The notes under the pieces: model-generated
Seen by the model: only the letters and a program-made list of their open reading frames with translations
Told to the model about the DNA's origin: nothing
Databases searched by the model: none
Shown: piece by piece, positions 1 to 64,000 of the stretch
How positions within the stretch are numbered: position 1 is the stretch's first letter
How the letters are laid out: each line of letters starts with the position of its first letter
Assembly (NCBI GenBank): GCA_029261855.1
Contig: JAJDAN010000042.1
Location: 124,001-188,000, forward strand
Origin: Deltaproteobacteria bacterium
Lineage (GTDB): Bacteria > Myxococcota_A > UBA9160 > UBA4427
Length of the DNA: 64,000 nt
Direction: 5' to 3'
Program-made: the position numbers and the translations under genes

Positions 1-1499
1 CCCTTCGCCCCTTCCGTCGTCTCGCGAGCGGCCTGCCAGGCGCCCAGGATAGCGACCAGCGGCGAGCCGTCCGGGCCCGGGAGCGTGAGGCCGAGCAGGG
101 TGGCGACGGTGGGCGCGACATCGACCTGGGACATTCTCTGCACGCGCACGCCGGGCCGGACGCCGGCTCCCCACGCCACGAAGCCCACGTCGCTACCCGG
201 GCGGGTGGGGAGGTAGCCGCCGAGGCCCTTGCGCGGGGTGGCCTGGACGATCAGCCCTCGAGCGGTCTTGCCGATGCCGTAGCCCGACCCGCCCTCGAGG
301 CCGAACCAGGCTTCCGGGTCTGCGTCCAGGCGCAGCAGCTCGCTGGCGGGGACGACTCGAAACGCACGCGTGCGTTCCGCTTCTTCCTCGAGCGCCTGCC
401 GGGCCAGGATCGCGCTGTCCTCACTGTCGGCGTACACGACCCCTGCGCCGCCGTAGCTGCGCACGTAGGCGTCCCAGCTGCCGATCCCCGCCCCGAGGTG
501 CATGGGCGCCTGGGTGATCAGGCCGACCCGTTCGAGTGCGACGTTCGGGTAGACGACGGAATGGATCGGGAACAGCGCTCGATCTCCCACGACGATGAAG
601 GTCGTGGTGTCGAGGATCCCCTGAGCCGCGAAGCAGTCGACCATGCGACCGATCGCCTGATCCACCTGAGAGAGCGCGATTCGCTTGCCGTCGCTGTCCG
701 GTCCGTCCCGGGCGATTGCCGTCCCGCTGTTTTCGAACGCGAGCAGCCAGAGCCCGGGTGTCACGGGCTGGCGCGCGATCTCGCACGCGAGCTTCGCGAT
801 CAGCTCGTCCCGCAGCAGGGCGCTCGGCCACGGGATCTGCGCCAGGGTCGGGTCCATTCGGGCCAGCCGATCGAGCACCCAGGGGCTGGCCTCGCCGGAC
901 AGCAGCTCGAACCACCGGGCTTCGGGATCCCGGTCGGGAACGCCCATGTCCGGCAGCAGCAGCCGCACGTCCGCCCCGCGCGTCAGCGGCCAGTTGAGCG
1001 CAGTCGCCGGGATCCCGTTCGCCTCTGCGATGTCCCAGATGGGCGTCCCCTGGATCCGACCCTCGCGCGCAATGCCCCGGACGTGGAGCCCCTGCGGACC
1101 CATCACTTCGTCGCCGAGCACCCGATGCCGCACGGGCAGCAGACCCGTCGCGAGCGTCGCGTGCACCGGATACGGCGCAGCCGGCAACACCGGCGTCATC
1201 GCGTTCGCGTACGCGCCGCGGGCGGCCAGGGTTGCGAGGTTCGGCATCGGGGCGCCGATGCTGCGCACGATGCCCGAACCCGCGCCGTAGTCGGACGGCT
1301 GCAAGCCCGCGACGGAGATCAGGACTACTCGACTCGGCGCCCGGGCCGGTTCGGAACGCGTGATCACCGCACTCACCCCGGCGGCCGGCTTCGCGTCGGG
1401 CTTGGCGCCATCGCCCGCACAAGCGACCCCGCCCACCGCCAGGAACGCAACCAGCAACAGTGTGACGACGGAAGAGACGGTCGACCCGGAGCGTCGCAT
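1..1499 (-). CDS. Alkaline phosphatase superfamily / type I phosphodiesterase-like protein, probably catalytically degenerate (C-terminus runs off the left edge)
   Basis: Own translation of the minus strand from ATG at 1499: MRRSGSTVSS...RVVLISVAGLQPSDY...TPVLPAAPYPVHATLATGLLPVRH...TFIVVGDRALFPIHSVVYPN...KGLGGYLPTRPGSDVGFVAWG. Overall layout matches COG1524-type AP-superfamily proteins. Frame checked open to the window edge; start overlaps the stop of the next gene. Confidence 0.8.
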   Translation of the reverse strand, partial: MRRSGSTVSSVVTLLLVAFLAVGGVACAGDGAKPDAKPAAGVSAVITRSEPARAPSRVVLISVAGLQPSDYGAGSGIVRSIGAPMPNLATLAARGAYANAMTPVLPAAPYPVHATLATGLLPVRHRVLGDEVMGPQGLHVRGIAREGRIQGTPIWDIAEANGIPATALNWPLTRGADVRLLLPDMGVPDRDPEARWFELLSGEASPWVLDRLARMDPTLAQIPWPSALLRDELIAKLACEIARQPVTPGLWLLAFENSGTAIARDGPDSDGKRIALSQVDQAIGRMVDCFAAQGILDTTTFIVVGDRALFPIHSVVYPNVALERVGLITQAPMHLGAGIGSWDAYVRSYGGAGVVYADSEDSAILARQALEEEAERTRAFRVVPASELLRLDADPEAWFGLEGGSGYGIGKTARGLIVQATPRKGLGGYLPTRPGSDVGFVAWGAGVRPGVRVQRMSQVDVAPTVATLLGLTLPGPDGSPLVAILGAWQAARETTEGAK

Positions 1500-2458
1500 C
1501 AACGGAATACACCTTCCCGTTCGGCGAGGCCCCGCGCGAACATATCGGTGATCGACTTGCGGACGACGTCCACGTGCTTCTGGATGACGGCGTCCTCGTC
1601 CGACGGATCGCCCTCGAAGTGCAGCGGCTCGCCGAAGTAGAAGCGGTACTTGACGGGCATCGGCAACAGGCCGAGGGGCCCGAGCAGGGGAAAGGTGGGG
1701 GTGATCGGCGCCGCCGGTGCCCCCACCAGGCGGCCCAGGGATTCGAGGTTTGCGAGCCCCGGGTTCTGCTCTTCGGAACCGACGAGGGCGACGGGCACGA
1801 TGGGCGTGTTGGTCGACAACGCGAGGCGCAGGAAGCCGAGCCCGAAGCGCTGGAGCTGGTAGCGATCCGAGTACAGCTTGTTCATGCCACGAACGCCTTC
1901 GGGAAAGACCATCACGCATTCCCCGGCCTCGAGCATCTTGATGCAGTTCTCGGGTGTTCCGACCATGGAGCCCATGCGAGCCGCCATCTCGCTGATGAAC
2001 GGCAGCTCCGACACCCAGTACTCGGCCATCGCGCGAGCCACTCGCGGCGGATCGGCCTCGAGCAGCATCGACATCGACAACATCATGCCGTCGAAGGGAA
2101 GCTGCCCGGCGTGGTTGCAGATGAGCAGCACGCGCCCGTCGGGCACGCGGTCGATGTCGTGGTTCTCGACGCGGAAGTAGTAGCGGTAGAGCAACGCCGA
2201 GGGCAGCGATCCCTTGCGGAAGGTCTCCGGGTGGAAGCCGTAGCGATCGAAGCCGTAGTCGTTGAGCGCGATCGGGATGCCGTCCACCCGGTCCTCGATC
2301 TCTTCCTGCAGTCGGCGTACCGCCATGGGCTGGAAGGCGCCGACCAGGTCCGTGAGCGTGGATAGGATCCCGGTGGGCCGCCGACGCTGGCGCAGGGCCT
2401 TCGCCCGCCGGCGTCCGGGCGCGTCGTCCTTGCGGACTGCGGATTTTCGGTCAGCCAT
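1499..2458 (-). CDS. Lysophospholipid/glycerol acyltransferase family protein (PlsC/MGAT-like)
   Basis: 319 aa; motifs NHAGQLPFDG, VMVFPEGVRG, PIVPVALVGSEEQ. Confidence 0.88.
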   Translation of the reverse strand: MADRKSAVRKDDAPGRRRAKALRQRRRPTGILSTLTDLVGAFQPMAVRRLQEEIEDRVDGIPIALNDYGFDRYGFHPETFRKGSLPSALLYRYYFRVENHDIDRVPDGRVLLICNHAGQLPFDGMMLSMSMLLEADPPRVARAMAEYWVSELPFISEMAARMGSMVGTPENCIKMLEAGECVMVFPEGVRGMNKLYSDRYQLQRFGLGFLRLALSTNTPIVPVALVGSEEQNPGLANLESLGRLVGAPAAPITPTFPLLGPLGLLPMPVKYRFYFGEPLHFEGDPSDEDAVIQKHVDVVRKSITDMFARGLAEREGVFR

Positions 2459-2545
2459 CCCTCACCTCTTTACTCGCTTGCGGCGCCCTTCTCGCTTGCG
2501 GCGCCTTCGTCGTCCGCCGAGTTGCCGTCCGCTGCGGCTCGCCCG

Positions 2546-3469
2546 TCACTCCCGGATGCTCGCGAAGATCTCGGGCAGACCGTACTTGCAGCGGAACCCG
2601 GTCGCTTCCGCGAAGCGACTGCCGTCGAGTGACACGGGGTACTTCAGGAAGTCGAGCAGGCCGGCGGGGTACGGCAACATCCCGAAGCGGAACAGACGCC
2701 CGAACAGCCAGCGCGCCGGGGGATCGGGGATGGGCCAGGCCGTGCCGCCCGTCTCCTCGATGGCCGTGTGCAGCGGCACCTCGCCGGGGCCGACCACGTT
2801 GAACACCCCCTGGAGCTGGTGGTCGACGGCCAGGGTCATCGCCTCGGCCAGATCATTTTCGTGAATGAAGGGGATCATCGGGTCGAAGCCCAGCACCGTG
2901 GGGACGCGCCGCTGGCGCAGGTATTCGCGCACCATGCTTGGCACGCGCGGACCCAGCGTGCTGACGGGACGAATCACGCTGGTGCGCAGCTCCGGACGGC
3001 GCCAGATGTTCGTCGAGACCAGGCTGTCGACCTCCACGAGATCGCGGATTTCGGGGTAGTTGCGGCTGGCGGACAGCGGCGTCTCTTCGTCCATCTGGTA
3101 GGGGTTCTCCGGGAACGCCCCGTACACGTAGCCGCTCGACAGCACGACCAGATGACGGACGCCGTACTTCACGCAGTGGTCGAGCAGAAGACGCGTGCCG
3201 CCGACGTTGACCGAGTGACGCTCGCGGTCCGATGCGCGGAAGTGCCGCACGAATCCCATGTGCACCACGGCGTCGGGCCGCGTGGTCCGCACGACGTCTT
3301 CGAACTTCCGCTTCCGCAAATCCACGACGTGGGTGTCGATCCCTCGGGGGCTACTCTTCCAGCGAGAAGTGTCGACACCCGTCACCGCGTACCGGTCCGA
3401 GAGCCGGCGCGCGACCAGACGGCCCAGGCCACCCGCCACCCCGGTCACTAGAACTTTTTCCACTGCCAC
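2546..3469 (-). CDS. NAD-dependent epimerase/dehydratase (extended SDR)
   Basis: 307 aa; N-terminal GVAGGLGRLVARRL Rossmann motif, SSGYVYG active-site region. Confidence 0.88.
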   Translation of the reverse strand: MAVEKVLVTGVAGGLGRLVARRLSDRYAVTGVDTSRWKSSPRGIDTHVVDLRKRKFEDVVRTTRPDAVVHMGFVRHFRASDRERHSVNVGGTRLLLDHCVKYGVRHLVVLSSGYVYGAFPENPYQMDEETPLSASRNYPEIRDLVEVDSLVSTNIWRRPELRTSVIRPVSTLGPRVPSMVREYLRQRRVPTVLGFDPMIPFIHENDLAEAMTLAVDHQLQGVFNVVGPGEVPLHTAIEETGGTAWPIPDPPARWLFGRLFRFGMLPYPAGLLDFLKYPVSLDGSRFAEATGFRCKYGLPEIFASIRE

Positions 3470-3558
3470 TCCGATGACTTACAGAAGGCCGACGAGCCTT
3501 CCAGCCTGAGTTTCGTAATCTAACGCCGAATTCCCGCGAGCACTCCCCCCGGAGGGAT

Positions 3559-4284
3559 GTGGTGGTCGAGCAATCGCCCCGCTTCGAAGAGCTGAAGGTG
3601 CGTCTCCCCGAGCCGGTTTCCGGCGTCGACGAGATTACGACCGTGCTCGGCATCCCCGAATGGTGGCCGACGGGGTCCCGGGTGGCCGTTGCCATCGCAC
3701 ACGGCTCCGCGAGCAACATGGACGACCCGGTCATCGTCGAGCTGGCCGAGCGCCTCACGCGCCGCAAGTTCCTGACCCTGCGATTCAACTTCCCGTTCGG
3801 CGAGGCGGGTAAGAAAAGCGGTGCCGATTCGATGGAAGTCATGGAACGGGGTTTTCGCGCGGCGCTGTCGGTGTTCGGGCGCGACACCACCCAGGCGCCC
3901 GCGCACCTGGTGCTCGGCGGCAAGGGAACCGGTGCCGGCGTCGCGGCCCAACTCGCGACCGCGCGTCTGCGCCTCGCTGGCCTTTTCGCTCTCGGGTACC
4001 CCCTGCACCCCCAGGACAAACCCCAGAAGGCGAACGCCGAGGCTCTCTACCGCATCACCGCGCCGATGCTGTTCATCCAGGGCACCCGCGACCGCCGTTG
4101 TGACGTCGAGACGCTGCGCGAGACCCTGCGCGGGGTCGGCGCCTCCACCCGGCTCCACGTGTGCGAAGACGCCGACCAGAACTTCAAGGCGCCCAAGCGG
4201 TCCCTGCGCAGCGAAGAAGACATCCGCAGCGAAGCCTTCGACGTCCTGTACGACTGGCTGGAAACCATCACCGGCGAGGTCTGA
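3559..4284 (+). CDS. Alpha/beta hydrolase family protein (KANL3/Tex30-like)
   Basis: 241 aa; AHGSASNMDDP, LVLGGKGTGAGVAAQLA, MLFIQGTRDRRCDVE motifs. Confidence 0.8.
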   Translation: MVVEQSPRFEELKVRLPEPVSGVDEITTVLGIPEWWPTGSRVAVAIAHGSASNMDDPVIVELAERLTRRKFLTLRFNFPFGEAGKKSGADSMEVMERGFRAALSVFGRDTTQAPAHLVLGGKGTGAGVAAQLATARLRLAGLFALGYPLHPQDKPQKANAEALYRITAPMLFIQGTRDRRCDVETLRETLRGVGASTRLHVCEDADQNFKAPKRSLRSEEDIRSEAFDVLYDWLETITGEV

Positions 4285-4289
4285 GCGGC

Positions 4290-4625
4290 GTGTCCGAGGC
4301 AAGCTGGCACGACCTGGGACCCGCAGCGGACTTCCCGGATGACAAGCTCCACGGGCGTCTCATCAAGGGCGTCCGTCTCTGCTACGGCCGCGTCGGGGAA
4401 CGCTTCTTCGCCATCGACGACACCTGTCCCCACGCGGGGGGAAGCCTCACCGAGGGCATGCTCGACGGCGACCTGGTGATCTGTCCCCTCCATGCCTGGG
4501 CCTTCGAAAGTGCCAGCGGACGCTGCGTCGACGACCCGGCCTGCTCCGTTTCCGCCTACCCGGTCCGTGTCGAGGGGGGCATCGTCCAGGTCCAGATCGA
4601 GGAGAGAAGCCGTGCCGAACGCTGA
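4290..4625 (+). CDS. Rieske [2Fe-2S] domain protein
   Basis: GTG start at 4290 just after the upstream stop; CPHAGGSLTEGMLDGDLVICPLHAW (CxH...CxxH Rieske ligands). Confidence 0.88.
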   Translation: MSEASWHDLGPAADFPDDKLHGRLIKGVRLCYGRVGERFFAIDDTCPHAGGSLTEGMLDGDLVICPLHAWAFESASGRCVDDPACSVSAYPVRVEGGIVQVQIEERSRAER

Positions 4626-5325
4626 GAACGCCGAAAGCGACCTCTACTTCCGCCAGACCGCCGTCGGCGAGATGGCGAACTTCGCCTACCTGCTGGGCAG
4701 CCTCAGCACGCGCGAGGCGCTGATCGTCGACCCGGCCTGGGAGGTGGATGCCCTGCTCGACCAGGCCGCCGCCGACGGTATGAAGGTCGTGGGTGCCCTC
4801 GTCACCCACTATCACCAGGACCACGTGGGCGGCTCGCTGTTCGGGCACTCGATCGAGGGGCTGGACCGCCTGATGGAACGCAACCCCGTGCCGATCCACG
4901 TCAACAAGCACGAAGCCGCGGGGCTCGTGCAGGTGACGGGCGTGTCCCAGGGCGACCTCGACATCCACGAGGGCGGCGATGTGATCGAAGTCGGCGGCAT
5001 CCGCACCCGCCTGCTTCACACCCCCGGCCACACGCCGGGCTCCCAGTGCTTCCTGGTGGAAGAGACCGACCGCGCCGGTCAGCTGGTTTCGGGAGACACG
5101 CTCTTCCTCGGCAGCTGCGGGCGCGTCGATCTCCCCGGCAGCAACCCCGAGGACATGTACCACTCGCTCACGACGACCCTGAAGCGCCTGCCGGACGACA
5201 CGGTCCTCTACCCCGGGCACCTGTACTCGGCCGACGCACAGTCGACCATGGGCGAGCAGAAGCGAAGCAACCCCTTCCTGCGAGTCACCTCGCTGGAGAT
5301 GTTCCTGGGGTTCATGGGCGTCTGA
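4612..5325 (+). CDS. MBL-fold metallo-hydrolase (glyoxalase II/ETHE1-like)
   Basis: THYHQDHVGG metal-binding motif, HTPGHTPGSQ, SGDTLF, YPGH; GTG start at 4612. Confidence 0.9.
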   Translation: MPNAENAESDLYFRQTAVGEMANFAYLLGSLSTREALIVDPAWEVDALLDQAAADGMKVVGALVTHYHQDHVGGSLFGHSIEGLDRLMERNPVPIHVNKHEAAGLVQVTGVSQGDLDIHEGGDVIEVGGIRTRLLHTPGHTPGSQCFLVEETDRAGQLVSGDTLFLGSCGRVDLPGSNPEDMYHSLTTTLKRLPDDTVLYPGHLYSADAQSTMGEQKRSNPFLRVTSLEMFLGFMGV

Positions 5326-5364
5326 TCGGGCGTCTGATCAGGCGTCTGGCTCGGCGTCCGACCC
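5317..5364. repeat. 12-bp tandem repeat (4 units) overlapping the stop codon of the MBL-fold gene
   Basis: GGCGTCTGATCG/GGCGTCTGATCA/GGCGTCTGGCTC/GGCGTCCGACCC starting at 5317, 5329, 5341, 5353. Confidence 0.9.
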
Positions 5365-5915
5365 TACTTCTTCTTCGGCGCGTCCGCGGGCTTGCCTCCG
5401 ACGATGATCTCACCCCGCAGGCGAGCGCGCGCCTGATTGTGCGGGTTCACCATCGAGCCCGAGGGCCGCTTGAGGATGTACTCGTAGCGGCCGGGCTTGA
5501 GCTCGCAGAAGCTCGCGAACTCGCCGGGCTGGATCGGCGCGGACTTGAGCTCGTCCTCGACGATCGAGAAGTTGACCAGGCTGTGGCAGATCATGTCCCG
5601 GGCCACTTCGCGCTCGAAGACGATCACGGTCGGGTTCGACGCGTAGCTGATCCAGGCCACCAGCTGGCCTTCCTTCAGGGACACCGACCGCGGGCTGATG
5701 CTCTGGTCGGTGATGAGGACGACCTTGTGGCTCGACTGGCGATAGTCGGGGCTGAGCTGCGGAATGTTGCCCGGCGTGTCGTAGGGGATCTCGGTGGGGC
5801 GCGTGTCCTCAGCCGAGGCGGTCCCGACTGCCATCAGCAGCACGGCGGCCAGGCCCAAGGCCCCGACGCATGCGGCGATCCGAGTCCGGGTTCGAGCGAA
5901 GCGATGGGATGACAT
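5364..5915 (-). CDS. Secreted cupredoxin-like protein
   Basis: 183 aa with signal peptide; VVLITDQSISPRSVSLKEGQLVAWISYASNPTVIVFE...FCELKPGRYEYIL resembles plastocyanin-like folds. Confidence 0.65.
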   Translation of the reverse strand: MSSHRFARTRTRIAACVGALGLAAVLLMAVGTASAEDTRPTEIPYDTPGNIPQLSPDYRQSSHKVVLITDQSISPRSVSLKEGQLVAWISYASNPTVIVFEREVARDMICHSLVNFSIVEDELKSAPIQPGEFASFCELKPGRYEYILKRPSGSMVNPHNQARARLRGEIIVGGKPADAPKKK

Positions 5916-6068
5916 GGGGTGGCGCCTCCAGAAGGCCGGTGTGGGTCGGCGGGACCCGGGGGACTGCGCCCTTATACCATAGTCGACGCAGGCTTAGGGC
6001 GGCATTCGCCGCCCGGGGCCGACCCCGCCCTCGACGGGAAACAACTACGCGACTCCGCGCTCGCCGCG

Positions 6069-6097
6069 TTGAAATCGCCGGACCCGTCTTGTAGGGT
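6069..6097 (+). promoter_or_regulatory. Candidate sigma70-type promoter upstream of etfB
   Basis: TTGAAA (6069-6074), 17-bp spacer, TAGGGT (6092-6097). Confidence 0.4.
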
Positions 6098-6336
6098 CTT
6101 TCCGCCTTTTCCGGTGATCCCACAAGGGGTTCCCGGAACGCGAGATCCGAATCCCACGTGCCACAGAGCCGAAGCGCGACGAGAGACCCGCTCCTGACCG
6201 CCTCGTGGCGGCAGGAAGCCACGGGATCCCTCGCTGCGACTCCCGACGCAACCCCGATCGCGGATAGAGAAGAAACGACGCGCTGAAAGACAGCCGCCCC
6301 CCTTCCCTGCCCATAATACTCCGGAGGCCACGCCCC

Positions 6337-7110
6337 ATGAAGGTCATGGTGTGCCTGAAGCAGGTCCCCCATCAGGACGCGAAGCTCGACATCAATTCCG
6401 ATGGGACCTGGATTCAAGAAGACAACATCAAGTTCGAGATCAACAGCTACGACACCTACGCCCTCGAAGAGGCGCTCCGCATCAAGGACGCCGACGCCGA
6501 CACCGAGGTAGTCGTTGTCTCCATCGGTCCGGATCGCGTCACGCAGGCGCTCCGCACCGCCCTGGGCATGGGCGCTGACCGCGCGGTCCACGTGAACGAC
6601 GCCGAAGCATTCGGCTCGGACGCGTTGTGCGTCGCAAAGGTGCTGGCTGCCGTCGCCAAGGCAGAGAGCCCCGACCTGATCTTCACCGGTCTGATGACGG
6701 ACGACGGCAATTCGTCTGCCGTCCCGCCGATGCTGGCCGAACTGATCGACGTCCCCTCGGCAACCGGCGTCCTCCACACCGAGGCAGCCAACGGCTCGCT
6801 CAAGGTGGAGCGCGAGCTCGAGGGTGGAGCCATCGAGGTCGTCGAGCTGCCGAAGCCCTGCCTGGCCTCGATCCAGACCGGCGCCAATCAGGTCCGCTAC
6901 GCGTCGCTCAAGGGCATCATGCAGGCGAAGAAGAAGCCGATCGACGTCAAGACGGCCGCAGACCTGGGGGTCTCGGACGTCGCCAGCAAGGCGACGATCG
7001 ACAAGGTCTACTCGCCGCCGAAGAACGCGACCGCGGACATCCTTTCTGGCAGCACCGATGAGATCGTTTCCGGCCTCATGGGCAAGATCAAGGAGCTCGG
7101 GGTCCTGTAA
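6337..7110 (+). CDS. etfB: Electron transfer flavoprotein subunit beta
   Basis: MKVMVCLKQVPHQDAKLDINSDG..., EtfB-type sequence; followed by etfA. Confidence 0.95.
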   Translation: MKVMVCLKQVPHQDAKLDINSDGTWIQEDNIKFEINSYDTYALEEALRIKDADADTEVVVVSIGPDRVTQALRTALGMGADRAVHVNDAEAFGSDALCVAKVLAAVAKAESPDLIFTGLMTDDGNSSAVPPMLAELIDVPSATGVLHTEAANGSLKVERELEGGAIEVVELPKPCLASIQTGANQVRYASLKGIMQAKKKPIDVKTAADLGVSDVASKATIDKVYSPPKNATADILSGSTDEIVSGLMGKIKELGVL

Positions 7111-7142
7111 AGGGGCCGCCGCAGCCAAGGAGAAGAGTATCC

Positions 7143-8102
7143 ATGAGCAACATCCTCATCGTTGCAGAGACCCAGAACGGAGCGATCCGCGAGTGCAGCT
7201 ACGAGCTGGTCACGCTCGCGCAGTCGCTCGGTGGAACCGTCAAGAGCCTCGTGATCGGAAGCGGCGTGGGCGACCTCGCCAGTCAGTTCGCGGGCAAGGG
7301 CGGCGGCGAGACCTTCGTCGCCGACGACGCAGCCTTCGCGAACTACAGCGTGGACGCGTGGAACAAGGCGATCCGCGCCGGCGTCGAGGCATCGGGTGCC
7401 GACGTCGTGCTGATCTCGAACACGCCCCAGGGCTGGGACGTCGCGCCGCGCATCGCCGCGGGGCTCGACGTCGCGTTCGTCAGTGACTGCTTCAACGCCG
7501 AGGACCAGGGCGGCAAGCTCGTGTGCTTCCGCCGGGTCTTCAACGGCAAGCTCGACGCGCAGGTCACCTGCGGCGCCGGGAAGGCCGTCCTGACGGTGCA
7601 GCCGGGGTCCAAGGAGCCGTTCTCGGGCTCTGGAGACGGCAGCACGACGGCGCTCTCCGTCGATCTTTCGGGCGTTCGCAGCAAGTTCGTCGAGATCAAG
7701 CAGGCCGAGTCGACGGGTATCGACTTGACCAAGGCCGACGTGGTCGTGTCCGGCGGACGCGGCGTGGGCGATCCGGAGAAGTTCCCGGAGGTGATCCTGC
7801 CCCTCGCCAACGCACTCGGCGGTGCAATGGGTGCTTCGCGCCCCGTGGTGGATGCCGGATGGTTGCCCCACGCGCACCAGGTCGGATCGTCCGGTCAGGT
7901 GGTGACGCCGAAGCTCTACATCGCCTGCGGTATCTCCGGTGCCATCCAGCACCTCGTGGGCATGAAGAACTCGAACTACATCATCGCCATCAACAAGGAC
8001 AAGGACGCGCCCATCTTCGAGGTCGCGAACCTCGGTGTGGTCGGAGACCTGTTCGAGATCGTGCCCGCGCTGACTGCGGCAGTGAAGGCCGCAAAGGGCT
8101 GA
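7143..8102 (+). CDS. etfA: Electron transfer flavoprotein subunit alpha
   Basis: 319 aa; VSGGRGVGDPEKF, SRPVVDAGWLPHAHQVGSSGQVVTPKLYIACGISGAIQH. Confidence 0.95.
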   Translation: MSNILIVAETQNGAIRECSYELVTLAQSLGGTVKSLVIGSGVGDLASQFAGKGGGETFVADDAAFANYSVDAWNKAIRAGVEASGADVVLISNTPQGWDVAPRIAAGLDVAFVSDCFNAEDQGGKLVCFRRVFNGKLDAQVTCGAGKAVLTVQPGSKEPFSGSGDGSTTALSVDLSGVRSKFVEIKQAESTGIDLTKADVVVSGGRGVGDPEKFPEVILPLANALGGAMGASRPVVDAGWLPHAHQVGSSGQVVTPKLYIACGISGAIQHLVGMKNSNYIIAINKDKDAPIFEVANLGVVGDLFEIVPALTAAVKAAKG

Positions 8103-8155
8103 GCGATACAGCGTTCGAACTCGAACGCACCGGGTACGACGAAAGCGCCACATCG

Positions 8156-8190
8156 AAAGGCCCGCGACGGCGACGTCGCGGGCCTTTTTC
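8156..8190 (+). terminator. Rho-independent terminator downstream of etfBA
   Basis: AAAGGCCCGCGAC-GGCGAC-GTCGCGGGCCTTT perfect 13-bp stem followed by Ts. Confidence 0.92.
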
Positions 8191-8210
8191 GTCGCGATCG
8201 GCGTATTCCG

Positions 8211-8239
8211 TTGACAGCGGGGGCGCCGCCGCATACCTG
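8211..8239 (+). promoter_or_regulatory. Candidate sigma70 promoter for the ParA operon
   Basis: TTGACA (8211-8216), 17-bp spacer, TACCTG (8234-8239), 29 bp before the ATG at 8268. Confidence 0.6.
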
Positions 8240-8267
8240 TGGAGTCAACCCCCGGATCGAGTGCGAC

Positions 8268-9125
8268 ATGACTCGACGCATTGCCTTCATCAACGAGAAG
8301 GGGGGGAGTGGCAAGACCACCCTGGTCGCCAACATTGCCTCCCACCTCGCCATGGAACGTGGCCGGCGCACGCTGGCCATCGATATGGATCCCCAGGGCC
8401 AGCTCGGAAAGGTGCTGGGGCTCGATGTCCGCAAGCCCCGCGGCAGCTCCATCGAGCTTCTGGTCGATAGCCTGCTCGGCGATTCGTCCCGCCCGGACGC
8501 CCCGGAAACGGGGGCTCTTCGCCGCGCGCTTCCCATCCAACACACGCGCATCCCGCGCCTGGACGTGATCGTCGCCAACAAGGCGCTGGCTCTCGCGCCC
8601 GGTCTGGCAGACGCGACGCAGGAAACCGGGGACCGCGCTCCCGAACGGCGTCTCGCGCAAAATCTCGACTTGTCACGCGAAGCTCATGCGTACGACTTCG
8701 TGCTGTTCGACGCACCGCCTTCGTTTGGGGCGCTCACCCTGAGCGTCCTGTTGGCTTGCGAGGAAGTGGTGGTGCCGGTGCCCCTGACGTTTCTGGCCAT
8801 CGATGGATTCGCCGAGCTGCTGCGGACGATGGCCATGGTGCGGACACGCTACGGCCACCGGGCGCTCCGGGTGAGCATGGTCGTCCCGACCTTCTACCGG
8901 CGGACCCGCATGGCCCACGAGATCCTCGAGAAGCTCACCACGCGCTTCCCCAAGGAGATCGCCCAGACGATCGTCGGCTTCCACGTCAAGATCGACGAGG
9001 CCCAGTCGCACGGCCTCTCCATCTTCGAGTACGCGCCGCGGGACAAGGGCGCCGTCGTGATGGCCGCTCTCGCCGAAGAGCTCGAAGCCCGCGACCCCCG
9101 CACGAACACTGGAGACCCCGCCTGA
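8268..9125 (+). CDS. ParA/Soj-family ATPase (orphan)
   Basis: MTRRIAFINEKGGSGKTTLVANIASHLA deviant Walker A, IDMDPQGQLGKVLG, LFDAPPSFG. Confidence 0.93.
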   Translation: MTRRIAFINEKGGSGKTTLVANIASHLAMERGRRTLAIDMDPQGQLGKVLGLDVRKPRGSSIELLVDSLLGDSSRPDAPETGALRRALPIQHTRIPRLDVIVANKALALAPGLADATQETGDRAPERRLAQNLDLSREAHAYDFVLFDAPPSFGALTLSVLLACEEVVVPVPLTFLAIDGFAELLRTMAMVRTRYGHRALRVSMVVPTFYRRTRMAHEILEKLTTRFPKEIAQTIVGFHVKIDEAQSHGLSIFEYAPRDKGAVVMAALAEELEARDPRTNTGDPA

Positions 9126-10216
9126 TGGACATCACCCCGCGACTCGACCCCGAAGACCCCCTGGCCGACCTCCCCGTGCTGGGACGCGATCCCTTCGAGG
9201 CGCAGGAAGAGTTCGACCCCTTCGCGATCCTGACCGCCACCGCGGGCACGCTGCGCGTCGCTGCCAGCGGACGGGACGCGCCGTCGGTCGAAGGTCTCGA
9301 GCCGGATCCGGTCGTTCCCCTGTCCCTCCACCGCCGGCGGCGGCCTGCGCCGCTACTCGCGGACCTCGACCCGGTACCGCCCCGGGGCATCGTCGAGCGC
9401 TGGCTCGGAGCCGACGAGCGCCAGCGACTGGCTTCCCTGCAACACCTGGTGGACAGCGAGCTCCCCTACGACCGCATGGGGCTGTCCCCCGACGTCCTGC
9501 GCCGGACTTTCCCGATCTTCTACGCCCTCTATCGCCTCTACTTCCGCGTACGCAGCCAGGGCCACGAGCATCTGCCCACCCGTGGACCGGCCATCGTCGC
9601 AGCGAACCACGGCGGTCTCTTGCCTTTCGACGGCGCGATGCTGATCCTCGACGTGCTGCTGCACAGCGATCCGCCGCGGCTGCTGCGCTCCATCGTCGAT
9701 CGCTGGGCGGGGGAGCTGCCCTGGGTCAACATCTTCTACGCGCGCGTCGGGCAGGTGATCGGAACCCGCGAGAACTTCGACGATCTGCTCAGCGATGATC
9801 AGATGGTCCTCGTCTTTCCCGAAGGTGTCGCCGGCATCCGCAAGACCATCGCCCAGCGCAATCGGCTGCAGACCTTCCACATGGGCTTCGTCGAAGAGGC
9901 GCTCCGTCACCAGACGCCCATCGTGCCCGCAGCCGTCATCGGAAGCGACGACCAGACGCCCATCCTCTACGACCTGCCGAACCTGGCGCGCCGGCTCGGC
10001 CTGCCTGCGCTTCCGATCACGCCCACCTTCCCCTGGTTCGGCCCGCTGGGACTGCTGCCGTACCCCGTGCGCTACCGGCTCGTGTACGGCGAGCCACTGG
10101 CGTTCCACGAACGCTTCGCGCCCAAGGACGCAGACGACCCGCGCCTCGTCCGCTATCTGGCCCGGCAGGTCCGGCACCGCATCCAGCGCCTGGTGGACCG
10201 GGAGACGTCGCGATGA
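9125..10216 (+). CDS. Lysophospholipid acyltransferase family protein (PlsC/MGAT-like)
   Basis: ATGA overlap with the ParA stop; NHGGLLPFDG, VLVFPEGVAG; closely similar to the 1499..2458 protein (ITPTFPWFGPLGLLPYPVRYRLVYGEPL). Confidence 0.88.
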   Translation: MDITPRLDPEDPLADLPVLGRDPFEAQEEFDPFAILTATAGTLRVAASGRDAPSVEGLEPDPVVPLSLHRRRRPAPLLADLDPVPPRGIVERWLGADERQRLASLQHLVDSELPYDRMGLSPDVLRRTFPIFYALYRLYFRVRSQGHEHLPTRGPAIVAANHGGLLPFDGAMLILDVLLHSDPPRLLRSIVDRWAGELPWVNIFYARVGQVIGTRENFDDLLSDDQMVLVFPEGVAGIRKTIAQRNRLQTFHMGFVEEALRHQTPIVPAAVIGSDDQTPILYDLPNLARRLGLPALPITPTFPWFGPLGLLPYPVRYRLVYGEPLAFHERFAPKDADDPRLVRYLARQVRHRIQRLVDRETSR

Positions 10217-11256
10217 GCGGAGACCCCGAGCGCCGTCGTGTGCTCGTGAGTCACGCCGACCAGCCCCTCGGTCGCCGCATCGTGAAGCGGCTCTTCTGGG
10301 ACGAGCGAGTTGCACAGGTGCTGGCGATCGGAGACGGTCCGCCGCCCCGGTCCTTCGACCACTTCCTGGCCGCCCCGGACCGCCGCCTGGTCTACGCCCG
10401 GGTCGACCTCAGCCGGCACCGACCGGTGTCGAACCTGTTCCACTCCCAGGTGCGGGCCCACCGGATCGACTCGGTCATCCACGTCCCGAGCCACGGCCCG
10501 GGCGAGTCGCCGAACCGCCCCCTCGTCGCGGGCGTCGCGACGCGCACCGCCGAGGCGCGGCTCGTCCTGCAGCAATGCCTGCAGGACCGCGGCATCCACG
10601 ACCTGATCGTGCTCGGCAGTGCCTTCGTCTACCGGCTGACACCGGGCAATGCCAATCGCATGACGGAAGACAGCGAACTCAACCTCGACCCGGACGCCGC
10701 CGCCGATCTCCGCAGCTGGGTCGACTGCGACATGATCTTCCACGGCGAGGTCCACAACGACGCTCTGCGCGTCGTCCTGCTGCGCGTGCCGACCGTGGTC
10801 TGCGGCGGTGGCGCCGTCTTCTTCCATCCCTCGTTGTCGGCGGTCGAGCGCAACGACTGGCCGGCGCGCGACCTGCGCCCCCTCGGCTTCGACCCGCTCT
10901 GCGCGCTCATCTCGGACAAGGACGTCGCCCTCGCCGCACGGCTCGCGCTCCACTCCCGACACTCGGGCGTGTACAACGTCTCGGGCAACGAGACGCTGCC
11001 GCTCTCCGAGCTCAGCCGCTGGACGGGACAGCGCAGCCTGCCGGTCCCCGGGCCCTTGCTGCGGGTCGCGTCCCGGGTGGCCGGGCTCGCGGGCGGCCAA
11101 TGGCTGCGCGTTTCCGGCGACGGCCCGCAGATGCGATACGGCTTCACCCTGGATACCCGGCGAGCCGCGGAGCAGCTCGGCTTCCGCCCGGGACACCGGA
11201 TCGGACTCGCCCGGGCCGGCGACGGCCGGGTGCAGATCGAGACCCCGGAGATCTGA
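10213..11256 (+). CDS. NAD-dependent epimerase/dehydratase-like SDR protein
   Basis: 347 aa, ATGA overlap with acyltransferase; VLVSHADQPLGRRIVKRL, VLGSAFVYRLTPGN. Confidence 0.82.
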   Translation: MSGDPERRRVLVSHADQPLGRRIVKRLFWDERVAQVLAIGDGPPPRSFDHFLAAPDRRLVYARVDLSRHRPVSNLFHSQVRAHRIDSVIHVPSHGPGESPNRPLVAGVATRTAEARLVLQQCLQDRGIHDLIVLGSAFVYRLTPGNANRMTEDSELNLDPDAAADLRSWVDCDMIFHGEVHNDALRVVLLRVPTVVCGGGAVFFHPSLSAVERNDWPARDLRPLGFDPLCALISDKDVALAARLALHSRHSGVYNVSGNETLPLSELSRWTGQRSLPVPGPLLRVASRVAGLAGGQWLRVSGDGPQMRYGFTLDTRRAAEQLGFRPGHRIGLARAGDGRVQIETPEI

Positions 11257-11406
11257 CTCTCCTCGGCGTCACGACCGCTCTCAATTCGAGCGGCCCATCC
11301 GCCGATGACGGGGGACTCGCAGGGGGAAGCCCCTCCGCTATCCTCGGGCGCCCAGCGGCTCCGCACGCCAGCTCGGCCCCCGCAACCCCCTGAAGAGAAA
11401 GAGAAA

Positions 11407-11973
11407 ATGGCAGTCGATACGTCTCAGTTCCGCAACGGGCTCAAGATCGAGCTCGACGGAAATCCCTTCGTGATCACCTACTTCCAGCACGTGAAGCCTG
11501 GCAAGGGCGGCGCCTTCGTCCGCACGAAGGTGAAGAACCTGCTGAACGGCAAGGTGCTGGACAAGACCTTCCGGTCCGGCGAGCGCTGCGAAGAGCCCGA
11601 TGTCCGCGAGGACACCATGCAGTTCCTCTACGAGGACGGCACGGACCTCGTCTTCATGAACACCACCAGCTTCGACCAGATCCCGATCCCCGCCGAAGTC
11701 ATCGGCGACAGCCGCAACTTCCTGGCGGAGAACGCCGAGGTGACGGTGCTGTTCTGGAACGGCAAGCCGGTCAACATCGACCTGCCCTCCTTCGTCGAGG
11801 CCGAAGTGACCCAGTCCGATCCCGGCCTCAAGGGCGACACCAGTTCTGGCGCCTCGAAGCCGGCGACGATCGCGACCGGTGCCACCGTCTCCGTTCCCCT
11901 CTTCATCAAAGAGGGCGACATCATCCGAGTCGACACCCGCACCCGCGAGTACGTCGAGCGGGTCAATCGGTAG
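11407..11973 (+). CDS. efp: Elongation factor P
   Basis: MAVDTSQFRNGLKIELDGNPFVITYFQHVKPGKGGAFVRTKVKNL. Confidence 0.97.
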   Translation: MAVDTSQFRNGLKIELDGNPFVITYFQHVKPGKGGAFVRTKVKNLLNGKVLDKTFRSGERCEEPDVREDTMQFLYEDGTDLVFMNTTSFDQIPIPAEVIGDSRNFLAENAEVTVLFWNGKPVNIDLPSFVEAEVTQSDPGLKGDTSSGASKPATIATGATVSVPLFIKEGDIIRVDTRTREYVERVNR

Positions 11974-11985
11974 AGCCCCGGGAAT

Positions 11986-13254
11986 TTGTCCAGCGCGACG
12001 AGCGAGCCGTCCCCCCCGACGCCGCGAGAGCCCCGGCGGGCGATCGTCCTTTCGGGAGGCGGTGCGCGCGGGGCCTACGAAGCCGGCGTACTGCGATTCC
12101 TGCTCGACGACTTCCCGAAGCGCACCGGGATCGAGCCCCAGTTCGACATCGTCTGCGGCACCTCCGTCGGCGCCATCCACGCCTGCTACCTGGCGGGAAC
12201 GGCAGAAGGCGGAGCGAATCGCGGACAGAAGCTCGTCGACATCTGGCGTGAGCTCAAGGTCGACGAGGTCTTCCACTTCACGCCCGCCAGCATCATCAGC
12301 CTGCCCCGGCGTCTGCTCGGGGTCCGCCGCCTGGCCGAGCAGCTGAGGGCCGGGCAGCGACCCGATCGTCTCTTCGGTCTGCTCGACACCGCGCCGCTCG
12401 AGCGCCTGGTGCTCGACGCGATTCCCTGGCAGAACATCCGGCGCAATCTCCGGGCCGGACTCATCGACGCCGTCTGCGTCGCCGCGACGCAGATCGCGAC
12501 GGGACGAGCGGTGGTCTTCATCGAGCAACTGAGCAACGAGGTGCCCGGCTGGCAGGCCGAGACGAACATCCGCATGCAGCCGATCCGGTTGATGCCGGTG
12601 CACGCCATGGCGTCAGCTGCCATCCCGATGCTCTTCCCCGCGGTCCGAGTCGGATCGCGCTACTACGCCGACGGCGGACTGCGACTCAACACACCGCTGT
12701 CCCCGGCCGTACGCCTCGGCGCCAACCGCGTGCTCGTAATCGGCCTGTCCCACGGCGTCCGTCCGACGGTCAGCGAGGCCCTGGCGCAGCAACGCACCGC
12801 CGGCTTCGGAAACCCGATGTTCCTGTTCGGCAAGGTGCTCAACGCCCTGATGCTGAGCCCTCTGGACGCCGACCTCGCGCGCCTGCACTTCATCAACGAG
12901 ATCATCGACAACGGCGAAGAGGCCTTCGGCCCGGACTTCCTCGACCAACTGAATACCGCCGCATCGCGGCGAGAGACCCGAGCCGTCCAGCGCATCACCG
13001 ACCTCACCATCCGCCCGTCCACGGATCTCGGCATGCTGGCCGGAAGCCTCGTCAGTGGCGAGCATGGCAAGCTCGAGCTGTCCGCCTTCCACCGTCTCTT
13101 CATGAAGGCCTTCAGCTCGGACCAGGGCTCACAAGAAGCCGACCTGCTCTCCTATCTCCTCTTCGACGAAAACTTCACCGCCCCCCTCGCCGAGCTGGGC
13201 CACGCCGACGCCATGGCCCGAGAAGAAGAGCTGGTCGCGTTCTTCACCGACTGA
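11986..13254 (+). CDS. Patatin-like phospholipase family protein
   Basis: LSGGGARGAYEAGVL oxyanion motif, GTSVGA nucleophile elbow, DGG motif (YYADGGLRLNTPL); TTG start. Confidence 0.92.
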   Translation: MSSATSEPSPPTPREPRRAIVLSGGGARGAYEAGVLRFLLDDFPKRTGIEPQFDIVCGTSVGAIHACYLAGTAEGGANRGQKLVDIWRELKVDEVFHFTPASIISLPRRLLGVRRLAEQLRAGQRPDRLFGLLDTAPLERLVLDAIPWQNIRRNLRAGLIDAVCVAATQIATGRAVVFIEQLSNEVPGWQAETNIRMQPIRLMPVHAMASAAIPMLFPAVRVGSRYYADGGLRLNTPLSPAVRLGANRVLVIGLSHGVRPTVSEALAQQRTAGFGNPMFLFGKVLNALMLSPLDADLARLHFINEIIDNGEEAFGPDFLDQLNTAASRRETRAVQRITDLTIRPSTDLGMLAGSLVSGEHGKLELSAFHRLFMKAFSSDQGSQEADLLSYLLFDENFTAPLAELGHADAMAREEELVAFFTD

Positions 13255-13407
13255 CCTGCGGGGTTCCGGTGAGATCTCTCCGGCGCGAAGCCGCGGCGTG
13301 GGCCGGGGGCGCGTGCCGAGGAATGACTCGCTGTCTGCATTGGGCTGGAAGGGCTGGTGTTGCCACCACCGCGTGTGTGTCGACTGGAAGGGCTGGGATG
13401 CGCGGCT

Positions 13408-13505
13408 GCGTTTGACTTCCTCTGCACGCGCCCCCGGCCCCCGCCGCTCCCTCTTTCCCTAGAAGAACGGACGAGAGACGGCCGCTCGACGAAAGAACGC
13501 TCGGG
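13408..13505. repeat. ~98-bp imperfect direct repeat, copy 1
   Basis: gcgtttgacttcctctgcacgcgccccc ggcccccgccgctccctctttccct...ctcgacgaaagaacgctcggg; recurs at 13658. Confidence 0.85.
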
Positions 13506-13657
13506 TGGGAAGAGACGTGGGAAGTCGCTTGCGAGGGTGGCGAGAGTGCCTTGGGTTCGCGGACCTCGGACTGGAGGCCGGCGAAGGCGTAGCCCGCTAC
13601 GTCGAGCCGGCCGGAGGGAGAAGGCCGTGAAGACGAGGTGCTATCGACGCCCGCAGC

Positions 13658-13755
13658 GCGTTTGACTTCCTCTGCACGCGCCCCGGCCCCCGCCGCTCCC
13701 TCTTTCCCTAAGCGACGTGTGTGAGCGACGGCTAGTCGACGAAAGAACGCTCGGG
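13658..13755. repeat. ~98-bp imperfect direct repeat, copy 2
   Basis: gcgtttgacttcctctgcacgcgccccggcccccgccgctccctctttccct...agtcgacgaaagaacgctcggg, 250 bp after copy 1. Confidence 0.85.
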
Positions 13756-13941
13756 GTAGGAGGGGGAGACAGGAGCCACTTGGGTCCCGGTCGCGGAAGG
13801 GTCTGCGACGACGTATGGCATGACGAAGAGTCGGCCAGGGGAAATCAGTCCGCCCAGGGAGGAGCAGACCCTTCCACGACCTGGACCCCTGGTAACAAAC
13901 CCCGCAGCCTACGCGCGACTCGAAGACGCTAAGGTTCGCTT

Positions 13942-14931
13942 GTGCGCGGTGACCAGCTTGCAAGGCAGTGGCAGCTCGTTCAGCATCTGGCTCGCAGCCG
14001 AGTTGGGGTGGGGCTCGACGAGTTGGCGGACGAGCTCGGGTGCGTTCGTCGCACTGTGTATCGCGACCTCGATGCGCTCATGTACGCCGGCTTCCCGGTG
14101 GTCAGCGAGAAGCGCGATGGTCTCGTCTTCTACCGCTTTCTCGACAGCTTCAACCTCGGCGACGTGCCCTTCACCGCCGACGAAGTGCTGGCGCTCGCCT
14201 TCGGCGAAGACCTGCTGCGCAGCCTCGAAGGCACCGTCTTCCACGACTCCATCCGCTCGGCGCTGACCAAGATCCGCGCCAGCCTGGGCCCCGAGCTCAG
14301 CGGCTACCTCGAACGGTTGGGTGAATCGTTTCGCGTGCTGCCCGGGCCTCACAAGCGGTACGCCGAGTCGAAGGAGAAGATCCAGACCCTGAACGACGCC
14401 GTAATCGGCCGGCGCAGCTTGCGCATGCGCTACCGCACCGGGCGCACGGGTGCCGAGAGCGAGCGCGTCCTCGACCCGTACCGGGTCTGGTACCGGGCCG
14501 GGGGGCTCTACGTCATCGGGTTCGACCACCAGAGCGGCGAGATCCGCACCTTCGCCGTGGACCGCATCCAGGAGATCCAGGCCAGCGACGATCGCTTCGA
14601 GATCCGCGACGACTTCGACTTCGATCGCTACACCGCGTCGTCCTTCGGCGTGATCGCCGAGCCGGCGACCCCCGTCGAGATCCTGTTCGAGTCGCGCTGG
14701 GCCACCTACGTCGGCGAGCACACCTGGCACCCGAGCCAGACCCTCGAAGAACGCGCCGATGGGCGCCTCGCGCTGCGGATGGAGGTGGGCGGTACCGCGG
14801 AGCTGGTGAGCTGGGTGCTGTCCTTCGGCGATGGGGCGAGGGTGGTCGAGCCGGAGGGGCTTCGGGACGAGGTCGAACGCAGCCTGAAGGCCGCCCTGGA
14901 CCGGTATCGCGAGGGCGATTCCCCGGCTTGA
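13942..14931 (+). CDS. HTH/WYL-domain transcriptional regulator (YafY-like)
   Basis: GLDELADELGCVRRTVYRDLDAL HTH; WYL-type region DPYRVWYRAGGLYVIGFDHQSGEIRTFAVDRI; GTG start. Confidence 0.92.
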   Translation: MRGDQLARQWQLVQHLARSRVGVGLDELADELGCVRRTVYRDLDALMYAGFPVVSEKRDGLVFYRFLDSFNLGDVPFTADEVLALAFGEDLLRSLEGTVFHDSIRSALTKIRASLGPELSGYLERLGESFRVLPGPHKRYAESKEKIQTLNDAVIGRRSLRMRYRTGRTGAESERVLDPYRVWYRAGGLYVIGFDHQSGEIRTFAVDRIQEIQASDDRFEIRDDFDFDRYTASSFGVIAEPATPVEILFESRWATYVGEHTWHPSQTLEERADGRLALRMEVGGTAELVSWVLSFGDGARVVEPEGLRDEVERSLKAALDRYREGDSPA

Positions 14932-14962
14932 CCGGGGCGGCCGGGCGGCCAAGCTCCCTGCC

Positions 14963-15970
14963 ATGCACGCCCTGCTTCAGACTCTGGGGCGACGGGTTCT
15001 CACGGTGCCGGGAGTCGTCGCGCTGTTTGTGCTCGGCCTTGCCACCTCCCCGCTGTGGGTTCCCGTGACCGTGGCCGTCGACGTCCTCGAACGCGGGCGA
15101 AACAGCGCGTTCCGCTGCTGCGCGTACCTCTTCTGGTACCTGGCCTGCGAGCTTCTCGGTCTCGTCGCGGCGGCGGCGGTGCTGCCCTTGCGCCTCGCCG
15201 GGCCGCGCGGGTGGCGACGGGTGAACGCCCGGCTCCAGAACGCCTGGGGCAGATCCCTGTTCCTGGGTGCGCGTTGGGCGTTCGACATCCGCCTCGAGAC
15301 CGAGAGCGCCGAGGTCGCTGCGCGCGGCCCGATCCTGTTGCTCCTCCGTCACGCGACCCTGGTCGACACCTTGATCCCGACCCTGGCGGTCTCGATCCCC
15401 TACGGCCTCGACCTGCGGTACGTGCTCAAGAGCGAGCTCTTGTGGGACCCGTGTCTCGACATCGTCGGCAATCGCATGGGGCACATCTTCGCCCGGCGCC
15501 ACAGTGGCGACGGCGGGGACGAGCTGGCGAGCATCACCGCCCTTGCCCAGGGTCTGGGCCCGGGCGACGGCGTGCTCATCTACCCGGAAGGGACTCGCTT
15601 CTCGACTGAGAAGCGCGACCGGATCCTCGCGCGGCTCGCGGGCGAAGGGGACCCTGGGCGGCTCGAGGACGCGCAGTCCCTTCGGCACGTCCTGCCCCCG
15701 CGCCGCGGCGGCACGCTGGCGCTGCTCGAGGCGGCCCCCAACGCCGACGTGGTCGTCTGCGCACACACCGGTCTCGAGGCCGCCAACCGCTTTCGCGATC
15801 TGTGGCGAGGAGAGATCCGCGGCGCGACCTTGCGCGCGCACTTCTGGCGCATCCCGCGCAGCGAGGTACCGAAAGGCACGGCGGACCGGGCGGCCTGGCT
15901 CCAGCGGGAATGGCAGCGCGTGGACGACTGGATCGACTCCGCGCGCACGGCCGTCGAGCCCGTCCTGTAG
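14963..15970 (+). CDS. 1-acyl-sn-glycerol-3-phosphate acyltransferase-like protein
   Basis: RHATLVDT (HX4D), LIYPEGTRFS motifs. Confidence 0.85.
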   Translation: MHALLQTLGRRVLTVPGVVALFVLGLATSPLWVPVTVAVDVLERGRNSAFRCCAYLFWYLACELLGLVAAAAVLPLRLAGPRGWRRVNARLQNAWGRSLFLGARWAFDIRLETESAEVAARGPILLLLRHATLVDTLIPTLAVSIPYGLDLRYVLKSELLWDPCLDIVGNRMGHIFARRHSGDGGDELASITALAQGLGPGDGVLIYPEGTRFSTEKRDRILARLAGEGDPGRLEDAQSLRHVLPPRRGGTLALLEAAPNADVVVCAHTGLEAANRFRDLWRGEIRGATLRAHFWRIPRSEVPKGTADRAAWLQREWQRVDDWIDSARTAVEPVL

Positions 15971-16011
15971 ACCCTGTCAGTAGATCCTGTCAGGAGGACC
16001 TGTCAGGCGAG
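15964..16011. repeat. 13-bp tandem micro-repeat at convergent gene ends
   Basis: CCTGTCAG units starting at 15973, 15986, 15999 (13-bp period), partial unit at 15964. Confidence 0.75.
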
Positions 16012-17070
16012 GGACAGGCTCCGCGAGAAGGCGATGTGGCTGTCCGAGATCATGCCCTTGTCGCGCCAGCTCTGCTCGGTGCGCTCGGTCAGCAGCCCGA
16101 GATTGCGCAGGTTCGGCACCACCGTGTGCGTGTAGATGAGGCTGTTCAGCTCGGCGAAGTTGGGCAGCGCCGTGAACATCTGCGTGATGACTTCCGGGTC
16201 GATGTCGTACTTCGGCCCGAAGAGCTTCAGCATGTCCAGCTGCTGGTTGGCGTTGAGCGCCTCGAGCAGACCGAACGCCCAGTCTTCCATCTCGGCCATC
16301 TGCTCGGGCTCGGCCTCGGCGACGACGCGTCGCATGGTGAGTACACCGAAGGCCGCGTGGCGCGACTCGTCGCCTTGCACGCGGTACAGGATGTCGGAGA
16401 ACAGCGGGTTGCGGCATTCCTGGCGCATCATGTCCATGATGCCCACGGCCATGCCCTCGAACAGGCACTGCATGCCGAGGGTCTTCTTCTGCATGCCCTC
16501 GGCCTGGAGCAGCTCGTCGAGCAGGATCTTGAGCGTGCCGCCGATGGGATAGATGGTCCCCATCTTCTCGGACAGGAAGCGCGCGAAGACCTCCACATGG
16601 CGGGCTTCGTCGGCCACCTGGCTCGCCGCGTAGAACTTCTGGTCCATCTTGTCGCAGACGTTCGTCAGCTGGCCGCACAGCTGCAGGGCGGCCTGTTCGC
16701 CGTGCAACAGCTGTGACACGGTGAACGCCAGCTCATCGAAGGCGGCAGCCTTCTGGGTGGCCTCGTCCTTGCCCATCAGCTTGCAGACGTTGGCCATCAT
16801 CGACGCCTCGGGGTTCAGCACCCACTCGTCCTTGCTGACCGGTGCGCTCCAGTCCACGTCCTGGGCGGCGTTCCACTGGCCCTGCTTGCCCTTCTCGTAG
16901 AGGGCCCGCAGCTCTTCGACCTCGCTGCCGTACTCCCAGGTCCAGTGCAGGTCTACCGGGACGTCGACGTCGATCTTCTTGCGCAGATTGGCGAGCTCGT
17001 TCTCGTCCACCCAGTCGATGATCTCGAAGTTTCCGAGCTGCTTGCGGTGATCGGCCAGAATCTTGTCCAC
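16003..17070 (-). CDS. Ferritin-like di-iron protein
   Basis: GTG start at 17070; DEARH and DESRHAAFG motifs typical of di-iron carboxylate four-helix bundles. Confidence 0.78.
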   Translation of the reverse strand: MDKILADHRKQLGNFEIIDWVDENELANLRKKIDVDVPVDLHWTWEYGSEVEELRALYEKGKQGQWNAAQDVDWSAPVSKDEWVLNPEASMMANVCKLMGKDEATQKAAAFDELAFTVSQLLHGEQAALQLCGQLTNVCDKMDQKFYAASQVADEARHVEVFARFLSEKMGTIYPIGGTLKILLDELLQAEGMQKKTLGMQCLFEGMAVGIMDMMRQECRNPLFSDILYRVQGDESRHAAFGVLTMRRVVAEAEPEQMAEMEDWAFGLLEALNANQQLDMLKLFGPKYDIDPEVITQMFTALPNFAELNSLIYTHTVVPNLRNLGLLTERTEQSWRDKGMISDSHIAFSRSLSLA

Positions 17071-17081
17071 GGTGTTGCTCC

Positions 17082-17735
17082 TTAGCGGGCGCGTTGGGAA
17101 TCGGTAGCCGGGGTATCGGCGACGATGCCGCCCCGGACGAGCGACTTCAGCTCTCGCTTGCGTTCCTCCACCTGATCGGCAGAAAAGATCGGATTCCCCA
17201 GGATCTCTTCGCCGAGATCCGACGAGGCGAAGTGATAGACGGTGGCACCGATCAGGGTCTGGGTGAGATGCCCGGGAGAGACCGGTCGGAAGACCCCCGC
17301 CTCGACACCCTGGGCGATCAGCGCCTGGAAGCCGCCGATCAGCTGACGCAGGGTTTCCTCGTAGGGGGGCGGTGCTTCGGGGTCGTAGCCGACCTCGTCT
17401 TCCTCGAAGAGGCTGCGGAGTGCCAGCCGTGCCGTGGTCGGATGCTCGGCCAGGCCGTCGACCAGGGCGTCGATCAAGCGCTCGAGGCGAGCCGCCGGGT
17501 CGAGGGTGGCGCGCAGCGCCGGTGCGAGGGAATCGCCCAGCCGTGAAAGCGCGCGCGCCAGCACTTCGTTGTACAGCTCGAGCTTCGTCGGGAAGTGATG
17601 GAACAGGGACGACTTGCCGAGCCCCACGCCCAGGGCGACCTCGCGCATGCCGACTCCGGCATAGCCTCGGCGCGAGAACAGCGACTCGGCGATGTCGAGG
17701 ATCTTGGCGCGCGAGTCGGAGGCGGGGGTCTGCAC
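17082..17735 (-). CDS. TetR/AcrR family transcriptional regulator
   Basis: RAKILDIAESLFSRRGYAGVGMREVALGVGLGKSSLFHHFPTKLELYNEV. Confidence 0.95.
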   Translation of the reverse strand: MQTPASDSRAKILDIAESLFSRRGYAGVGMREVALGVGLGKSSLFHHFPTKLELYNEVLARALSRLGDSLAPALRATLDPAARLERLIDALVDGLAEHPTTARLALRSLFEEDEVGYDPEAPPPYEETLRQLIGGFQALIAQGVEAGVFRPVSPGHLTQTLIGATVYHFASSDLGEEILGNPIFSADQVEERKRELKSLVRGGIVADTPATDSQRAR

Positions 17736-17743
17736 GGAGACCG

Positions 17744-17772
17744 AACCTACCGACCGATCGGTCGGGTGTCAA
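17744..17772 (-). promoter_or_regulatory. tetR promoter with operator palindrome in the spacer
   Basis: Minus strand: TTGACA-CCCGACCGATCGGTCGG-TAGGTT; perfect 16-bp palindrome CCGACCGATCGGTCGG at 17750-17765. Confidence 0.8.
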
Positions 17773-17882
17773 TCCCGGCTCGCCGGTCAGCCCAGCCGGC
17801 GCGATTTCCCGCGCAGCGCCCTGCCCTTAGGCGAATTTCGGCCCAAGGCGGGGTAGGCTGTGCGGCCCCCGAAAGCCCACCC

Positions 17883-20009
17883 ATGAGACCCCCCGATGTC
17901 GCCTGGAAAAGCGCTTTGGTAAGAGGACTGTTGCCGCTTTTCGCGGAGCGGGACGAGAACCGGGTCGGGCCAGCGATCGCGCGAGCGGTAGCACGCGTCG
18001 CGTTGTGCGCAGCGGGCGCCGGGATCGCTCTCGCGCTTCTCTCGGCCTCGCCTGCGGCCGCCCAGATCGACGGCATCGGCGACCCACTCGATCCGGGCCC
18101 CGAGTTCCTCGTGAGCCGCATCGAGGTGCGCTACCGCGACGCGCATCCGGACCAGCCCCCGCTCTCCTCCATCCTGCCCCTGAGCGTTCGCATGGGCACG
18201 GCGACGACCGGCTTCATCGCGCCGCACCCGGATCGTCCGGCGACGTGGATCGAGGTCGGCCGGGACGGTCCGCCCCTGCCCTTCCACGCCGATGCCATCG
18301 GCACGGTGTCTGCGGCGCTGCTCGCCGAGCTGCAGCAACGCGGCTTGCTCGGCGTCTACGTCGAACCCGATCCCTCCGACATCGACATCCTGGCCGAGCG
18401 CGACCTCCGCTCGCCTGGCAACACCGTACTGCGCTTCGTGATCGTGACTGCCCGGGTGCGCCTGCTGCGCACCATCGCGTCGGGCGACCGGGATCTCGGT
18501 GAGTGGAGGATCGACAACGAGGTCCACGACCGCATCCGCGAGCGCTCGCCCATCCAGCCCACGGGCGCCGACGACGAAGACAGCACCGACCTCGTCGACG
18601 GCGATCTGCTCGACGACTACCTCTTCCGTCTGAATCGACACCCGGGCCGACGCGTGGACGCGGCGCTCGCCCCCGCCGACGACGGGCGCGGCGTCTCCCT
18701 CGACTTCCTCGTGACCGAATCGAAGCCCTGGTACGTCTACGCCCAGGTCTCGAACACCGGTACGAACGAGCAAAACGAGTGGCAGCAGCGCTTCGGCTAC
18801 GTGAACAACCAGCTGCTCGACCGGGACGACACGTTCCGCTTCGAGTACTTCCGCGCGGGCCTCGACGACCTGAACGGCGTCAGCCTTTCGTATGACGCTC
18901 CCTGGTTCGACTCGACCCGGCCCTGGTGGTGGGGGCCGCCGAGCGATGGGCCCGACTGGCTGAACTGGCTCGACCGCTCGAAGCTGCCCTGGTTCGGCAA
19001 CGACGACCTGCGCTGGCGGGTCTTCGCGTCGTACACGTCCTACTCGACGGACGTCCGCCTCGGCGACCAGGGCAACGAGAAGATCGACGGCACCGACTTC
19101 GATTTCGGCGGGCGTCTCATCTACAACGCCTTCCAGTACCGGGCCTTCTTCATCGACGTCTTCGGCGGCATGATGGGCCGCGGCATCATCATCGACAACG
19201 ACGCGGCGGACCAGGAAGCGTCGCGCTTCTTCGTGATCCCCCAAGGCGGCATCGAGATGGAACGCATCACCCCCATCTCGACCTTCTTCAGCAACATCAC
19301 CTTCGAGGGTGGCGTCAACCCGGCGAAGTCCCAGGACATCCTCAAGGGCGACGATCCGAGTGGCGGCATCGAGGCCCTGGGGCGCGCACAGCCCGACGAC
19401 ACCTGGGTCGCCATGAAGGGCGACCTCGTCCTCAGCCAATACCTCGAGCCGCTGCTGAATCCTTCGGGCTGGGAAGACCCGACCACCCAGCGCTCGTCGA
19501 CCCTGGCCCATGAGATCGCGCTTTCGGCGCGCGGCCAGTACGCCTTCGGCTATCGCTTGATTCCCCAGGCCGAGGCGGTGGCGGGCGGCCTGTACAGCGT
19601 GCGGGGCTACAAGCAGTCCTCGGCGGTGGGCGACAACGTCATCATCGGCAGCTTCGAGTACCGCTTCCATCTGCCTCACAGCCTGCCCGTGGCACGCGAG
19701 CCGGTGCCGCTGCCGGTGCTCGGTGGCTTCCGGGTGGCACCCCAGCAGGTGTACGGCCGCGCGGACTGGGACTTCATCCTCAGCGCCTTCGTCGACTCGG
19801 CGCTGACGTCTGCCAACGACCGGCCGAACCCGGGCGTCGAGCCCGGCGAGTTCCTGCTGGGCACGGGCCTGGGCGCCGAGCTGATGATCCGCAGCAACTT
19901 CCGTGCGCGTCTCGACTGGGGGGTCGCCCTCAAGAGCACGGATTCGACCACGAACCACGTGGATGCAGGCGATCAGGAGTTCCATCTCTTCTTCCAGGTG
20001 CTGTACTAA
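17883..20009 (+). CDS. ShlB/FhaC-family TpsB outer-membrane transporter
   Basis: Signal peptide; YSVRGYKQSSAVGDN matches the VRGY motif; C-terminal beta-barrel ending FHLFFQVLY; followed by TpsA. Confidence 0.88.
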   Translation: MRPPDVAWKSALVRGLLPLFAERDENRVGPAIARAVARVALCAAGAGIALALLSASPAAAQIDGIGDPLDPGPEFLVSRIEVRYRDAHPDQPPLSSILPLSVRMGTATTGFIAPHPDRPATWIEVGRDGPPLPFHADAIGTVSAALLAELQQRGLLGVYVEPDPSDIDILAERDLRSPGNTVLRFVIVTARVRLLRTIASGDRDLGEWRIDNEVHDRIRERSPIQPTGADDEDSTDLVDGDLLDDYLFRLNRHPGRRVDAALAPADDGRGVSLDFLVTESKPWYVYAQVSNTGTNEQNEWQQRFGYVNNQLLDRDDTFRFEYFRAGLDDLNGVSLSYDAPWFDSTRPWWWGPPSDGPDWLNWLDRSKLPWFGNDDLRWRVFASYTSYSTDVRLGDQGNEKIDGTDFDFGGRLIYNAFQYRAFFIDVFGGMMGRGIIIDNDAADQEASRFFVIPQGGIEMERITPISTFFSNITFEGGVNPAKSQDILKGDDPSGGIEALGRAQPDDTWVAMKGDLVLSQYLEPLLNPSGWEDPTTQRSSTLAHEIALSARGQYAFGYRLIPQAEAVAGGLYSVRGYKQSSAVGDNVIIGSFEYRFHLPHSLPVAREPVPLPVLGGFRVAPQQVYGRADWDFILSAFVDSALTSANDRPNPGVEPGEFLLGTGLGAELMIRSNFRARLDWGVALKSTDSTTNHVDAGDQEFHLFFQVLY

Positions 20010-20022
20010 TGGGGGGCTGCGG

Positions 20023-23000
20023 ATGAAGGACGAGCCGATGCGATCCAGCCAGCGTCAGAAGCCTGTCGTCCAGGACCTCGGCCGCGTCACGAGACGCTGG
20101 CTGGCGGGTGCCAGTCTGAGCGCGTCTTTCGCACTGGCGTCGGCTGTCGCCCCCGCACCCGCGAGCGCACAGATGGTGGGCGGCGAGGTCACCCACGGCA
20201 GCGCCGCGGTCTCCCAGCGTGCGACCGAAACGGGAACCCACACCCAGATCGACACGGCGACGCGACACACCCGCATGAAATGGGAGCGTCACGACATCCC
20301 GCAAGGTGACTCCGTGCGCGTCCAGCAGCCGAGTAGCAGCTCGTCGTATCTCGCGCAGGTGAGCGACGCCAGCGTCACCACAATCGACGGCATCCTCAGC
20401 TCGAACGGCCAGGTCTGGATCGCGAACCCGGCGGGCGTCTATTTCGGTGGCTCGGCGGTGGTGGACGTCGCGCGCCTGGTGGCCGGAGCCGGCGAGATTT
20501 CGAAGCTCGACTTCGTAAACGGGCGCCGTCGCTTCACGAACATCCAGGGCGAAGTCGTCAACGCCGGATCGATCACGGCGAACCTGGGCGTCACCCTGAT
20601 CGGCCGCGCCGTCGCGAACCACGGTCAGATCGTGACACGCCGGGGCGACATCGTGATGGCCGCCGGGGACGAGGTCTGGGTGAAGCGCCACGACACCCAC
20701 ATCCAGGTGCACATGCCGGACGCTTCGGGTGCGCCGGCGGTCGAGAACACCGGCGTGCTCGAGACCCAGGCGCGCGGTCGCGCCCGGCTCGCAGCAGGTG
20801 ACTTCCTCGGCCTCGCCATCCGCAACACCGGCGAGATCCACTCGCGCACCATCGCCCTGGAAGCCGGCGCCGACAGCATCGTCGAGGTGCGCGGCACTCT
20901 CGACGCCACCCGGGACGAGAGCTACCGCAGTGACAACCGCCGCGGCGGCACGATCGACATCGAGGGCGACCTCATCCTGGTCGACGACGCCGTGATCGAC
21001 GCCTCGGGCCCGACTGGCGGCGGCGAGATCCGCATCGGCGGCGAGGTGGCGGGCGGCGCCCTCAGCGGCGGGCCCGGTACCGCCGAGAACGACAACGGCA
21101 ACCTTCGGAATGCCCGCGGCACCCTCGTGAGCGACGACTCGGTGATCCGCGCCGACGCAACCGATAGCGGTGACGGCGGCAGCATCGTGCTGTGGTCCGA
21201 CGAGCAGACCCAGGTGCTCGGCACGATCTCGGCCGAAGGCGGCGCGGGCGGCGGCGCGGGCGGCTTCATCGAGACGTCCAGCAAGGGCGCGCTGCTCGTG
21301 GACGCCGACGTGTCCGTGGCCGCCCAGGCCGGCGACGCAGGGCTGTGGCTGCTCGACCCGGTGAACGTCCACATCAACGACGCCGAGGCTGCGAATCCCG
21401 CCAACGCGAACCTGCTGCTCACCGAGGCCGCGACGCCCGGCCTGAGCATCTTCGACTTCCTGCCGGACCTCGACGCGACGTCGATTCCGCCGGACTCGTA
21501 CGTGTCGTCGATCAGCATCGAGGACGCGCTGGTGCGCGGGGGCACCGTCTTCGTCACCACCGAGGCGCGCTTCCTGACCCTCACCGGCGACCCGACCGCC
21601 GGCGACATCATCGTCGAGAGCCCGATCAACATCCTGCCGTCGCACCTCGTGCGCCCGAACACCACGGGCACCCTGGTGCTGGTGGCCGCCCAGGACGTCC
21701 AGATCAATGAGGAGATCGCCAGCGACAACCCGAACTTCCGGCTGAACCTCGACCTCATCGCGAACGACAACGAGCTCACCTCGGGCGCCGCGGGCCAGAT
21801 GGAAGAGTCCGACCAATTCGCCGTCGGCGACGTCGTGTTCAACGCCGACATCCGCACCAACGGCGGCTTCGTTAGCGCCCGGGGCGTCAACGTCGACCTG
21901 AACGCCGGCTTCAGCATCGACACGACGCGACTGGAGCTTCCCGCCGACGCAAACGGCGGCTTCGTGCGCTTTTCCGCCGCGAACCCCGTCGTCGGCAACA
22001 ACACCCCCGCCGACGTCACCATCGCGGGCTCGATCTTCACCGACGGCGCCACCTTACTGGCGACGGGGCAGAGCTTCGAACTCGCGGACACCGGCTTCAT
22101 CGACGCCTTCGGCGTGCTCGCCAACAACACCGGCGACGAGGTCGTGAACCTCGGAACCGTCGACCTGGGCTTCCTCGACGACATCGTCATCGACGGCAAC
22201 ATCCAGACGGAAATCCTCGACCTGGCCGGTGCCACCAGTGGCACGGGCAACCTGGTGTTCAACTCGACGGACGCGGCCCTGATCACGATCAGCGCCAATC
22301 AGATCAGCCTGAGCGCCGGCGACGGCGTCCCCAACGATCCGAACGACAACGACACCGACGCCCAGATCCTGATCGGCGCCATGGTCAACTTCATCGATTC
22401 CGGCGACGACATGGCACCGACGGACCCGACGAAGGCGCCCGACGAGTTCCGCTTCCTGCAGGATGCGGCGGTGCTCGACGCCGACCTGCCCGAGGTCACG
22501 CAGTTCGGGGGCAGCAGCGTGGCCGGCATGCGCTACGGCATCGAGTCCCGGGACGGCGCCGCCGACCCCGCCGATTTCGACATCATGCTGAGCAGCCCTG
22601 AGAAGTTCGCCGGCGCGGACCTCGCCCTGGTGTTCCCGGACTCGATCTCCATCGTGAGCGAGATCGCGCCCCTGAACGTGAGCCTGTCGGTGGTCGAAGG
22701 CTTCACGATCACGACCACCCTGGCGAACAACCTGCGCCCGGTCGAGGACCTCGTCGAAGAAGAAGGCGGCATCCTGCGGGTGCACGCGGGTCTGAATGGA
22801 ACCGGCAACCTGTTCTTCGAGGACGGCGTGCTGCTCGAAGCGGCGCGCATCTCGCTGCAGGCCGGTGACACCACTTCCGCCGACAACGGCTCCGGCACCC
22901 AGTCCCAGGTGTTCGCGACGAACACCGACGACATCACCGTCACCTTCAACCCGACCAAGTCCATGGAGATCCGCCAGGACGCGCTGCTCAACGCCGACAA

Positions 23001-26000
23001 CATCCCGGACGCCGATCAGTTCACTCTGGGCATCGCCGAACCCGTCTTCCCCGCCATCGACTACATCCTGCAGTCCGAGGGCGGCGGCATCACCCTGGCC
23101 GACGCCACGAAGGTCTTCCAGACGGATCTGACCCTGACGGCCCGGGACACCATCGAGCTGCAGCAGCCGATCAGCGTGAACAGCATGGACCTCGGCGGTT
23201 TCGCGAGCTTCCAGGTCACGGAAGATCTGCTCGATGCCATCACGATCGAGGCCCGCGACGCGCTGGACCCGGACTACACGCGGACCTTCACCCTGCGCGC
23301 CGGCAACGGCGGCCTCAGCTTCCAGAGCCAGAAGCAGGAAGACGGTCAGACCATCGACCTGCAGCTGCGCGTGGAAGCCGAGAACATCGAGCTGATCGGT
23401 CAGACCATCGACATCTCGACGGGCACGCCGATCTTCCAGCTCGACGACGTCACCTCACCCGAGCGCTTCATCTTCACCCAGGGCAACGACATCGGAGACC
23501 TGGCCCTGCCGACTTCCGCCAACTTCGCGGACGGCCTCGGGCCGAGCGAGCTGTTCGTCGTGCAGTCGACCAGCTCGGTCGACCTCAGCCAGACCGGCCA
23601 GATGACGACCACGACCGATCCGAGCGAGCGCTTCTGGCAGTTCCCGGTCCAGGAGACCACCGAAGTCATCCTCACCGCCATCGCGACCAACGTGCGACGC
23701 CGGGACGGCTTCAACGTCGTGCTGGGCCAGTACGACAACATCTGGGGAGACAGCGTCACCCTGCAGGCCACCTTCGAGCGAGTCGCCGGCCAACTCGAGC
23801 CCATCGGATTCGGCGAGGTCGACGCGAAGAACGTCGCTTCCATCCTGGGCCGCGACCCCAGCATCGACTACACGGAGATCACGCTCCCCCTCGACCCGGC
23901 CGTCGACGGCCCCATGCGCCCGGTGCCCGGCGACCCGGACACCGAGGAGCCGCTCCCGACCCGCAGCTTCAGCATCATCCAGGACGCCGACTTCCTGCTG
24001 AAGGACCCGGCGAGGAACCTGCTGCCGGACTTCGGCGTCACCGACATGAGCCTCGGCGTGCAGCCAGACGGCTACTCCCTGCGCAGCGTGACGGGCTCGA
24101 TCCAGGTGCTGAACGAGCAGCTGCGAGGCACGAACCTCTCGCTGCAGGTCGACCAGGCCGACCAGGTCGGGCAGTCGGACACCCCGGACGAGTTCATCCT
24201 CTTCGACCGCGACGGCCCCCTCGAAGTCACGTCCTTGTTCGCCCAGAAGCGCGGGTCCTTCGAGGTCGGCTACGAGGCGACCGTCAGCGGAAATCCCCTG
24301 AACATCATCGCGGAGCGCGGCATCAGCCTGGTGTCCGATGCCTTCGGAGACAGCGCGAACGGCGACGGCACCCTGAGCTTCGCCGATGGCGTCTTCCTGA
24401 CTGCGGAGAACTTCTTCCTCCAGGCTGGGGTCGGCGGGTCCGGCGAGGGCATCTACATCGATGCGCGCCAGAACGACCCGACCTTCAACCTCGTCGGCGA
24501 CGCCACCTTCGATTTCGTACAGCAGGGACCCATTCGCAACGGTGTCGTTCGCGACGGGGCGAGCTCGTACGACGCGGATCTCAGCGACCTGCAGCTCGAA
24601 GACATCGACTACGGCAGGCTCCCGTCCCAGACCCAGTTCGACCTGACGAACGGACAGCTCGACCGCTACCGCATCGCGAGCCTCCAGGGGGACGTCGAGA
24701 TCAACGATCCGGGCAATGTCCTGATCGGGCGCACCACCAACCTGAGCGCCGGCTCGGCAACCCTCTTCCGCACCCTCACCCTGCGCGCCGACATCGCACC
24801 GGCGGATATGACGCCGCCGGAGACGTGCGCGGTCGATGCCTTCTGCGCCAACGGCGAGAACACGGACCCGAACCTCGTCCTGATCCCCAGCGGATCCAAC
24901 GTCGAGGCCGTCGAGCTGGCCGCGGCCACCATCCTGCTCGAGGCGCCCGAGGGCTACGTCGACGCCGGCGACCCGCGCATCGTCTTCGACGTGCTCGGCC
25001 CCGAGCCGCGGCTCGCCATCCGACAGCTCGACGCGGTGCTCGACATCGACGCCTTCCGCCTGCCGGACCGGCTGCAGATCGTCGGCGGCTTCGACGAGAC
25101 CCCCTACGAGCTGCAGGCCGTGGGCGGCATCACCGTGGGCGAAGAGCTCGCGGGGCGGGTCGAGAACTCGAACCTGATCCTGATCGCGGGCATCCCCGAA
25201 GACGACTTCGAGGCCGCCTTTGGCGCGACCCGCGGCCAGCCTCCGGTACCCGACGACGACGAGGACCTGCCCGACCACGTCTACGACCGCATGTCCGACT
25301 TGAACGGCGACGGCACCGTCAACACGGCGGACCGCGTTCTCTACGACCTGCTCACGCCGTCCCAGGTCACCATCCAGGGCAGCAACTTCTTCGAGCTCAT
25401 CCTGCGCAGCCTCGAGATCGAATCGAGCACCGAAGACGACCTCGCCATCCGCATCGGCGATGTCGAGATCCAGACCGAGGCCGACCAGACCTATCGCGAC
25501 GAGGTCCAGATCATCGGCGACGCGATCCTCACGGCGCGAGCGGGCATCCTCGACCGCCTCGACGCCCTCTTCACCGCCAATGCCAGCAGCATCATCTTCG
25601 AAGAAGAAGTCTACGGCCAGACGCCGGGACAGGACTCGCTGACCGTGCAGGCCACGAATCGCATCCGCTTCGGCAAGAACATCGGCACGCACCTCGACGG
25701 CTTCGGCACCCAGCTGCGCCTCGGGAGCCTCAGCATCAACCTGCAGCAGCTGATCCAGCTCGAGCTGCCGCCGCCCACGCCCCGGGCCGAGTTCGGCAGC
25801 GCGGACCTCGCCGGAACCTTCCGCGTCGCCGCCGACGAAGTGCTGTTGAACGCGAGCTCCGGAGACAGCCAGTCGATCTACAACCGGGCCGTCATCCCGG
25901 ACGCCGCCACCTTCTTCCGCCAGGGCGGCAACCTGCACTTCGACCTCGGCGACGGCGGCGTCCTCCAGATGGGCCAGAACGAGAAGCTTTCCGTGGACGG

Positions 26001-27033
26001 CTTGTCCCTCGTCATCGACGCCCCGAACGGGACCGTGACCGTCGGCGATCTTTCGGCACTCGACCTCATCGACGTGAACGCCGACACGATCCATCTGCTG
26101 CGCCGATCGGGCGCCAAGGTGGTCCGGGCAAACGGTCGCGACACCCAGGACGCCGGCGTCGACTACGTCGCGAAGCAGATCCTGTTCCACGACGAGGGCA
26201 TGATCCACGACAGCAACACCCTGCACCGCAACCAGCAGGGCCAGGGGCGCGACGCGCGCTTCGGCGTCGACGATCCCTTCAACGCTCCCGCCTTCATGGA
26301 CAACTTCTCGGTGCTGAGCCTCGAGTTCAACATCCTGACGGGCGAAGGGCTCGAGTTCGGCGGTGGCGACCTGCCCATCGACGGCATTCCCGACGGCATC
26401 TCCCGCGTTCAACTGGCGGACACCTACCCCGATATCCGCCCCAACGTGCCGATCGCGGTGCCCGCGAACTACCGGGTGCAGGACCCGGGCTCGCTGCGCG
26501 ACGTCGGCATCGACGTCCGACTGCCGACGCCGTCGGAGCTGCGTGCGGCCGCGCGCGGCGCCGCGACCTTCCGCGATCTCGGCAGCATCGAGCGCGTCGC
26601 GGGCAAGACCGTTCTCGACGTCTCCGAGGTGCGCCTCGTCGCCGAGGAGATCGAGCGTGCCGTCGTGCTGCACGACCGGGTCTTTGCCCCGGACGGCAGC
26701 CGGGCCGCCCAGGTGCGGACGATCCTGCAGGCGGCAGCGGACGACTACCGCCGCAGCACGGGTGCCCGCCGCATCGTCGGCTTCGAGCTGCGCCGTTACG
26801 TGCACAACCGGCCCAGCAGCCAGTTCGAGGCCTACCAGGAACTACAAAAGCTCGACTCCCTCTTCCGTCATCACCGCCGGTCCGGCCTGACGCCGACGGA
26901 GTACCACGCCATCCAACGCGAGTGGCTCGAGTCGATCCTGCCGGAGGGCATCAGCCTGCAGGAGTTCGCCGAGTTCATTCATCCGTCGCGCTATGTTCGC
27001 GGCAGCGACGTGTTGGACGTGTTCGGCGACTGA
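20023..27033 (+). CDS. TpsA exoprotein, filamentous-hemagglutinin N-terminal (TPS) domain, ~2,336 aa
   Basis: TPS-domain motifs: GILSSNGQVWIANPAGVYFGGSAVVDVARLVA; signal peptide; long beta-helix-type repeats; adjacent tpsB. Confidence 0.92.
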   Translation: MKDEPMRSSQRQKPVVQDLGRVTRRWLAGASLSASFALASAVAPAPASAQMVGGEVTHGSAAVSQRATETGTHTQIDTATRHTRMKWERHDIPQGDSVRVQQPSSSSSYLAQVSDASVTTIDGILSSNGQVWIANPAGVYFGGSAVVDVARLVAGAGEISKLDFVNGRRRFTNIQGEVVNAGSITANLGVTLIGRAVANHGQIVTRRGDIVMAAGDEVWVKRHDTHIQVHMPDASGAPAVENTGVLETQARGRARLAAGDFLGLAIRNTGEIHSRTIALEAGADSIVEVRGTLDATRDESYRSDNRRGGTIDIEGDLILVDDAVIDASGPTGGGEIRIGGEVAGGALSGGPGTAENDNGNLRNARGTLVSDDSVIRADATDSGDGGSIVLWSDEQTQVLGTISAEGGAGGGAGGFIETSSKGALLVDADVSVAAQAGDAGLWLLDPVNVHINDAEAANPANANLLLTEAATPGLSIFDFLPDLDATSIPPDSYVSSISIEDALVRGGTVFVTTEARFLTLTGDPTAGDIIVESPINILPSHLVRPNTTGTLVLVAAQDVQINEEIASDNPNFRLNLDLIANDNELTSGAAGQMEESDQFAVGDVVFNADIRTNGGFVSARGVNVDLNAGFSIDTTRLELPADANGGFVRFSAANPVVGNNTPADVTIAGSIFTDGATLLATGQSFELADTGFIDAFGVLANNTGDEVVNLGTVDLGFLDDIVIDGNIQTEILDLAGATSGTGNLVFNSTDAALITISANQISLSAGDGVPNDPNDNDTDAQILIGAMVNFIDSGDDMAPTDPTKAPDEFRFLQDAAVLDADLPEVTQFGGSSVAGMRYGIESRDGAADPADFDIMLSSPEKFAGADLALVFPDSISIVSEIAPLNVSLSVVEGFTITTTLANNLRPVEDLVEEEGGILRVHAGLNGTGNLFFEDGVLLEAARISLQAGDTTSADNGSGTQSQVFATNTDDITVTFNPTKSMEIRQDALLNADNIPDADQFTLGIAEPVFPAIDYILQSEGGGITLADATKVFQTDLTLTARDTIELQQPISVNSMDLGGFASFQVTEDLLDAITIEARDALDPDYTRTFTLRAGNGGLSFQSQKQEDGQTIDLQLRVEAENIELIGQTIDISTGTPIFQLDDVTSPERFIFTQGNDIGDLALPTSANFADGLGPSELFVVQSTSSVDLSQTGQMTTTTDPSERFWQFPVQETTEVILTAIATNVRRRDGFNVVLGQYDNIWGDSVTLQATFERVAGQLEPIGFGEVDAKNVASILGRDPSIDYTEITLPLDPAVDGPMRPVPGDPDTEEPLPTRSFSIIQDADFLLKDPARNLLPDFGVTDMSLGVQPDGYSLRSVTGSIQVLNEQLRGTNLSLQVDQADQVGQSDTPDEFILFDRDGPLEVTSLFAQKRGSFEVGYEATVSGNPLNIIAERGISLVSDAFGDSANGDGTLSFADGVFLTAENFFLQAGVGGSGEGIYIDARQNDPTFNLVGDATFDFVQQGPIRNGVVRDGASSYDADLSDLQLEDIDYGRLPSQTQFDLTNGQLDRYRIASLQGDVEINDPGNVLIGRTTNLSAGSATLFRTLTLRADIAPADMTPPETCAVDAFCANGENTDPNLVLIPSGSNVEAVELAAATILLEAPEGYVDAGDPRIVFDVLGPEPRLAIRQLDAVLDIDAFRLPDRLQIVGGFDETPYELQAVGGITVGEELAGRVENSNLILIAGIPEDDFEAAFGATRGQPPVPDDDEDLPDHVYDRMSDLNGDGTVNTADRVLYDLLTPSQVTIQGSNFFELILRSLEIESSTEDDLAIRIGDVEIQTEADQTYRDEVQIIGDAILTARAGILDRLDALFTANASSIIFEEEVYGQTPGQDSLTVQATNRIRFGKNIGTHLDGFGTQLRLGSLSINLQQLIQLELPPPTPRAEFGSADLAGTFRVAADEVLLNASSGDSQSIYNRAVIPDAATFFRQGGNLHFDLGDGGVLQMGQNEKLSVDGLSLVIDAPNGTVTVGDLSALDLIDVNADTIHLLRRSGAKVVRANGRDTQDAGVDYVAKQILFHDEGMIHDSNTLHRNQQGQGRDARFGVDDPFNAPAFMDNFSVLSLEFNILTGEGLEFGGGDLPIDGIPDGISRVQLADTYPDIRPNVPIAVPANYRVQDPGSLRDVGIDVRLPTPSELRAAARGAATFRDLGSIERVAGKTVLDVSEVRLVAEEIERAVVLHDRVFAPDGSRAAQVRTILQAAADDYRRSTGARRIVGFELRRYVHNRPSSQFEAYQELQKLDSLFRHHRRSGLTPTEYHAIQREWLESILPEGISLQEFAEFIHPSRYVRGSDVLDVFGD

Positions 27034-27088
27034 TTCGCGCGCGCTGAGAAGAGGCGAAAGGCGCGAAGACGACCGAGGGAGCAGGACC

Positions 27089-27529
27089 GTGGGTGACGAC
27101 GTCACGCGAGACGTGCAGCCGACCAGCGACGAAGCGATCCGCGAGATCCTGGCCTCTGCGCGCACCATCGCCGTCGTCGGCATCAAGGACGACCCCGCCG
27201 AGGACGCCCATCGCGTGCCCCGCTACATGCAGGACCACGGCTATCGCATCGTGCCGGTGAATCCGAAGGTCGAACGCGTCCTCGGCGAACGCGCCGCTCC
27301 TTCGCTCGCGGGCATCGATCCCCCAGTCGATCTCGTGAACCTGTTCCGAGCGCCCGACCACATCCCGGCGCACGTGGACGAGATCCTGGCCATGTCGCCC
27401 CTGCCCCGAACCGTCTGGATGCAGCTGGGCATCGTGCACGGTGGGGCGGCTGCACGCCTTCGGGCCGCGGGCATCGCGGTGGTACAAGACCGCTGCATCA
27501 TGGTGGACCACCGCCGGCTGATCGCATGA
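27089..27529 (+). CDS. CoA-binding domain protein (YccU-like)
   Basis: TIAVVGIKDDPAEDAHRVPRYMQDHGYRIVPVNPK; GTG start. Confidence 0.9.
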   Translation: MGDDVTRDVQPTSDEAIREILASARTIAVVGIKDDPAEDAHRVPRYMQDHGYRIVPVNPKVERVLGERAAPSLAGIDPPVDLVNLFRAPDHIPAHVDEILAMSPLPRTVWMQLGIVHGGAAARLRAAGIAVVQDRCIMVDHRRLIA

Positions 27530-27927
27530 CGCGTGAGAGAACGAAGAACCGCATGAGCCCCAAGCGTGGAGACGGCACCGTCTACTCGTCCCAGCACGGA
27601 CGCATGTGTCCCCACTGCGGGCTGCCGGAGAAGCGCTGCCAGTGCCGCGCGAATCCGCGCGGCGCCGGCCGTGACGCGCCCGCCGGCGACGGGATCGCCC
27701 GGGTCCGGCGCGAGAAGAAGGGGCGCGGCGGCAAGACCGTCACGACGGTCACCGGCATCGACCTGCCGCCGGACGCGCTGCGCGACCTCGCCAAGGACCT
27801 GCGGCGCCACTGCGGCACGGGCGGCACCCTGAAGGACGGCATCATCGAGATCCAGGGAGACCACGCCGACAAGGTCGCCGAGGCGCTGGCCGAGCGCGGC
27901 CTGCAGGTGAAACGCGCGGGAGGCTGA
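27526..27927 (+). CDS. SUI1/YciH family translation initiation-related protein
   Basis: GKTVTTVTGIDLPPDALRDLAKDLRRHCGTGGTLKDGIIEIQGDHADKV; N-terminal CxxC/CxC knuckle. Confidence 0.92.
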   Translation: MTRERTKNRMSPKRGDGTVYSSQHGRMCPHCGLPEKRCQCRANPRGAGRDAPAGDGIARVRREKKGRGGKTVTTVTGIDLPPDALRDLAKDLRRHCGTGGTLKDGIIEIQGDHADKVAEALAERGLQVKRAGG

Positions 27928-27934
27928 GCCCCGC

Positions 27935-28651
27935 TCAGCGATCCAGGCGCGCGCGGTATCTGAGCGCTCGGCTCTTCATCCAGCGAACGGCCAGCAGATC
28001 CACCGTCCCCTGGAAGAGCCGGCCCCAGAGCCCGTACTTCGACACGCCGTAGCGACGGGCACGATGCGAGACCGGCACCTCGATGACCCGCGCGCCCTCG
28101 ATCCGCAGCAGGGTCGGCAGGAAACGGTGCATGCCGCGGTAGAGCTTGATGCGCCGCACGAAGGGCGTGCGCATCACCCGCAACGAACAGCCGACGTCGG
28201 TCACCGCTTCGCCGGTCAAGGCGTTGCGCACGGCGTTCGCCACCCGCGAAGACCAGATCTTCACGCGCGTGTCCCGGCGCGTCACCCGCACGCCGTTCAC
28301 CACGTCGACATCCTCCACCAGACACGCGAGCAAGCGCGGGATGTCGGCGGGGTCATTCTGCAGGTCCGCGTCGAGGGTGGCGACCACGGGCGCGCGCACC
28401 ACGGCGAAGCCCGCAGCAAGAGCCGCCGACTGACCGTGGTTCGCATCGAGGGTGACGACCCGAACGCGCGGGTCCTTGCGAACGATCTCGCGCAGCACGT
28501 CCGGACTGCCGTCGCGGCTGCCGTCGTCGACGAGGACGATCTCGAGGGCCTCGCCAAAATCGGCCAGGGCCGCGTCGAGTTCCCGGTGCAGGGGCTCGAG
28601 GGACTCGGCCTCGTCGAAGATCGGGACGACGACCGCGAGGGACGGTTCCAT
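27935..28651 (-). CDS. Glycosyltransferase family 2
   Basis: LAVVVPIFDEAESLEPL, VDDGSRDGS, TLDADLQNDPADIPRLL, YGVSKYGLWGR. Confidence 0.93.
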   Translation of the reverse strand: MEPSLAVVVPIFDEAESLEPLHRELDAALADFGEALEIVLVDDGSRDGSPDVLREIVRKDPRVRVVTLDANHGQSAALAAGFAVVRAPVVATLDADLQNDPADIPRLLACLVEDVDVVNGVRVTRRDTRVKIWSSRVANAVRNALTGEAVTDVGCSLRVMRTPFVRRIKLYRGMHRFLPTLLRIEGARVIEVPVSHRARRYGVSKYGLWGRLFQGTVDLLAVRWMKSRALRYRARLDR

Positions 28652-29265
28652 CAGTCCTCGCGCGCCAGGATGAACCAGCTGCCCATGTCCTTTCCCTTGC
28701 GAGCGGCCGACCCGATGCTCACGTGCTCGGAGACCCGTCGCAGGGTGTCGATCATGAAGCCGTACACGAAGCGCGACAGGCCGCGCTCGTTGGAACGGAT
28801 CTCGGGCCAGCCGTCGGGCCAGCCCGCGAGATCGCCGTCGGGCAGGCGGTTGTAGTCGACGAGCACCTCGCGGCGGTTGGTGTCCTCGACGGCCACGAAG
28901 TAGCCGGGGCCCGTCAGCGGCTGCATGGTCTGGAAGTTGAACCCGTAGAGTTCGTCCGGCTTCGCCGGGTCGGCATCCGAGCCGCGACAGAATCGCTTCT
29001 CGAAGTGGGTGAAGACGGGCAAGGTGTTCTTGCCGTGATGGCGGACGGGCTGGAAGGCCGGGACCGTCGGCGCGACGATGTCCGTCAAGGCGAGCGGACC
29101 GAAACCGTCCGCCGCTTCGTACAGCTTCTTCTGGTGCGCCCGCCCCAACGAGCGGATGGCGACGACCCTGTCCGCATGGGAAAGACCGTCGAGAAAGCTC
29201 GCGACCCGCGCGGGCGCGATGCTGCCTTCCAGCTGTCCGTGAAATTCTTCTATGACCGTCGACAT
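28651..29265 (-). CDS. Conserved hypothetical protein
   Basis: 204 aa; ATG at 29265; overlaps the GT2 start (ATGA); no family recognised. Confidence 0.65.
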   Translation of the reverse strand: MSTVIEEFHGQLEGSIAPARVASFLDGLSHADRVVAIRSLGRAHQKKLYEAADGFGPLALTDIVAPTVPAFQPVRHHGKNTLPVFTHFEKRFCRGSDADPAKPDELYGFNFQTMQPLTGPGYFVAVEDTNRREVLVDYNRLPDGDLAGWPDGWPEIRSNERGLSRFVYGFMIDTLRRVSEHVSIGSAARKGKDMGSWFILARED

Positions 29266-29307
29266 CGTCACCTCCCAGAGCTGCGCGCGAAAGAGTACCG
29301 TCGATCC

Positions 29308-31002
29308 GTGGCGGACGTGCAGGGGCGAGATCGAATTGCGCTGCTCGCGGCGGCAGCGCTGCTGCTGGGCGCGGGCCTCTCTTCCATCGACTTCTGGGCC
29401 CCGGACGAGCCTCGCTACGGCCAGATCGCCGAGGAGATCCGCTCCTTCGACCACGGCCTCCAGGGGCTCGTGCTGCTGCATCTCGGTGGCGAGCCCTATA
29501 CCCAGAAGCCCCCTCTCTACTACTGGCTCGCCGCGGGCATCGGCAGCATCTCGGGCCACGTCACGGAGACGGCAGCCCGTCTGCCTTCGGTGCTCGCAGG
29601 CATCGCGACCGTCGCGCTCACCTTCGCCTTCGGGCGCCGCCTGTTTCCCGGTCGCACGGCTCCCCTGGTCGCGGGGCTGGTGCTGCTGACGAGCTTCCGT
29701 TTTGCGCACCTCGCGCGGCGCGCCCAACTGGACGTGCTGCTCACGGCCTGCGAGGTCCTCGCGCTGTTCGCGTTCTGGCGCATCGAGAGCACGCGCGACG
29801 ATGCGGCGGCAGACGGGCCGGTCGACGCACGACTCGTCGCGCTTCTGCACGCGGCGCTCGGTGCGGCGGCGCTCACCAAGGGCCCCGTCGGGTGGCTGCC
29901 GCTGCTGGTGATCGCCGCCTATCTCGCGTGGGAGGGCCGGCTCGGCAGCCTTCGCCGCATCGTCCCGGCCTGGGCGCTGCTGCTGTCCGTCGCGCCCGTC
30001 TGCATCTGGATCGCGGCCGCGACGTCGCTCGCGCCGAGCGGCTTCTTCGAAGAAGCCGTCGTCGCCAATGTCTGGGGACGCTTCGTCGAGGCTTCGTCAC
30101 ACATGCGCCCGATCTACTACTACCTCTACCAGCTGCCTGCGGACTTCATGCCGTGGACCCTGCTGCTGCCCCTCGTCCCGTTCTTCCTGTGGCAGCGCGC
30201 ACGCGATGCAGGAAGCCTGCCGCCGGCCTGGCGGCTGCTCGTCGTGTGGGTCGTCGTTCCACTCGTCCTCTTCAGCCTGTCGTCCGGCAAACGCGGGCTC
30301 TATCTACTGCCGGTCTTTCCCGCACTGGCGCTGATGCTGGGCGGGGCCGTCGATGGCTGGCTGCGCAGATACGCGACACTGCCGGCCCTCGTGTCTCGCG
30401 GCAGCCTCGCGCTGGGCGTCGCACTCGCGGGCACCGCCGGGACCGTCGCGGCAACCGGGGGCATCGAAACGAGCGCGTTCCCCGGGTTCGGCGTGTCCGC
30501 CGGAACGGCAGCCACAGTCGCGTGCATCACGACGGTCGGGATCCTGGCGGGGGTGCTCGTCTCCCGATCGCGTGGAGACGCCGGGACCGACCCCTCGGCC
30601 AAACCCCTGGCTCCCCTGCTCGCCGCCGCCGCGACGGTCTTCGCCCTCGAGCTGTTCGTCTTCACGGCGGTCTACCCCGACTTCGACGAGCAGAAGTCAC
30701 CGCGGCCCGTGGCGTTGCTGGCCGCGGGCCTGACCGAGCCCGGCGAGGCCGTCGGCATCTTCGACGACGAAGGCCTGGCGGGCGGCATCTTGTACTACGG
30801 CGACCGCGAAGCGGCGATCCTGCCGCGGCCGGCGCAGGTCGCGGACTTCTTCGCCGAAGGCGGACGCTACGTGGTGCTCGAGCGCTGGAAGCTGCCGTGG
30901 CTCGATCCCGTCGGGCGCTTCCGGGTTCACGCAAGGACTCGTCGCGACGCGCGAGAGCTGGCCATCGTCAGTCTGGAAGACGATTCGCAGAAGTCTCGCT
31001 AA
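29308..31002 (+). CDS. GT39/ArnT-like membrane glycosyltransferase
   Basis: FWAPDEPRYGQIAEEI...YTQKPPLYYWLAAGIG, multiple TM segments; GTG start. Confidence 0.9.
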   Translation: MADVQGRDRIALLAAAALLLGAGLSSIDFWAPDEPRYGQIAEEIRSFDHGLQGLVLLHLGGEPYTQKPPLYYWLAAGIGSISGHVTETAARLPSVLAGIATVALTFAFGRRLFPGRTAPLVAGLVLLTSFRFAHLARRAQLDVLLTACEVLALFAFWRIESTRDDAAADGPVDARLVALLHAALGAAALTKGPVGWLPLLVIAAYLAWEGRLGSLRRIVPAWALLLSVAPVCIWIAAATSLAPSGFFEEAVVANVWGRFVEASSHMRPIYYYLYQLPADFMPWTLLLPLVPFFLWQRARDAGSLPPAWRLLVVWVVVPLVLFSLSSGKRGLYLLPVFPALALMLGGAVDGWLRRYATLPALVSRGSLALGVALAGTAGTVAATGGIETSAFPGFGVSAGTAATVACITTVGILAGVLVSRSRGDAGTDPSAKPLAPLLAAAATVFALELFVFTAVYPDFDEQKSPRPVALLAAGLTEPGEAVGIFDDEGLAGGILYYGDREAAILPRPAQVADFFAEGGRYVVLERWKLPWLDPVGRFRVHARTRRDARELAIVSLEDDSQKSR

Positions 31003-31080
31003 CAACCTGATCTCAAAGAGCTTCTGGCATTCCAGGGCTGTCGGGAAAGAGCCATTTGTTGTAGGCTCTGCCTCCGCGTG

Positions 31081-31099
31081 GCGAACAGATCCTGTTCGC
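31081..31099. promoter_or_regulatory. Perfect inverted repeat upstream of gltA (candidate operator)
   Basis: GCGAACAG-ATC-CTGTTCGC. Confidence 0.45.
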
Positions 31100-31273
31100 A
31101 CCAGCCGACCAAATTCGCAAACGCAGTCGCACGAGCACGAAGAGCCCGGCGCGTCTGGTCGGTGTACGAGATGCACCGGTACGCGAGGGTTCCGCGACAG
31201 GACGCGAGAGTGACGCGCGCCTCGAAGGCGCGAACACTCCCCGCGAGTCGACACAGACAGGAGGGATGATTCC

Positions 31274-32560
31274 ATGGGCGAGACCGCAACCCTGAGCCTG
31301 GGAGACCAGACCATCGAGCTGCCGATCATCGAGGGCACCGAGGGCGAGCGCGCCGTCGACATCACGAAGCTCCGCGCCAAAACGGGCTACGTCACCTACG
31401 ACAACGGCTTCGCGAACACCGGCGCCGTCCGCAGCTCCATCACCTTCATCGACGGCGAGAACGGCATCCTCCGCTACCGGGGCATCCCCATCGAGGAGCT
31501 GGCCGAGAAGAGCGACTTCCTCGAGGTCGCCTACCTGCTGATCTACGGCGTCCTGCCCAAGCAGGACGAGCTCGACTACTTCACCGGGTCGATCCGCCGG
31601 CACACCATGCTGCACGAGGACTTTCGCGCCTTCTTTGGCGCGCTCCCGAAGGACGCGCACCCGATGGCCGCCTGCTCCGCAGCCGTGGGCGCCCTGTCGA
31701 CCTTCTACCCCGACTCCCTCGACCCCAACGACCCGCGCCACATCGAGATCTCGGTGCACCGGCTGATCGCGAAGCTCCCGACCATCGCCGCCTACGCCTA
31801 CAAGCACTCGTTCGGCCAACCCTTCCTCTACCCGCAGAACCGCTTCAACTACGTGGCGAACTTCATGTACATGGCGTTCGCCAATCCCTGCGAAGAGTAT
31901 GAGGTCGACGAGACGATCCGGAAGGCGCTCCACCAGCTCTTCATCCTGCACGCCGATCACGAGCAGAACTGCTCCACCAGCTCGGTGCGTCTCGTGGGCT
32001 CTTCGAAGGTGAATCTCTTCAGCGCCATCGCCGCCGGCATCAACGCGCTCTGGGGCCCGCTGCACGGCGGCGCCAATCAGGCCGTCATCGAGATGCTCGA
32101 GGAGATCCGCGACGAGGGCGTCACCGGCCGCGAGTTCGTCGAACGCGCGAAGAGCAAGGACGACACCTCTCGACTGATGGGCTTCGGCCACCGGGTCTAT
32201 CGCAACTTCGACCCGCGCATGCGGATCATCAAGAAGTCGTGCTTCGAGGTGCTCGACAAGATGGGCGTCCACAGCAAGCTTCTCGAGATCGCAGTCGAGC
32301 TCGAGGAAATCGCCCTCAAGGACGAGTACTTCGTCGAGCGCAAGCTCTACCCGAACGTCGACTTCTACTCGGGCGTCATCTACAACGCCATCGGCATTCC
32401 GGCGCACATGTTCACGGCGCTGTTCGCCATCGGCCGCTTGCCGGGCTGGATCGCGCATTGGATGGAAATGCACGAAGACCCCGAGTTCAAGATCGGCCGA
32501 CCGCGACAGATCTACGAAGGGCCGACCAAGACGCCCTACGTCCCCATCGCGGACCGCTAG
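31274..32560 (+). CDS. gltA: Citrate synthase
   Basis: ITFIDGENGILRYRGIPIEELAEKS, LWGPLHGGANQAVIEML, GFGHRVYRNFDPR, PNVDFYSG. Confidence 0.97.
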   Translation: MGETATLSLGDQTIELPIIEGTEGERAVDITKLRAKTGYVTYDNGFANTGAVRSSITFIDGENGILRYRGIPIEELAEKSDFLEVAYLLIYGVLPKQDELDYFTGSIRRHTMLHEDFRAFFGALPKDAHPMAACSAAVGALSTFYPDSLDPNDPRHIEISVHRLIAKLPTIAAYAYKHSFGQPFLYPQNRFNYVANFMYMAFANPCEEYEVDETIRKALHQLFILHADHEQNCSTSSVRLVGSSKVNLFSAIAAGINALWGPLHGGANQAVIEMLEEIRDEGVTGREFVERAKSKDDTSRLMGFGHRVYRNFDPRMRIIKKSCFEVLDKMGVHSKLLEIAVELEEIALKDEYFVERKLYPNVDFYSGVIYNAIGIPAHMFTALFAIGRLPGWIAHWMEMHEDPEFKIGRPRQIYEGPTKTPYVPIADR

Positions 32561-32569
32561 AGCGCTCGT

Positions 32570-33403
32570 CTGAAGCCCCGCGCATCCGACTCGTCGAAGC
32601 CCGGGCCCTGCTGGGTCGACGGCCGACTCGTCGCCCGCGACGATCCGGCGCTGTCGCCCGCGGACTCGGCCTTCACCACCGGTCTCGGCTGTTACACCAC
32701 CGCACGCTACCAGGCTGGGCAGGTGCGCTTCGCCGCGCGCCACGCCGCGCGGCTCGTACGCGACGCACGCCGCCTGGGCATCGGAGAGCTGTGCGAAGAC
32801 CGGGTCATCACGGGCCTCGAGGAGACCGGGCGCGCGGCCTTCGGCACCGGCGTCGAAGCCAGTGACGGCATCGTTCGCATCCAGGCCAGCCGAGGCGCCG
32901 ACGGCAGCGTGCATCTGACCGCCGTCCCGCGTGCGACCGGGGACGAGCCCGCGACATGGCGCGCCTGCCTGGCGCCCTTCCCCCACGAGGGCCCCATGCC
33001 CTGGTCGGGCGCGAAGGTGAGCAACCACCTGCTCTTCACCCTGGCCGGCGACCATGCGCGGGGACGGCAGCAGGACGAAGCCATCCTGTGCGACCGAGAC
33101 GGCTACGTGGTCGAGGGATCGCGTTCGAACCTGCTGCTCGTCGGCGAAGACGGCGTCCCCGCGACGCCCGACCTTTCCCGAGGCGGCGTCGCAGGCGTCG
33201 GTCTCGCGGTGCTGCGCGAGCGCGCGCCCGAGATTCGCGAGCGGCACCTGACCCCGGGCGACCTGCGCGCTGCACACGAGCTGCTGGCGGTGAACGCCAT
33301 CCGCGGGCCGCGCCCCGTCGTGGCACTGGACGGACAGCCGATCGGAAACGGTCGGCCCGGCCCCGTCGCCCGGCGTTTACAGGCCCTGTTCGACGCGGCC
33401 TGA
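32570..33403 (+). CDS. Class IV aminotransferase (PabC/IlvE-like); start codon unclear
   Basis: PCWVDGRLVARDDPALSPADSAFTTGLGCYTTARYQAGQVRF is a family N-terminus; only CTG (32570) precedes it in frame. ORF caller starts at GTG 32723. Confidence 0.75.
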   Translation: MKPRASDSSKPGPCWVDGRLVARDDPALSPADSAFTTGLGCYTTARYQAGQVRFAARHAARLVRDARRLGIGELCEDRVITGLEETGRAAFGTGVEASDGIVRIQASRGADGSVHLTAVPRATGDEPATWRACLAPFPHEGPMPWSGAKVSNHLLFTLAGDHARGRQQDEAILCDRDGYVVEGSRSNLLLVGEDGVPATPDLSRGGVAGVGLAVLRERAPEIRERHLTPGDLRAAHELLAVNAIRGPRPVVALDGQPIGNGRPGPVARRLQALFDAA

Positions 33404-33488
33404 TCCTCCCCGGCGAGCTACCCTGCGGCTCCCGCAGATTTCCGCCGCAGGGACCCCCTGCTCGCCGCGCCGCCGATAGGAGTGCCCG

Positions 33489-34499
33489 ATGCCCCCCGCC
33501 GCCAACCTCGGAAAGCTCGCTCTCACGCTTCCCGCGCCCTTCTTGTCGGCGTCCCAGTGCGTCGACCTCGCGCGCAAGGCCGAGCAGGAATGGGGATACG
33601 ACGCCATCTGGCTCGCGGAGACCGGGGGCGCCGAGTCCTTCGCCCTTTCGGGCGCGATCGCCCAGGTCACCGAACGCGTCGAAATCGGCACCGCGATCGT
33701 CCCCACCTACAACCGCACTCCCGCGGTACTCGCGTCCGCTGCGGGCACCGTCGCCCAGCTGAGCAACGACCGCTTCATCCTGGGCCTGGGCACATCGAGC
33801 CACGCGATCATCGAGCAGTGGAACGGCATCGCCTTCGAGAAACCGCTCACCCGGATGCGCGAGACCGTCGCGGTCCTGCGTCAGGCGCTCGCCGGTGAGA
33901 AGACCGACTTCGCGGGCAAGACCCTGCACTCGCACGGATTCCGCCTGGGCGCCCTGCCGGGAAAGCCGCTCAAGATCTACCTGGCGGCCCTGCGCGAGAA
34001 GATGATCGAGCTCGCCGGTGAGGCAGGGGACGGACTGATCATCAACTTCATGCCTCTCGACGCCATGCCGAAGATCCTGGGTGCCTATCGCGCGGGCGCC
34101 GAGCGCGCGGGACGCGACGGCAGCAGTGACGATGTCGTGGCGCGCTTCCAGATCTGCGTCACCGACGACGTGCCCTCCGCGCGCAAGCTCGTACGCGCCG
34201 GCTTCGCCGGATACGTGGCAACGCCCGTCTACAACAAGTTCTTCGAGTGGGTCGGATTCGGCGAAGTGGCCGCGGGCGTCAAGAACGCCTTCGCGGCCAA
34301 GGACCGGGCCGGCAGCGCGGCCGCGATGAACGACGACTTCATCGACAGCGTGACCATCCTCGGCAGCGTCGACGAGTGCCGCGAGAAGCTCGCGGCCTTC
34401 GTCGCGGCGGGGGTCACGACCCCGGTCCTCGCGCCCCTCGCCACCAGCCCCCAGGCAGTCGAGGCGGTCTACGAAGCCTTCGCACCGAGCCGGGCGTAG
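33489..34499 (+). CDS. LLM-class flavin/F420-dependent oxidoreductase
   Basis: EQEWGYDAIWLAETGG, GTAIVPTYNRTPAVLA, FILGLGTSS, RMRETVAVLRQALAGEKTDF. Confidence 0.88.
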   Translation: MPPAANLGKLALTLPAPFLSASQCVDLARKAEQEWGYDAIWLAETGGAESFALSGAIAQVTERVEIGTAIVPTYNRTPAVLASAAGTVAQLSNDRFILGLGTSSHAIIEQWNGIAFEKPLTRMRETVAVLRQALAGEKTDFAGKTLHSHGFRLGALPGKPLKIYLAALREKMIELAGEAGDGLIINFMPLDAMPKILGAYRAGAERAGRDGSSDDVVARFQICVTDDVPSARKLVRAGFAGYVATPVYNKFFEWVGFGEVAAGVKNAFAAKDRAGSAAAMNDDFIDSVTILGSVDECREKLAAFVAAGVTTPVLAPLATSPQAVEAVYEAFAPSRA

Positions 34500-34533
34500 A
34501 ACCTCGGCACCCCGAGCGGAGTCTGTCTTTCGG

Positions 34534-37500
34534 ATGAGAAGCTGCGCAAGAAGCTGGCAGGCGATTGCGGCCGTCTCGGGTCTCGCATTCGCGATCGTGT
34601 TCTCGGCCGGGCCGGTTCGCGCGGCAGACTTCACCGTCAGCAACACCGACGAGCTGCGTCAGGCCATCCTCGACATCAACGAGGTCCCTGACCCGAGCAC
34701 GCCCCACAACATCACGCTCTCCAGCAACATCACGCTGAACTCGTCGCTGACGCCCATCGCGTCGAACGTCAACATTCGCGGTGCCAACTTCACCCTCAGT
34801 GGCGATTCCCGCTTTCAGGTCTTCTTCGTCGACTCTGGCACCGTCAACATCAGCAACCTGACGATCTCGAACGGACTGGCCGCCGGCGGCAACGGCGGCG
34901 TGGGCCGGGCGGGCGGCGGGCTCGGCGCCGGCGGCGGACTCTTCGTCAACACGAACGCCGTGGTCTCGGTTGCGGATGTCGTGTTCCGCAACAACGCGGC
35001 GCGAGGCGGCGACGGCGGCGTCGACGCCGGCCCGAACGTCGGCGGAGGTGGCGGCGGTCTGCACGGCAACGGCGGCGACTTCGGCGGCGGCGGCGGGGGC
35101 TACAACGGAGACGGCGGCACCGACGGCGGCGGCGGCGGCGGACTCGAGGGCAACGGCTTCCCCGGCGCTCCCATCGGCAACGGCAACGGCGGCGGCGAGT
35201 TCGACGACGGAGACGGGGGTCGCGGCAACCCGATCGCCGGCGGCCAGGGTGAGAACGGCGCCGAGTTCGAGGGCGGTGGCTTCGGATCGAACGGCGGCAC
35301 GGGTGGACGCTTTGGGGGTGGCGGCGGCGGCCGCGAGATCGGCGGCGGCGACGGGGGTGACTTCGGCGGCGGCGGCGGATCCGGCGACCCGGGTGACGAG
35401 GACGACGAGACGCCGGTCATCGGTGGCGTCGGCGGACGCGGCGGCTTCGGTGGCGGCGGCGGCGGCAGCAGCAATGCGACGCCGAGTGACGGCGGCTTCG
35501 GCGGCGGCAACGGAACGGTCACGGGAACCGGGGGTGCCGGCTCGAGCCTCGGCGGCGCCGTCTTCGTGCGAACCGGGGGCGAGCTGCAGATCGTCACCAG
35601 TGCGGACGGCGACATCACGACCAACAACAGCGTCCAGCGCGCCCTGGTCGGGTCCGGCACCCCGGATGTTGCCGGGTCGGACCTCTACCTGATGAACGGC
35701 GTCACGACGGAATTCGTCGTCGGAACCGGAGTCACCTCGACCCTGCGCGGAAGCGTCGCGGGCGATGGCGGGCTCCGGAAGGACGGCGAAGGCACCCTCG
35801 TTCTCGCGGGCAGCAACAGCTTCACGGGCGACTCGACCGTCATGCAGGGCGTGCTCCAGGGCACCACCGGGTCGTTCCCCGGCGACATCGTGGTCGAGTC
35901 CGGCGCCATCGTCCGCTTCGAGCAGAGCAACGCCGGCAGCTACAGCGGCGTCCTGTCCGGCGCCGGCGGCCTCGAAAAGAGCGGCACGGGGACCGTCGCC
36001 CTCAGCGGCGACAACAGCTACACGGGCCCGACGGTCATCGACGAAGGCGTCCTCAGCGTCTCGACGGACACCCTGCCCGGCGCCACCAACACGCTGGTCA
36101 ACGTCGACGGCACCCTGCGCTTCGAGCAGAACTTCAACGGCAGCTTTGGCGCGCCGATCACCGGCGACGGCACTCTCGACAAGGCCGGCAGCGGGCGCGT
36201 CACCCTGCTGGCGGACTACGGCACCTGGGCGGGTACGACGACCGTCCGCGGCGGTGAACTCGACCTCGGCGGCGCCGCGATCCTCGGCGGGACCGTCGAC
36301 GTCCGGACGAACGGCAGACTCGCTGGCAACGGCCGCGCGACGGGCGACGTGAGCGTGGCGGGCACCCTGGCCCCGGGCAGCGCCGGCACCATCGACACCC
36401 TCACCATCGACGGTGACCTGACCGTCGACGACAGCGCCACCTTCGAGGTCGACGTCCAGGACGCAGCGAACGCGTCGGACCAGGTCGATGTGGGAGGCCA
36501 GGCAACCCTGTCCGGCAACTCCCTCGTCACCGTGATCCCGGCGTCGGGTGACTACAGCACCACTCGCGTGTACGACATCCTGTTCGCGAGCGGCGGCATC
36601 AGCGGGATTCCGAGCGTGCAGAACGACTTCTGCTTCTTCACGACGGGTCTCGGGATCGCCGGCAACACCTTGCAGCTGACCCTCACCGAAGACCTGCAGC
36701 TCGACGGCGCCTGCTCGCAGAGCAAGAACCAACGCGCCGTGGGCTCGGCGCTCGTCCTGGACGACGTGATCGACGATCCCGAGCTCATGGAGGTACGGGA
36801 CAGTCTCAACGTCCTCACCCAGAGCGAAGTCCCCCACGCCCTCGACCAGATGGGCGGCGAGGGTCTCGCCGGCTTCGGCAACGCGCGGCTGGCCGTCGCG
36901 ACCCAGTTCCTCGGCGCGCTGTCTCAGCGCATGCGACATCCCGACGCGTCGGACGGCGCCCACGACGACGGCGGCGTCCCCTACCCCCTCTCGATGACGC
37001 GCCCTCTGCTGCCGAGCCTCGGGACCAACGCCGCGCTCGCGGGCTCCCTCGACGCCTCGAGCATCACCACGGCCATGGCGCTGCCCGGAGTCGCCGCCAA
37101 CGGGCGACGCCACGCCTCTCCGTTCAGCTTCGTTTCCCTGCGCGGAGAGTCCGGGCTCGGCGGCTGGCTGGACGGCTTCGCGACCTTCGCGTCCATCGAG
37201 GGCACTGGAGGCGGCACGGCCGGCGCGCCCACGAACCAGCTGCCCGACGGCACCCACGACACCGACTTCAATCTGTATGGCACCTCCGGTGGCGTCGACT
37301 GGTCGATCACCGACAGCGTCATGCTCGGTGCGGCCGCCGGCTACACGCGTTCGAAGCTTTCGGTGAGCGACCTCACCACCTGGGGCACCGGAGACACCTT
37401 CCAGGGCGCGGTCTACGGCGCCTTCTCGACGGACCTCTTCTACCTGGGCGGCGTCGCCCGATATGCCTACACGACGATGGAAACGACCCGCCGCGTCAGC

Positions 37501-38034
37501 TTCGGTGGCCTGTACGAGAAGGCCGACGGCGATTTCGACGGCTCGTCGCTGTCGGGCTACGCCGAGGCCGGCCTGGCGTCTCTCGAGCTCGCCGAGTTCT
37601 TCTTCCAGCCGTCGGCGTCCTTTCAGTACACCTACGTCGACACGGAAGAGTTCACCGAGACCGGCGCGCCCGGCCTCAACCTGAACGTCGACAGCGAGAA
37701 CTTCAGCTCCATCGTCACGAACCTGGGGGTTCGCGTGTACCGGCCCTTCTCGATGGACCCGCGGACCGACATCGTGCCCGAGCTGCGGGTGCGCTGGGCA
37801 CACGAATTCGGCGACCTCGACCGCAACGTCGCGGCGCGCTTCGACGACGTGACCACCGGCCCGGCGCTATTCGAAGTCAAGGGAGCGGAGGTCGGCCGGG
37901 ACGTGGCCGTCGTCGGCGTCGGCTGGACCGTGGTCGGCGAGGGGAACGTCAGCCTCAGCCTGAACTACGACGCGACCCTCAATGAGGACATCGTCGCCCA
38001 CACGGCCACCCTCGGCGTCCTGATCTACTGGTAG
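34534..38034 (+). CDS. Autotransporter (type Va) with Gly-rich passenger and C-terminal beta-barrel
   Basis: Signal peptide; passenger repeats GGLRKDGEGTLVLAGSNSFTGDSTV / GGLEKSGTGTVALSGDNSYTGPTV; barrel ending GVLIYW. Confidence 0.9.
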   Translation: MRSCARSWQAIAAVSGLAFAIVFSAGPVRAADFTVSNTDELRQAILDINEVPDPSTPHNITLSSNITLNSSLTPIASNVNIRGANFTLSGDSRFQVFFVDSGTVNISNLTISNGLAAGGNGGVGRAGGGLGAGGGLFVNTNAVVSVADVVFRNNAARGGDGGVDAGPNVGGGGGGLHGNGGDFGGGGGGYNGDGGTDGGGGGGLEGNGFPGAPIGNGNGGGEFDDGDGGRGNPIAGGQGENGAEFEGGGFGSNGGTGGRFGGGGGGREIGGGDGGDFGGGGGSGDPGDEDDETPVIGGVGGRGGFGGGGGGSSNATPSDGGFGGGNGTVTGTGGAGSSLGGAVFVRTGGELQIVTSADGDITTNNSVQRALVGSGTPDVAGSDLYLMNGVTTEFVVGTGVTSTLRGSVAGDGGLRKDGEGTLVLAGSNSFTGDSTVMQGVLQGTTGSFPGDIVVESGAIVRFEQSNAGSYSGVLSGAGGLEKSGTGTVALSGDNSYTGPTVIDEGVLSVSTDTLPGATNTLVNVDGTLRFEQNFNGSFGAPITGDGTLDKAGSGRVTLLADYGTWAGTTTVRGGELDLGGAAILGGTVDVRTNGRLAGNGRATGDVSVAGTLAPGSAGTIDTLTIDGDLTVDDSATFEVDVQDAANASDQVDVGGQATLSGNSLVTVIPASGDYSTTRVYDILFASGGISGIPSVQNDFCFFTTGLGIAGNTLQLTLTEDLQLDGACSQSKNQRAVGSALVLDDVIDDPELMEVRDSLNVLTQSEVPHALDQMGGEGLAGFGNARLAVATQFLGALSQRMRHPDASDGAHDDGGVPYPLSMTRPLLPSLGTNAALAGSLDASSITTAMALPGVAANGRRHASPFSFVSLRGESGLGGWLDGFATFASIEGTGGGTAGAPTNQLPDGTHDTDFNLYGTSGGVDWSITDSVMLGAAAGYTRSKLSVSDLTTWGTGDTFQGAVYGAFSTDLFYLGGVARYAYTTMETTRRVSFGGLYEKADGDFDGSSLSGYAEAGLASLELAEFFFQPSASFQYTYVDTEEFTETGAPGLNLNVDSENFSSIVTNLGVRVYRPFSMDPRTDIVPELRVRWAHEFGDLDRNVAARFDDVTTGPALFEVKGAEVGRDVAVVGVGWTVVGEGNVSLSLNYDATLNEDIVAHTATLGVLIYW

Positions 38035-38068
38035 GCGGCGGGTCGACCGGCGGCAGCCCGCCGCTGGG

Positions 38069-38488
38069 TCAGTGGACCGTTTGCCCGGAGAACAGCTCGG
38101 TCAGCACGTCGCGAACGCGCAGCTCCGACAGACCGGGCTTGACCTCGAAGTAGCGGACCTCGAAGTCCGGAGCGGTCATCGACGGGAACTCGTCCGAGAA
38201 GTCCGTAATCAGTCGACCGAAGACTTCCTCGGCCCTGCCGGAATCGAGGTCGGCAAGATGGATCACCGCCCGCTCCCGCGTCATGCGGAAGATCGCGTCT
38301 TCCACACGCAACGCGCTCTGCAGGAACGCTACGAACTCGGGGAACGACGAGTCGCCCTCCCGGGCCGCCAGGCCGAGCACCACAGAGGGCACGGCGTGCT
38401 CTCGGGCGAGATCGCGCGCTCGGTCGAGTAGACCCCGCAGTCGTCGGGGGTCGTCGTTCGTCTGTCCAGCCATCGGGTCTGCAACCAT
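38069..38488 (-). CDS. Hypothetical protein, possible degenerate GGDEF-like fold
   Basis: ~139 aa; LQSALRVEDAIFRMTRERAVIHLADLDSGRAEEVFGRL layout. Confidence 0.6.
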   Translation of the reverse strand: MVADPMAGQTNDDPRRLRGLLDRARDLAREHAVPSVVLGLAAREGDSSFPEFVAFLQSALRVEDAIFRMTRERAVIHLADLDSGRAEEVFGRLITDFSDEFPSMTAPDFEVRYFEVKPGLSELRVRDVLTELFSGQTVH

Positions 38489-38611
38489 AACACCGGCTCT
38501 ATCGTCCCCGATCCGCGGAATCTGAAGGATTCGTGTCGGCCCCGAGGGGTTCACGTTGGCGCACCGAACCGGTTTTCCTACGGTTGGACGCCCTCTTCGG
38601 AGACCCTTCGG

Positions 38612-39526
38612 TTGGCTCAGGACCCGGACGACTTCCCGCAACGCGCACGCAGGCTCGCGCGCGCCTTCGCGTGCATCACCGCACTCACCTACGGCCTGAT
38701 CGTGGTCGGCGCACTCGTTCGCGCACACGGCGCCGGACTCGCCTGTCCCGACTGGCCGCTGTGCTTCGGAGAAGTCGTTCCGCAGTTCGACGTGCGCGTC
38801 GCCTTCGAGTGGGGCCACCGCGCGATTGCGGGCAGCATCTCGCTGCTGTTCCTCGCGGCTTCCGTCGCGGCCCTGCGCGACCCGGTCTTGCGCCCCGCCC
38901 TGCTCGGAAAGATCGTGCTGACCGGCGCTCTGCTCGCGCTGCAGATCCTGCTGGGCGCCCTCACCGTCTGGCAGCTGCTGGCGTCGTGGACCGTCACGTC
39001 ACACCTGCTGACGGGCAACGCCTTCGCCCTCGGCCTGGCGTTCATCACGCGTGCCCTGTTCCACCTGGCTTCGCCGCCCGCACCGCGACCCGCCGTGAGC
39101 ACGGTCACGAGGGCTACGGTCACCGCGACCGCGGCGTTGCTGGTGCTGCAGATGGTCCTCGGCGGACTGGTTGCCTCCCGCTACTCGGGGCTCGCCTGCA
39201 CCGAGTGGCCGACCTGCAACGATGGCGTCTGGTTCCCGGGCTGGGCCGGGGCCCTCGGCATCCACCTCTTCCATCGGCTCGTCGCCTATGCGCTGACCGT
39301 GGCAATCGCCGTCAGCGCCTGGCGCAGCCGCGGTAGCCCGGTGCTCGGCCGCCTGCTCGCAGTTGCCTTCGGTCTCGTGCTCGCTCAGGTGGCGGTCGGG
39401 GTCGCGAACGTCCTGCTGCGGCTGCCCGTCGAGGTCACCGGGCTTCACTCGGCGCTGGCGGCCGGCCTCGTCCTGACCGTGGCACTGGCCCTGGCCGAGG
39501 CCTGGCGCGGGGCGCCGACCCGCTGA
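38612..39526 (+). CDS. ctaA: COX15/CtaA-family heme A synthase-like protein
   Basis: VGALVRAHGAGLACPDWPLCFG, SRYSGLACTEWPTCNDGVWFP, repeated TM helices with conserved His; TTG start. Confidence 0.88.
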   Translation: MAQDPDDFPQRARRLARAFACITALTYGLIVVGALVRAHGAGLACPDWPLCFGEVVPQFDVRVAFEWGHRAIAGSISLLFLAASVAALRDPVLRPALLGKIVLTGALLALQILLGALTVWQLLASWTVTSHLLTGNAFALGLAFITRALFHLASPPAPRPAVSTVTRATVTATAALLVLQMVLGGLVASRYSGLACTEWPTCNDGVWFPGWAGALGIHLFHRLVAYALTVAIAVSAWRSRGSPVLGRLLAVAFGLVLAQVAVGVANVLLRLPVEVTGLHSALAAGLVLTVALALAEAWRGAPTR

Positions 39527-39569
39527 CACCCTGAGCACCCCTGGGCGCACGGTGCTACAACCACCGCCC

Positions 39570-40046
39570 ATGCGCTCCTTTCAGGTCTTTGCCGCCATGT
39601 CTCCCGAAGACGCCGAGGCGTTCTTCGCCCGCATCAAGGAATCGTCGCCGGCGATCTTCACGCAGTCGGTGCACGCGGCCAGCGCGGCCTTGAAGAGCCG
39701 CCCGGCCTTCCTGCTCAAGCAGTCGTTTCCCAAGCAGGCGTCCGCCGTTCGACGAGCCTTGTCCCGCGTCGCCTCGAATCCCCTCGCTGACGAGACCCTG
39801 GCGCTCTACTTCCTCGAAGTCCGCAAAGACCTGCTCACCGAATGGCTCGACACCGCCGGCGTCGAGCACGAAGACGGCGCGCTGAAGGAAGACTCTCCGC
39901 GCGAGCCCGACCCCGACAGCCTGCGCGCCGCCGTCGACAAGTTCCGCAGCGTCGACGACGACCCGGACCGTCTGCTGCTGCTGCGCGCGTACGCCGCACA
40001 GGCTTCCGTCGAGTGGCCCACCCTGGAAGCGCTGATCACGAGCTAG
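39570..40046 (+). CDS. Hypothetical protein
   Basis: 158 aa MRSFQVFAAMSPEDAEAFFARIKESSPAIF...; coherent composition, convergent with SDR gene. Confidence 0.65.
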   Translation: MRSFQVFAAMSPEDAEAFFARIKESSPAIFTQSVHAASAALKSRPAFLLKQSFPKQASAVRRALSRVASNPLADETLALYFLEVRKDLLTEWLDTAGVEHEDGALKEDSPREPDPDSLRAAVDKFRSVDDDPDRLLLLRAYAAQASVEWPTLEALITS

Positions 40047-40048
40047 GA

Positions 40049-40086
40049 GCCTGTTTCCCCAAGACTGCGTCTTGGGGAATACAGGC
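40049..40086. terminator. Large hairpin between convergent genes (bidirectional terminator candidate)
   Basis: GCCTGT-TTCCCCAAGAC-TGC-GTCTTGGGGAA-T-ACAGGC; 17 paired bases with one bulge. Confidence 0.7.
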
Positions 40087-40101
40087 GACGACGCGCCGAG
40101 C

Positions 40102-41019
40102 TCAGGCCTCGCCCTTGAACGACTTCGCGATCATCCCCATCTCGTCCCCGATGCTGTTCGGGATCGTGTAGCCCTCGGTGTCCCGGATCTGATCCAGGTT
40201 CGCCTGGACGTCTTCCGCGCTCACCACCGAGCCGGCACCACCCGGAGCCATCCAACCGGGACAGGCCCCGACGAAGATGCGGGCGAAGCGGCCCCCGCCC
40301 ACCGAGTAGATCTCGTGGGTATGCGGGTTTGCCTCGGACGCGAGGTAGGTCACCAGCGGCGTCACGCAGTCGGGGGCCAGGGAGTCCGCCAGCGGGCCGA
40401 GCAGGTTTTCCGTGAGGCGGGTCTTGGCGATCGGCGCGATCACGTTCGACTTGATGTCGTACTTCGCACCCTCGACGGCGAGCACGTTCGACAGGCCGAC
40501 GAGGCCCATCTTCGCCGCGCCGTAGTTGGTCTGGCCGAAGTTGCCGAAGATCCCCGCCGCCGACGCGGTGAACACGAAGCGGCCGTAGCCGTTGTCCTTC
40601 ATGTTGCGGAACGCGGGCTGGGAAACGAAGAACGCACCCTTCAGGTGTACGTCGATGACGATCTCGAGCTCTTGCGGGGTGAGCTTTGCGAAGGTCTTGT
40701 CCCGCAGGATCCCCGCATTGTTGATGACGATGTCGACCTTGCCGAAATTGTCGATGGCGGTCTGCACGATGGCCTCGCCACCCTCGGGTGTGGCCACGGA
40801 ATCGTGGTTCGAGACCGCCGTGCCGCCCGCCTCCTCGATTTCCTTGACGACCTGGTCGGCCATGCTCGCGGAGGCACCGGTGCCGTCCATGGCGCCGCCG
40901 AGGTCGTTCACGACCACCTTGGCACCGCGCTTGGCGAACTCGAGGGCGTAGGTCTTGCCAAGACCGCCGCCGGCGCCGGTCACGATCGCCACGCGGTCAT
41001 CGAATCGGATCTCACTCAT
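40102..41019 (-). CDS. SDR oxidoreductase (HSD17B4/multifunctional-enzyme-like)
   Basis: FDDRVAIVTGAGGGLGKTYALEFAKRGAKVVVNDLGG, NNAGILRDKTF, YGAAKMG. Confidence 0.93.
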   Translation of the reverse strand: MSEIRFDDRVAIVTGAGGGLGKTYALEFAKRGAKVVVNDLGGAMDGTGASASMADQVVKEIEEAGGTAVSNHDSVATPEGGEAIVQTAIDNFGKVDIVINNAGILRDKTFAKLTPQELEIVIDVHLKGAFFVSQPAFRNMKDNGYGRFVFTASAAGIFGNFGQTNYGAAKMGLVGLSNVLAVEGAKYDIKSNVIAPIAKTRLTENLLGPLADSLAPDCVTPLVTYLASEANPHTHEIYSVGGGRFARIFVGACPGWMAPGGAGSVVSAEDVQANLDQIRDTEGYTIPNSIGDEMGMIAKSFKGEA

Positions 41020-41230
41020 CGTCAGTCTTTCCTTTCGGGTCGCTGGGGGGCGTGCGGTGGATGCCCGGCCCCGGGAGACGCGCGAGAATAGCGAAGGCAT
41101 CCCCGCCGAGCCGCACGCCGCAGATCCCCGCTGACCGCTGTAACCGCTGCCGACACCCGTTCCGTATGGCTCGCCGTCCGTCGTTCGACCGGAAGGAACC
41201 ACGGGGAACCGAGAGGGACCGAGACGTCCA

Positions 41231-42223
41231 GTGGATTCGCTACCGAATTTCGAGAAGACCCTGGAGGGCCATGGCCTCGACCGCCCGCGTCGCGCGCGGA
41301 TCACTACCCTCCAGGTCAACATCGGTTTCCAGTGCAACCTCGCCTGCCACCATTGCCATGTGGAGTCCGGCCCGCTGCGGCGCGAGGCCATGGGCCCGCG
41401 GGAGATCGACCGCGTGCTCAGCCTGCTCGAGCGCCACCCGGGAATCGAGGTGCTCGACATCACGGGCGGGGCACCCGAGCTGCACCCGGCGTTCCGACGA
41501 CTCGTGCAGGCGGCGCGCGCGCTCGGCCGGCGGGTGATCGACCGCTGCAACCTGACCGTGCTGTTCGAGCCCGGCCAGGAAGACACGGCGGAATTCCTCG
41601 CAGGGAATCAGGTCGAGATCGTCGCGTCGCTCCCCTGTTACACGCTCGAGAACGTCGAGGCGCAGCGCGGGCGAGGCGTCTTCGACCCGAGCATCGCGGC
41701 ACTGCAACGCCTCAACCGCCTGCGCTATGGCATGCCCGACGGCGGGCTCCGCCTCGACCTCGTCTACAACCCGGTCGGCGCCTTTCTCCCGCCGCCCCAG
41801 GCCGAACTCGAGGCGCGCTACCACCGCGAGCTCGCAGAACGCTTCGGGATCTCGTTCCACCGCCTGATCGCGATCACCAACATGCCGATCAAGCGTTTCC
41901 TCCGCGAGCTCGTCCGCGAGGGACGAGAGGCGGAATACCTGTCGCTGCTTGCGAACAGCTTCAACCCGAAGACCGTCGACGGCTTGATGTGCCGAACCAC
42001 CTTGTCCATAGACCACGCGGGCATGCTGCACGACTGCGACTTCAACCTGGCTCTCGGCATCGGAACGGCTGGCGAGGCTCGCAGCATCTTCGACGTGGAC
42101 GATCTCGACGCCCTCACCGACAATCCGATCGCGACGGGACGTCATTGCCTCGGCTGTACGGCAGGAGCCGGGTCCAGCTGTGGCGGGGTGCTCGTCGACG
42201 CCGCTGCGCAGGAGGCTTCATGA
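41231..42223 (+). CDS. ArsS-like radical SAM/Cys-rich protein
   Basis: QVNIGFQCNLACHHCHVESGPLRREAM (CxxxCxxC), DITGGAPELHP, C-terminal HCLGCTAGAGSSCGG. Confidence 0.88.
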   Translation: MDSLPNFEKTLEGHGLDRPRRARITTLQVNIGFQCNLACHHCHVESGPLRREAMGPREIDRVLSLLERHPGIEVLDITGGAPELHPAFRRLVQAARALGRRVIDRCNLTVLFEPGQEDTAEFLAGNQVEIVASLPCYTLENVEAQRGRGVFDPSIAALQRLNRLRYGMPDGGLRLDLVYNPVGAFLPPPQAELEARYHRELAERFGISFHRLIAITNMPIKRFLRELVREGREAEYLSLLANSFNPKTVDGLMCRTTLSIDHAGMLHDCDFNLALGIGTAGEARSIFDVDDLDALTDNPIATGRHCLGCTAGAGSSCGGVLVDAAAQEAS

Positions 42224-43029
42224 CTGACGACGCGACGGCAGACACAGCGGGGGAGAAGCCAGGGCGACGGTCCCAACTGCTGAAGGTCGCAGGCGGCATC
42301 GTCGCGATCGCCGCGGTCCTGTTGCTGGCGCGGGAAGCCGGCCAGTACGTTCCTGCCCTGGCGGAATGGGTAGACGGCCTGGGCTTCTGGGGACCCCTCG
42401 CATTCATCCTCGCCTACGCGGTCGCTGTCGTGGCGTTCGTGCCCGGTGCGCTGCTCACCCTGGCGGGCGGCGCCATCTTCGACCTGTTGTGGGGCACCGT
42501 CTACGTCTTCATCGCGGCGGTCCTGGGTTCGTCGGCGGCGTTCCTCGTGTCGCGCTACCTGGCGCGTGGCGCCGTGGAAAAACGGCTGCAGGGGAACGCG
42601 CGCTTCGACGCGCTCGACCGCGCCATCGCCGGCCAGGGCCTGAAGATCGTGTTCTTGTTGCGCCTGTCTCCGGCCTTTCCGTTCTCGTTCCTCAACTACG
42701 CGATCGGCCTCACCCGCATCAGCTTCCGCGACTATCTGCTGGCGTCCGTCGGCATGCTCCCGGGAACGGTGCTCTACGTCTACTACGGCAAGCTCGCGGG
42801 GGATGTCGCCGCACTGGCGAGCGGCACGGCGACCGAACGCGGTGCGGGCTACTACGCCGTGCTCGGCATCGGCCTGCTGGCCACCGTGGCCGTCACGGCG
42901 CTGGTCACCCGGATTGCACGTCGCGCCCTGCAAGAGGCGACCGACTCCAATCTGGCCGCAGGCGCTGATCTGACCGCAGGCGCCGATTCAGCCGCCGCAG
43001 GCGCGGCGGGCGAGGAGAGCACCGAATGA
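42220..43029 (+). CDS. TVP38/TMEM64 (VTT/DedA-like) membrane protein
   Basis: FVPGALLTLAGGAIFDLLWGTVYVFIAAVLGSSAAFLVSRYLAR...FLLRLSPAFPFSFLNYAIGLTRISFRDYLLAS. Confidence 0.92.
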   Translation: MTDDATADTAGEKPGRRSQLLKVAGGIVAIAAVLLLAREAGQYVPALAEWVDGLGFWGPLAFILAYAVAVVAFVPGALLTLAGGAIFDLLWGTVYVFIAAVLGSSAAFLVSRYLARGAVEKRLQGNARFDALDRAIAGQGLKIVFLLRLSPAFPFSFLNYAIGLTRISFRDYLLASVGMLPGTVLYVYYGKLAGDVAALASGTATERGAGYYAVLGIGLLATVAVTALVTRIARRALQEATDSNLAAGADLTAGADSAAAGAAGEESTE

Positions 43030-44558
43030 CCCTCCAGCACGACTCCTGGGACGAGACGCTCCTGGGCAACGTCCATCCCCGGGACTGGACGAACCCGAGG
43101 CCCGCGAGCCGCTACGACCTCGTCGCCATCGGCGCCGGGACGGCGGGATTGATCGCCGCATCGGGAGCCGCGGGCCTCGGAGCGCGAGTCGCGTTGATCG
43201 AACGCACCCACATGGGGGGCGACTGCTTGAACGTCGGTTGCGTTCCGTCCAAGGCGCTGCTGCGTTCGGCCCACGTGGCGGCCGAGGTGCGCGATGCGGG
43301 CCGCTACGGCATTCGAGTACCCGGCGACATCGAGGTCGACTTCCCGGCGGTCATGCGCCGCATGAGAGAGGTGCGAGCGAGCATCAGCCCCGTGGACTCG
43401 GTGGCGCGCTATTCCGGTGAGCTCGGCATCGACGTCTTCCTCGGCGACGCGCGCTTCGCGAACCCCGGCGAGATCGAGGTCGACGGCGCGCGCTTGCGCT
43501 TCAAGAAGGCCGTCATCGCCACGGGTGCACGGCCCTTCGTGCCGCCGATCGACGGACTCGAGGACGCCGGCTACCAGACGAACGAGACGATCTTCGACCT
43601 CGAGAAGCTGCCACAGCGGCTGCTCGTGCTCGGCGGCGGGCCCATCGGTTGCGAGCTGGCTCAGGCGTTTCGACGCTTCGGGTCGAAGGTCACGCTGGTC
43701 GAGATGGGTGAGCAGTTCCTGGCGCGGGAAGACCCCGACGCGGCGGCGATCCTGCGCGATGCGTTCGAGCGCGACGGCATCGACGTCCGACTCGGGACGA
43801 CGTTGCGCAAGGTCTCCGGCGCCGCGGTCTCGGGCAACGGGACCACCGTCGACAAGATCGTGACCCTCGAATCGTCCGACGGCACCAGCGAGACGCTCGC
43901 GGTCGACGACATCCTGGTCGCGGTCGGTCGCGTACCGAACGTCGCGGGAATGGGGCTCGAGGAAGCGGGTGTCGAGTTCGACGCCCGCACGGGGGTCACC
44001 GTCGACGACCACCTGCGCACCACCAGCCGCCGCATCTTCGCCGCGGGCGATGTCGCTCTCCGCACCCAGTTCACCCACGCCGCTGACTATTCCGCGCGCA
44101 TCGTGATCCAGAATGCGCTGTTCTTCGGCCGCAAGAAGCTGTCGGCCCTGAACATCCCCTGGTGCACCTACACGTCCCCGGAGATCGCCCACGTCGGTCT
44201 GTATCCGCGGGACGCCGAGGCGCAGGGAATCGAGATCGACAGCTACCAGCGCGACCTCCGTGAGGTCGACCGCGCCATCGCCGAGGGCAACCCCGAGGGC
44301 TTCGTCAAGATCCACACCCGCAAGGGCGGCGACAAGATCGTCGGTGCCACGATCGTCGCGCAGCACGCGGGCGATCTGATCAGCGAGGTCAGCGTGGCGA
44401 TGGCCGCCGGGCTCGGTCTCGGAGGAATCTCGAACGTCATTCACCCCTACCCCACCCAGGCGGACGCCATCCGGCAGGCGGGCGGGGCCTATACGCGCAC
44501 GAGACTGACGCCAGGAATCGAACGCGTATTCGGCTGGATCCTGCGGCTGCAGCGCTAG
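43026..44558 (+). CDS. FAD-dependent pyridine nucleotide-disulfide oxidoreductase, MerA-like
   Basis: IGAGTAGL, GGDCLNVGCVPSK redox motif, RIFAAGDVA; no C-terminal vicinal CC. Confidence 0.92.
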   Translation: MTLQHDSWDETLLGNVHPRDWTNPRPASRYDLVAIGAGTAGLIAASGAAGLGARVALIERTHMGGDCLNVGCVPSKALLRSAHVAAEVRDAGRYGIRVPGDIEVDFPAVMRRMREVRASISPVDSVARYSGELGIDVFLGDARFANPGEIEVDGARLRFKKAVIATGARPFVPPIDGLEDAGYQTNETIFDLEKLPQRLLVLGGGPIGCELAQAFRRFGSKVTLVEMGEQFLAREDPDAAAILRDAFERDGIDVRLGTTLRKVSGAAVSGNGTTVDKIVTLESSDGTSETLAVDDILVAVGRVPNVAGMGLEEAGVEFDARTGVTVDDHLRTTSRRIFAAGDVALRTQFTHAADYSARIVIQNALFFGRKKLSALNIPWCTYTSPEIAHVGLYPRDAEAQGIEIDSYQRDLREVDRAIAEGNPEGFVKIHTRKGGDKIVGATIVAQHAGDLISEVSVAMAAGLGLGGISNVIHPYPTQADAIRQAGGAYTRTRLTPGIERVFGWILRLQR

Positions 44559-44657
44559 AGGGCGCTCGCGCGTCGACCTTGACCGGACGCTACCAACGGG
44601 GACCGGCAACGAAGTCGGGACCTCAGCAGCCGAGTCCGGTCGGACGATGAGACCGTC

Positions 44658-46295
44658 GTGCTGTATGACCTCGGTCTGATCGCGAGCGTTGCCCTGGGTG
44701 CCTGGTTGGCGCTCGACGTCGCCATGGCGGAAAGCTGGAGACGGCGATCCATCTCCCTCGGCGTGATGGGCGCGACGGGCGCGGTCTGGGCAGCGTGCGA
44801 GCTGATCATCCACACCGCAGACACCCCCGGCGAGCTCGCCGCGATCCGTCGCCTGCTCTACCTGTCCGTCGCTGCATCGACCTTCGCCTGGTACTGGGTG
44901 GCCGTCGAAGCCGACGCGCCGCGCTGGTACCGCCGCTGGCGGGGCTGGGTCGCTCTGCCGTTGATTCCGCTCGCGTTGGCCTGGTCGACGCTGTGGTGGG
45001 CCCCCGACGGCACGCTGATCTCTCTCTACACCGCGGATCCGGCCCACGGACCGCTGTGGATCGCCTGGGCTGGCATCAACTGGACGCTCGCCTGCACCGG
45101 GCTCTTCTACTACATGCGCGCTTGCCTGCGACTGCGACGAGACGACCAGAGCCGCGCGCACGCGCTGGCCGCCGCCGTCACCCTGCCGCTGATCGGGAAC
45201 GTCGCGTACGCCATGGGCTGGATCGACGTCGACCTCGCCCCCTGCCTGTTCGGACCCGTCGCGCTGTTCATCCGCTTCGGCGTGGTCGATCTCGGCCTTG
45301 CCAACTACCTGCCCCTCGCGCGCAGCGACATCCTCGAGCAGCTCGAAGCCGGCGTGGTCGTCGCGGACCTGAGCGGGCGCGTGCTGGATTCGAACGCATC
45401 CGCGGCACGGCTGCTGGGTGTACCCGAGTTGCGCGGCAAGCAGCTCGACGATCTCACCCGCGACCTCACCACCGGGATCGAGGTCCTGAGATTCCCCCTC
45501 GAGAGTCACTACTCACAGACGGGTCAGGCCGCGGTCCTGACGGACCGGCGCGAGACCGTCGAGGCCGAACAACGACTGCAGCTGGCGGGCCGCCTCGAGG
45601 CCATCGGTTCGCTGACGGCGGGCATCGCCCACGAGGTCAACAATCCGCTCGCCTACATCTGCGCGAACCTGAACTCGGTCGAGAAGCTCGTAAGCGAGCT
45701 GACCCGCCCCGAGATCCGGTCGCGCCTGCCCGAGGACCTGCAACGTCTCGTCGAGGACGGAGCCGACGGTCTGGCCGACGCCCAGGAAGGCTTCCAGCGG
45801 ATTTCCCAGCTGGTCGCGCGTCTCAAGGGCTTCGCGCGACGCCCGGAGGCGACCGCGGATGGTCTCACCCACCTCGCCGAGGTCTGTCGCAAGGCCGCGT
45901 CGATGGCGGGGGTGGGCCTGTCCGAAGGCGCGATTCGCGTCGAAGTCGCGGACGACGTGATGGTCCGGGCCAGCGACGACGTCGTCACGCAGATCCTGCT
46001 GAACCTGATGCTCAACGCCGTCCAGGCCAGCGACGACGACCCGCGCATCGAGGTCAGCCTGACCCGACGCGCCGGTGAGATCGAGCTACAGGTTGCCGAC
46101 CGGGGCGAGGGGATCGACGAAGACGCCCTCGACCAGGTCTTCGACCCCTTCTTCACGACCAAGAGATCGGGCAGCGGTCTGGGGCTGAGCCTCAGCTTCG
46201 ACATGGCGCGACGCCTGGGCGGTCGCATCGAGGCCGCCAACCGCGAGGCCGGTGGCGCGGTCTTCTCGCTCTTCCTGCCCGACGCGCCTGCCTGA
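44658..46295 (+). CDS. Membrane sensor histidine kinase (7TM-type N-terminus, PAS, HisKA/HATPase)
   Basis: GIAHEVNNPLAYI H-box, LLNLMLNAVQA N-box, DRGEGID, PFFTTKRSGSGLGLSLS. Confidence 0.93.
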   Translation: MLYDLGLIASVALGAWLALDVAMAESWRRRSISLGVMGATGAVWAACELIIHTADTPGELAAIRRLLYLSVAASTFAWYWVAVEADAPRWYRRWRGWVALPLIPLALAWSTLWWAPDGTLISLYTADPAHGPLWIAWAGINWTLACTGLFYYMRACLRLRRDDQSRAHALAAAVTLPLIGNVAYAMGWIDVDLAPCLFGPVALFIRFGVVDLGLANYLPLARSDILEQLEAGVVVADLSGRVLDSNASAARLLGVPELRGKQLDDLTRDLTTGIEVLRFPLESHYSQTGQAAVLTDRRETVEAEQRLQLAGRLEAIGSLTAGIAHEVNNPLAYICANLNSVEKLVSELTRPEIRSRLPEDLQRLVEDGADGLADAQEGFQRISQLVARLKGFARRPEATADGLTHLAEVCRKAASMAGVGLSEGAIRVEVADDVMVRASDDVVTQILLNLMLNAVQASDDDPRIEVSLTRRAGEIELQVADRGEGIDEDALDQVFDPFFTTKRSGSGLGLSLSFDMARRLGGRIEAANREAGGAVFSLFLPDAPA

Positions 46296-46300
46296 GACGA

Positions 46301-46549
46301 TCAGCTCGTCTGCTGCTTGCGCGCCGCCAGGATCGCCTGGATCAGCTGCTCCGGGACTTCCGCCGGCGGAGGGCCGTTCTCGTCCTGACAGGCGAAGCGC
46401 CCCAGCCGGATGGTGTCCCGATAGGTGTCGAGGTACGTCTCACACGGCGGGCACAGACGCATGTGTTCTTCGAAGACACGCGTCGGCTCGGACTCGAGAT
46501 CTCCCTCGATGTAGGACATCAGGAAATCGACGAACTCCCGACAGTTCAT
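46301..46549 (-). CDS. Zinc-finger anti-sigma factor-like protein
   Basis: MNCREFVDFLMSYIEGDLESEPTRVFEEHMRLCPPCETYLDTY (HxxxCxxC). Confidence 0.88.
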   Translation of the reverse strand: MNCREFVDFLMSYIEGDLESEPTRVFEEHMRLCPPCETYLDTYRDTIRLGRFACQDENGPPPAEVPEQLIQAILAARKQQTS

Positions 46550-47163
46550 CTCGACTCCTCGGCATCGTCTGCGCCCGATCTGGAGAAGTGTTCGTCGAGG
46601 AGCTGACGCAATGCCTGCCGGGCGCGGTGCAGGCGCGTCTTGACGGCCGCCTTCGAGAGGCCCAGGGCCTCGGCGGTTTGCTCGGTATCGAATTCTTCGA
46701 TGTCGCGAAGGAGCAGAACGGTTCGGTAGGGGTCGGGAAGCTTCTCGATGGCCTCTCGAACCAGGATTCTCGTCTCTCCGCGCTCGATCAGGCGGTCCGC
46801 GCCGTCCCAGCCTGCCCCGGACACGTGCAGGTGCCCGTTCTCGGCGAAGCGGGGCAGCAGGTCGTCGATGCTCTCCTCGGGCTTGCGCCGACGGGTGCGC
46901 AGCTTCATGAGGCAGGCGTTGACCACGATCCGGTGGAGCCAGGTCGACAGGCGCGCATCCCCGTCGAAGCGATCCATCGCCCGAAACGCCGAGACGAACG
47001 CCTCCTGGACGGCCTCGCGCGCGTCGTCGTCGTTGCCCATGAAGCGCCGGGCGACTGCCAGCATGCGACCCGAGTGTGTCCGCACGAGGACCTCGTACGC
47101 GCTCTCGTCGGCGGCCCGCAGGCCGGCGAGCAGCTTCGCCTCGTCGGGGTCCGGGGCCTTCAC
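46546..47163 (-). CDS. ECF RNA polymerase sigma factor
   Basis: DDDAREAVQEAFVSAFRAMDRFDGDARLSTWLHRIVVNACLMKLR; EQTAEALGLSKAAVKTRLHRARQALRQLL. Confidence 0.94.
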   Translation of the reverse strand: MKAPDPDEAKLLAGLRAADESAYEVLVRTHSGRMLAVARRFMGNDDDAREAVQEAFVSAFRAMDRFDGDARLSTWLHRIVVNACLMKLRTRRRKPEESIDDLLPRFAENGHLHVSGAGWDGADRLIERGETRILVREAIEKLPDPYRTVLLLRDIEEFDTEQTAEALGLSKAAVKTRLHRARQALRQLLDEHFSRSGADDAEESR

Positions 47164-47525
47164 AGCAGCTCGAGCACGTCCTCGGGCGGTCGGCCGATCG
47201 CCGCCCGGCTCCCGCGGACGAGAATGGGCCGTTCCATCAAGATCGGAGCGGACGCCGTCGCGGCGAGGATCTCGTCGTCGCTGCTCTCGGCGCTGCAACC
47301 CGCCTCGCGGAATGCCGCTTCCTGCTTGCGGATGAGATCCGACACCGGACGCCCGAGCCGTTCGACGAGGCTCGCGAGTTCCTCTTTCGAAAGCGGGTCC
47401 TTCAGGTACTCGCGAACGGCGAACGCGACACCCTTCTCTTCGAGCAGCGCGAGCGTCGCGCGGCTCTTCGAGCAGCGCGGGTTGTGGAGGAGCAACAGCT
47501 CGTCATCGGATGCGGGGAGCAGCAT
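47160..47525 (-). CDS. arsC: ArsC-family (glutaredoxin-type) arsenate reductase
   Basis: LLHNPRCSKSRATLALLEEKGV...LKDPLSKEELASLVERLG...ILMERPILV. Confidence 0.92.
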   Translation of the reverse strand: MLLPASDDELLLLHNPRCSKSRATLALLEEKGVAFAVREYLKDPLSKEELASLVERLGRPVSDLIRKQEAAFREAGCSAESSDDEILAATASAPILMERPILVRGSRAAIGRPPEDVLELL

Positions 47526-47612
47526 GGCCCGACGCTACCGCCTCTGCGAGACTGCGCACCCCCATCGGACTCCCATCGTACTCCCACCGTAGTAGGAGGG
47601 CCTGAGCAAGCC

Positions 47613-48152
47613 ATGTCTCTGCTGACACGCATCCTGGGAACCCTGCTGTCGTCTGGCGACGCGGCAACCGGCGACGACCCCGACAGCCTGCGACGCATCG
47701 CCGCAGAGTTCGAGGCGCTGCCGCCCGAACGGGCGCGCTTCCTCGCTGCCTTCACCTACGTGCTCGCCCGGGTGGCCCACGCCGACCTGCAGGTCGACGC
47801 CGACGAGCTTCGGCAGATGGAGCGCACCCTCGTCGACCTCGGCGAGCTGTCCGAGAACGAGGCGCGTCTGGCCGTCCAGACGGCCGTCGATCGGGCGGTC
47901 CGGGTCGGTGCCAGCGACAACTACCTGGTGACCCGCGAGCTGCGCCGCATGACCGAGAAGCCAGAGCGCGTGCGCCTGATGCGGAGCCTGCTCGCCGTCG
48001 CCGCTGCGGACGACAGCATCACCGCGACCGAGAGCCGCGAGCTCACGTCCATCGGCGAGGAGCTGGGCTTCAGCCGCGGCGAGATCAGCGCCCTGCGCTT
48101 CGAGTTCCGGGACAAGCTCGCAGAAACGAAGAAGCTCGAGAACGAGCGCTAG
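47613..48152 (+). CDS. TerB-family tellurite resistance-like protein
   Basis: RVAHADLQVDADELRQMERTL...LLAVAAADDSITATESRELTSIGEELGFS. Confidence 0.85.
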   Translation: MSLLTRILGTLLSSGDAATGDDPDSLRRIAAEFEALPPERARFLAAFTYVLARVAHADLQVDADELRQMERTLVDLGELSENEARLAVQTAVDRAVRVGASDNYLVTRELRRMTEKPERVRLMRSLLAVAAADDSITATESRELTSIGEELGFSRGEISALRFEFRDKLAETKKLENER

Positions 48153-48163
48153 GCCCTCACGAG

Positions 48164-48313
48164 GCGCCCGCGGCTAGTTCCTCACAAAGCGCCTGCGGCT
48201 AGTTCCGAACCAAGCGCCTGCGGCTAGTTCCTCACAAAGCGCCTGCGGCTAGTTTCGAACCAAGCGCCCGCGGCTAGTTCTTCACAAGGCGCCTGCGGCT
48301 AGTTTCGAACCAA
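48164..48313. repeat. 25-bp tandem repeat, 6 units (50-bp higher-order alternation), overlapping the 3' end of the downstream minus-strand gene
   Basis: Units start at 48164, 48189, 48214, 48239, 48264, 48289; alternating GCGCCTGCGGCTAGTTCCTCACAAA and GCGCCTGCGGCTAGTTCCGAACCAA. Confidence 0.95.
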
Positions 48314-48982
48314 CAAGAGCGTCTTCGGGTCGAGCGCCACGTGCAGCTCGCTCAGGTCCGGGTTGTCGTGGTCCTTGAGCGCGCGCAGCACCACCGAGCC
48401 GTCTCCGGGCTCGAGTGCCAGCACGACGCTGACGATGTCGTCCAGCGCCTTCACCTCTTCGGGAATGCCCGTGACCTGCTCGCCCGACGTGGCGAACGAC
48501 AGCCACACCTCGGCGGCCAGCTCCGTGGCCAACGCGCCGACATCGAGCAGGTCCTCGCGACTGATCTCCTCGAGCCCCTCGATCAGGATCAGACTCGGCT
48601 TCGACCCCGCCTCGGACTCGACCTTGACCGCGTCCCGCAACTTGGCCGCGCTGAAGCCCGAGGGCGCGTAGGCTCGGATGCTGCGGTGTTGGTCGACTTC
48701 CGTGTGGGTCGCCGCCGCGTCATCCAGGTGCGTCGAGGACGCGAGCTCTTCATAGACCGTGTCGTAGTGCGCGCGAACGTGGGAGACGGTCTGATCGAGG
48801 GCCACGTGGAGGACGGTGCCCTGGCGCAGCAGCTCGTCCAGAGCGACGCCCACGAGGAACGGTGTCTTGCCGACGCCGTGGCCTGCCACCAGCACGCCGA
48901 TGTTGCCGATGCCGAGGCCGCCGTTGAGACCCTTCTCGAGCAGTCTCAACGGGCTCCGTGCGTTTACGAACTTGCGATACAT
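48299..48982 (-). CDS. P-loop ATPase (RecA/KaiC-like)
   Basis: GVLVAGHGVGKTPFLVGVALDELL Walker A; SLILIEGLEEIS Walker-B-like strand. Confidence 0.72.
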   Translation of the reverse strand: MYRKFVNARSPLRLLEKGLNGGLGIGNIGVLVAGHGVGKTPFLVGVALDELLRQGTVLHVALDQTVSHVRAHYDTVYEELASSTHLDDAAATHTEVDQHRSIRAYAPSGFSAAKLRDAVKVESEAGSKPSLILIEGLEEISREDLLDVGALATELAAEVWLSFATSGEQVTGIPEEVKALDDIVSVVLALEPGDGSVVLRALKDHDNPDLSELHVALDPKTLLLVRN

Positions 48983-49025
48983 GCATCTACCTCTGCGAGC
49001 CGGCGCGCTGCGCCGCAGCTCGGCT

Positions 49026-51125
49026 CTAGTCGTCGTCCGGGACCTTCGACTCGTACTTCTCCTTCAGCTCCTTCTGCACTTCGCCGGGAGCCGGGAGATA
49101 GCGCGCGAACTCCATCGAGAATTCGGCCTTGCCCTGGGTGAGGGATCGCAGGTCCGTCGCATAACCGAACATCTCGGACAGGGGCACCTCGGATTCGGTC
49201 CGACTGTACCCCCCTTCCTCCGTGGTTCCGACCACGGTCCCCCGGCGCTGCATGATGCTCTTGAGCATCGCGCCCTGGAATTCCTGGGGCCCCTCGACCT
49301 CCACCTTCATGATCGGCTCGAGGATAACGGGCTTGGCACGACCGTAGAACTCCCGGAAGGCCCCCCTGGCAGCCGCCTGGAACGCCATCTCGGAAGAGTC
49401 GACCGAGTGGGACTTGCCGTCGTTCACGATGATCCGCATCCCGAGCACCGGGAAGCCGATCAGGCGCCCCTTGTCGAGGCACATGCGGAAGCCCTTCTCG
49501 ACGGCGGGGATGTACTCCGTCGGGATCGAGCCGCCCTTGATCTCGCTCACGAACTCGAAATCGGGCGCGTCCTCCTCGGCCGGGATCGGCTCCACGATGC
49601 CGGCGATGCGACCATACTGACCGGAACCACCCGTCTGCTTCTTGTGGGTGTAGTCGAAGGGAACGGACTTCGAAATCGTCTCGCGGTAGGCCACCTGGGG
49701 CGCACCGGTCTCGACTTCGCAGTTGTATTCGCGCTTCATGCGCTCGACGTACACCTCGAGATGCAGCTCGCCCATGCCGGAGATGATGGTCTCGCCGCTC
49801 TCCCGATTGACTTCCGAACGGAAGGTCGGGTCTTCGCGCACGAAGCGACCGAGCGCCTTGCCCATGTTGTCCGACGACTTCTGATCGACGGGCTTCACGG
49901 ACAGCGAGATCACCGCCGCGGGCACGTGCATCGAAGTCATCGAAACGCTGATGCTCTCGTCGGTGAAGGTGTCTCCCGATGCACAGTCGACGCCGAACAG
50001 CGCGACGATGTCGCCGGAGCTCGACTCCTCGATGTCCTGCATCTCGTTGGAATGCATCCGGACCAGCCGGCCCACCTTCACCTTCTTCTGGGTACGGCTG
50101 TTGATGATGGACGTGCCCTTCTTGAGCACGCCCTGGTAGACGCGGCAGTAGGTGAGCTGTCCGTAGCGACCGTCTTCGAGCTTGAAGGCCAGAGCCACCA
50201 CCGGCTTCTCCGGCTTCGGCTCGACGATGATCGGCGCCTCGTCGTTGGTGAGGTCGACCGCCGTGTTCTCGATGTCGAACGGCGACGGCAGGTAGCGGTT
50301 GACCGCGTCGAGCAGCTTCTGGACGCCCTTGTTCTTGTAGGCCGACCCCAGGAAGACGGGCGTCAGGTCCATGGACAGCACGCCGTTGCGCGTGGCCTCG
50401 TGGATCAGCTTCTCGGTCACGCGCTCTTCGAGGATGGCTTCCATCAGCTCGTCGGAGAACATGGAGATCGCGTCGAGCATCTCTTCGCGCGCAACCGCGG
50501 CGGCGTCGACCATGTCGGCCGGGATGTCCTTCTCGACGACGTCTCGACCCTCTTCCCCTTCGAAGTAGATCGCCTTCAGCGTGATGAGATCGATCACGCC
50601 CGCGAACTCGTTCTCGAGGCCGATCGGCAGCTGGAACATCACCGCGTTGTGGGCGAGCTTGTCGCGCAGCTGCTGGGTCACGCGGCGCGGGTCGGCGCCG
50701 GACCGGTCGAGCTTGTTGATGAACGCGATGCGCGGGACCTTGTAGCGCTTCATCTGGCGGTCCACGGTCATCGATTGGGACTGCACGCCCGCGACGCCAC
50801 ACAGGATCAGCACGGCGCCGTCGAGCACGCGCAGGGCACGCTCGACTTCGATCGTGAAGTCCACGTGACCGGGGGTGTCGATGATGTTGATCTGGTGGTT
50901 GTCCCACTCGCAGTAGGTCGCCGCCGACGCGATCGTGATGCCGCGCTCACGTTCGAGCTCCATCGAATCCATCGTCGCGCCGACTTCGTCCTTGCCGCGC
51001 ACCTCGTGGATCGCGTGGATCTTCCCCGTGTAGTAGAGGATCCGCTCGGTCAGCGTCGTCTTGCCCGAATCGATATGGGCGCTGATCCCGATGTTCCGGG
51101 TCTTCGAGAGATCGTTCATTGCCAT
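49026..51125 (-). CDS. Elongation factor G, mtEFG1/spdEFG-like paralog
   Basis: [61 protein letters not shown] closely resembles mitochondrial EF-G1. Confidence 0.95.
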
Positions 51126-51346
51126 GATGGCCCGCCTCGTCCGCCGATTGGCTGGACTGATCGCCTGCAGACGCACGACCCGGCCACCCCCCGGTGCCGC
51201 GGTGCGTCGCTGGGAATCTCGTTTGCTGGGTTGGGTTTGGTGGACTTTCGATCTTAGTGGCCGCGCACTTTAGCGAGGTGACGCCGCTGGGGCGAGCCCG
51301 CCTTGGAACGGCGCGTCGAGCCCCGGGGGGAAGCGGCTCGAAATGG

Positions 51347-52108
51347 TCATTTGCCGGGGTCGCGCTCGCGGCCCGCGCGGCTAGAGCCCAGTGCGGCCCG
51401 CCGGTGCCACGCTTCGGCGTCGCCGTCGTACGCGTGTGCCGGCCCCACGACGCACGCCCGACGCGCCGCGCAGCCCACGCCGCAGGCGGGAACCCGGGCG
51501 GACGTCTCGAAGCAGGCCTCGAAGTCGAACGCGCGGTCGCCGACCGCTGCACCCGGGCAGGCGGCGACGCACGGCGCGGCGCATCCGGCGCAAGGGGAGA
51601 AGCCGCAATCCGGATCGCTCGCGGCGAGCGGCCGACTCGACGCCAGTACGGCGCGGATCGACATCCACGGTCCGTACTCGCGGTGGAGCAGAATGCCGAG
51701 TCGGCTGGGTGCCCCGAGGCCAGCGGCCTGGCCGAGGGACACGAGGTCGACGAAGTGCCCCTCGCGACGCTCGAAGTACAGACCCGACGCAGCGTCGTAG
51801 CCCGCGGCCTGTTCGTAGGCCACGGCGGCGCGAACGACACGGGCGAGGACCGCGTCCAGCGGGTCGGGCTCGGTCGCCGCTTCCGGCGCCGCCATGCAGC
51901 CCCGGAAGAACGCCGAGCCGCCGGTCGCCAGCACGACGATGCAGCGAGCACCCGCCAGCAGCGTCGGCGTGCGCCAGGGCGCCGCAACGCGCGCGTCGTA
52001 GTCCTGGGGAGAGAGCACCCCGGCGAGCCCCAGCCCCGCGCGCGCGACCGCCGGGTCGAGGCCCAGGGCCGTCGGACCCGGAGCCGCGGGATCAGCCGAG
52101 TCGCGCAC
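51347..52108 (-). CDS. 4Fe-4S binding protein (QueG C-terminal-like)
   Basis: DCGFSPCAGCAAPCVAACPGAAVGDRAFDFEACFE; GTG start overlapping the end of the formyltransferase-like gene. Confidence 0.72.
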   Translation of the reverse strand: MRDSADPAAPGPTALGLDPAVARAGLGLAGVLSPQDYDARVAAPWRTPTLLAGARCIVVLATGGSAFFRGCMAAPEAATEPDPLDAVLARVVRAAVAYEQAAGYDAASGLYFERREGHFVDLVSLGQAAGLGAPSRLGILLHREYGPWMSIRAVLASSRPLAASDPDCGFSPCAGCAAPCVAACPGAAVGDRAFDFEACFETSARVPACGVGCAARRACVVGPAHAYDGDAEAWHRRAALGSSRAGRERDPGK

Positions 52109-53015
52109 CGGGCTCGAGGCCGACTTCAGCGGCGGGAACCTTCTTGCCGTCGCCCACCCGCAGCTTCCCGATGGCCAGACGCCCGCCCAGGGCCGCCACC
52201 AGCAAGCGTCCATCTTCCAACCCGAGCAGCGTGCCCGGGGCCTCATTCCCCGCTTCGGGCAATAGCTGCGAGCCGAACAGTCGCACGGGCCCGCCGTCGA
52301 GACGCGCGTGCGCACCCGGGCTGGGATCGCAGCCACGGACTTGCCGGTCGATCTCCGCCGCCGGACGTGACCAGTCGATGCGCGCGACCTCGTCGTCCAC
52401 CAGGCCCTGGAAGCTCGCGCCCTCTTCGGTCTGGGCGGTGAAGGTCGCCGTCCCGTTCGCGATGGCGTCGACGGCCTCGACCACGGCGTCCACGCCGAGG
52501 GCATAGAGCTTGTCGAAATAGAGCGAAGAAACCGTGTCCGACGCGTCGATCGGGACGCCGCCCTTCTGCACGACCAGCGGCCCCTCGTCGACGCCCTCGG
52601 TCACCTGGAAGACGCTGACACCGCTCTCGGTCTCGCCGAGCATGATCTGCCAGGCCAGCGCCGCACCCCCCCGGTACTTCGGCAGCAGGGACGGGTGGAA
52701 GCAGATCGAACGGTGCTTGGGATGGTCGGCGATCTCGGCGGGGATGATCACCGTCGTGAAGGGAAAGACGTTCAGCTCGGCGCCGAGGCTCGCGTACTCG
52801 TCCACCAGCTCGGGGATCGCCTCGCCGCGCTTGCGGAAGCGCTTGTAGCGGAAGAGCCGATAGCCACGCTCTTCCGCGAGTGCCGCGAGCGGGTCCGGGC
52901 GCCCGCTCTCGGGCGGGGCGTAGACGCCGACCACCTCGTGGCCTGCATCCGCGAGACGTTCGGTGACGTCGCGTCCGAACGGGGCCTGGCCGAAGATCGC
53001 GATCCTGAGTCCCAT
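52092..53015 (-). CDS. Formyltransferase/10-formyl-THF hydrolase-like protein (ALDH1L1 N-terminal domain-like)
   Basis: IAIFGQAPFGRDVTERLADAGHEVVGVYAPPESGRPDPLAALAEERGYRLFRYKRFRKRGEAIPELV, FHPSLLPKYRGG, EGVDEGP. Confidence 0.88.
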   Translation of the reverse strand: MGLRIAIFGQAPFGRDVTERLADAGHEVVGVYAPPESGRPDPLAALAEERGYRLFRYKRFRKRGEAIPELVDEYASLGAELNVFPFTTVIIPAEIADHPKHRSICFHPSLLPKYRGGAALAWQIMLGETESGVSVFQVTEGVDEGPLVVQKGGVPIDASDTVSSLYFDKLYALGVDAVVEAVDAIANGTATFTAQTEEGASFQGLVDDEVARIDWSRPAAEIDRQVRGCDPSPGAHARLDGGPVRLFGSQLLPEAGNEAPGTLLGLEDGRLLVAALGGRLAIGKLRVGDGKKVPAAEVGLEPGARLG

Positions 53016-53048
53016 GACAGCTCGTTCCTCGTCCGCGGTCGCCCGCGG

Positions 53049-53714
53049 CTACATGAATGCGCGACGCGTGCCGATCGTACCGCGCGTCTTCGCGGGAATA
53101 CCGTAGGCCAGGCTGTGCGGCTCGATGCAGCCCGTCACCAGGGCGCGCGCACCGATTACCGAGTGCGCGCCGATCTCGCTGCCGCAGGTGACCGTCACAT
53201 CCGACGCCACCCAGACGAACTCGCCGATGCTCACGGGCGCCGACTTCTCGGGCGTCTGATCGTCCACGGCGTGCTCGGAATCATAGACCCGGGTTCCGGG
53301 TCCGATCATCGCCCCTTCGCCCACGTCCACGCGTTCCTTGGCGGACAGCTGGCAGCCGTTGAACCAACAGTCGCGCCCGATCGTGAGGACGGCTCCCGGG
53401 TAGGCGACCAGGCGGATCTTCTCGACCTCGCAGCGCAGCCAGGTGCCGGCGCCCACCTCGACACGCGCGCCGCTGGCGACCTGGAAGCAGATCTCACCGG
53501 GCAGCCGTTCTGCCACCACGTCGGCACCGATCTCGAGCACCGCGCCCGGCTCGAGGTCGAAGCGCGCGACCGCCAGGTTGGTGCTGGCCGAAGGATGGAT
53601 GCGCAGACCGGGGTGGGCCCGTTCGAGGCGACGCAGGCGCGCGCGATCCCAGGCCTGGAGCGCGCGCAGCGCGAACCGCAACCACGCGCCGGGGACACCG
53701 GCCGCGACCGCCAC
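53049..53714 (-). CDS. Hexapeptide-repeat (LbetaH) acyltransferase-like protein
   Basis: Repeated [LIV]GxxxW pattern: AVLTIGRDCWFNGCQLSAKERVDVGEGAMIGPGTRVYDSEH...VSIGEFVWVASDVTVTCGSEIGAHSVIGARALV. Confidence 0.85.
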   Translation of the reverse strand: MAVAAGVPGAWLRFALRALQAWDRARLRRLERAHPGLRIHPSASTNLAVARFDLEPGAVLEIGADVVAERLPGEICFQVASGARVEVGAGTWLRCEVEKIRLVAYPGAVLTIGRDCWFNGCQLSAKERVDVGEGAMIGPGTRVYDSEHAVDDQTPEKSAPVSIGEFVWVASDVTVTCGSEIGAHSVIGARALVTGCIEPHSLAYGIPAKTRGTIGTRRAFM

Positions 53715-53715
53715 T

Positions 53716-53952
53716 TCAGGGTGCGTTCTGGCCTTCGCGCAGCCGGAACGTGATGAAGCCGTGAGTGGGGTCGTACGGGGAAAGCCCGACCGTGACGCGG
53801 TCCCCCGGAATCACGCGAATCCGGAAGCGCCTCATACGGCCCGAGAGCTGAGCGGTCACGGTCTGGCCGGACTCGAGGGTGATCTGGTAGCGACCTCCGC
53901 CGAGGATCTTCTCGACGCTGCCGGTTGCCTGAATGAGGTCGTCTCGCGCCAA
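53716..53952 (-). CDS. infA: Translation initiation factor IF-1
   Basis: MARDDLIQATGSVEKILGGGRYQITLESGQTVTAQLSGRMRRFRIRVIPGDRVTVGLSPYD. Confidence 0.95.
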   Translation of the reverse strand: MARDDLIQATGSVEKILGGGRYQITLESGQTVTAQLSGRMRRFRIRVIPGDRVTVGLSPYDPTHGFITFRLREGQNAP

Positions 53953-54085
53953 ATCTCTCTCTTTTCGGACCCGCGTCGGATGCAGCCGCAGGGTCAGGTC
54001 GTGGAACGCCCACCGGAATCGAGGGCGGCGAGCAAACTAGCAGACAGGGCCGCTCTCGCGAGCAGACGATCCTCAGGTTCTTGAA

Positions 54086-54104
54086 ATTGAAATTCGTTTT
54101 CAAT
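54086..54104 (+). promoter_or_regulatory. Fur-box-like operator
   Basis: ATTGAAA-TTCGT-TTTCAAT 19-bp palindrome in an AT-rich island. Confidence 0.65.
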
Positions 54105-54151
54105 AAAATCCGGCCTTCATCGTCCGCCCTGAATCGCGAAGGAGCCATCCA

Positions 54152-54496
54152 TTGCCCCGTCCCGCCCGTTCGAACCCCTGCTGCCGACGCTGCCGAAATC
54201 AGATCCTGCTCCGAAGGGCCGGGAGCCTCCGGGAAGCGGCTGCTCGGGAAGACGAGCCCATCCTGCTGCGCGCCGCGGTCTGGCTCGAAGGACGTGCGCG
54301 ACGCACCGGTGACCCCGCCCTGTGCCTCGAGGCAGGCCTCCACTACCTGGTACTCGCCGAGCATCCCGACGTGCTGGCCCAGACGGGACTCGCCCAGCAC
54401 TACCTCGCCAAGGCGGACGAATGGCTGCAGCGGGTCTCCGGAGGCGCACTCGAGGGCCAGCGAGAGCCGGTTGCTGGTCGAATCCCGCTCTCATAG
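54152..54496 (+). CDS. Small hypothetical protein downstream of the Fur-like box
   Basis: 114 aa; TTG start preceded by GAAGGAG; PCCRRCRN cluster then helical segment LCLEAGLHYLVLAEHPDVLAQTGLAQHYLAKADEWL. Confidence 0.6.
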   Translation: MPRPARSNPCCRRCRNQILLRRAGSLREAAAREDEPILLRAAVWLEGRARRTGDPALCLEAGLHYLVLAEHPDVLAQTGLAQHYLAKADEWLQRVSGGALEGQREPVAGRIPLS

Positions 54497-54542
54497 CGTC
54501 TCGCGTTCCCAAAAGGCGACGAAAGAAGCGACGAAGGAAGTC

Positions 54543-55314
54543 ATGAAAGAGATCCGGCTGGAGCGCAGCGACACCGGGGTCGTCACCCTGACCCTCAACC
54601 GCCCGCACCGGAAGAACGCGGTGGCAGTCGACATGTGGGAGGAGCTGCGGCGCATCTTTCACGAGGTGTCCCAGAACCCGGACGACCGTGTCCTCGTCGT
54701 CACCGGGGAGGGAGACGCCTTCTGCGCCGGGGGCGGACCTGTCGGCGGGCTCCGGCGACCTCCACCCGATGCAGGCCCTCTCGACGGTCAACACGGCGGC
54801 GCTGGCGCTCCACGAGATCACCGTGCCCACGATCGCCAAGGTCAACGGGGACGCGGTCGGCGCCGGCATGAACCTCGCGCTCGGCTGCGACCTCGTGGTC
54901 GCCGGCGAGAAGGCCCGCTTCTCCGAGATCTTCGTCCGGCGCGCGCTGTCGGTGGACTTCGGCGGCACCTGGCTGCTGCCGCGCCTGATCGGCATGCACA
55001 AGGCGAAGGAGCTGGCCTTCTTCGGAGAGATCATCTCCGCAAGGGAAGCCGAGCGCATCGCCCTCGTGAACCGCGTGCTACCGGACGACGAGCTCGACGC
55101 CTTCGTCGACGCGTGGGCCGCGAAGCTCGTAGCCGGACCGCCCCTGGCGCTTCAGCAGACGAAGAAGATGCTGTCGAACGCCTTCAACCAGGGCCTTTCC
55201 GAAGCCCTCGATGCGGAGGCCGCCTCCCAGGCGGTGAACCTCGCAAGCGAGGACACCCGCGAGGGCTTCCGCGCCTTCCTCGAGAAGCGGGACCCGGTCT
55301 TCAAGGGGCGCTGA
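54543..55314 (+). pseudogene. Enoyl-CoA hydratase/isomerase with +1 frameshift
   Basis: MKEIRLERSDTGVVTLTLNRPHRKNAV...GEGDAFCAG then frame change to ADLSAGSGDLHPMQAL...GDAVGAGMNLALGCDLVVA; extra G in GGGGG at 54729-54733. Confidence 0.88.
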
Positions 55315-55343
55315 TCCCGGGCGGGGTCCCGGGACAGTCGTAA

Positions 55344-55435
55344 TGGCGGAGAGGGTGGGATTCGAACCCACGGAAGGCTTGCACCTTCACCTGATTTCGA
55401 GTCAGGCACGTTCAACCGAGCTCCGCCACCTCTCC
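55344..55435 (-). tRNA. tRNA-Ser (anticodon CGA)
   Basis: Minus: GGAGAGGTGGCGGAGC..GGTTGAACGTGCCTGACTCGAAATCAGG...GGGTTCGAATCCCACCCTCTCC-G-CCA; long variable arm, encoded CCA. Confidence 0.95.
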
Positions 55436-55526
55436 GCGGGGGCCGGAACTTAGCAACGGTTGGGCAGACAGGAAATTGACCCCAAATCAGGCGGCCGGTA
55501 GAGTGACCCGGCCTGCGCCGAGTCGT

Positions 55527-55629
55527 GATCGCAGGGTCCCGCTCGAACTAGAGCTTCGTGAACCCCGTCAGATCCGGAAGGAAGCAGCGGCAGCGGGGCC
55601 TCGGTTGCGTGTGGGGGTGCCCTGCGGTC
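55527..55629 (+). ncRNA. ffs: Bacterial small SRP RNA (4.5S)
   Basis: GAACCCCGTCAGATCCGGAAGGAAGCAGCGGCAGCGGG core; terminal helix CGCAGGG...CCCTGCG; immediately upstream of dnaX. Confidence 0.9.
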
Positions 55630-55696
55630 TCGAGTCGGCGTGAGGCCGTCGACGGCCCCCAGTGAGATCCACAGCGTCGAAACCAGCGAGGCCCAT

Positions 55697-57691
55697 GTGA
55701 GCTACCAGGTCATCGCGCGAAAGTGGCGTCCCCAGACCTTCGACGAGGTCACGGCACAGAGCCACGTCACGACGCCCCTCCGCAATGCGATCCGGACCGA
55801 ACGCATCCCCCACGCGATCCTGTTCACGGGCCCCCGTGGCGTGGGCAAGACCACCCTCGCCCGCATCCTCGCGCGCTGCCTGAACTGCGAGAACGGGCCC
55901 ACGGAATCGCCCTGCGGCACCTGCTCGGCGTGCAAGGAAATCTCCGAGGGCCGCTCGACGGACGTCCAGGAAGTCGACGCCGCGAGCCGCACCAGCGTCG
56001 ACGACGTGCGCGGGCTGATCGAAGCGATCCGCTATGCGCCCAGCCCGGGCAAGTACCGCATCTTCGTGGTCGACGAAGTACACATGCTTTCGGCTGCGGC
56101 GTTCAACGCGCTGCTCAAGACCCTCGAAGAGCCGCCGCCCTCGAGCCTGTTCGTGTTCGCCACCACGAACCCCGAGAAGATCCCGTTCACCGTCCTCTCC
56201 CGCTGCCAGCGCTACGACCTGCGCCGGATCTCCACCAAGGAGATCAGCGCGAGGCTGCGCGCCATCGCCGAGGCCGAGGACATCACGATTTCCGACTCGA
56301 GCCTGCTGGCCATCGGCCGCGAAGGCGACGGGTCGATGCGCGACGCCCAGACGCTGTTCGACCAGGTGATCGCCTACGGCGGCACGGACGTGCGCGACGA
56401 GGTCGTGAGCGAGGTGCTCGACCTCATCGACCGCCGCCTGCTGCTCGAGATCCTCGAGGCCTGCGTGGATTCGAACCCCGCCGCCGTCCTCGAAGCCTGC
56501 GCGAAGGCCGCTTCCGGCGGCAGCGACCCCAAGCGCCTGTCCGAAGTGCTGGTCGGTCTGCTGCGCGACCTGGTCGTGTTGCGGGTCGCGCCGGATTCCG
56601 AAGGACTGGTCGAGGGCAGCGACGACGAGATCGCCGAGCTGCGCTCCCTGGCCGAACGCACCGAGCCGGCGCGCCTGCGGCGCATGTTCCGCGCCCTGGT
56701 GCGCGAGCAGGAAGACCTGGCCTGGGCGCCGGACGCACTCGCCGTCCTCGAGATGGCGCTCGTGCGAGTCGCCACCCTGGCCGCCGGCGACGACGTGTCG
56801 CGACTGCTCGGGCGCATCGAATCCCTCGAACGCACCCTGGCCGGAGGCGGCCCCGCCGGCCCCGGAAGCGGAGGTCGCGGATCTTCGGGAGGAGGTGCCG
56901 GCGGCAAGGCCAAGCGTTTCTCCGGACCGGGCCGCGACGCCACCCGTCCGCAGCAGCCGACGATCACCGCCGCCGCGCCCCAGAGCGGTGCGACCGCGTC
57001 CCAGGCCAGCGACAGCGCGGCGGAGCCGGTCTCCGCGGCGCCAGTGGAGCCGGTGGAGCTGCCAGCGACGGCGCCGACGACCTCGCCCGCCTCGCCCGCC
57101 TCGCCCGCCCCGACCGCCCCGCCCGTCGCGAGCGTCCCGGAGCCCAGCCCGACCGCCCCGACCCCGCAGCCCGTCACGCTCACGCCGCCCACGCGGCCCG
57201 CACCACAGACTCCGGCTCCGGCCCCGGACGCGCCCGGCATCGGTGCGCCCCTGGACATCGTGTTCGACCGGTTGCGCGCGCGCACCCGGGACGTGAGCGC
57301 CGGGTTGTTCGCGGTGCTCCAGAACGTGCGGCTGGCGGCGCGCGAGCCCGGCCTGCTCCGCTTCGAGACGGCCAACGACTTCGCGCGCAAGCGCCTCGCG
57401 GACCGCAGCGCCGACCTCGAGTCGATCTGCAGCACGTTCTTCGGCGAAGCCACGAAGATCGAGGTGGCGGAAGCCGTCACGGCAAGCCGCGCCGAGACCA
57501 AGCCGCACCACGAGGACACCCGACGCTTGCGACACGAAGCGCTGAACCATCCGCTCGTGAACACGGCCCTCGAGGTTCTCGAGGCCGACATCGTCGAGAT
57601 CCGTCCCCTCGGCACACGCGGACCCGTCCGGACCTCGGTTCCCCCGATGCCGGATGCCGACCTCGACGATCTGGACCCGGCCACCACATGA
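55697..57691 (+). CDS. dnaX: DNA polymerase III subunit gamma/tau
   Basis: VSYQVIARKWRPQTFDEVTAQSHVTTPLRNAI...GPRGVGKTTLARILARCLNC; GTG start. Confidence 0.96.
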   Translation: MSYQVIARKWRPQTFDEVTAQSHVTTPLRNAIRTERIPHAILFTGPRGVGKTTLARILARCLNCENGPTESPCGTCSACKEISEGRSTDVQEVDAASRTSVDDVRGLIEAIRYAPSPGKYRIFVVDEVHMLSAAAFNALLKTLEEPPPSSLFVFATTNPEKIPFTVLSRCQRYDLRRISTKEISARLRAIAEAEDITISDSSLLAIGREGDGSMRDAQTLFDQVIAYGGTDVRDEVVSEVLDLIDRRLLLEILEACVDSNPAAVLEACAKAASGGSDPKRLSEVLVGLLRDLVVLRVAPDSEGLVEGSDDEIAELRSLAERTEPARLRRMFRALVREQEDLAWAPDALAVLEMALVRVATLAAGDDVSRLLGRIESLERTLAGGGPAGPGSGGRGSSGGGAGGKAKRFSGPGRDATRPQQPTITAAAPQSGATASQASDSAAEPVSAAPVEPVELPATAPTTSPASPASPAPTAPPVASVPEPSPTAPTPQPVTLTPPTRPAPQTPAPAPDAPGIGAPLDIVFDRLRARTRDVSAGLFAVLQNVRLAAREPGLLRFETANDFARKRLADRSADLESICSTFFGEATKIEVAEAVTASRAETKPHHEDTRRLRHEALNHPLVNTALEVLEADIVEIRPLGTRGPVRTSVPPMPDADLDDLDPATT

Positions 57692-58035
57692 GTCCCCCGG
57701 ACCTCGCCGACATCCTGTCCAAGGCCCAGGAGATGCAGGGGCGACTCGCGGAGATCCAACGCGAGCTCGCCACCCGGCGCTTCGAGGGTTCCGCCGGCGG
57801 CGGCATGGTGACCGCCGTCGTCAGTGGCGAGCTGCGCGTGCTCTCCGTCGAAGTCGAGCCGGGTCTCGTGACCGGCGGCGACCGCGAGATGATCCAGGAC
57901 CTGTGCGCGGCAGCCGTCAACGCGGCGCTCGCGAACGCCCAACAAGGTGCCCAGGAAGAGATGCAGCGCCTGACGGGCGGCCTCGGGATCCCGGGCCTCG
58001 GTGGGCTCGGCGGCTTCGGCACGGGAGGCGGCTGA
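57688..58035 (+). CDS. ybaB: YbaB/EbfC family nucleoid-associated protein
   Basis: KAQEMQGRLAEIQRELATRRFEGSAGGGMVTAVVSGELRVLSVEVEP; between dnaX and recR. Confidence 0.95.
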   Translation: MSPPDLADILSKAQEMQGRLAEIQRELATRRFEGSAGGGMVTAVVSGELRVLSVEVEPGLVTGGDREMIQDLCAAAVNAALANAQQGAQEEMQRLTGGLGIPGLGGLGGFGTGGG

Positions 58036-58041
58036 GCCGGG

Positions 58042-58644
58042 ATGCGCGGATCTCCTGCGATCGACCGTGTGATCGCCAGCCTCAAGCGACTGCCCGGTAT
58101 CGGGGACAAGTCCGCCTCGCGGCTCGCCTTCTTCCTGCTGGGTGCGCCCGACAGTCTGGTTGCCGACCTCGCCGACGCCCTGAGCCGCCTGAAGCAGGAA
58201 ACGGTCATGTGCGCCGACTGCTTCAACCTGGGGGACCGCACGCCCTGCCCCATCTGCTCGGACGACCGCCGGGACGACTCGCTGCTGTGCGTCGTCGAAG
58301 AGCCCGCAGACCTGTCCGCCATCGAGAAGAGCGGCAGCTTCAAGGGCCGCTACCACGTCCTTGGCGGCACCCTGTCCCCCATCGACGGGATGGGCCCGGG
58401 GGAGCTGCGGATCGGCGAACTCGAGCGGCGTGTGCGGTCCGGGGGCATCCGCGAGGTCATCCTCGCCACCAACCCCAACGCCGAGGGCGACGCGACGGCC
58501 CACTACATTGGCGATCGCCTGCGGCCCGCCGGGGTGCTGGTGTCCCGGATCGCCTACGGCATGCCTCTTGGCGGAGACCTCGAGTACGCGGACCACGTGA
58601 CGGTGGGTCGTTCGCTCGAAAACCGCCGCAAGTTCAGCGACTAA
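58042..58644 (+). CDS. recR: Recombination protein RecR
   Basis: LKRLPGIGDKSASRLAFFLL, C4 zinc finger CADCFNLGDRTPCPIC, Toprim VVEEPADLSAIE. Confidence 0.97.
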   Translation: MRGSPAIDRVIASLKRLPGIGDKSASRLAFFLLGAPDSLVADLADALSRLKQETVMCADCFNLGDRTPCPICSDDRRDDSLLCVVEEPADLSAIEKSGSFKGRYHVLGGTLSPIDGMGPGELRIGELERRVRSGGIREVILATNPNAEGDATAHYIGDRLRPAGVLVSRIAYGMPLGGDLEYADHVTVGRSLENRRKFSD

Positions 58645-58651
58645 GACACAA

Positions 58652-58676
58652 GGGGGGCGCCCCGAAGGCGCCCCTC
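58652..58676 (+). terminator. Hairpin after recR (terminator candidate, no T-tract)
   Basis: GGGGCGCC-CCGAA-GGCGCCCC. Confidence 0.5.
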
Positions 58677-58823
58677 AAAACGCCCCGAGACGCGTCTCGA
58701 GGCTAAAGCGAAGCCCCAGCACAACCGATCCAAAACCGGTCAGCGAGTTGCCCCACGACCCGCTCATGGTTACCGTCCGGAAGATTGCCCTTCCATTTCG
58801 AGCGGTTACAGAGGCAGGTGCCG

Positions 58824-59312
58824 ATGTTCGACAGCCAGCTTGTGATGCTCGAGGAGGACTTCCGCAGAATTGCGGCGGTAAGCGAGCGGCTGGTCCGTGA
58901 CGCGAACTCCAAGGGCGTCTTCGTCGTCGACAAGGCCGGCCAGCTGATCGCCGAAGCCGGCGAGCTGCGCGGCATCGACAGCACCAGCCTGGCTTCCCTG
59001 ACCGCCGGCTGTATCGCCGCCACCGGCGGCCTCGCCAAGATCGTGGGCGAGGAAGAGTTCCCGATCCACTTCCACCAGGGACAGCGCGACAACCTCCACA
59101 TCACCCTGGTGGGGAGCCGCATGATCCTGGTCGTCATCTTCGACGAGCGCAGCTCGCTGGGCCTCGTCCGCCTCCGTGTCAAGAAGGCCGGCGCCGAGCT
59201 GGCCAAGGTGTTCGAGGAGATCGAGAAGAAGTCCGCGCAGCAGGCGTCCCAGGGCGCAAGCCCCTTCGCCGAAATCACCGACGATGACATCGACAATCTC
59301 TTTTCAGACTGA
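58824..59312 (+). CDS. mglB: Roadblock/LC7 GTPase-activating protein MglB
   Basis: MFDSQLVMLEEDFRRIAAVSERLVRDANSKGVFVVDKAGQLIAEAG...; precedes mglA. Confidence 0.93.
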   Translation: MFDSQLVMLEEDFRRIAAVSERLVRDANSKGVFVVDKAGQLIAEAGELRGIDSTSLASLTAGCIAATGGLAKIVGEEEFPIHFHQGQRDNLHITLVGSRMILVVIFDERSSLGLVRLRVKKAGAELAKVFEEIEKKSAQQASQGASPFAEITDDDIDNLFSD

Positions 59313-59349
59313 CCCGTTCCCTCTCACCCTGATTCCGACGGCCTGACTC

Positions 59350-59937
59350 TTGTCCTTCATCAACTATTCATCGCGAGAGATCAACTGCAAGATCGTCTAC
59401 TACGGGCCCGGCCTGTGTGGCAAGACGACCAATCTGCAGCACATCTACTCGAAGACGAACCCCGACCTCAAGGGGAAGATGATCTCGCTCGCCACGGAAA
59501 CGGAGCGCACGCTCTTCTTCGACTTCCTGCCCCTGGCGCTCGGACAGATCCGCGGCTTCAAGACCCGCTTCCATCTCTATACGGTGCCGGGCCAGGTCTT
59601 CTACGACGCCAGCCGGAAGCTCATCCTGAAGGGCGTCGACGGCGTGGTGTTCGTGGCCGATAGCCAGATCGAGCGCATGGAGGCCAACGTCGAGAGCCTC
59701 GACAACCTCAAGACGAACCTCGCCGAGCAGGGCTACGAGCTCGCGAAGCTCCCGTACGTCATCCAGTACAACAAGCGAGACCTGCCGAACGCCGCACCCC
59801 TCGAGGAAATGAAGCGCCTCCTCAACCCGAACGGCGTGACGGAGTACGAGGCCTGCGCGACCAACGGCAAGGGCGTCTTCGAGACGCTCAAGGGCGTCGC
59901 CAAGGGCGTCTTGTCCGATCTGAAGAAGCTCCGCTAG
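59350..59937 (+). CDS. mglA: MglA family Ras-like GTPase
   Basis: [39 protein letters not shown] start. Confidence 0.96.
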
Positions 59938-59956
59938 CAACGCGGGCGGGTTCTTC

Positions 59957-60649
59957 TCAACAGACGGTTCGGAGCTTGAGACGCGGCAGCGTCTCTCGCA
60001 GGGTCGGGTCGGCGGCGATTGCCTTGCGCAGGGCTGCGGCGGTGCCGAGCTTGCGGCCCGCGGCCAGGATGCGGTTGTCGTAGTCCTCGACGTCGATGGA
60101 CACGACGTCCGGGAACATCGTGCGGAGCGCGTGACTGACGACCGGGGCTTCGTCGAGAGCGTTGCTCACCAGGATGCCGCCCGGCGCGAGCCGCTTCTTG
60201 GCGAGGGCGAGGCCGGGGTCGGGAAGCCAGCCGGGCTTGTGCACGTCGTCGCCCTGCCCCACGAAGACGTCCTCGAAGATCGCATCGTAGTGCGCCTCGT
60301 CTTCGCGCAGGAACGCCAGGGCGTCGCCGACGACGACCTCCACGCCGAGGGCGTCGAGGTCCAGGTGCTCTCGCGCGGCGCGCACCACCGCCGCATCGAA
60401 CTCGACCCCGACGATGTGGCAGGACGGCGCGATGGCGCGCGCGATCCGCGCCGCGCTGCCGCCGCCCAGCCCGAGGACGAGCAGTCGCTTCCGTCGCTTC
60501 GGCGGTAGCGCCAGCAGCGGCGCCGCGATCGCGTCCCAGACCGAGCCCGTGACGGCGCTGCCCGGCTGATAGAACGACGCGAAGGTTCCGTCGACGATCA
60601 GCTCCCGTCCCGAGTCGCCCAGCTTGACGTGCACGCGGCCCCGCTTCAC
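59957..60649 (-). CDS. Spermidine synthase-like methyltransferase-fold protein
   Basis: RLLVLGLGGGSAARIARAIAPSCHIVGVEFDAAVVRAAREHLDLD, DAIFEDVFVGQGD; GTG start at 60649. Confidence 0.82.
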   Translation of the reverse strand: MKRGRVHVKLGDSGRELIVDGTFASFYQPGSAVTGSVWDAIAAPLLALPPKRRKRLLVLGLGGGSAARIARAIAPSCHIVGVEFDAAVVRAAREHLDLDALGVEVVVGDALAFLREDEAHYDAIFEDVFVGQGDDVHKPGWLPDPGLALAKKRLAPGGILVSNALDEAPVVSHALRTMFPDVVSIDVEDYDNRILAAGRKLGTAAALRKAIAADPTLRETLPRLKLRTVC

Positions 60650-60713
60650 CCGTTTCCTCCCTGTCGCGGCCGTTGACCTTTCTTCGCGGCCGCCGCCGCA
60701 TACAATTGCCGCC

Positions 60714-63224
60714 ATGCAGGCGACGCTGTTCTCGGAATCCGATGGAGAGACACGCGACCGGATCGTCGTCCGCATCGCCCTGCCGGTCCCCATCGATTCC
60801 GTGTTCGACTACATCGTGCCGGAAGCGATGGCGGAGAATGCCCGACCCGGGCATCGCGCGCTCGTTCCGTTCTCGGGACGCCGTCTCACCGGCGTCATCG
60901 TCGAGCGCCTCGAAGGGGTTCCGCGCCGCACAGCCGATGGCGAAGCCACGCGCAAGCTGGCGCGCATCGACCGGGTCGTAGACGAAGAGCCGGTCGTCTC
61001 CCTCGCCATGATCGGCCTGTTGCGCGAAGCCGCGCACGATCTCCTGTGCCCCATCGGGCTCGCGCTCAACCATGCGTTGCCTCCGGGCTCATCGCCCCGG
61101 GTAGCGCACCGCCTGAAGCTCACCGAGCGCGGCGCGCGCGTCCTTACCGACTCCGCCGCCAGCCCCGCGGCGCACGCGGTCCTCGAAGCGCTCCGCAAAG
61201 GCCCGCTCACACCGGCGAATCTCGCGCGACGCCTGTCCGGCGTGCAGGCACCCGTGCGCGAGCTGACCCAGGACGGGTTGATCGAGAAGATCCAGGTCGA
61301 AACGGGTCCCGGCGTGCGCGAGGCCCGGGAGCGGACGGTGCTGCTGCGCCCGGGCGTCGACACCGAAGCCGCCTGCGCCGGCGCCCTCGCGCGTGCCCCG
61401 AAGCAGGCCGAGCTCTTGCGCCGGATCGAGCGCAGCGGCGAGACGCCCACCCGCGACATCACCCAAGCGAACCCATCCGCCACGAGTCTCCTGCGCAGCC
61501 TGGCCAAGCGGGGCTTCGTCGAGTTCCGCGAGCGGATCGCGCCGCGCAACCTGCTCGGCACCGAGATCGAACGCGACAGCGAGCTGGATCTCACGAACGA
61601 GCAGAACGACGCGCTCGTGGCCATCGAAGCGGCCATGCGCGAGCAGCGTCCCGATCGCTTCCTGCTCCATGGCGTCACCGGCAGCGGCAAGACCGAGGTC
61701 TACCTGCGCGCCGTCGCCTCCGCGCTGCGGGCGGGACGCCAGGCCCTGGTGCTGGTTCCCGAGATCACCCTCACGCACCAGATCGTCGCTCGCCTGCGCG
61801 CACGCTTCGGCGACGAGCTGGCAGTCCTGCACAGCGGATTGCGTCCCGGCGAGCGGCTCGAGCAGTGGCAGCGACTGCGACGGGGCGAAGTGTCCATCGC
61901 AGTGGGCGCGCGCAGCGCGTTGTTCGCCCCCATCGAGAATCTGGGCGTGATCGTCGTCGACGAGGAGCACGACAGCGCCTACAAGAACGAAGAAGGCTTC
62001 CGCTATCACGCCCGGGACCTCGCGGAGCGGCGCGCGAAACTGGCGGGCTGCCCCGTCGTGCTCGGCACCGCGACTCCGTCCCTCGAAACCCGCTACGAGG
62101 CCGACCGCGGCGCCATGCAACGCCTGGTACTGGCGCGCCGCATCGGGGGGCGTCCGCTGCCCGCAGTCGAGATCGTCGATCTCACCGCGGAACGCGCGAA
62201 GGCGCCGCGCGGACGCAAGCTGATCCTCGCGCGGCCCTTGCGTCGGGCGATCACCGAAGCCCTCGCCGCGGGCGGTCAGACCATCCTGTTCCTGAACCGG
62301 CGCGGCTTCTCCACACAGATCTATTGCTTCGACTGCGGCTTCGCCGAGCGCTGCAAGGACTGCGACGTCGCCCTCGTCTACCACACGAGCGACGGCCGGC
62401 TGCGCTGCCACTACTGCGACTACGACAAGCTCCCGCCCGACACCTGCGGCGGCTGCGGCTCGCCCGACACTGCGCTCCTGGGCCTGGGCACCGAACGGCT
62501 CGAGGAAGAGGTCCGCATCCTGTTCCCGGATGCGCGCACCGCGCGCCTCGACCGCGATTCCGCCGCCCGCCGCGGCTTCACCGAAGGCGTCCTCGAAGCG
62601 CTGCGCACGCGCGAGATCGACATCCTGATCGGAACCCAGATGGTCGCGAAGGGGCACGACTTCCCGGGCGTGCAGCTCGTCGGCGTCGTCGCCGCGGACC
62701 TCGGGCTGCACATGCCCGATTTCCGGGCCGCCGAGCGGACCTTCCAGGTGCTGACCCAGGTGGCGGGGCGCGCGGGCCGTGCAGGCACGCCGGGCCGCGT
62801 CGTGCTGCAGACCTGCGTTCCCGACCACTACGCGATCCAGCCCGTGCAGGACCACGACTACGAGACCTTCTACCGCGAAGAGCTCGAGCACCGGGCCGCG
62901 GTCGGGTACCCACCCTTTACACGCCTGTGTCAGGTGCTGGTGTCGGGTCCCGACGAGGCCGCTACCCGCGCTGCAGCGCAGGTCCTCGCGGACGCCGCGA
63001 AGCGCGAAGCGAGTCGCACGGGAGAAGCGGGAGCCGTCGAAATCCTCGGCCCGGCCCCGTCCCCTCTCGCGCGACTGCGCGGACGCTTCCGTTTCCAGCT
63101 GCTCTTCAAGGGCGCAGACCCCGCCCTCCTCGACCGCGTGGCGCGCGACGCCGCAACACGCGCGGGCGCGCTGGCAAAGCCCCTGCGGGCCGTCGTGGAC
63201 GTGAATCCGGGCAGCATGCTATAG
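60714..63224 (+). CDS. priA: Primosomal protein N' (PriA helicase)
   Basis: LLHGVTGSGKTEVYLRAV, DEEHDSAYKNEEG, zinc-binding CFDCGFAERCKDCD...CHYCDYDKLPPDTCGGCGS. Confidence 0.97.
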   Translation: MQATLFSESDGETRDRIVVRIALPVPIDSVFDYIVPEAMAENARPGHRALVPFSGRRLTGVIVERLEGVPRRTADGEATRKLARIDRVVDEEPVVSLAMIGLLREAAHDLLCPIGLALNHALPPGSSPRVAHRLKLTERGARVLTDSAASPAAHAVLEALRKGPLTPANLARRLSGVQAPVRELTQDGLIEKIQVETGPGVREARERTVLLRPGVDTEAACAGALARAPKQAELLRRIERSGETPTRDITQANPSATSLLRSLAKRGFVEFRERIAPRNLLGTEIERDSELDLTNEQNDALVAIEAAMREQRPDRFLLHGVTGSGKTEVYLRAVASALRAGRQALVLVPEITLTHQIVARLRARFGDELAVLHSGLRPGERLEQWQRLRRGEVSIAVGARSALFAPIENLGVIVVDEEHDSAYKNEEGFRYHARDLAERRAKLAGCPVVLGTATPSLETRYEADRGAMQRLVLARRIGGRPLPAVEIVDLTAERAKAPRGRKLILARPLRRAITEALAAGGQTILFLNRRGFSTQIYCFDCGFAERCKDCDVALVYHTSDGRLRCHYCDYDKLPPDTCGGCGSPDTALLGLGTERLEEEVRILFPDARTARLDRDSAARRGFTEGVLEALRTREIDILIGTQMVAKGHDFPGVQLVGVVAADLGLHMPDFRAAERTFQVLTQVAGRAGRAGTPGRVVLQTCVPDHYAIQPVQDHDYETFYREELEHRAAVGYPPFTRLCQVLVSGPDEAATRAAAQVLADAAKREASRTGEAGAVEILGPAPSPLARLRGRFRFQLLFKGADPALLDRVARDAATRAGALAKPLRAVVDVNPGSML

Positions 63225-63233
63225 AACCGCGCC

Positions 63234-63770
63234 ATGCCTCCCCTGGAAGTGCTCCAATTTCCGGACCCTCGCCTCAAGCGCGTCAGCCGGCCTCTCGACG
63301 GCGTAGACGACGATCTGCGCGCGCTCGCGGCCGAGATGATCGAGGTGATGTACGACGAGCCGGGCATCGGCCTCGCCGCGCCCCAGGTCGGTCACGACAT
63401 CCGTCTCGTCGTGATGGACACCGAATGGAGCGATGAAGGCAGGGAAAAGGACCCCGCGGTCATCATCAACCCGGAAATCCTCACGCGCGAGGGCAAGGTC
63501 AGCTGGGAAGAAGGCTGCCTTTCCGTGCCGGACTTCACCGCCGAGGTCGAGCGGTCCGAGCACATCGTCGTGCGCTACCAGAATCTCGAAGGCGAAGAGG
63601 TGACCGAGGACGTCACCGGCCTGCGGGCCGTCTGCTTCCAGCACGAAGTCGACCATCTCGACGGCGTCCTCTTCATCGACCGCATCAGTCGCCTGCGGCG
63701 CAGCCTCTACGTGAAGCGGCGCAAGAAGCAACTGCGCCTGGAAGAGGAGCCCGCGAGCCTCGAGAGCTGA
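63234..63770 (+). CDS. def: Peptide deformylase
   Basis: GIGLAAPQVG, EEGCLSVPDF, HEVDHLDG. Confidence 0.97.
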   Translation: MPPLEVLQFPDPRLKRVSRPLDGVDDDLRALAAEMIEVMYDEPGIGLAAPQVGHDIRLVVMDTEWSDEGREKDPAVIINPEILTREGKVSWEEGCLSVPDFTAEVERSEHIVVRYQNLEGEEVTEDVTGLRAVCFQHEVDHLDGVLFIDRISRLRRSLYVKRRKKQLRLEEEPASLES

Positions 63771-63782
63771 GGAGCGGACTCC

Positions 63783-64000
63783 TTGGCCGACATCACCTCT
63801 CCCCCCCTGCGGATCGCGTTCTTCGGCACACCCGAGATCGCGGTTCCCACTCTCCTGCGATTGCTCGCGGGCCGGCACGAGGTGCCCGTCGTGGTGAGCC
63901 AACCCGACCGCCGCCGTGGTCGTGGACGCAAGACGTGTCCCTCTCCCGTGTCGGCCGCCGCCGAAGCGGCGGGCATCCCCCTGCTGCGCCCCGAACGCGT
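63783..64000 (+). CDS. fmt: Methionyl-tRNA formyltransferase (N-terminus, truncated by window end)
   Basis: TTG start; LADITSPPLRIAFFGTPEIAVPTLLRLLAGRHEVPVVVSQPDRRRGRGRK directly after def. Confidence 0.92.
   Translation, partial: MADITSPPLRIAFFGTPEIAVPTLLRLLAGRHEVPVVVSQPDRRRGRGRKTCPSPVSAAAEAAGIPLLRPER

Follow-up and report, generated by a model that had tools for sequence, protein, structure and literature searches.

An orphan ParA ATPase gene conserved beside a PlsC-type acyltransferase gene: a candidate positioning system with a predicted partner tag

Genes and signals at the locus

The window, i.e. the whole stretch of 64,000 nucleotides that was analysed, carries three overlapping genes, ParA, AT1 and SDR1, downstream of etfBA and a terminator hairpin and upstream of the EF-P gene. 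ParA (8268..9125, +) encodes an orphan ATPase of 285 aa with Pfam/HMMER matches to AAA_31 (1.1e-30) and CbiA (4.8e-18). AT1 (9125..10216, +) encodes a PlsC-type acyltransferase of 363 aa with a disordered N-terminal extension, and SDR1 (10213..11256, +) a degenerate extended SDR, or pseudo-SDR, of 347 aa. The ORFs lie where the first-pass annotation of this DNA had put them and overlap as it described: ParA and AT1 share one base pair at TGATG (9123..9127, +), AT1 and SDR1 share ATGA (10213..10216, +). In relatives the overlap of ParA and AT1 is 4 bp and nearly universal, and the AT1 and SDR1 genes overlap in most of them.

The terminator reported earlier after etfBA is confirmed. An intrinsic terminator-like hairpin follows etfA (8156..8189, +), with a perfect stem of 13 bp, a loop of 6 nt and a run of Ts, and the predicted folding of 8156-8187 is strong (RNA fold, -30.7 kcal/mol, z -5.2). 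The promoter that the same annotation assigned to ParA, TTGACA-N17-TACCTG (8211..8239, +), is on the other hand unsupported: the putative -35 box TTGACA scores 6/6, but the -10 box TACCTG only 2/6 relative to TATAAT, and a promoter scan found no promoter-like site. ParA probably starts at ATG 8268 and not at TTG 8211, which opens the interval of the first-pass annotation (8211-11256) and lies inside the putative -35 box.

ParA displays a deviant Walker A motif, KGGSGKT (8298..8318, +), with the signature Lys at position 11 and the catalytic Lys at position 16, followed by DMDPQG and VLFDAPPS for Walker A' and B. Residues K11, K16, D39, D41 and D148 are invariant in the alignment. The Walker A variants among relatives are KGGSAKT (19), KGGSGKT (12) and KGGTCKT (3); most relatives have KGGSAKT or KGGTCKT for KGGSGKT and have thereby exchanged the P-loop glycine that precedes the catalytic lysine. 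Arg residues of T. thermophilus Soj align with R212 and K241, which we take to correspond to R189 and R218 of B. subtilis Soj. Position 241 is occupied by K or R in most members, though a few have Gln, Leu or Ala there, and position 212 by Asn or Pro in some of the distant relatives. In B. subtilis Soj, R189 and R218 are basic residues for non-specific DNA binding (PMC3778016).

The nearest relatives of solved structure are Soj proteins. The Soj/ParA proteins of ParABS systems are the best match of the orphan ParA among solved structures and share its fold and Walker motifs; it differs from them by the lack of ParB or parS, by its separate clade and by NEKGG[ST]xKT in place of NQKGGVGKT. We looked for ParB near the orphan ParA and found none; the genome's own Soj adjoins its ParB on another contig, in agreement with the earlier description of a ParA with no ParB nearby.

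The acyltransferase domain of AT1 covers residues 141-271 (9545..9937, +) and includes the motifs NHGGLLPFD and VFPEG. Like the PlsC/MGAT-like lysophospholipid acyltransferases, AT1 belongs to Pfam PF01553 (8.3e-15), has VFPEG and adopts the PlsC fold (AlphaFold2 (AF2) model against PlsC 5kym, E 2.4e-5). It differs from them by H-x6-D (N-H-GGLLPF-D) instead of H-x4-D, throughout the subfamily, and by a tag-bearing N-terminal extension of about 110 residues. Its sequence profile retrieved only PlsC 5kym among solved structures (E 0.0045), and single-sequence searches of solved structures with AT1 and SDR1 gave no match.

SDR1 has no Pfam/NCBIfam match. Its AF2 model (pLDDT 82.5) is an extended SDR fold of GalE/RmlB type, with structure matches to 4zrm, 1bxk and 7ys8. 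The SDR1 family has [TS]HADxPLGRR in place of TGxxGxxG (SHADQPLGRR in the window), and the active-site position lacks both the Tyr and the YxxxK motif; given this loss of motifs, an active epimerase was rejected. As SDR1 has lost these signature residues and several genomes do without the gene (see below), it is likely a non-catalytic accessory.

A paralogous pair that the first-pass annotation had missed lies at 1499-3469 on the reverse strand, in a neighbourhood kept across the order. AT2 (1499..2458, -) is 39% identical to AT1, falls in a separate clade, has no extension motif and is not linked to ParA. SDR2 (2546..3469, -) is 27% identical to SDR1, keeps TGxxGxxG and matches Pfam Epimerase (2e-24). 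This divergent pair seems to be related to AT1-SDR1 by duplication.

Conservation of the ParA-AT1 unit and the clade of ParA

Relatives were surveyed in 98 genomes, mostly metagenome bins, searched with each of the ParA, AT1 and SDR1 proteins. Adjacency was counted from gene coordinates, leaving out contig ends. ParA of the clade is present in 46 of the 98; three genomes (G001, G031 and G041) have a contig end beside ParA, which leaves 43 testable, and AT1 directly follows ParA in 41 of these (the exceptions are G092 and G097). This adjacency is far beyond chance and is no accidental neighbourhood. SDR1 is also kept in about 35 genomes; G006, G063, G069 and G091 have no SDR1, and in G030 the gene is truncated. 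Since SDR1 is degenerate and lost in some genomes, ParA-AT1 is the core of the operon. The earlier proposal of an orphan ParA tied to a pair of lipid enzymes is supported for the acyltransferase, as a conserved unit, and not for the SDR as a working partner, which has neither the NAD motif nor the catalytic Tyr and whose gene four genomes do without.

Across the order the neighbourhood comprises AT2-SDR2, an alpha/beta hydrolase, a glyoxalase-like protein, etfB, etfA, ParA, AT1, SDR1, EF-P, a patatin and a WYL regulator. In a sister family (L115 and L116) the triplet is found outside the usual etfBA/EF-P context and is therefore a unit of its own. Elsewhere in the window, an AurF-like di-iron protein (16003-17058, -; Pfam AurF 1.3e-9) adjoins a TetR-type regulator (17085-17735, -), and in some relatives this pair is also found close to the locus. 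An ORF of 2376 aa (19903-27033, +) resembles filamentous haemagglutinin-type secreted proteins and lies downstream of a BamA/ShlB-like ORF (17595-20009), an arrangement that looks like two-partner secretion.

In the tree the orphan ParA falls in a separate clade (100/100 support), apart from Soj, PomZ-like proteins and one gammaproteobacterial ParC. In a phylum sample of 284 genomes this clade is confined to 32, with an E-value gap from 1e-95 to 7e-56 relative to other ParAs. At least 39 loci of the clade, well separated from generic ParAs, were found in 84,980 species genomes that were scanned; among the matches listed they belong to Myxococcota, Nitrospinota, Nitrospirota, Hydrogenedentota (Abyssobacteria), Dadabacteria and one Gemmatimonadetes bin. 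A defence system was also considered and rejected, PADLOC giving only a weak P-loop match. The first-pass annotation had named two results that would refute it, a triplet found in no other genome and a ParA grouping with segregation proteins. Neither was obtained: the triplet is kept across the order and in the sister family, with ParA-AT1 adjacent in nearly all testable genomes, and the ParA clade excludes Soj.

An N-terminal motif in partners of the ParA clade

The N-terminal extension of AT1, to which the earlier annotation had drawn attention, gains in importance from a short motif, LGRDPF (residues 19-24; 9179..9196, +), which we predict to be a tag recognized by ParA on the basis of its association with ParA linkage. 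In the AF2 model of AT1 the pLDDT stays under 50 from residue 1 to 21 and from 26 to 69; within this N-terminal stretch only residues 22-25, which belong to the motif, exceed that value. LGxDPF is near-invariant in the ParA-linked acyltransferases, with the variants ALVRDPF, ALERDPF, LGRDPL and LGANPF, and was found in 0/46 of the ParA-unlinked ones tested. The linked acyltransferases of L144, L149 and L158 are without the tag. Among 568 ORFs of at least 200 aa taken as background, the only N-terminal occurrence is AT1 itself (0/567 others).

On the tree of acyltransferases, linkage to ParA must have changed three times or more. Supported branches separate the linked proteins with the motif (the AT1 clade, L130 with LGSDPF and L157 with LGHDPF, G091 with LGNDPF) from those without it; G091 and L157 are long branches in this tree. 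The CheW proteins encoded after clade ParAs start with the same motif: LGRNPL in L134, IGRNPL in L140 and LGRDPL in L156. Two further CheW proteins, L270 and L271, came to light once the motif had already been put forward, and both read LGRDPL, so that 5/5 carry [LI]GR[DN]PL. Because the CheW and PlsC domains are unrelated, the motif tracks ParA and not the cargo. Motif counts within the AT1 clade are not phylogenetically independent, and the independent support comes from the CheW partners and the other acyltransferase branches. With at least three changes of linkage on the tree and the motif carried by CheW partners, common descent alone is insufficient to account for the association of motif and ParA.

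The clade ParAs have three kinds of neighbours, namely acyltransferases, CheW/CheA and a small coiled-coil protein with weak similarity to phasins. Acyltransferase partners with an SDR upstream occur in Abyssobacteria, Dadabacteria and two further bins, and the gene order is SDR-ParA-AT in L130, L144, L149 and L158, which belong to other phyla. CheW/CheA partners occur in Nitrospinota, Nitrospirota and a proteobacterial bin. Some clade ParAs have no acyltransferase and lie beside the phasin-like coiled coil, whose Pfam phasin score is below the cut-off; this is the case in Myxococcus, Corallococcus, Archangium and Anaeromyxobacter. As the same clade sits with CheW/CheA and phasin-like proteins, ParA itself is not specific to lipids. 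The earlier interpretation, of a ParA dedicated to lipid enzymes, must thus be widened to these other partners.

Some details of these partners are worth recording. In the five CheW loci (L134, L140, L156, L270 and L271) the gene is downstream of ParA, and the protein reads [LI]GR[DN]PL...DSIW at its N-terminus, followed by a long disordered linker; the arrangement resembles that of ParC/ParP chemotaxis systems, and its ParA lies outside the ParC clade. A coiled-coil protein of about 100 aa is encoded just upstream of ParA in L137, L142, L143, L145-L147, L150, L152, L153 and L155. The N-termini of some phasin-like coiled coils read LxxNPM or LKxNPV, which is faintly tag-like.

A candidate positioning system and its alternatives

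ParA/MinD ATPases position chromosomes, plasmids, carboxysomes, flagella, chemotaxis arrays and the divisome. No ParA linked to a glycerolipid acyltransferase came up in a limited search of the literature. We propose, with a probability of about 0.58, that the locus encodes a ParA/MinD-type system which positions, clusters or partitions AT1; the acyltransferase is probably both the partner of ParA and its cargo. Described partners of ParA/MinD ATPases reach the ATPase through a disordered N-terminus and bind the cargo with their remaining part (PMC10241942, PMC7993993). The layout of AT1 matches this architecture, with the acyltransferase as the cargo part. ATP-bound dimers of ParA would bind the nucleoid, and AT1, anchored by its PlsC-type domain at the inner membrane or a lipid body, would dock on them through the LGxDPF tag of its disordered N-terminus. 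Cycling of ParA could then spread, cluster or partition AT1, and the site of lipid synthesis would be localised, i.e. the lipid system would be spatially organised. SDR1 would have a dispensable accessory role without catalysis, perhaps bound to AT1.

A broader reading is that the orphan ParAs of a single clade rely on the same short N-terminal address tag, LGx[DN]P[FL], joined in evolution to unrelated cargo such as acyltransferases and CheW, and that the tag has redirected ParA to a lipid enzyme, giving a positioned or segregated site of lipid synthesis. We put this forward tentatively, at slightly less than even odds.

One of the closest parallels is ParC/ParP, which positions chemotaxis arrays in Vibrio and other gammaproteobacteria. 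There too the ParA is an orphan with its partner gene just downstream, and ParP consists of an N-terminal ParC-binding part, a disordered Pro-rich linker and a folded, CheW-like cargo domain (PMC5706961). The cargo domain of AT1 is in contrast an acyltransferase, and the ParC of Marinospirillum (L258) falls outside the clade of the orphan ParA, its ParP being without LGxDPF. In the division-site positioning system of Myxococcus, a short N-terminal peptide of the modular partner PomX activates PomZ, which is also a ParA-type ATPase (PMC7993993). However, the PomX peptide is basic and PomX forms a coiled-coil filament, and the PomZ-like proteins of L171, L188 and L261 are outside the clade. McdA/McdB, which positions carboxysomes, also dedicates a ParA-type ATPase to a metabolic cargo (PMC10241942). 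That cargo is a protein organelle and McdB is an unrelated partner, whereas at this locus the enzyme itself seems to bear the tag.

The charge of the AT1 N-terminus raises another explanation. Residues 1-60 have a net charge of -9 in the window protein and of 0 to -13 across the order, +13 being reached only in G091, whereas the known ParA-activating peptides are positively charged (PMC7993993). Given this difference, the tag may bind ParA without stimulating its ATPase. It also makes it possible that ParA is an ATP-dependent regulator of AT1, which would bind the tag and switch lipid synthesis on or off according to its nucleotide state, with no positioning. The tight 1:1 translational coupling of ParA and AT1 and the long disordered linker of AT1 would fit such a switch as well. 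But we consider it unlikely because the same ParA clade partners CheW, a component of arrays whose ParA-linked relatives are positioned (ParC/ParP, PMC5706961), and for this reason we favour a positioning role.

The cargo might instead be a storage lipid body (a wax ester/TAG droplet or a PHA granule) that ParA segregates at division, with AT1 as a surface protein. In Myxococcus, Anaeromyxobacter and others, clade ParA follows the coiled-coil protein with weak phasin similarity; WS/DGAT genes are present in 85/98 relatives, and the linked acyltransferase of L130 scores above the DAGAT cut-off. But PHA synthase was found in 0/46 of the ParA-clade genomes of the survey, so that a PHA granule is rejected as cargo in this lineage. 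Nine AT1-linked genomes have no WS/DGAT match, which leaves WS/DGAT droplets unsupported as a required cargo, and many genomes with WS/DGAT are without clade ParA. A storage body thus seems quite improbable. Finally, similarity to Soj and the canonical ParB elsewhere in the genome could suggest that ParA segregates the chromosome or a mobile element with a distant ParB, AT1 and SDR1 merely sharing its transcription unit, but this is virtually ruled out by the tree, which places the orphan ParA in another clade, and by the separate Soj-ParB pair, as well as by acyltransferase linkage repeated in several phyla and gene orders.

If the positioning reading is true, a step of membrane- or neutral-lipid synthesis would be actively placed in bacteria. 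A testable recognition motif common to unrelated cargo proteins would be direct evidence for exchangeable "luggage tags" of ParA, and would offer a route to the partners of other orphan ParAs.

Two further sets of ParA neighbours were noted in the course of the scan. Partners encoded downstream of generic ParAs in Planctomycetota, Desulfobacterota and Nitrospirota (L161, L162, L165, L173, L176, L184, L195 and L196) share an N-terminal [DE][IV]SHLFLSG, which may be another ParA tag. In L171, L188 and L200, myxococcal ParAs are followed by proteins starting with MKKAFDANVSRA[RK]P[KR][ML]RLGAM, and these look like PomZ-PomX pairs.
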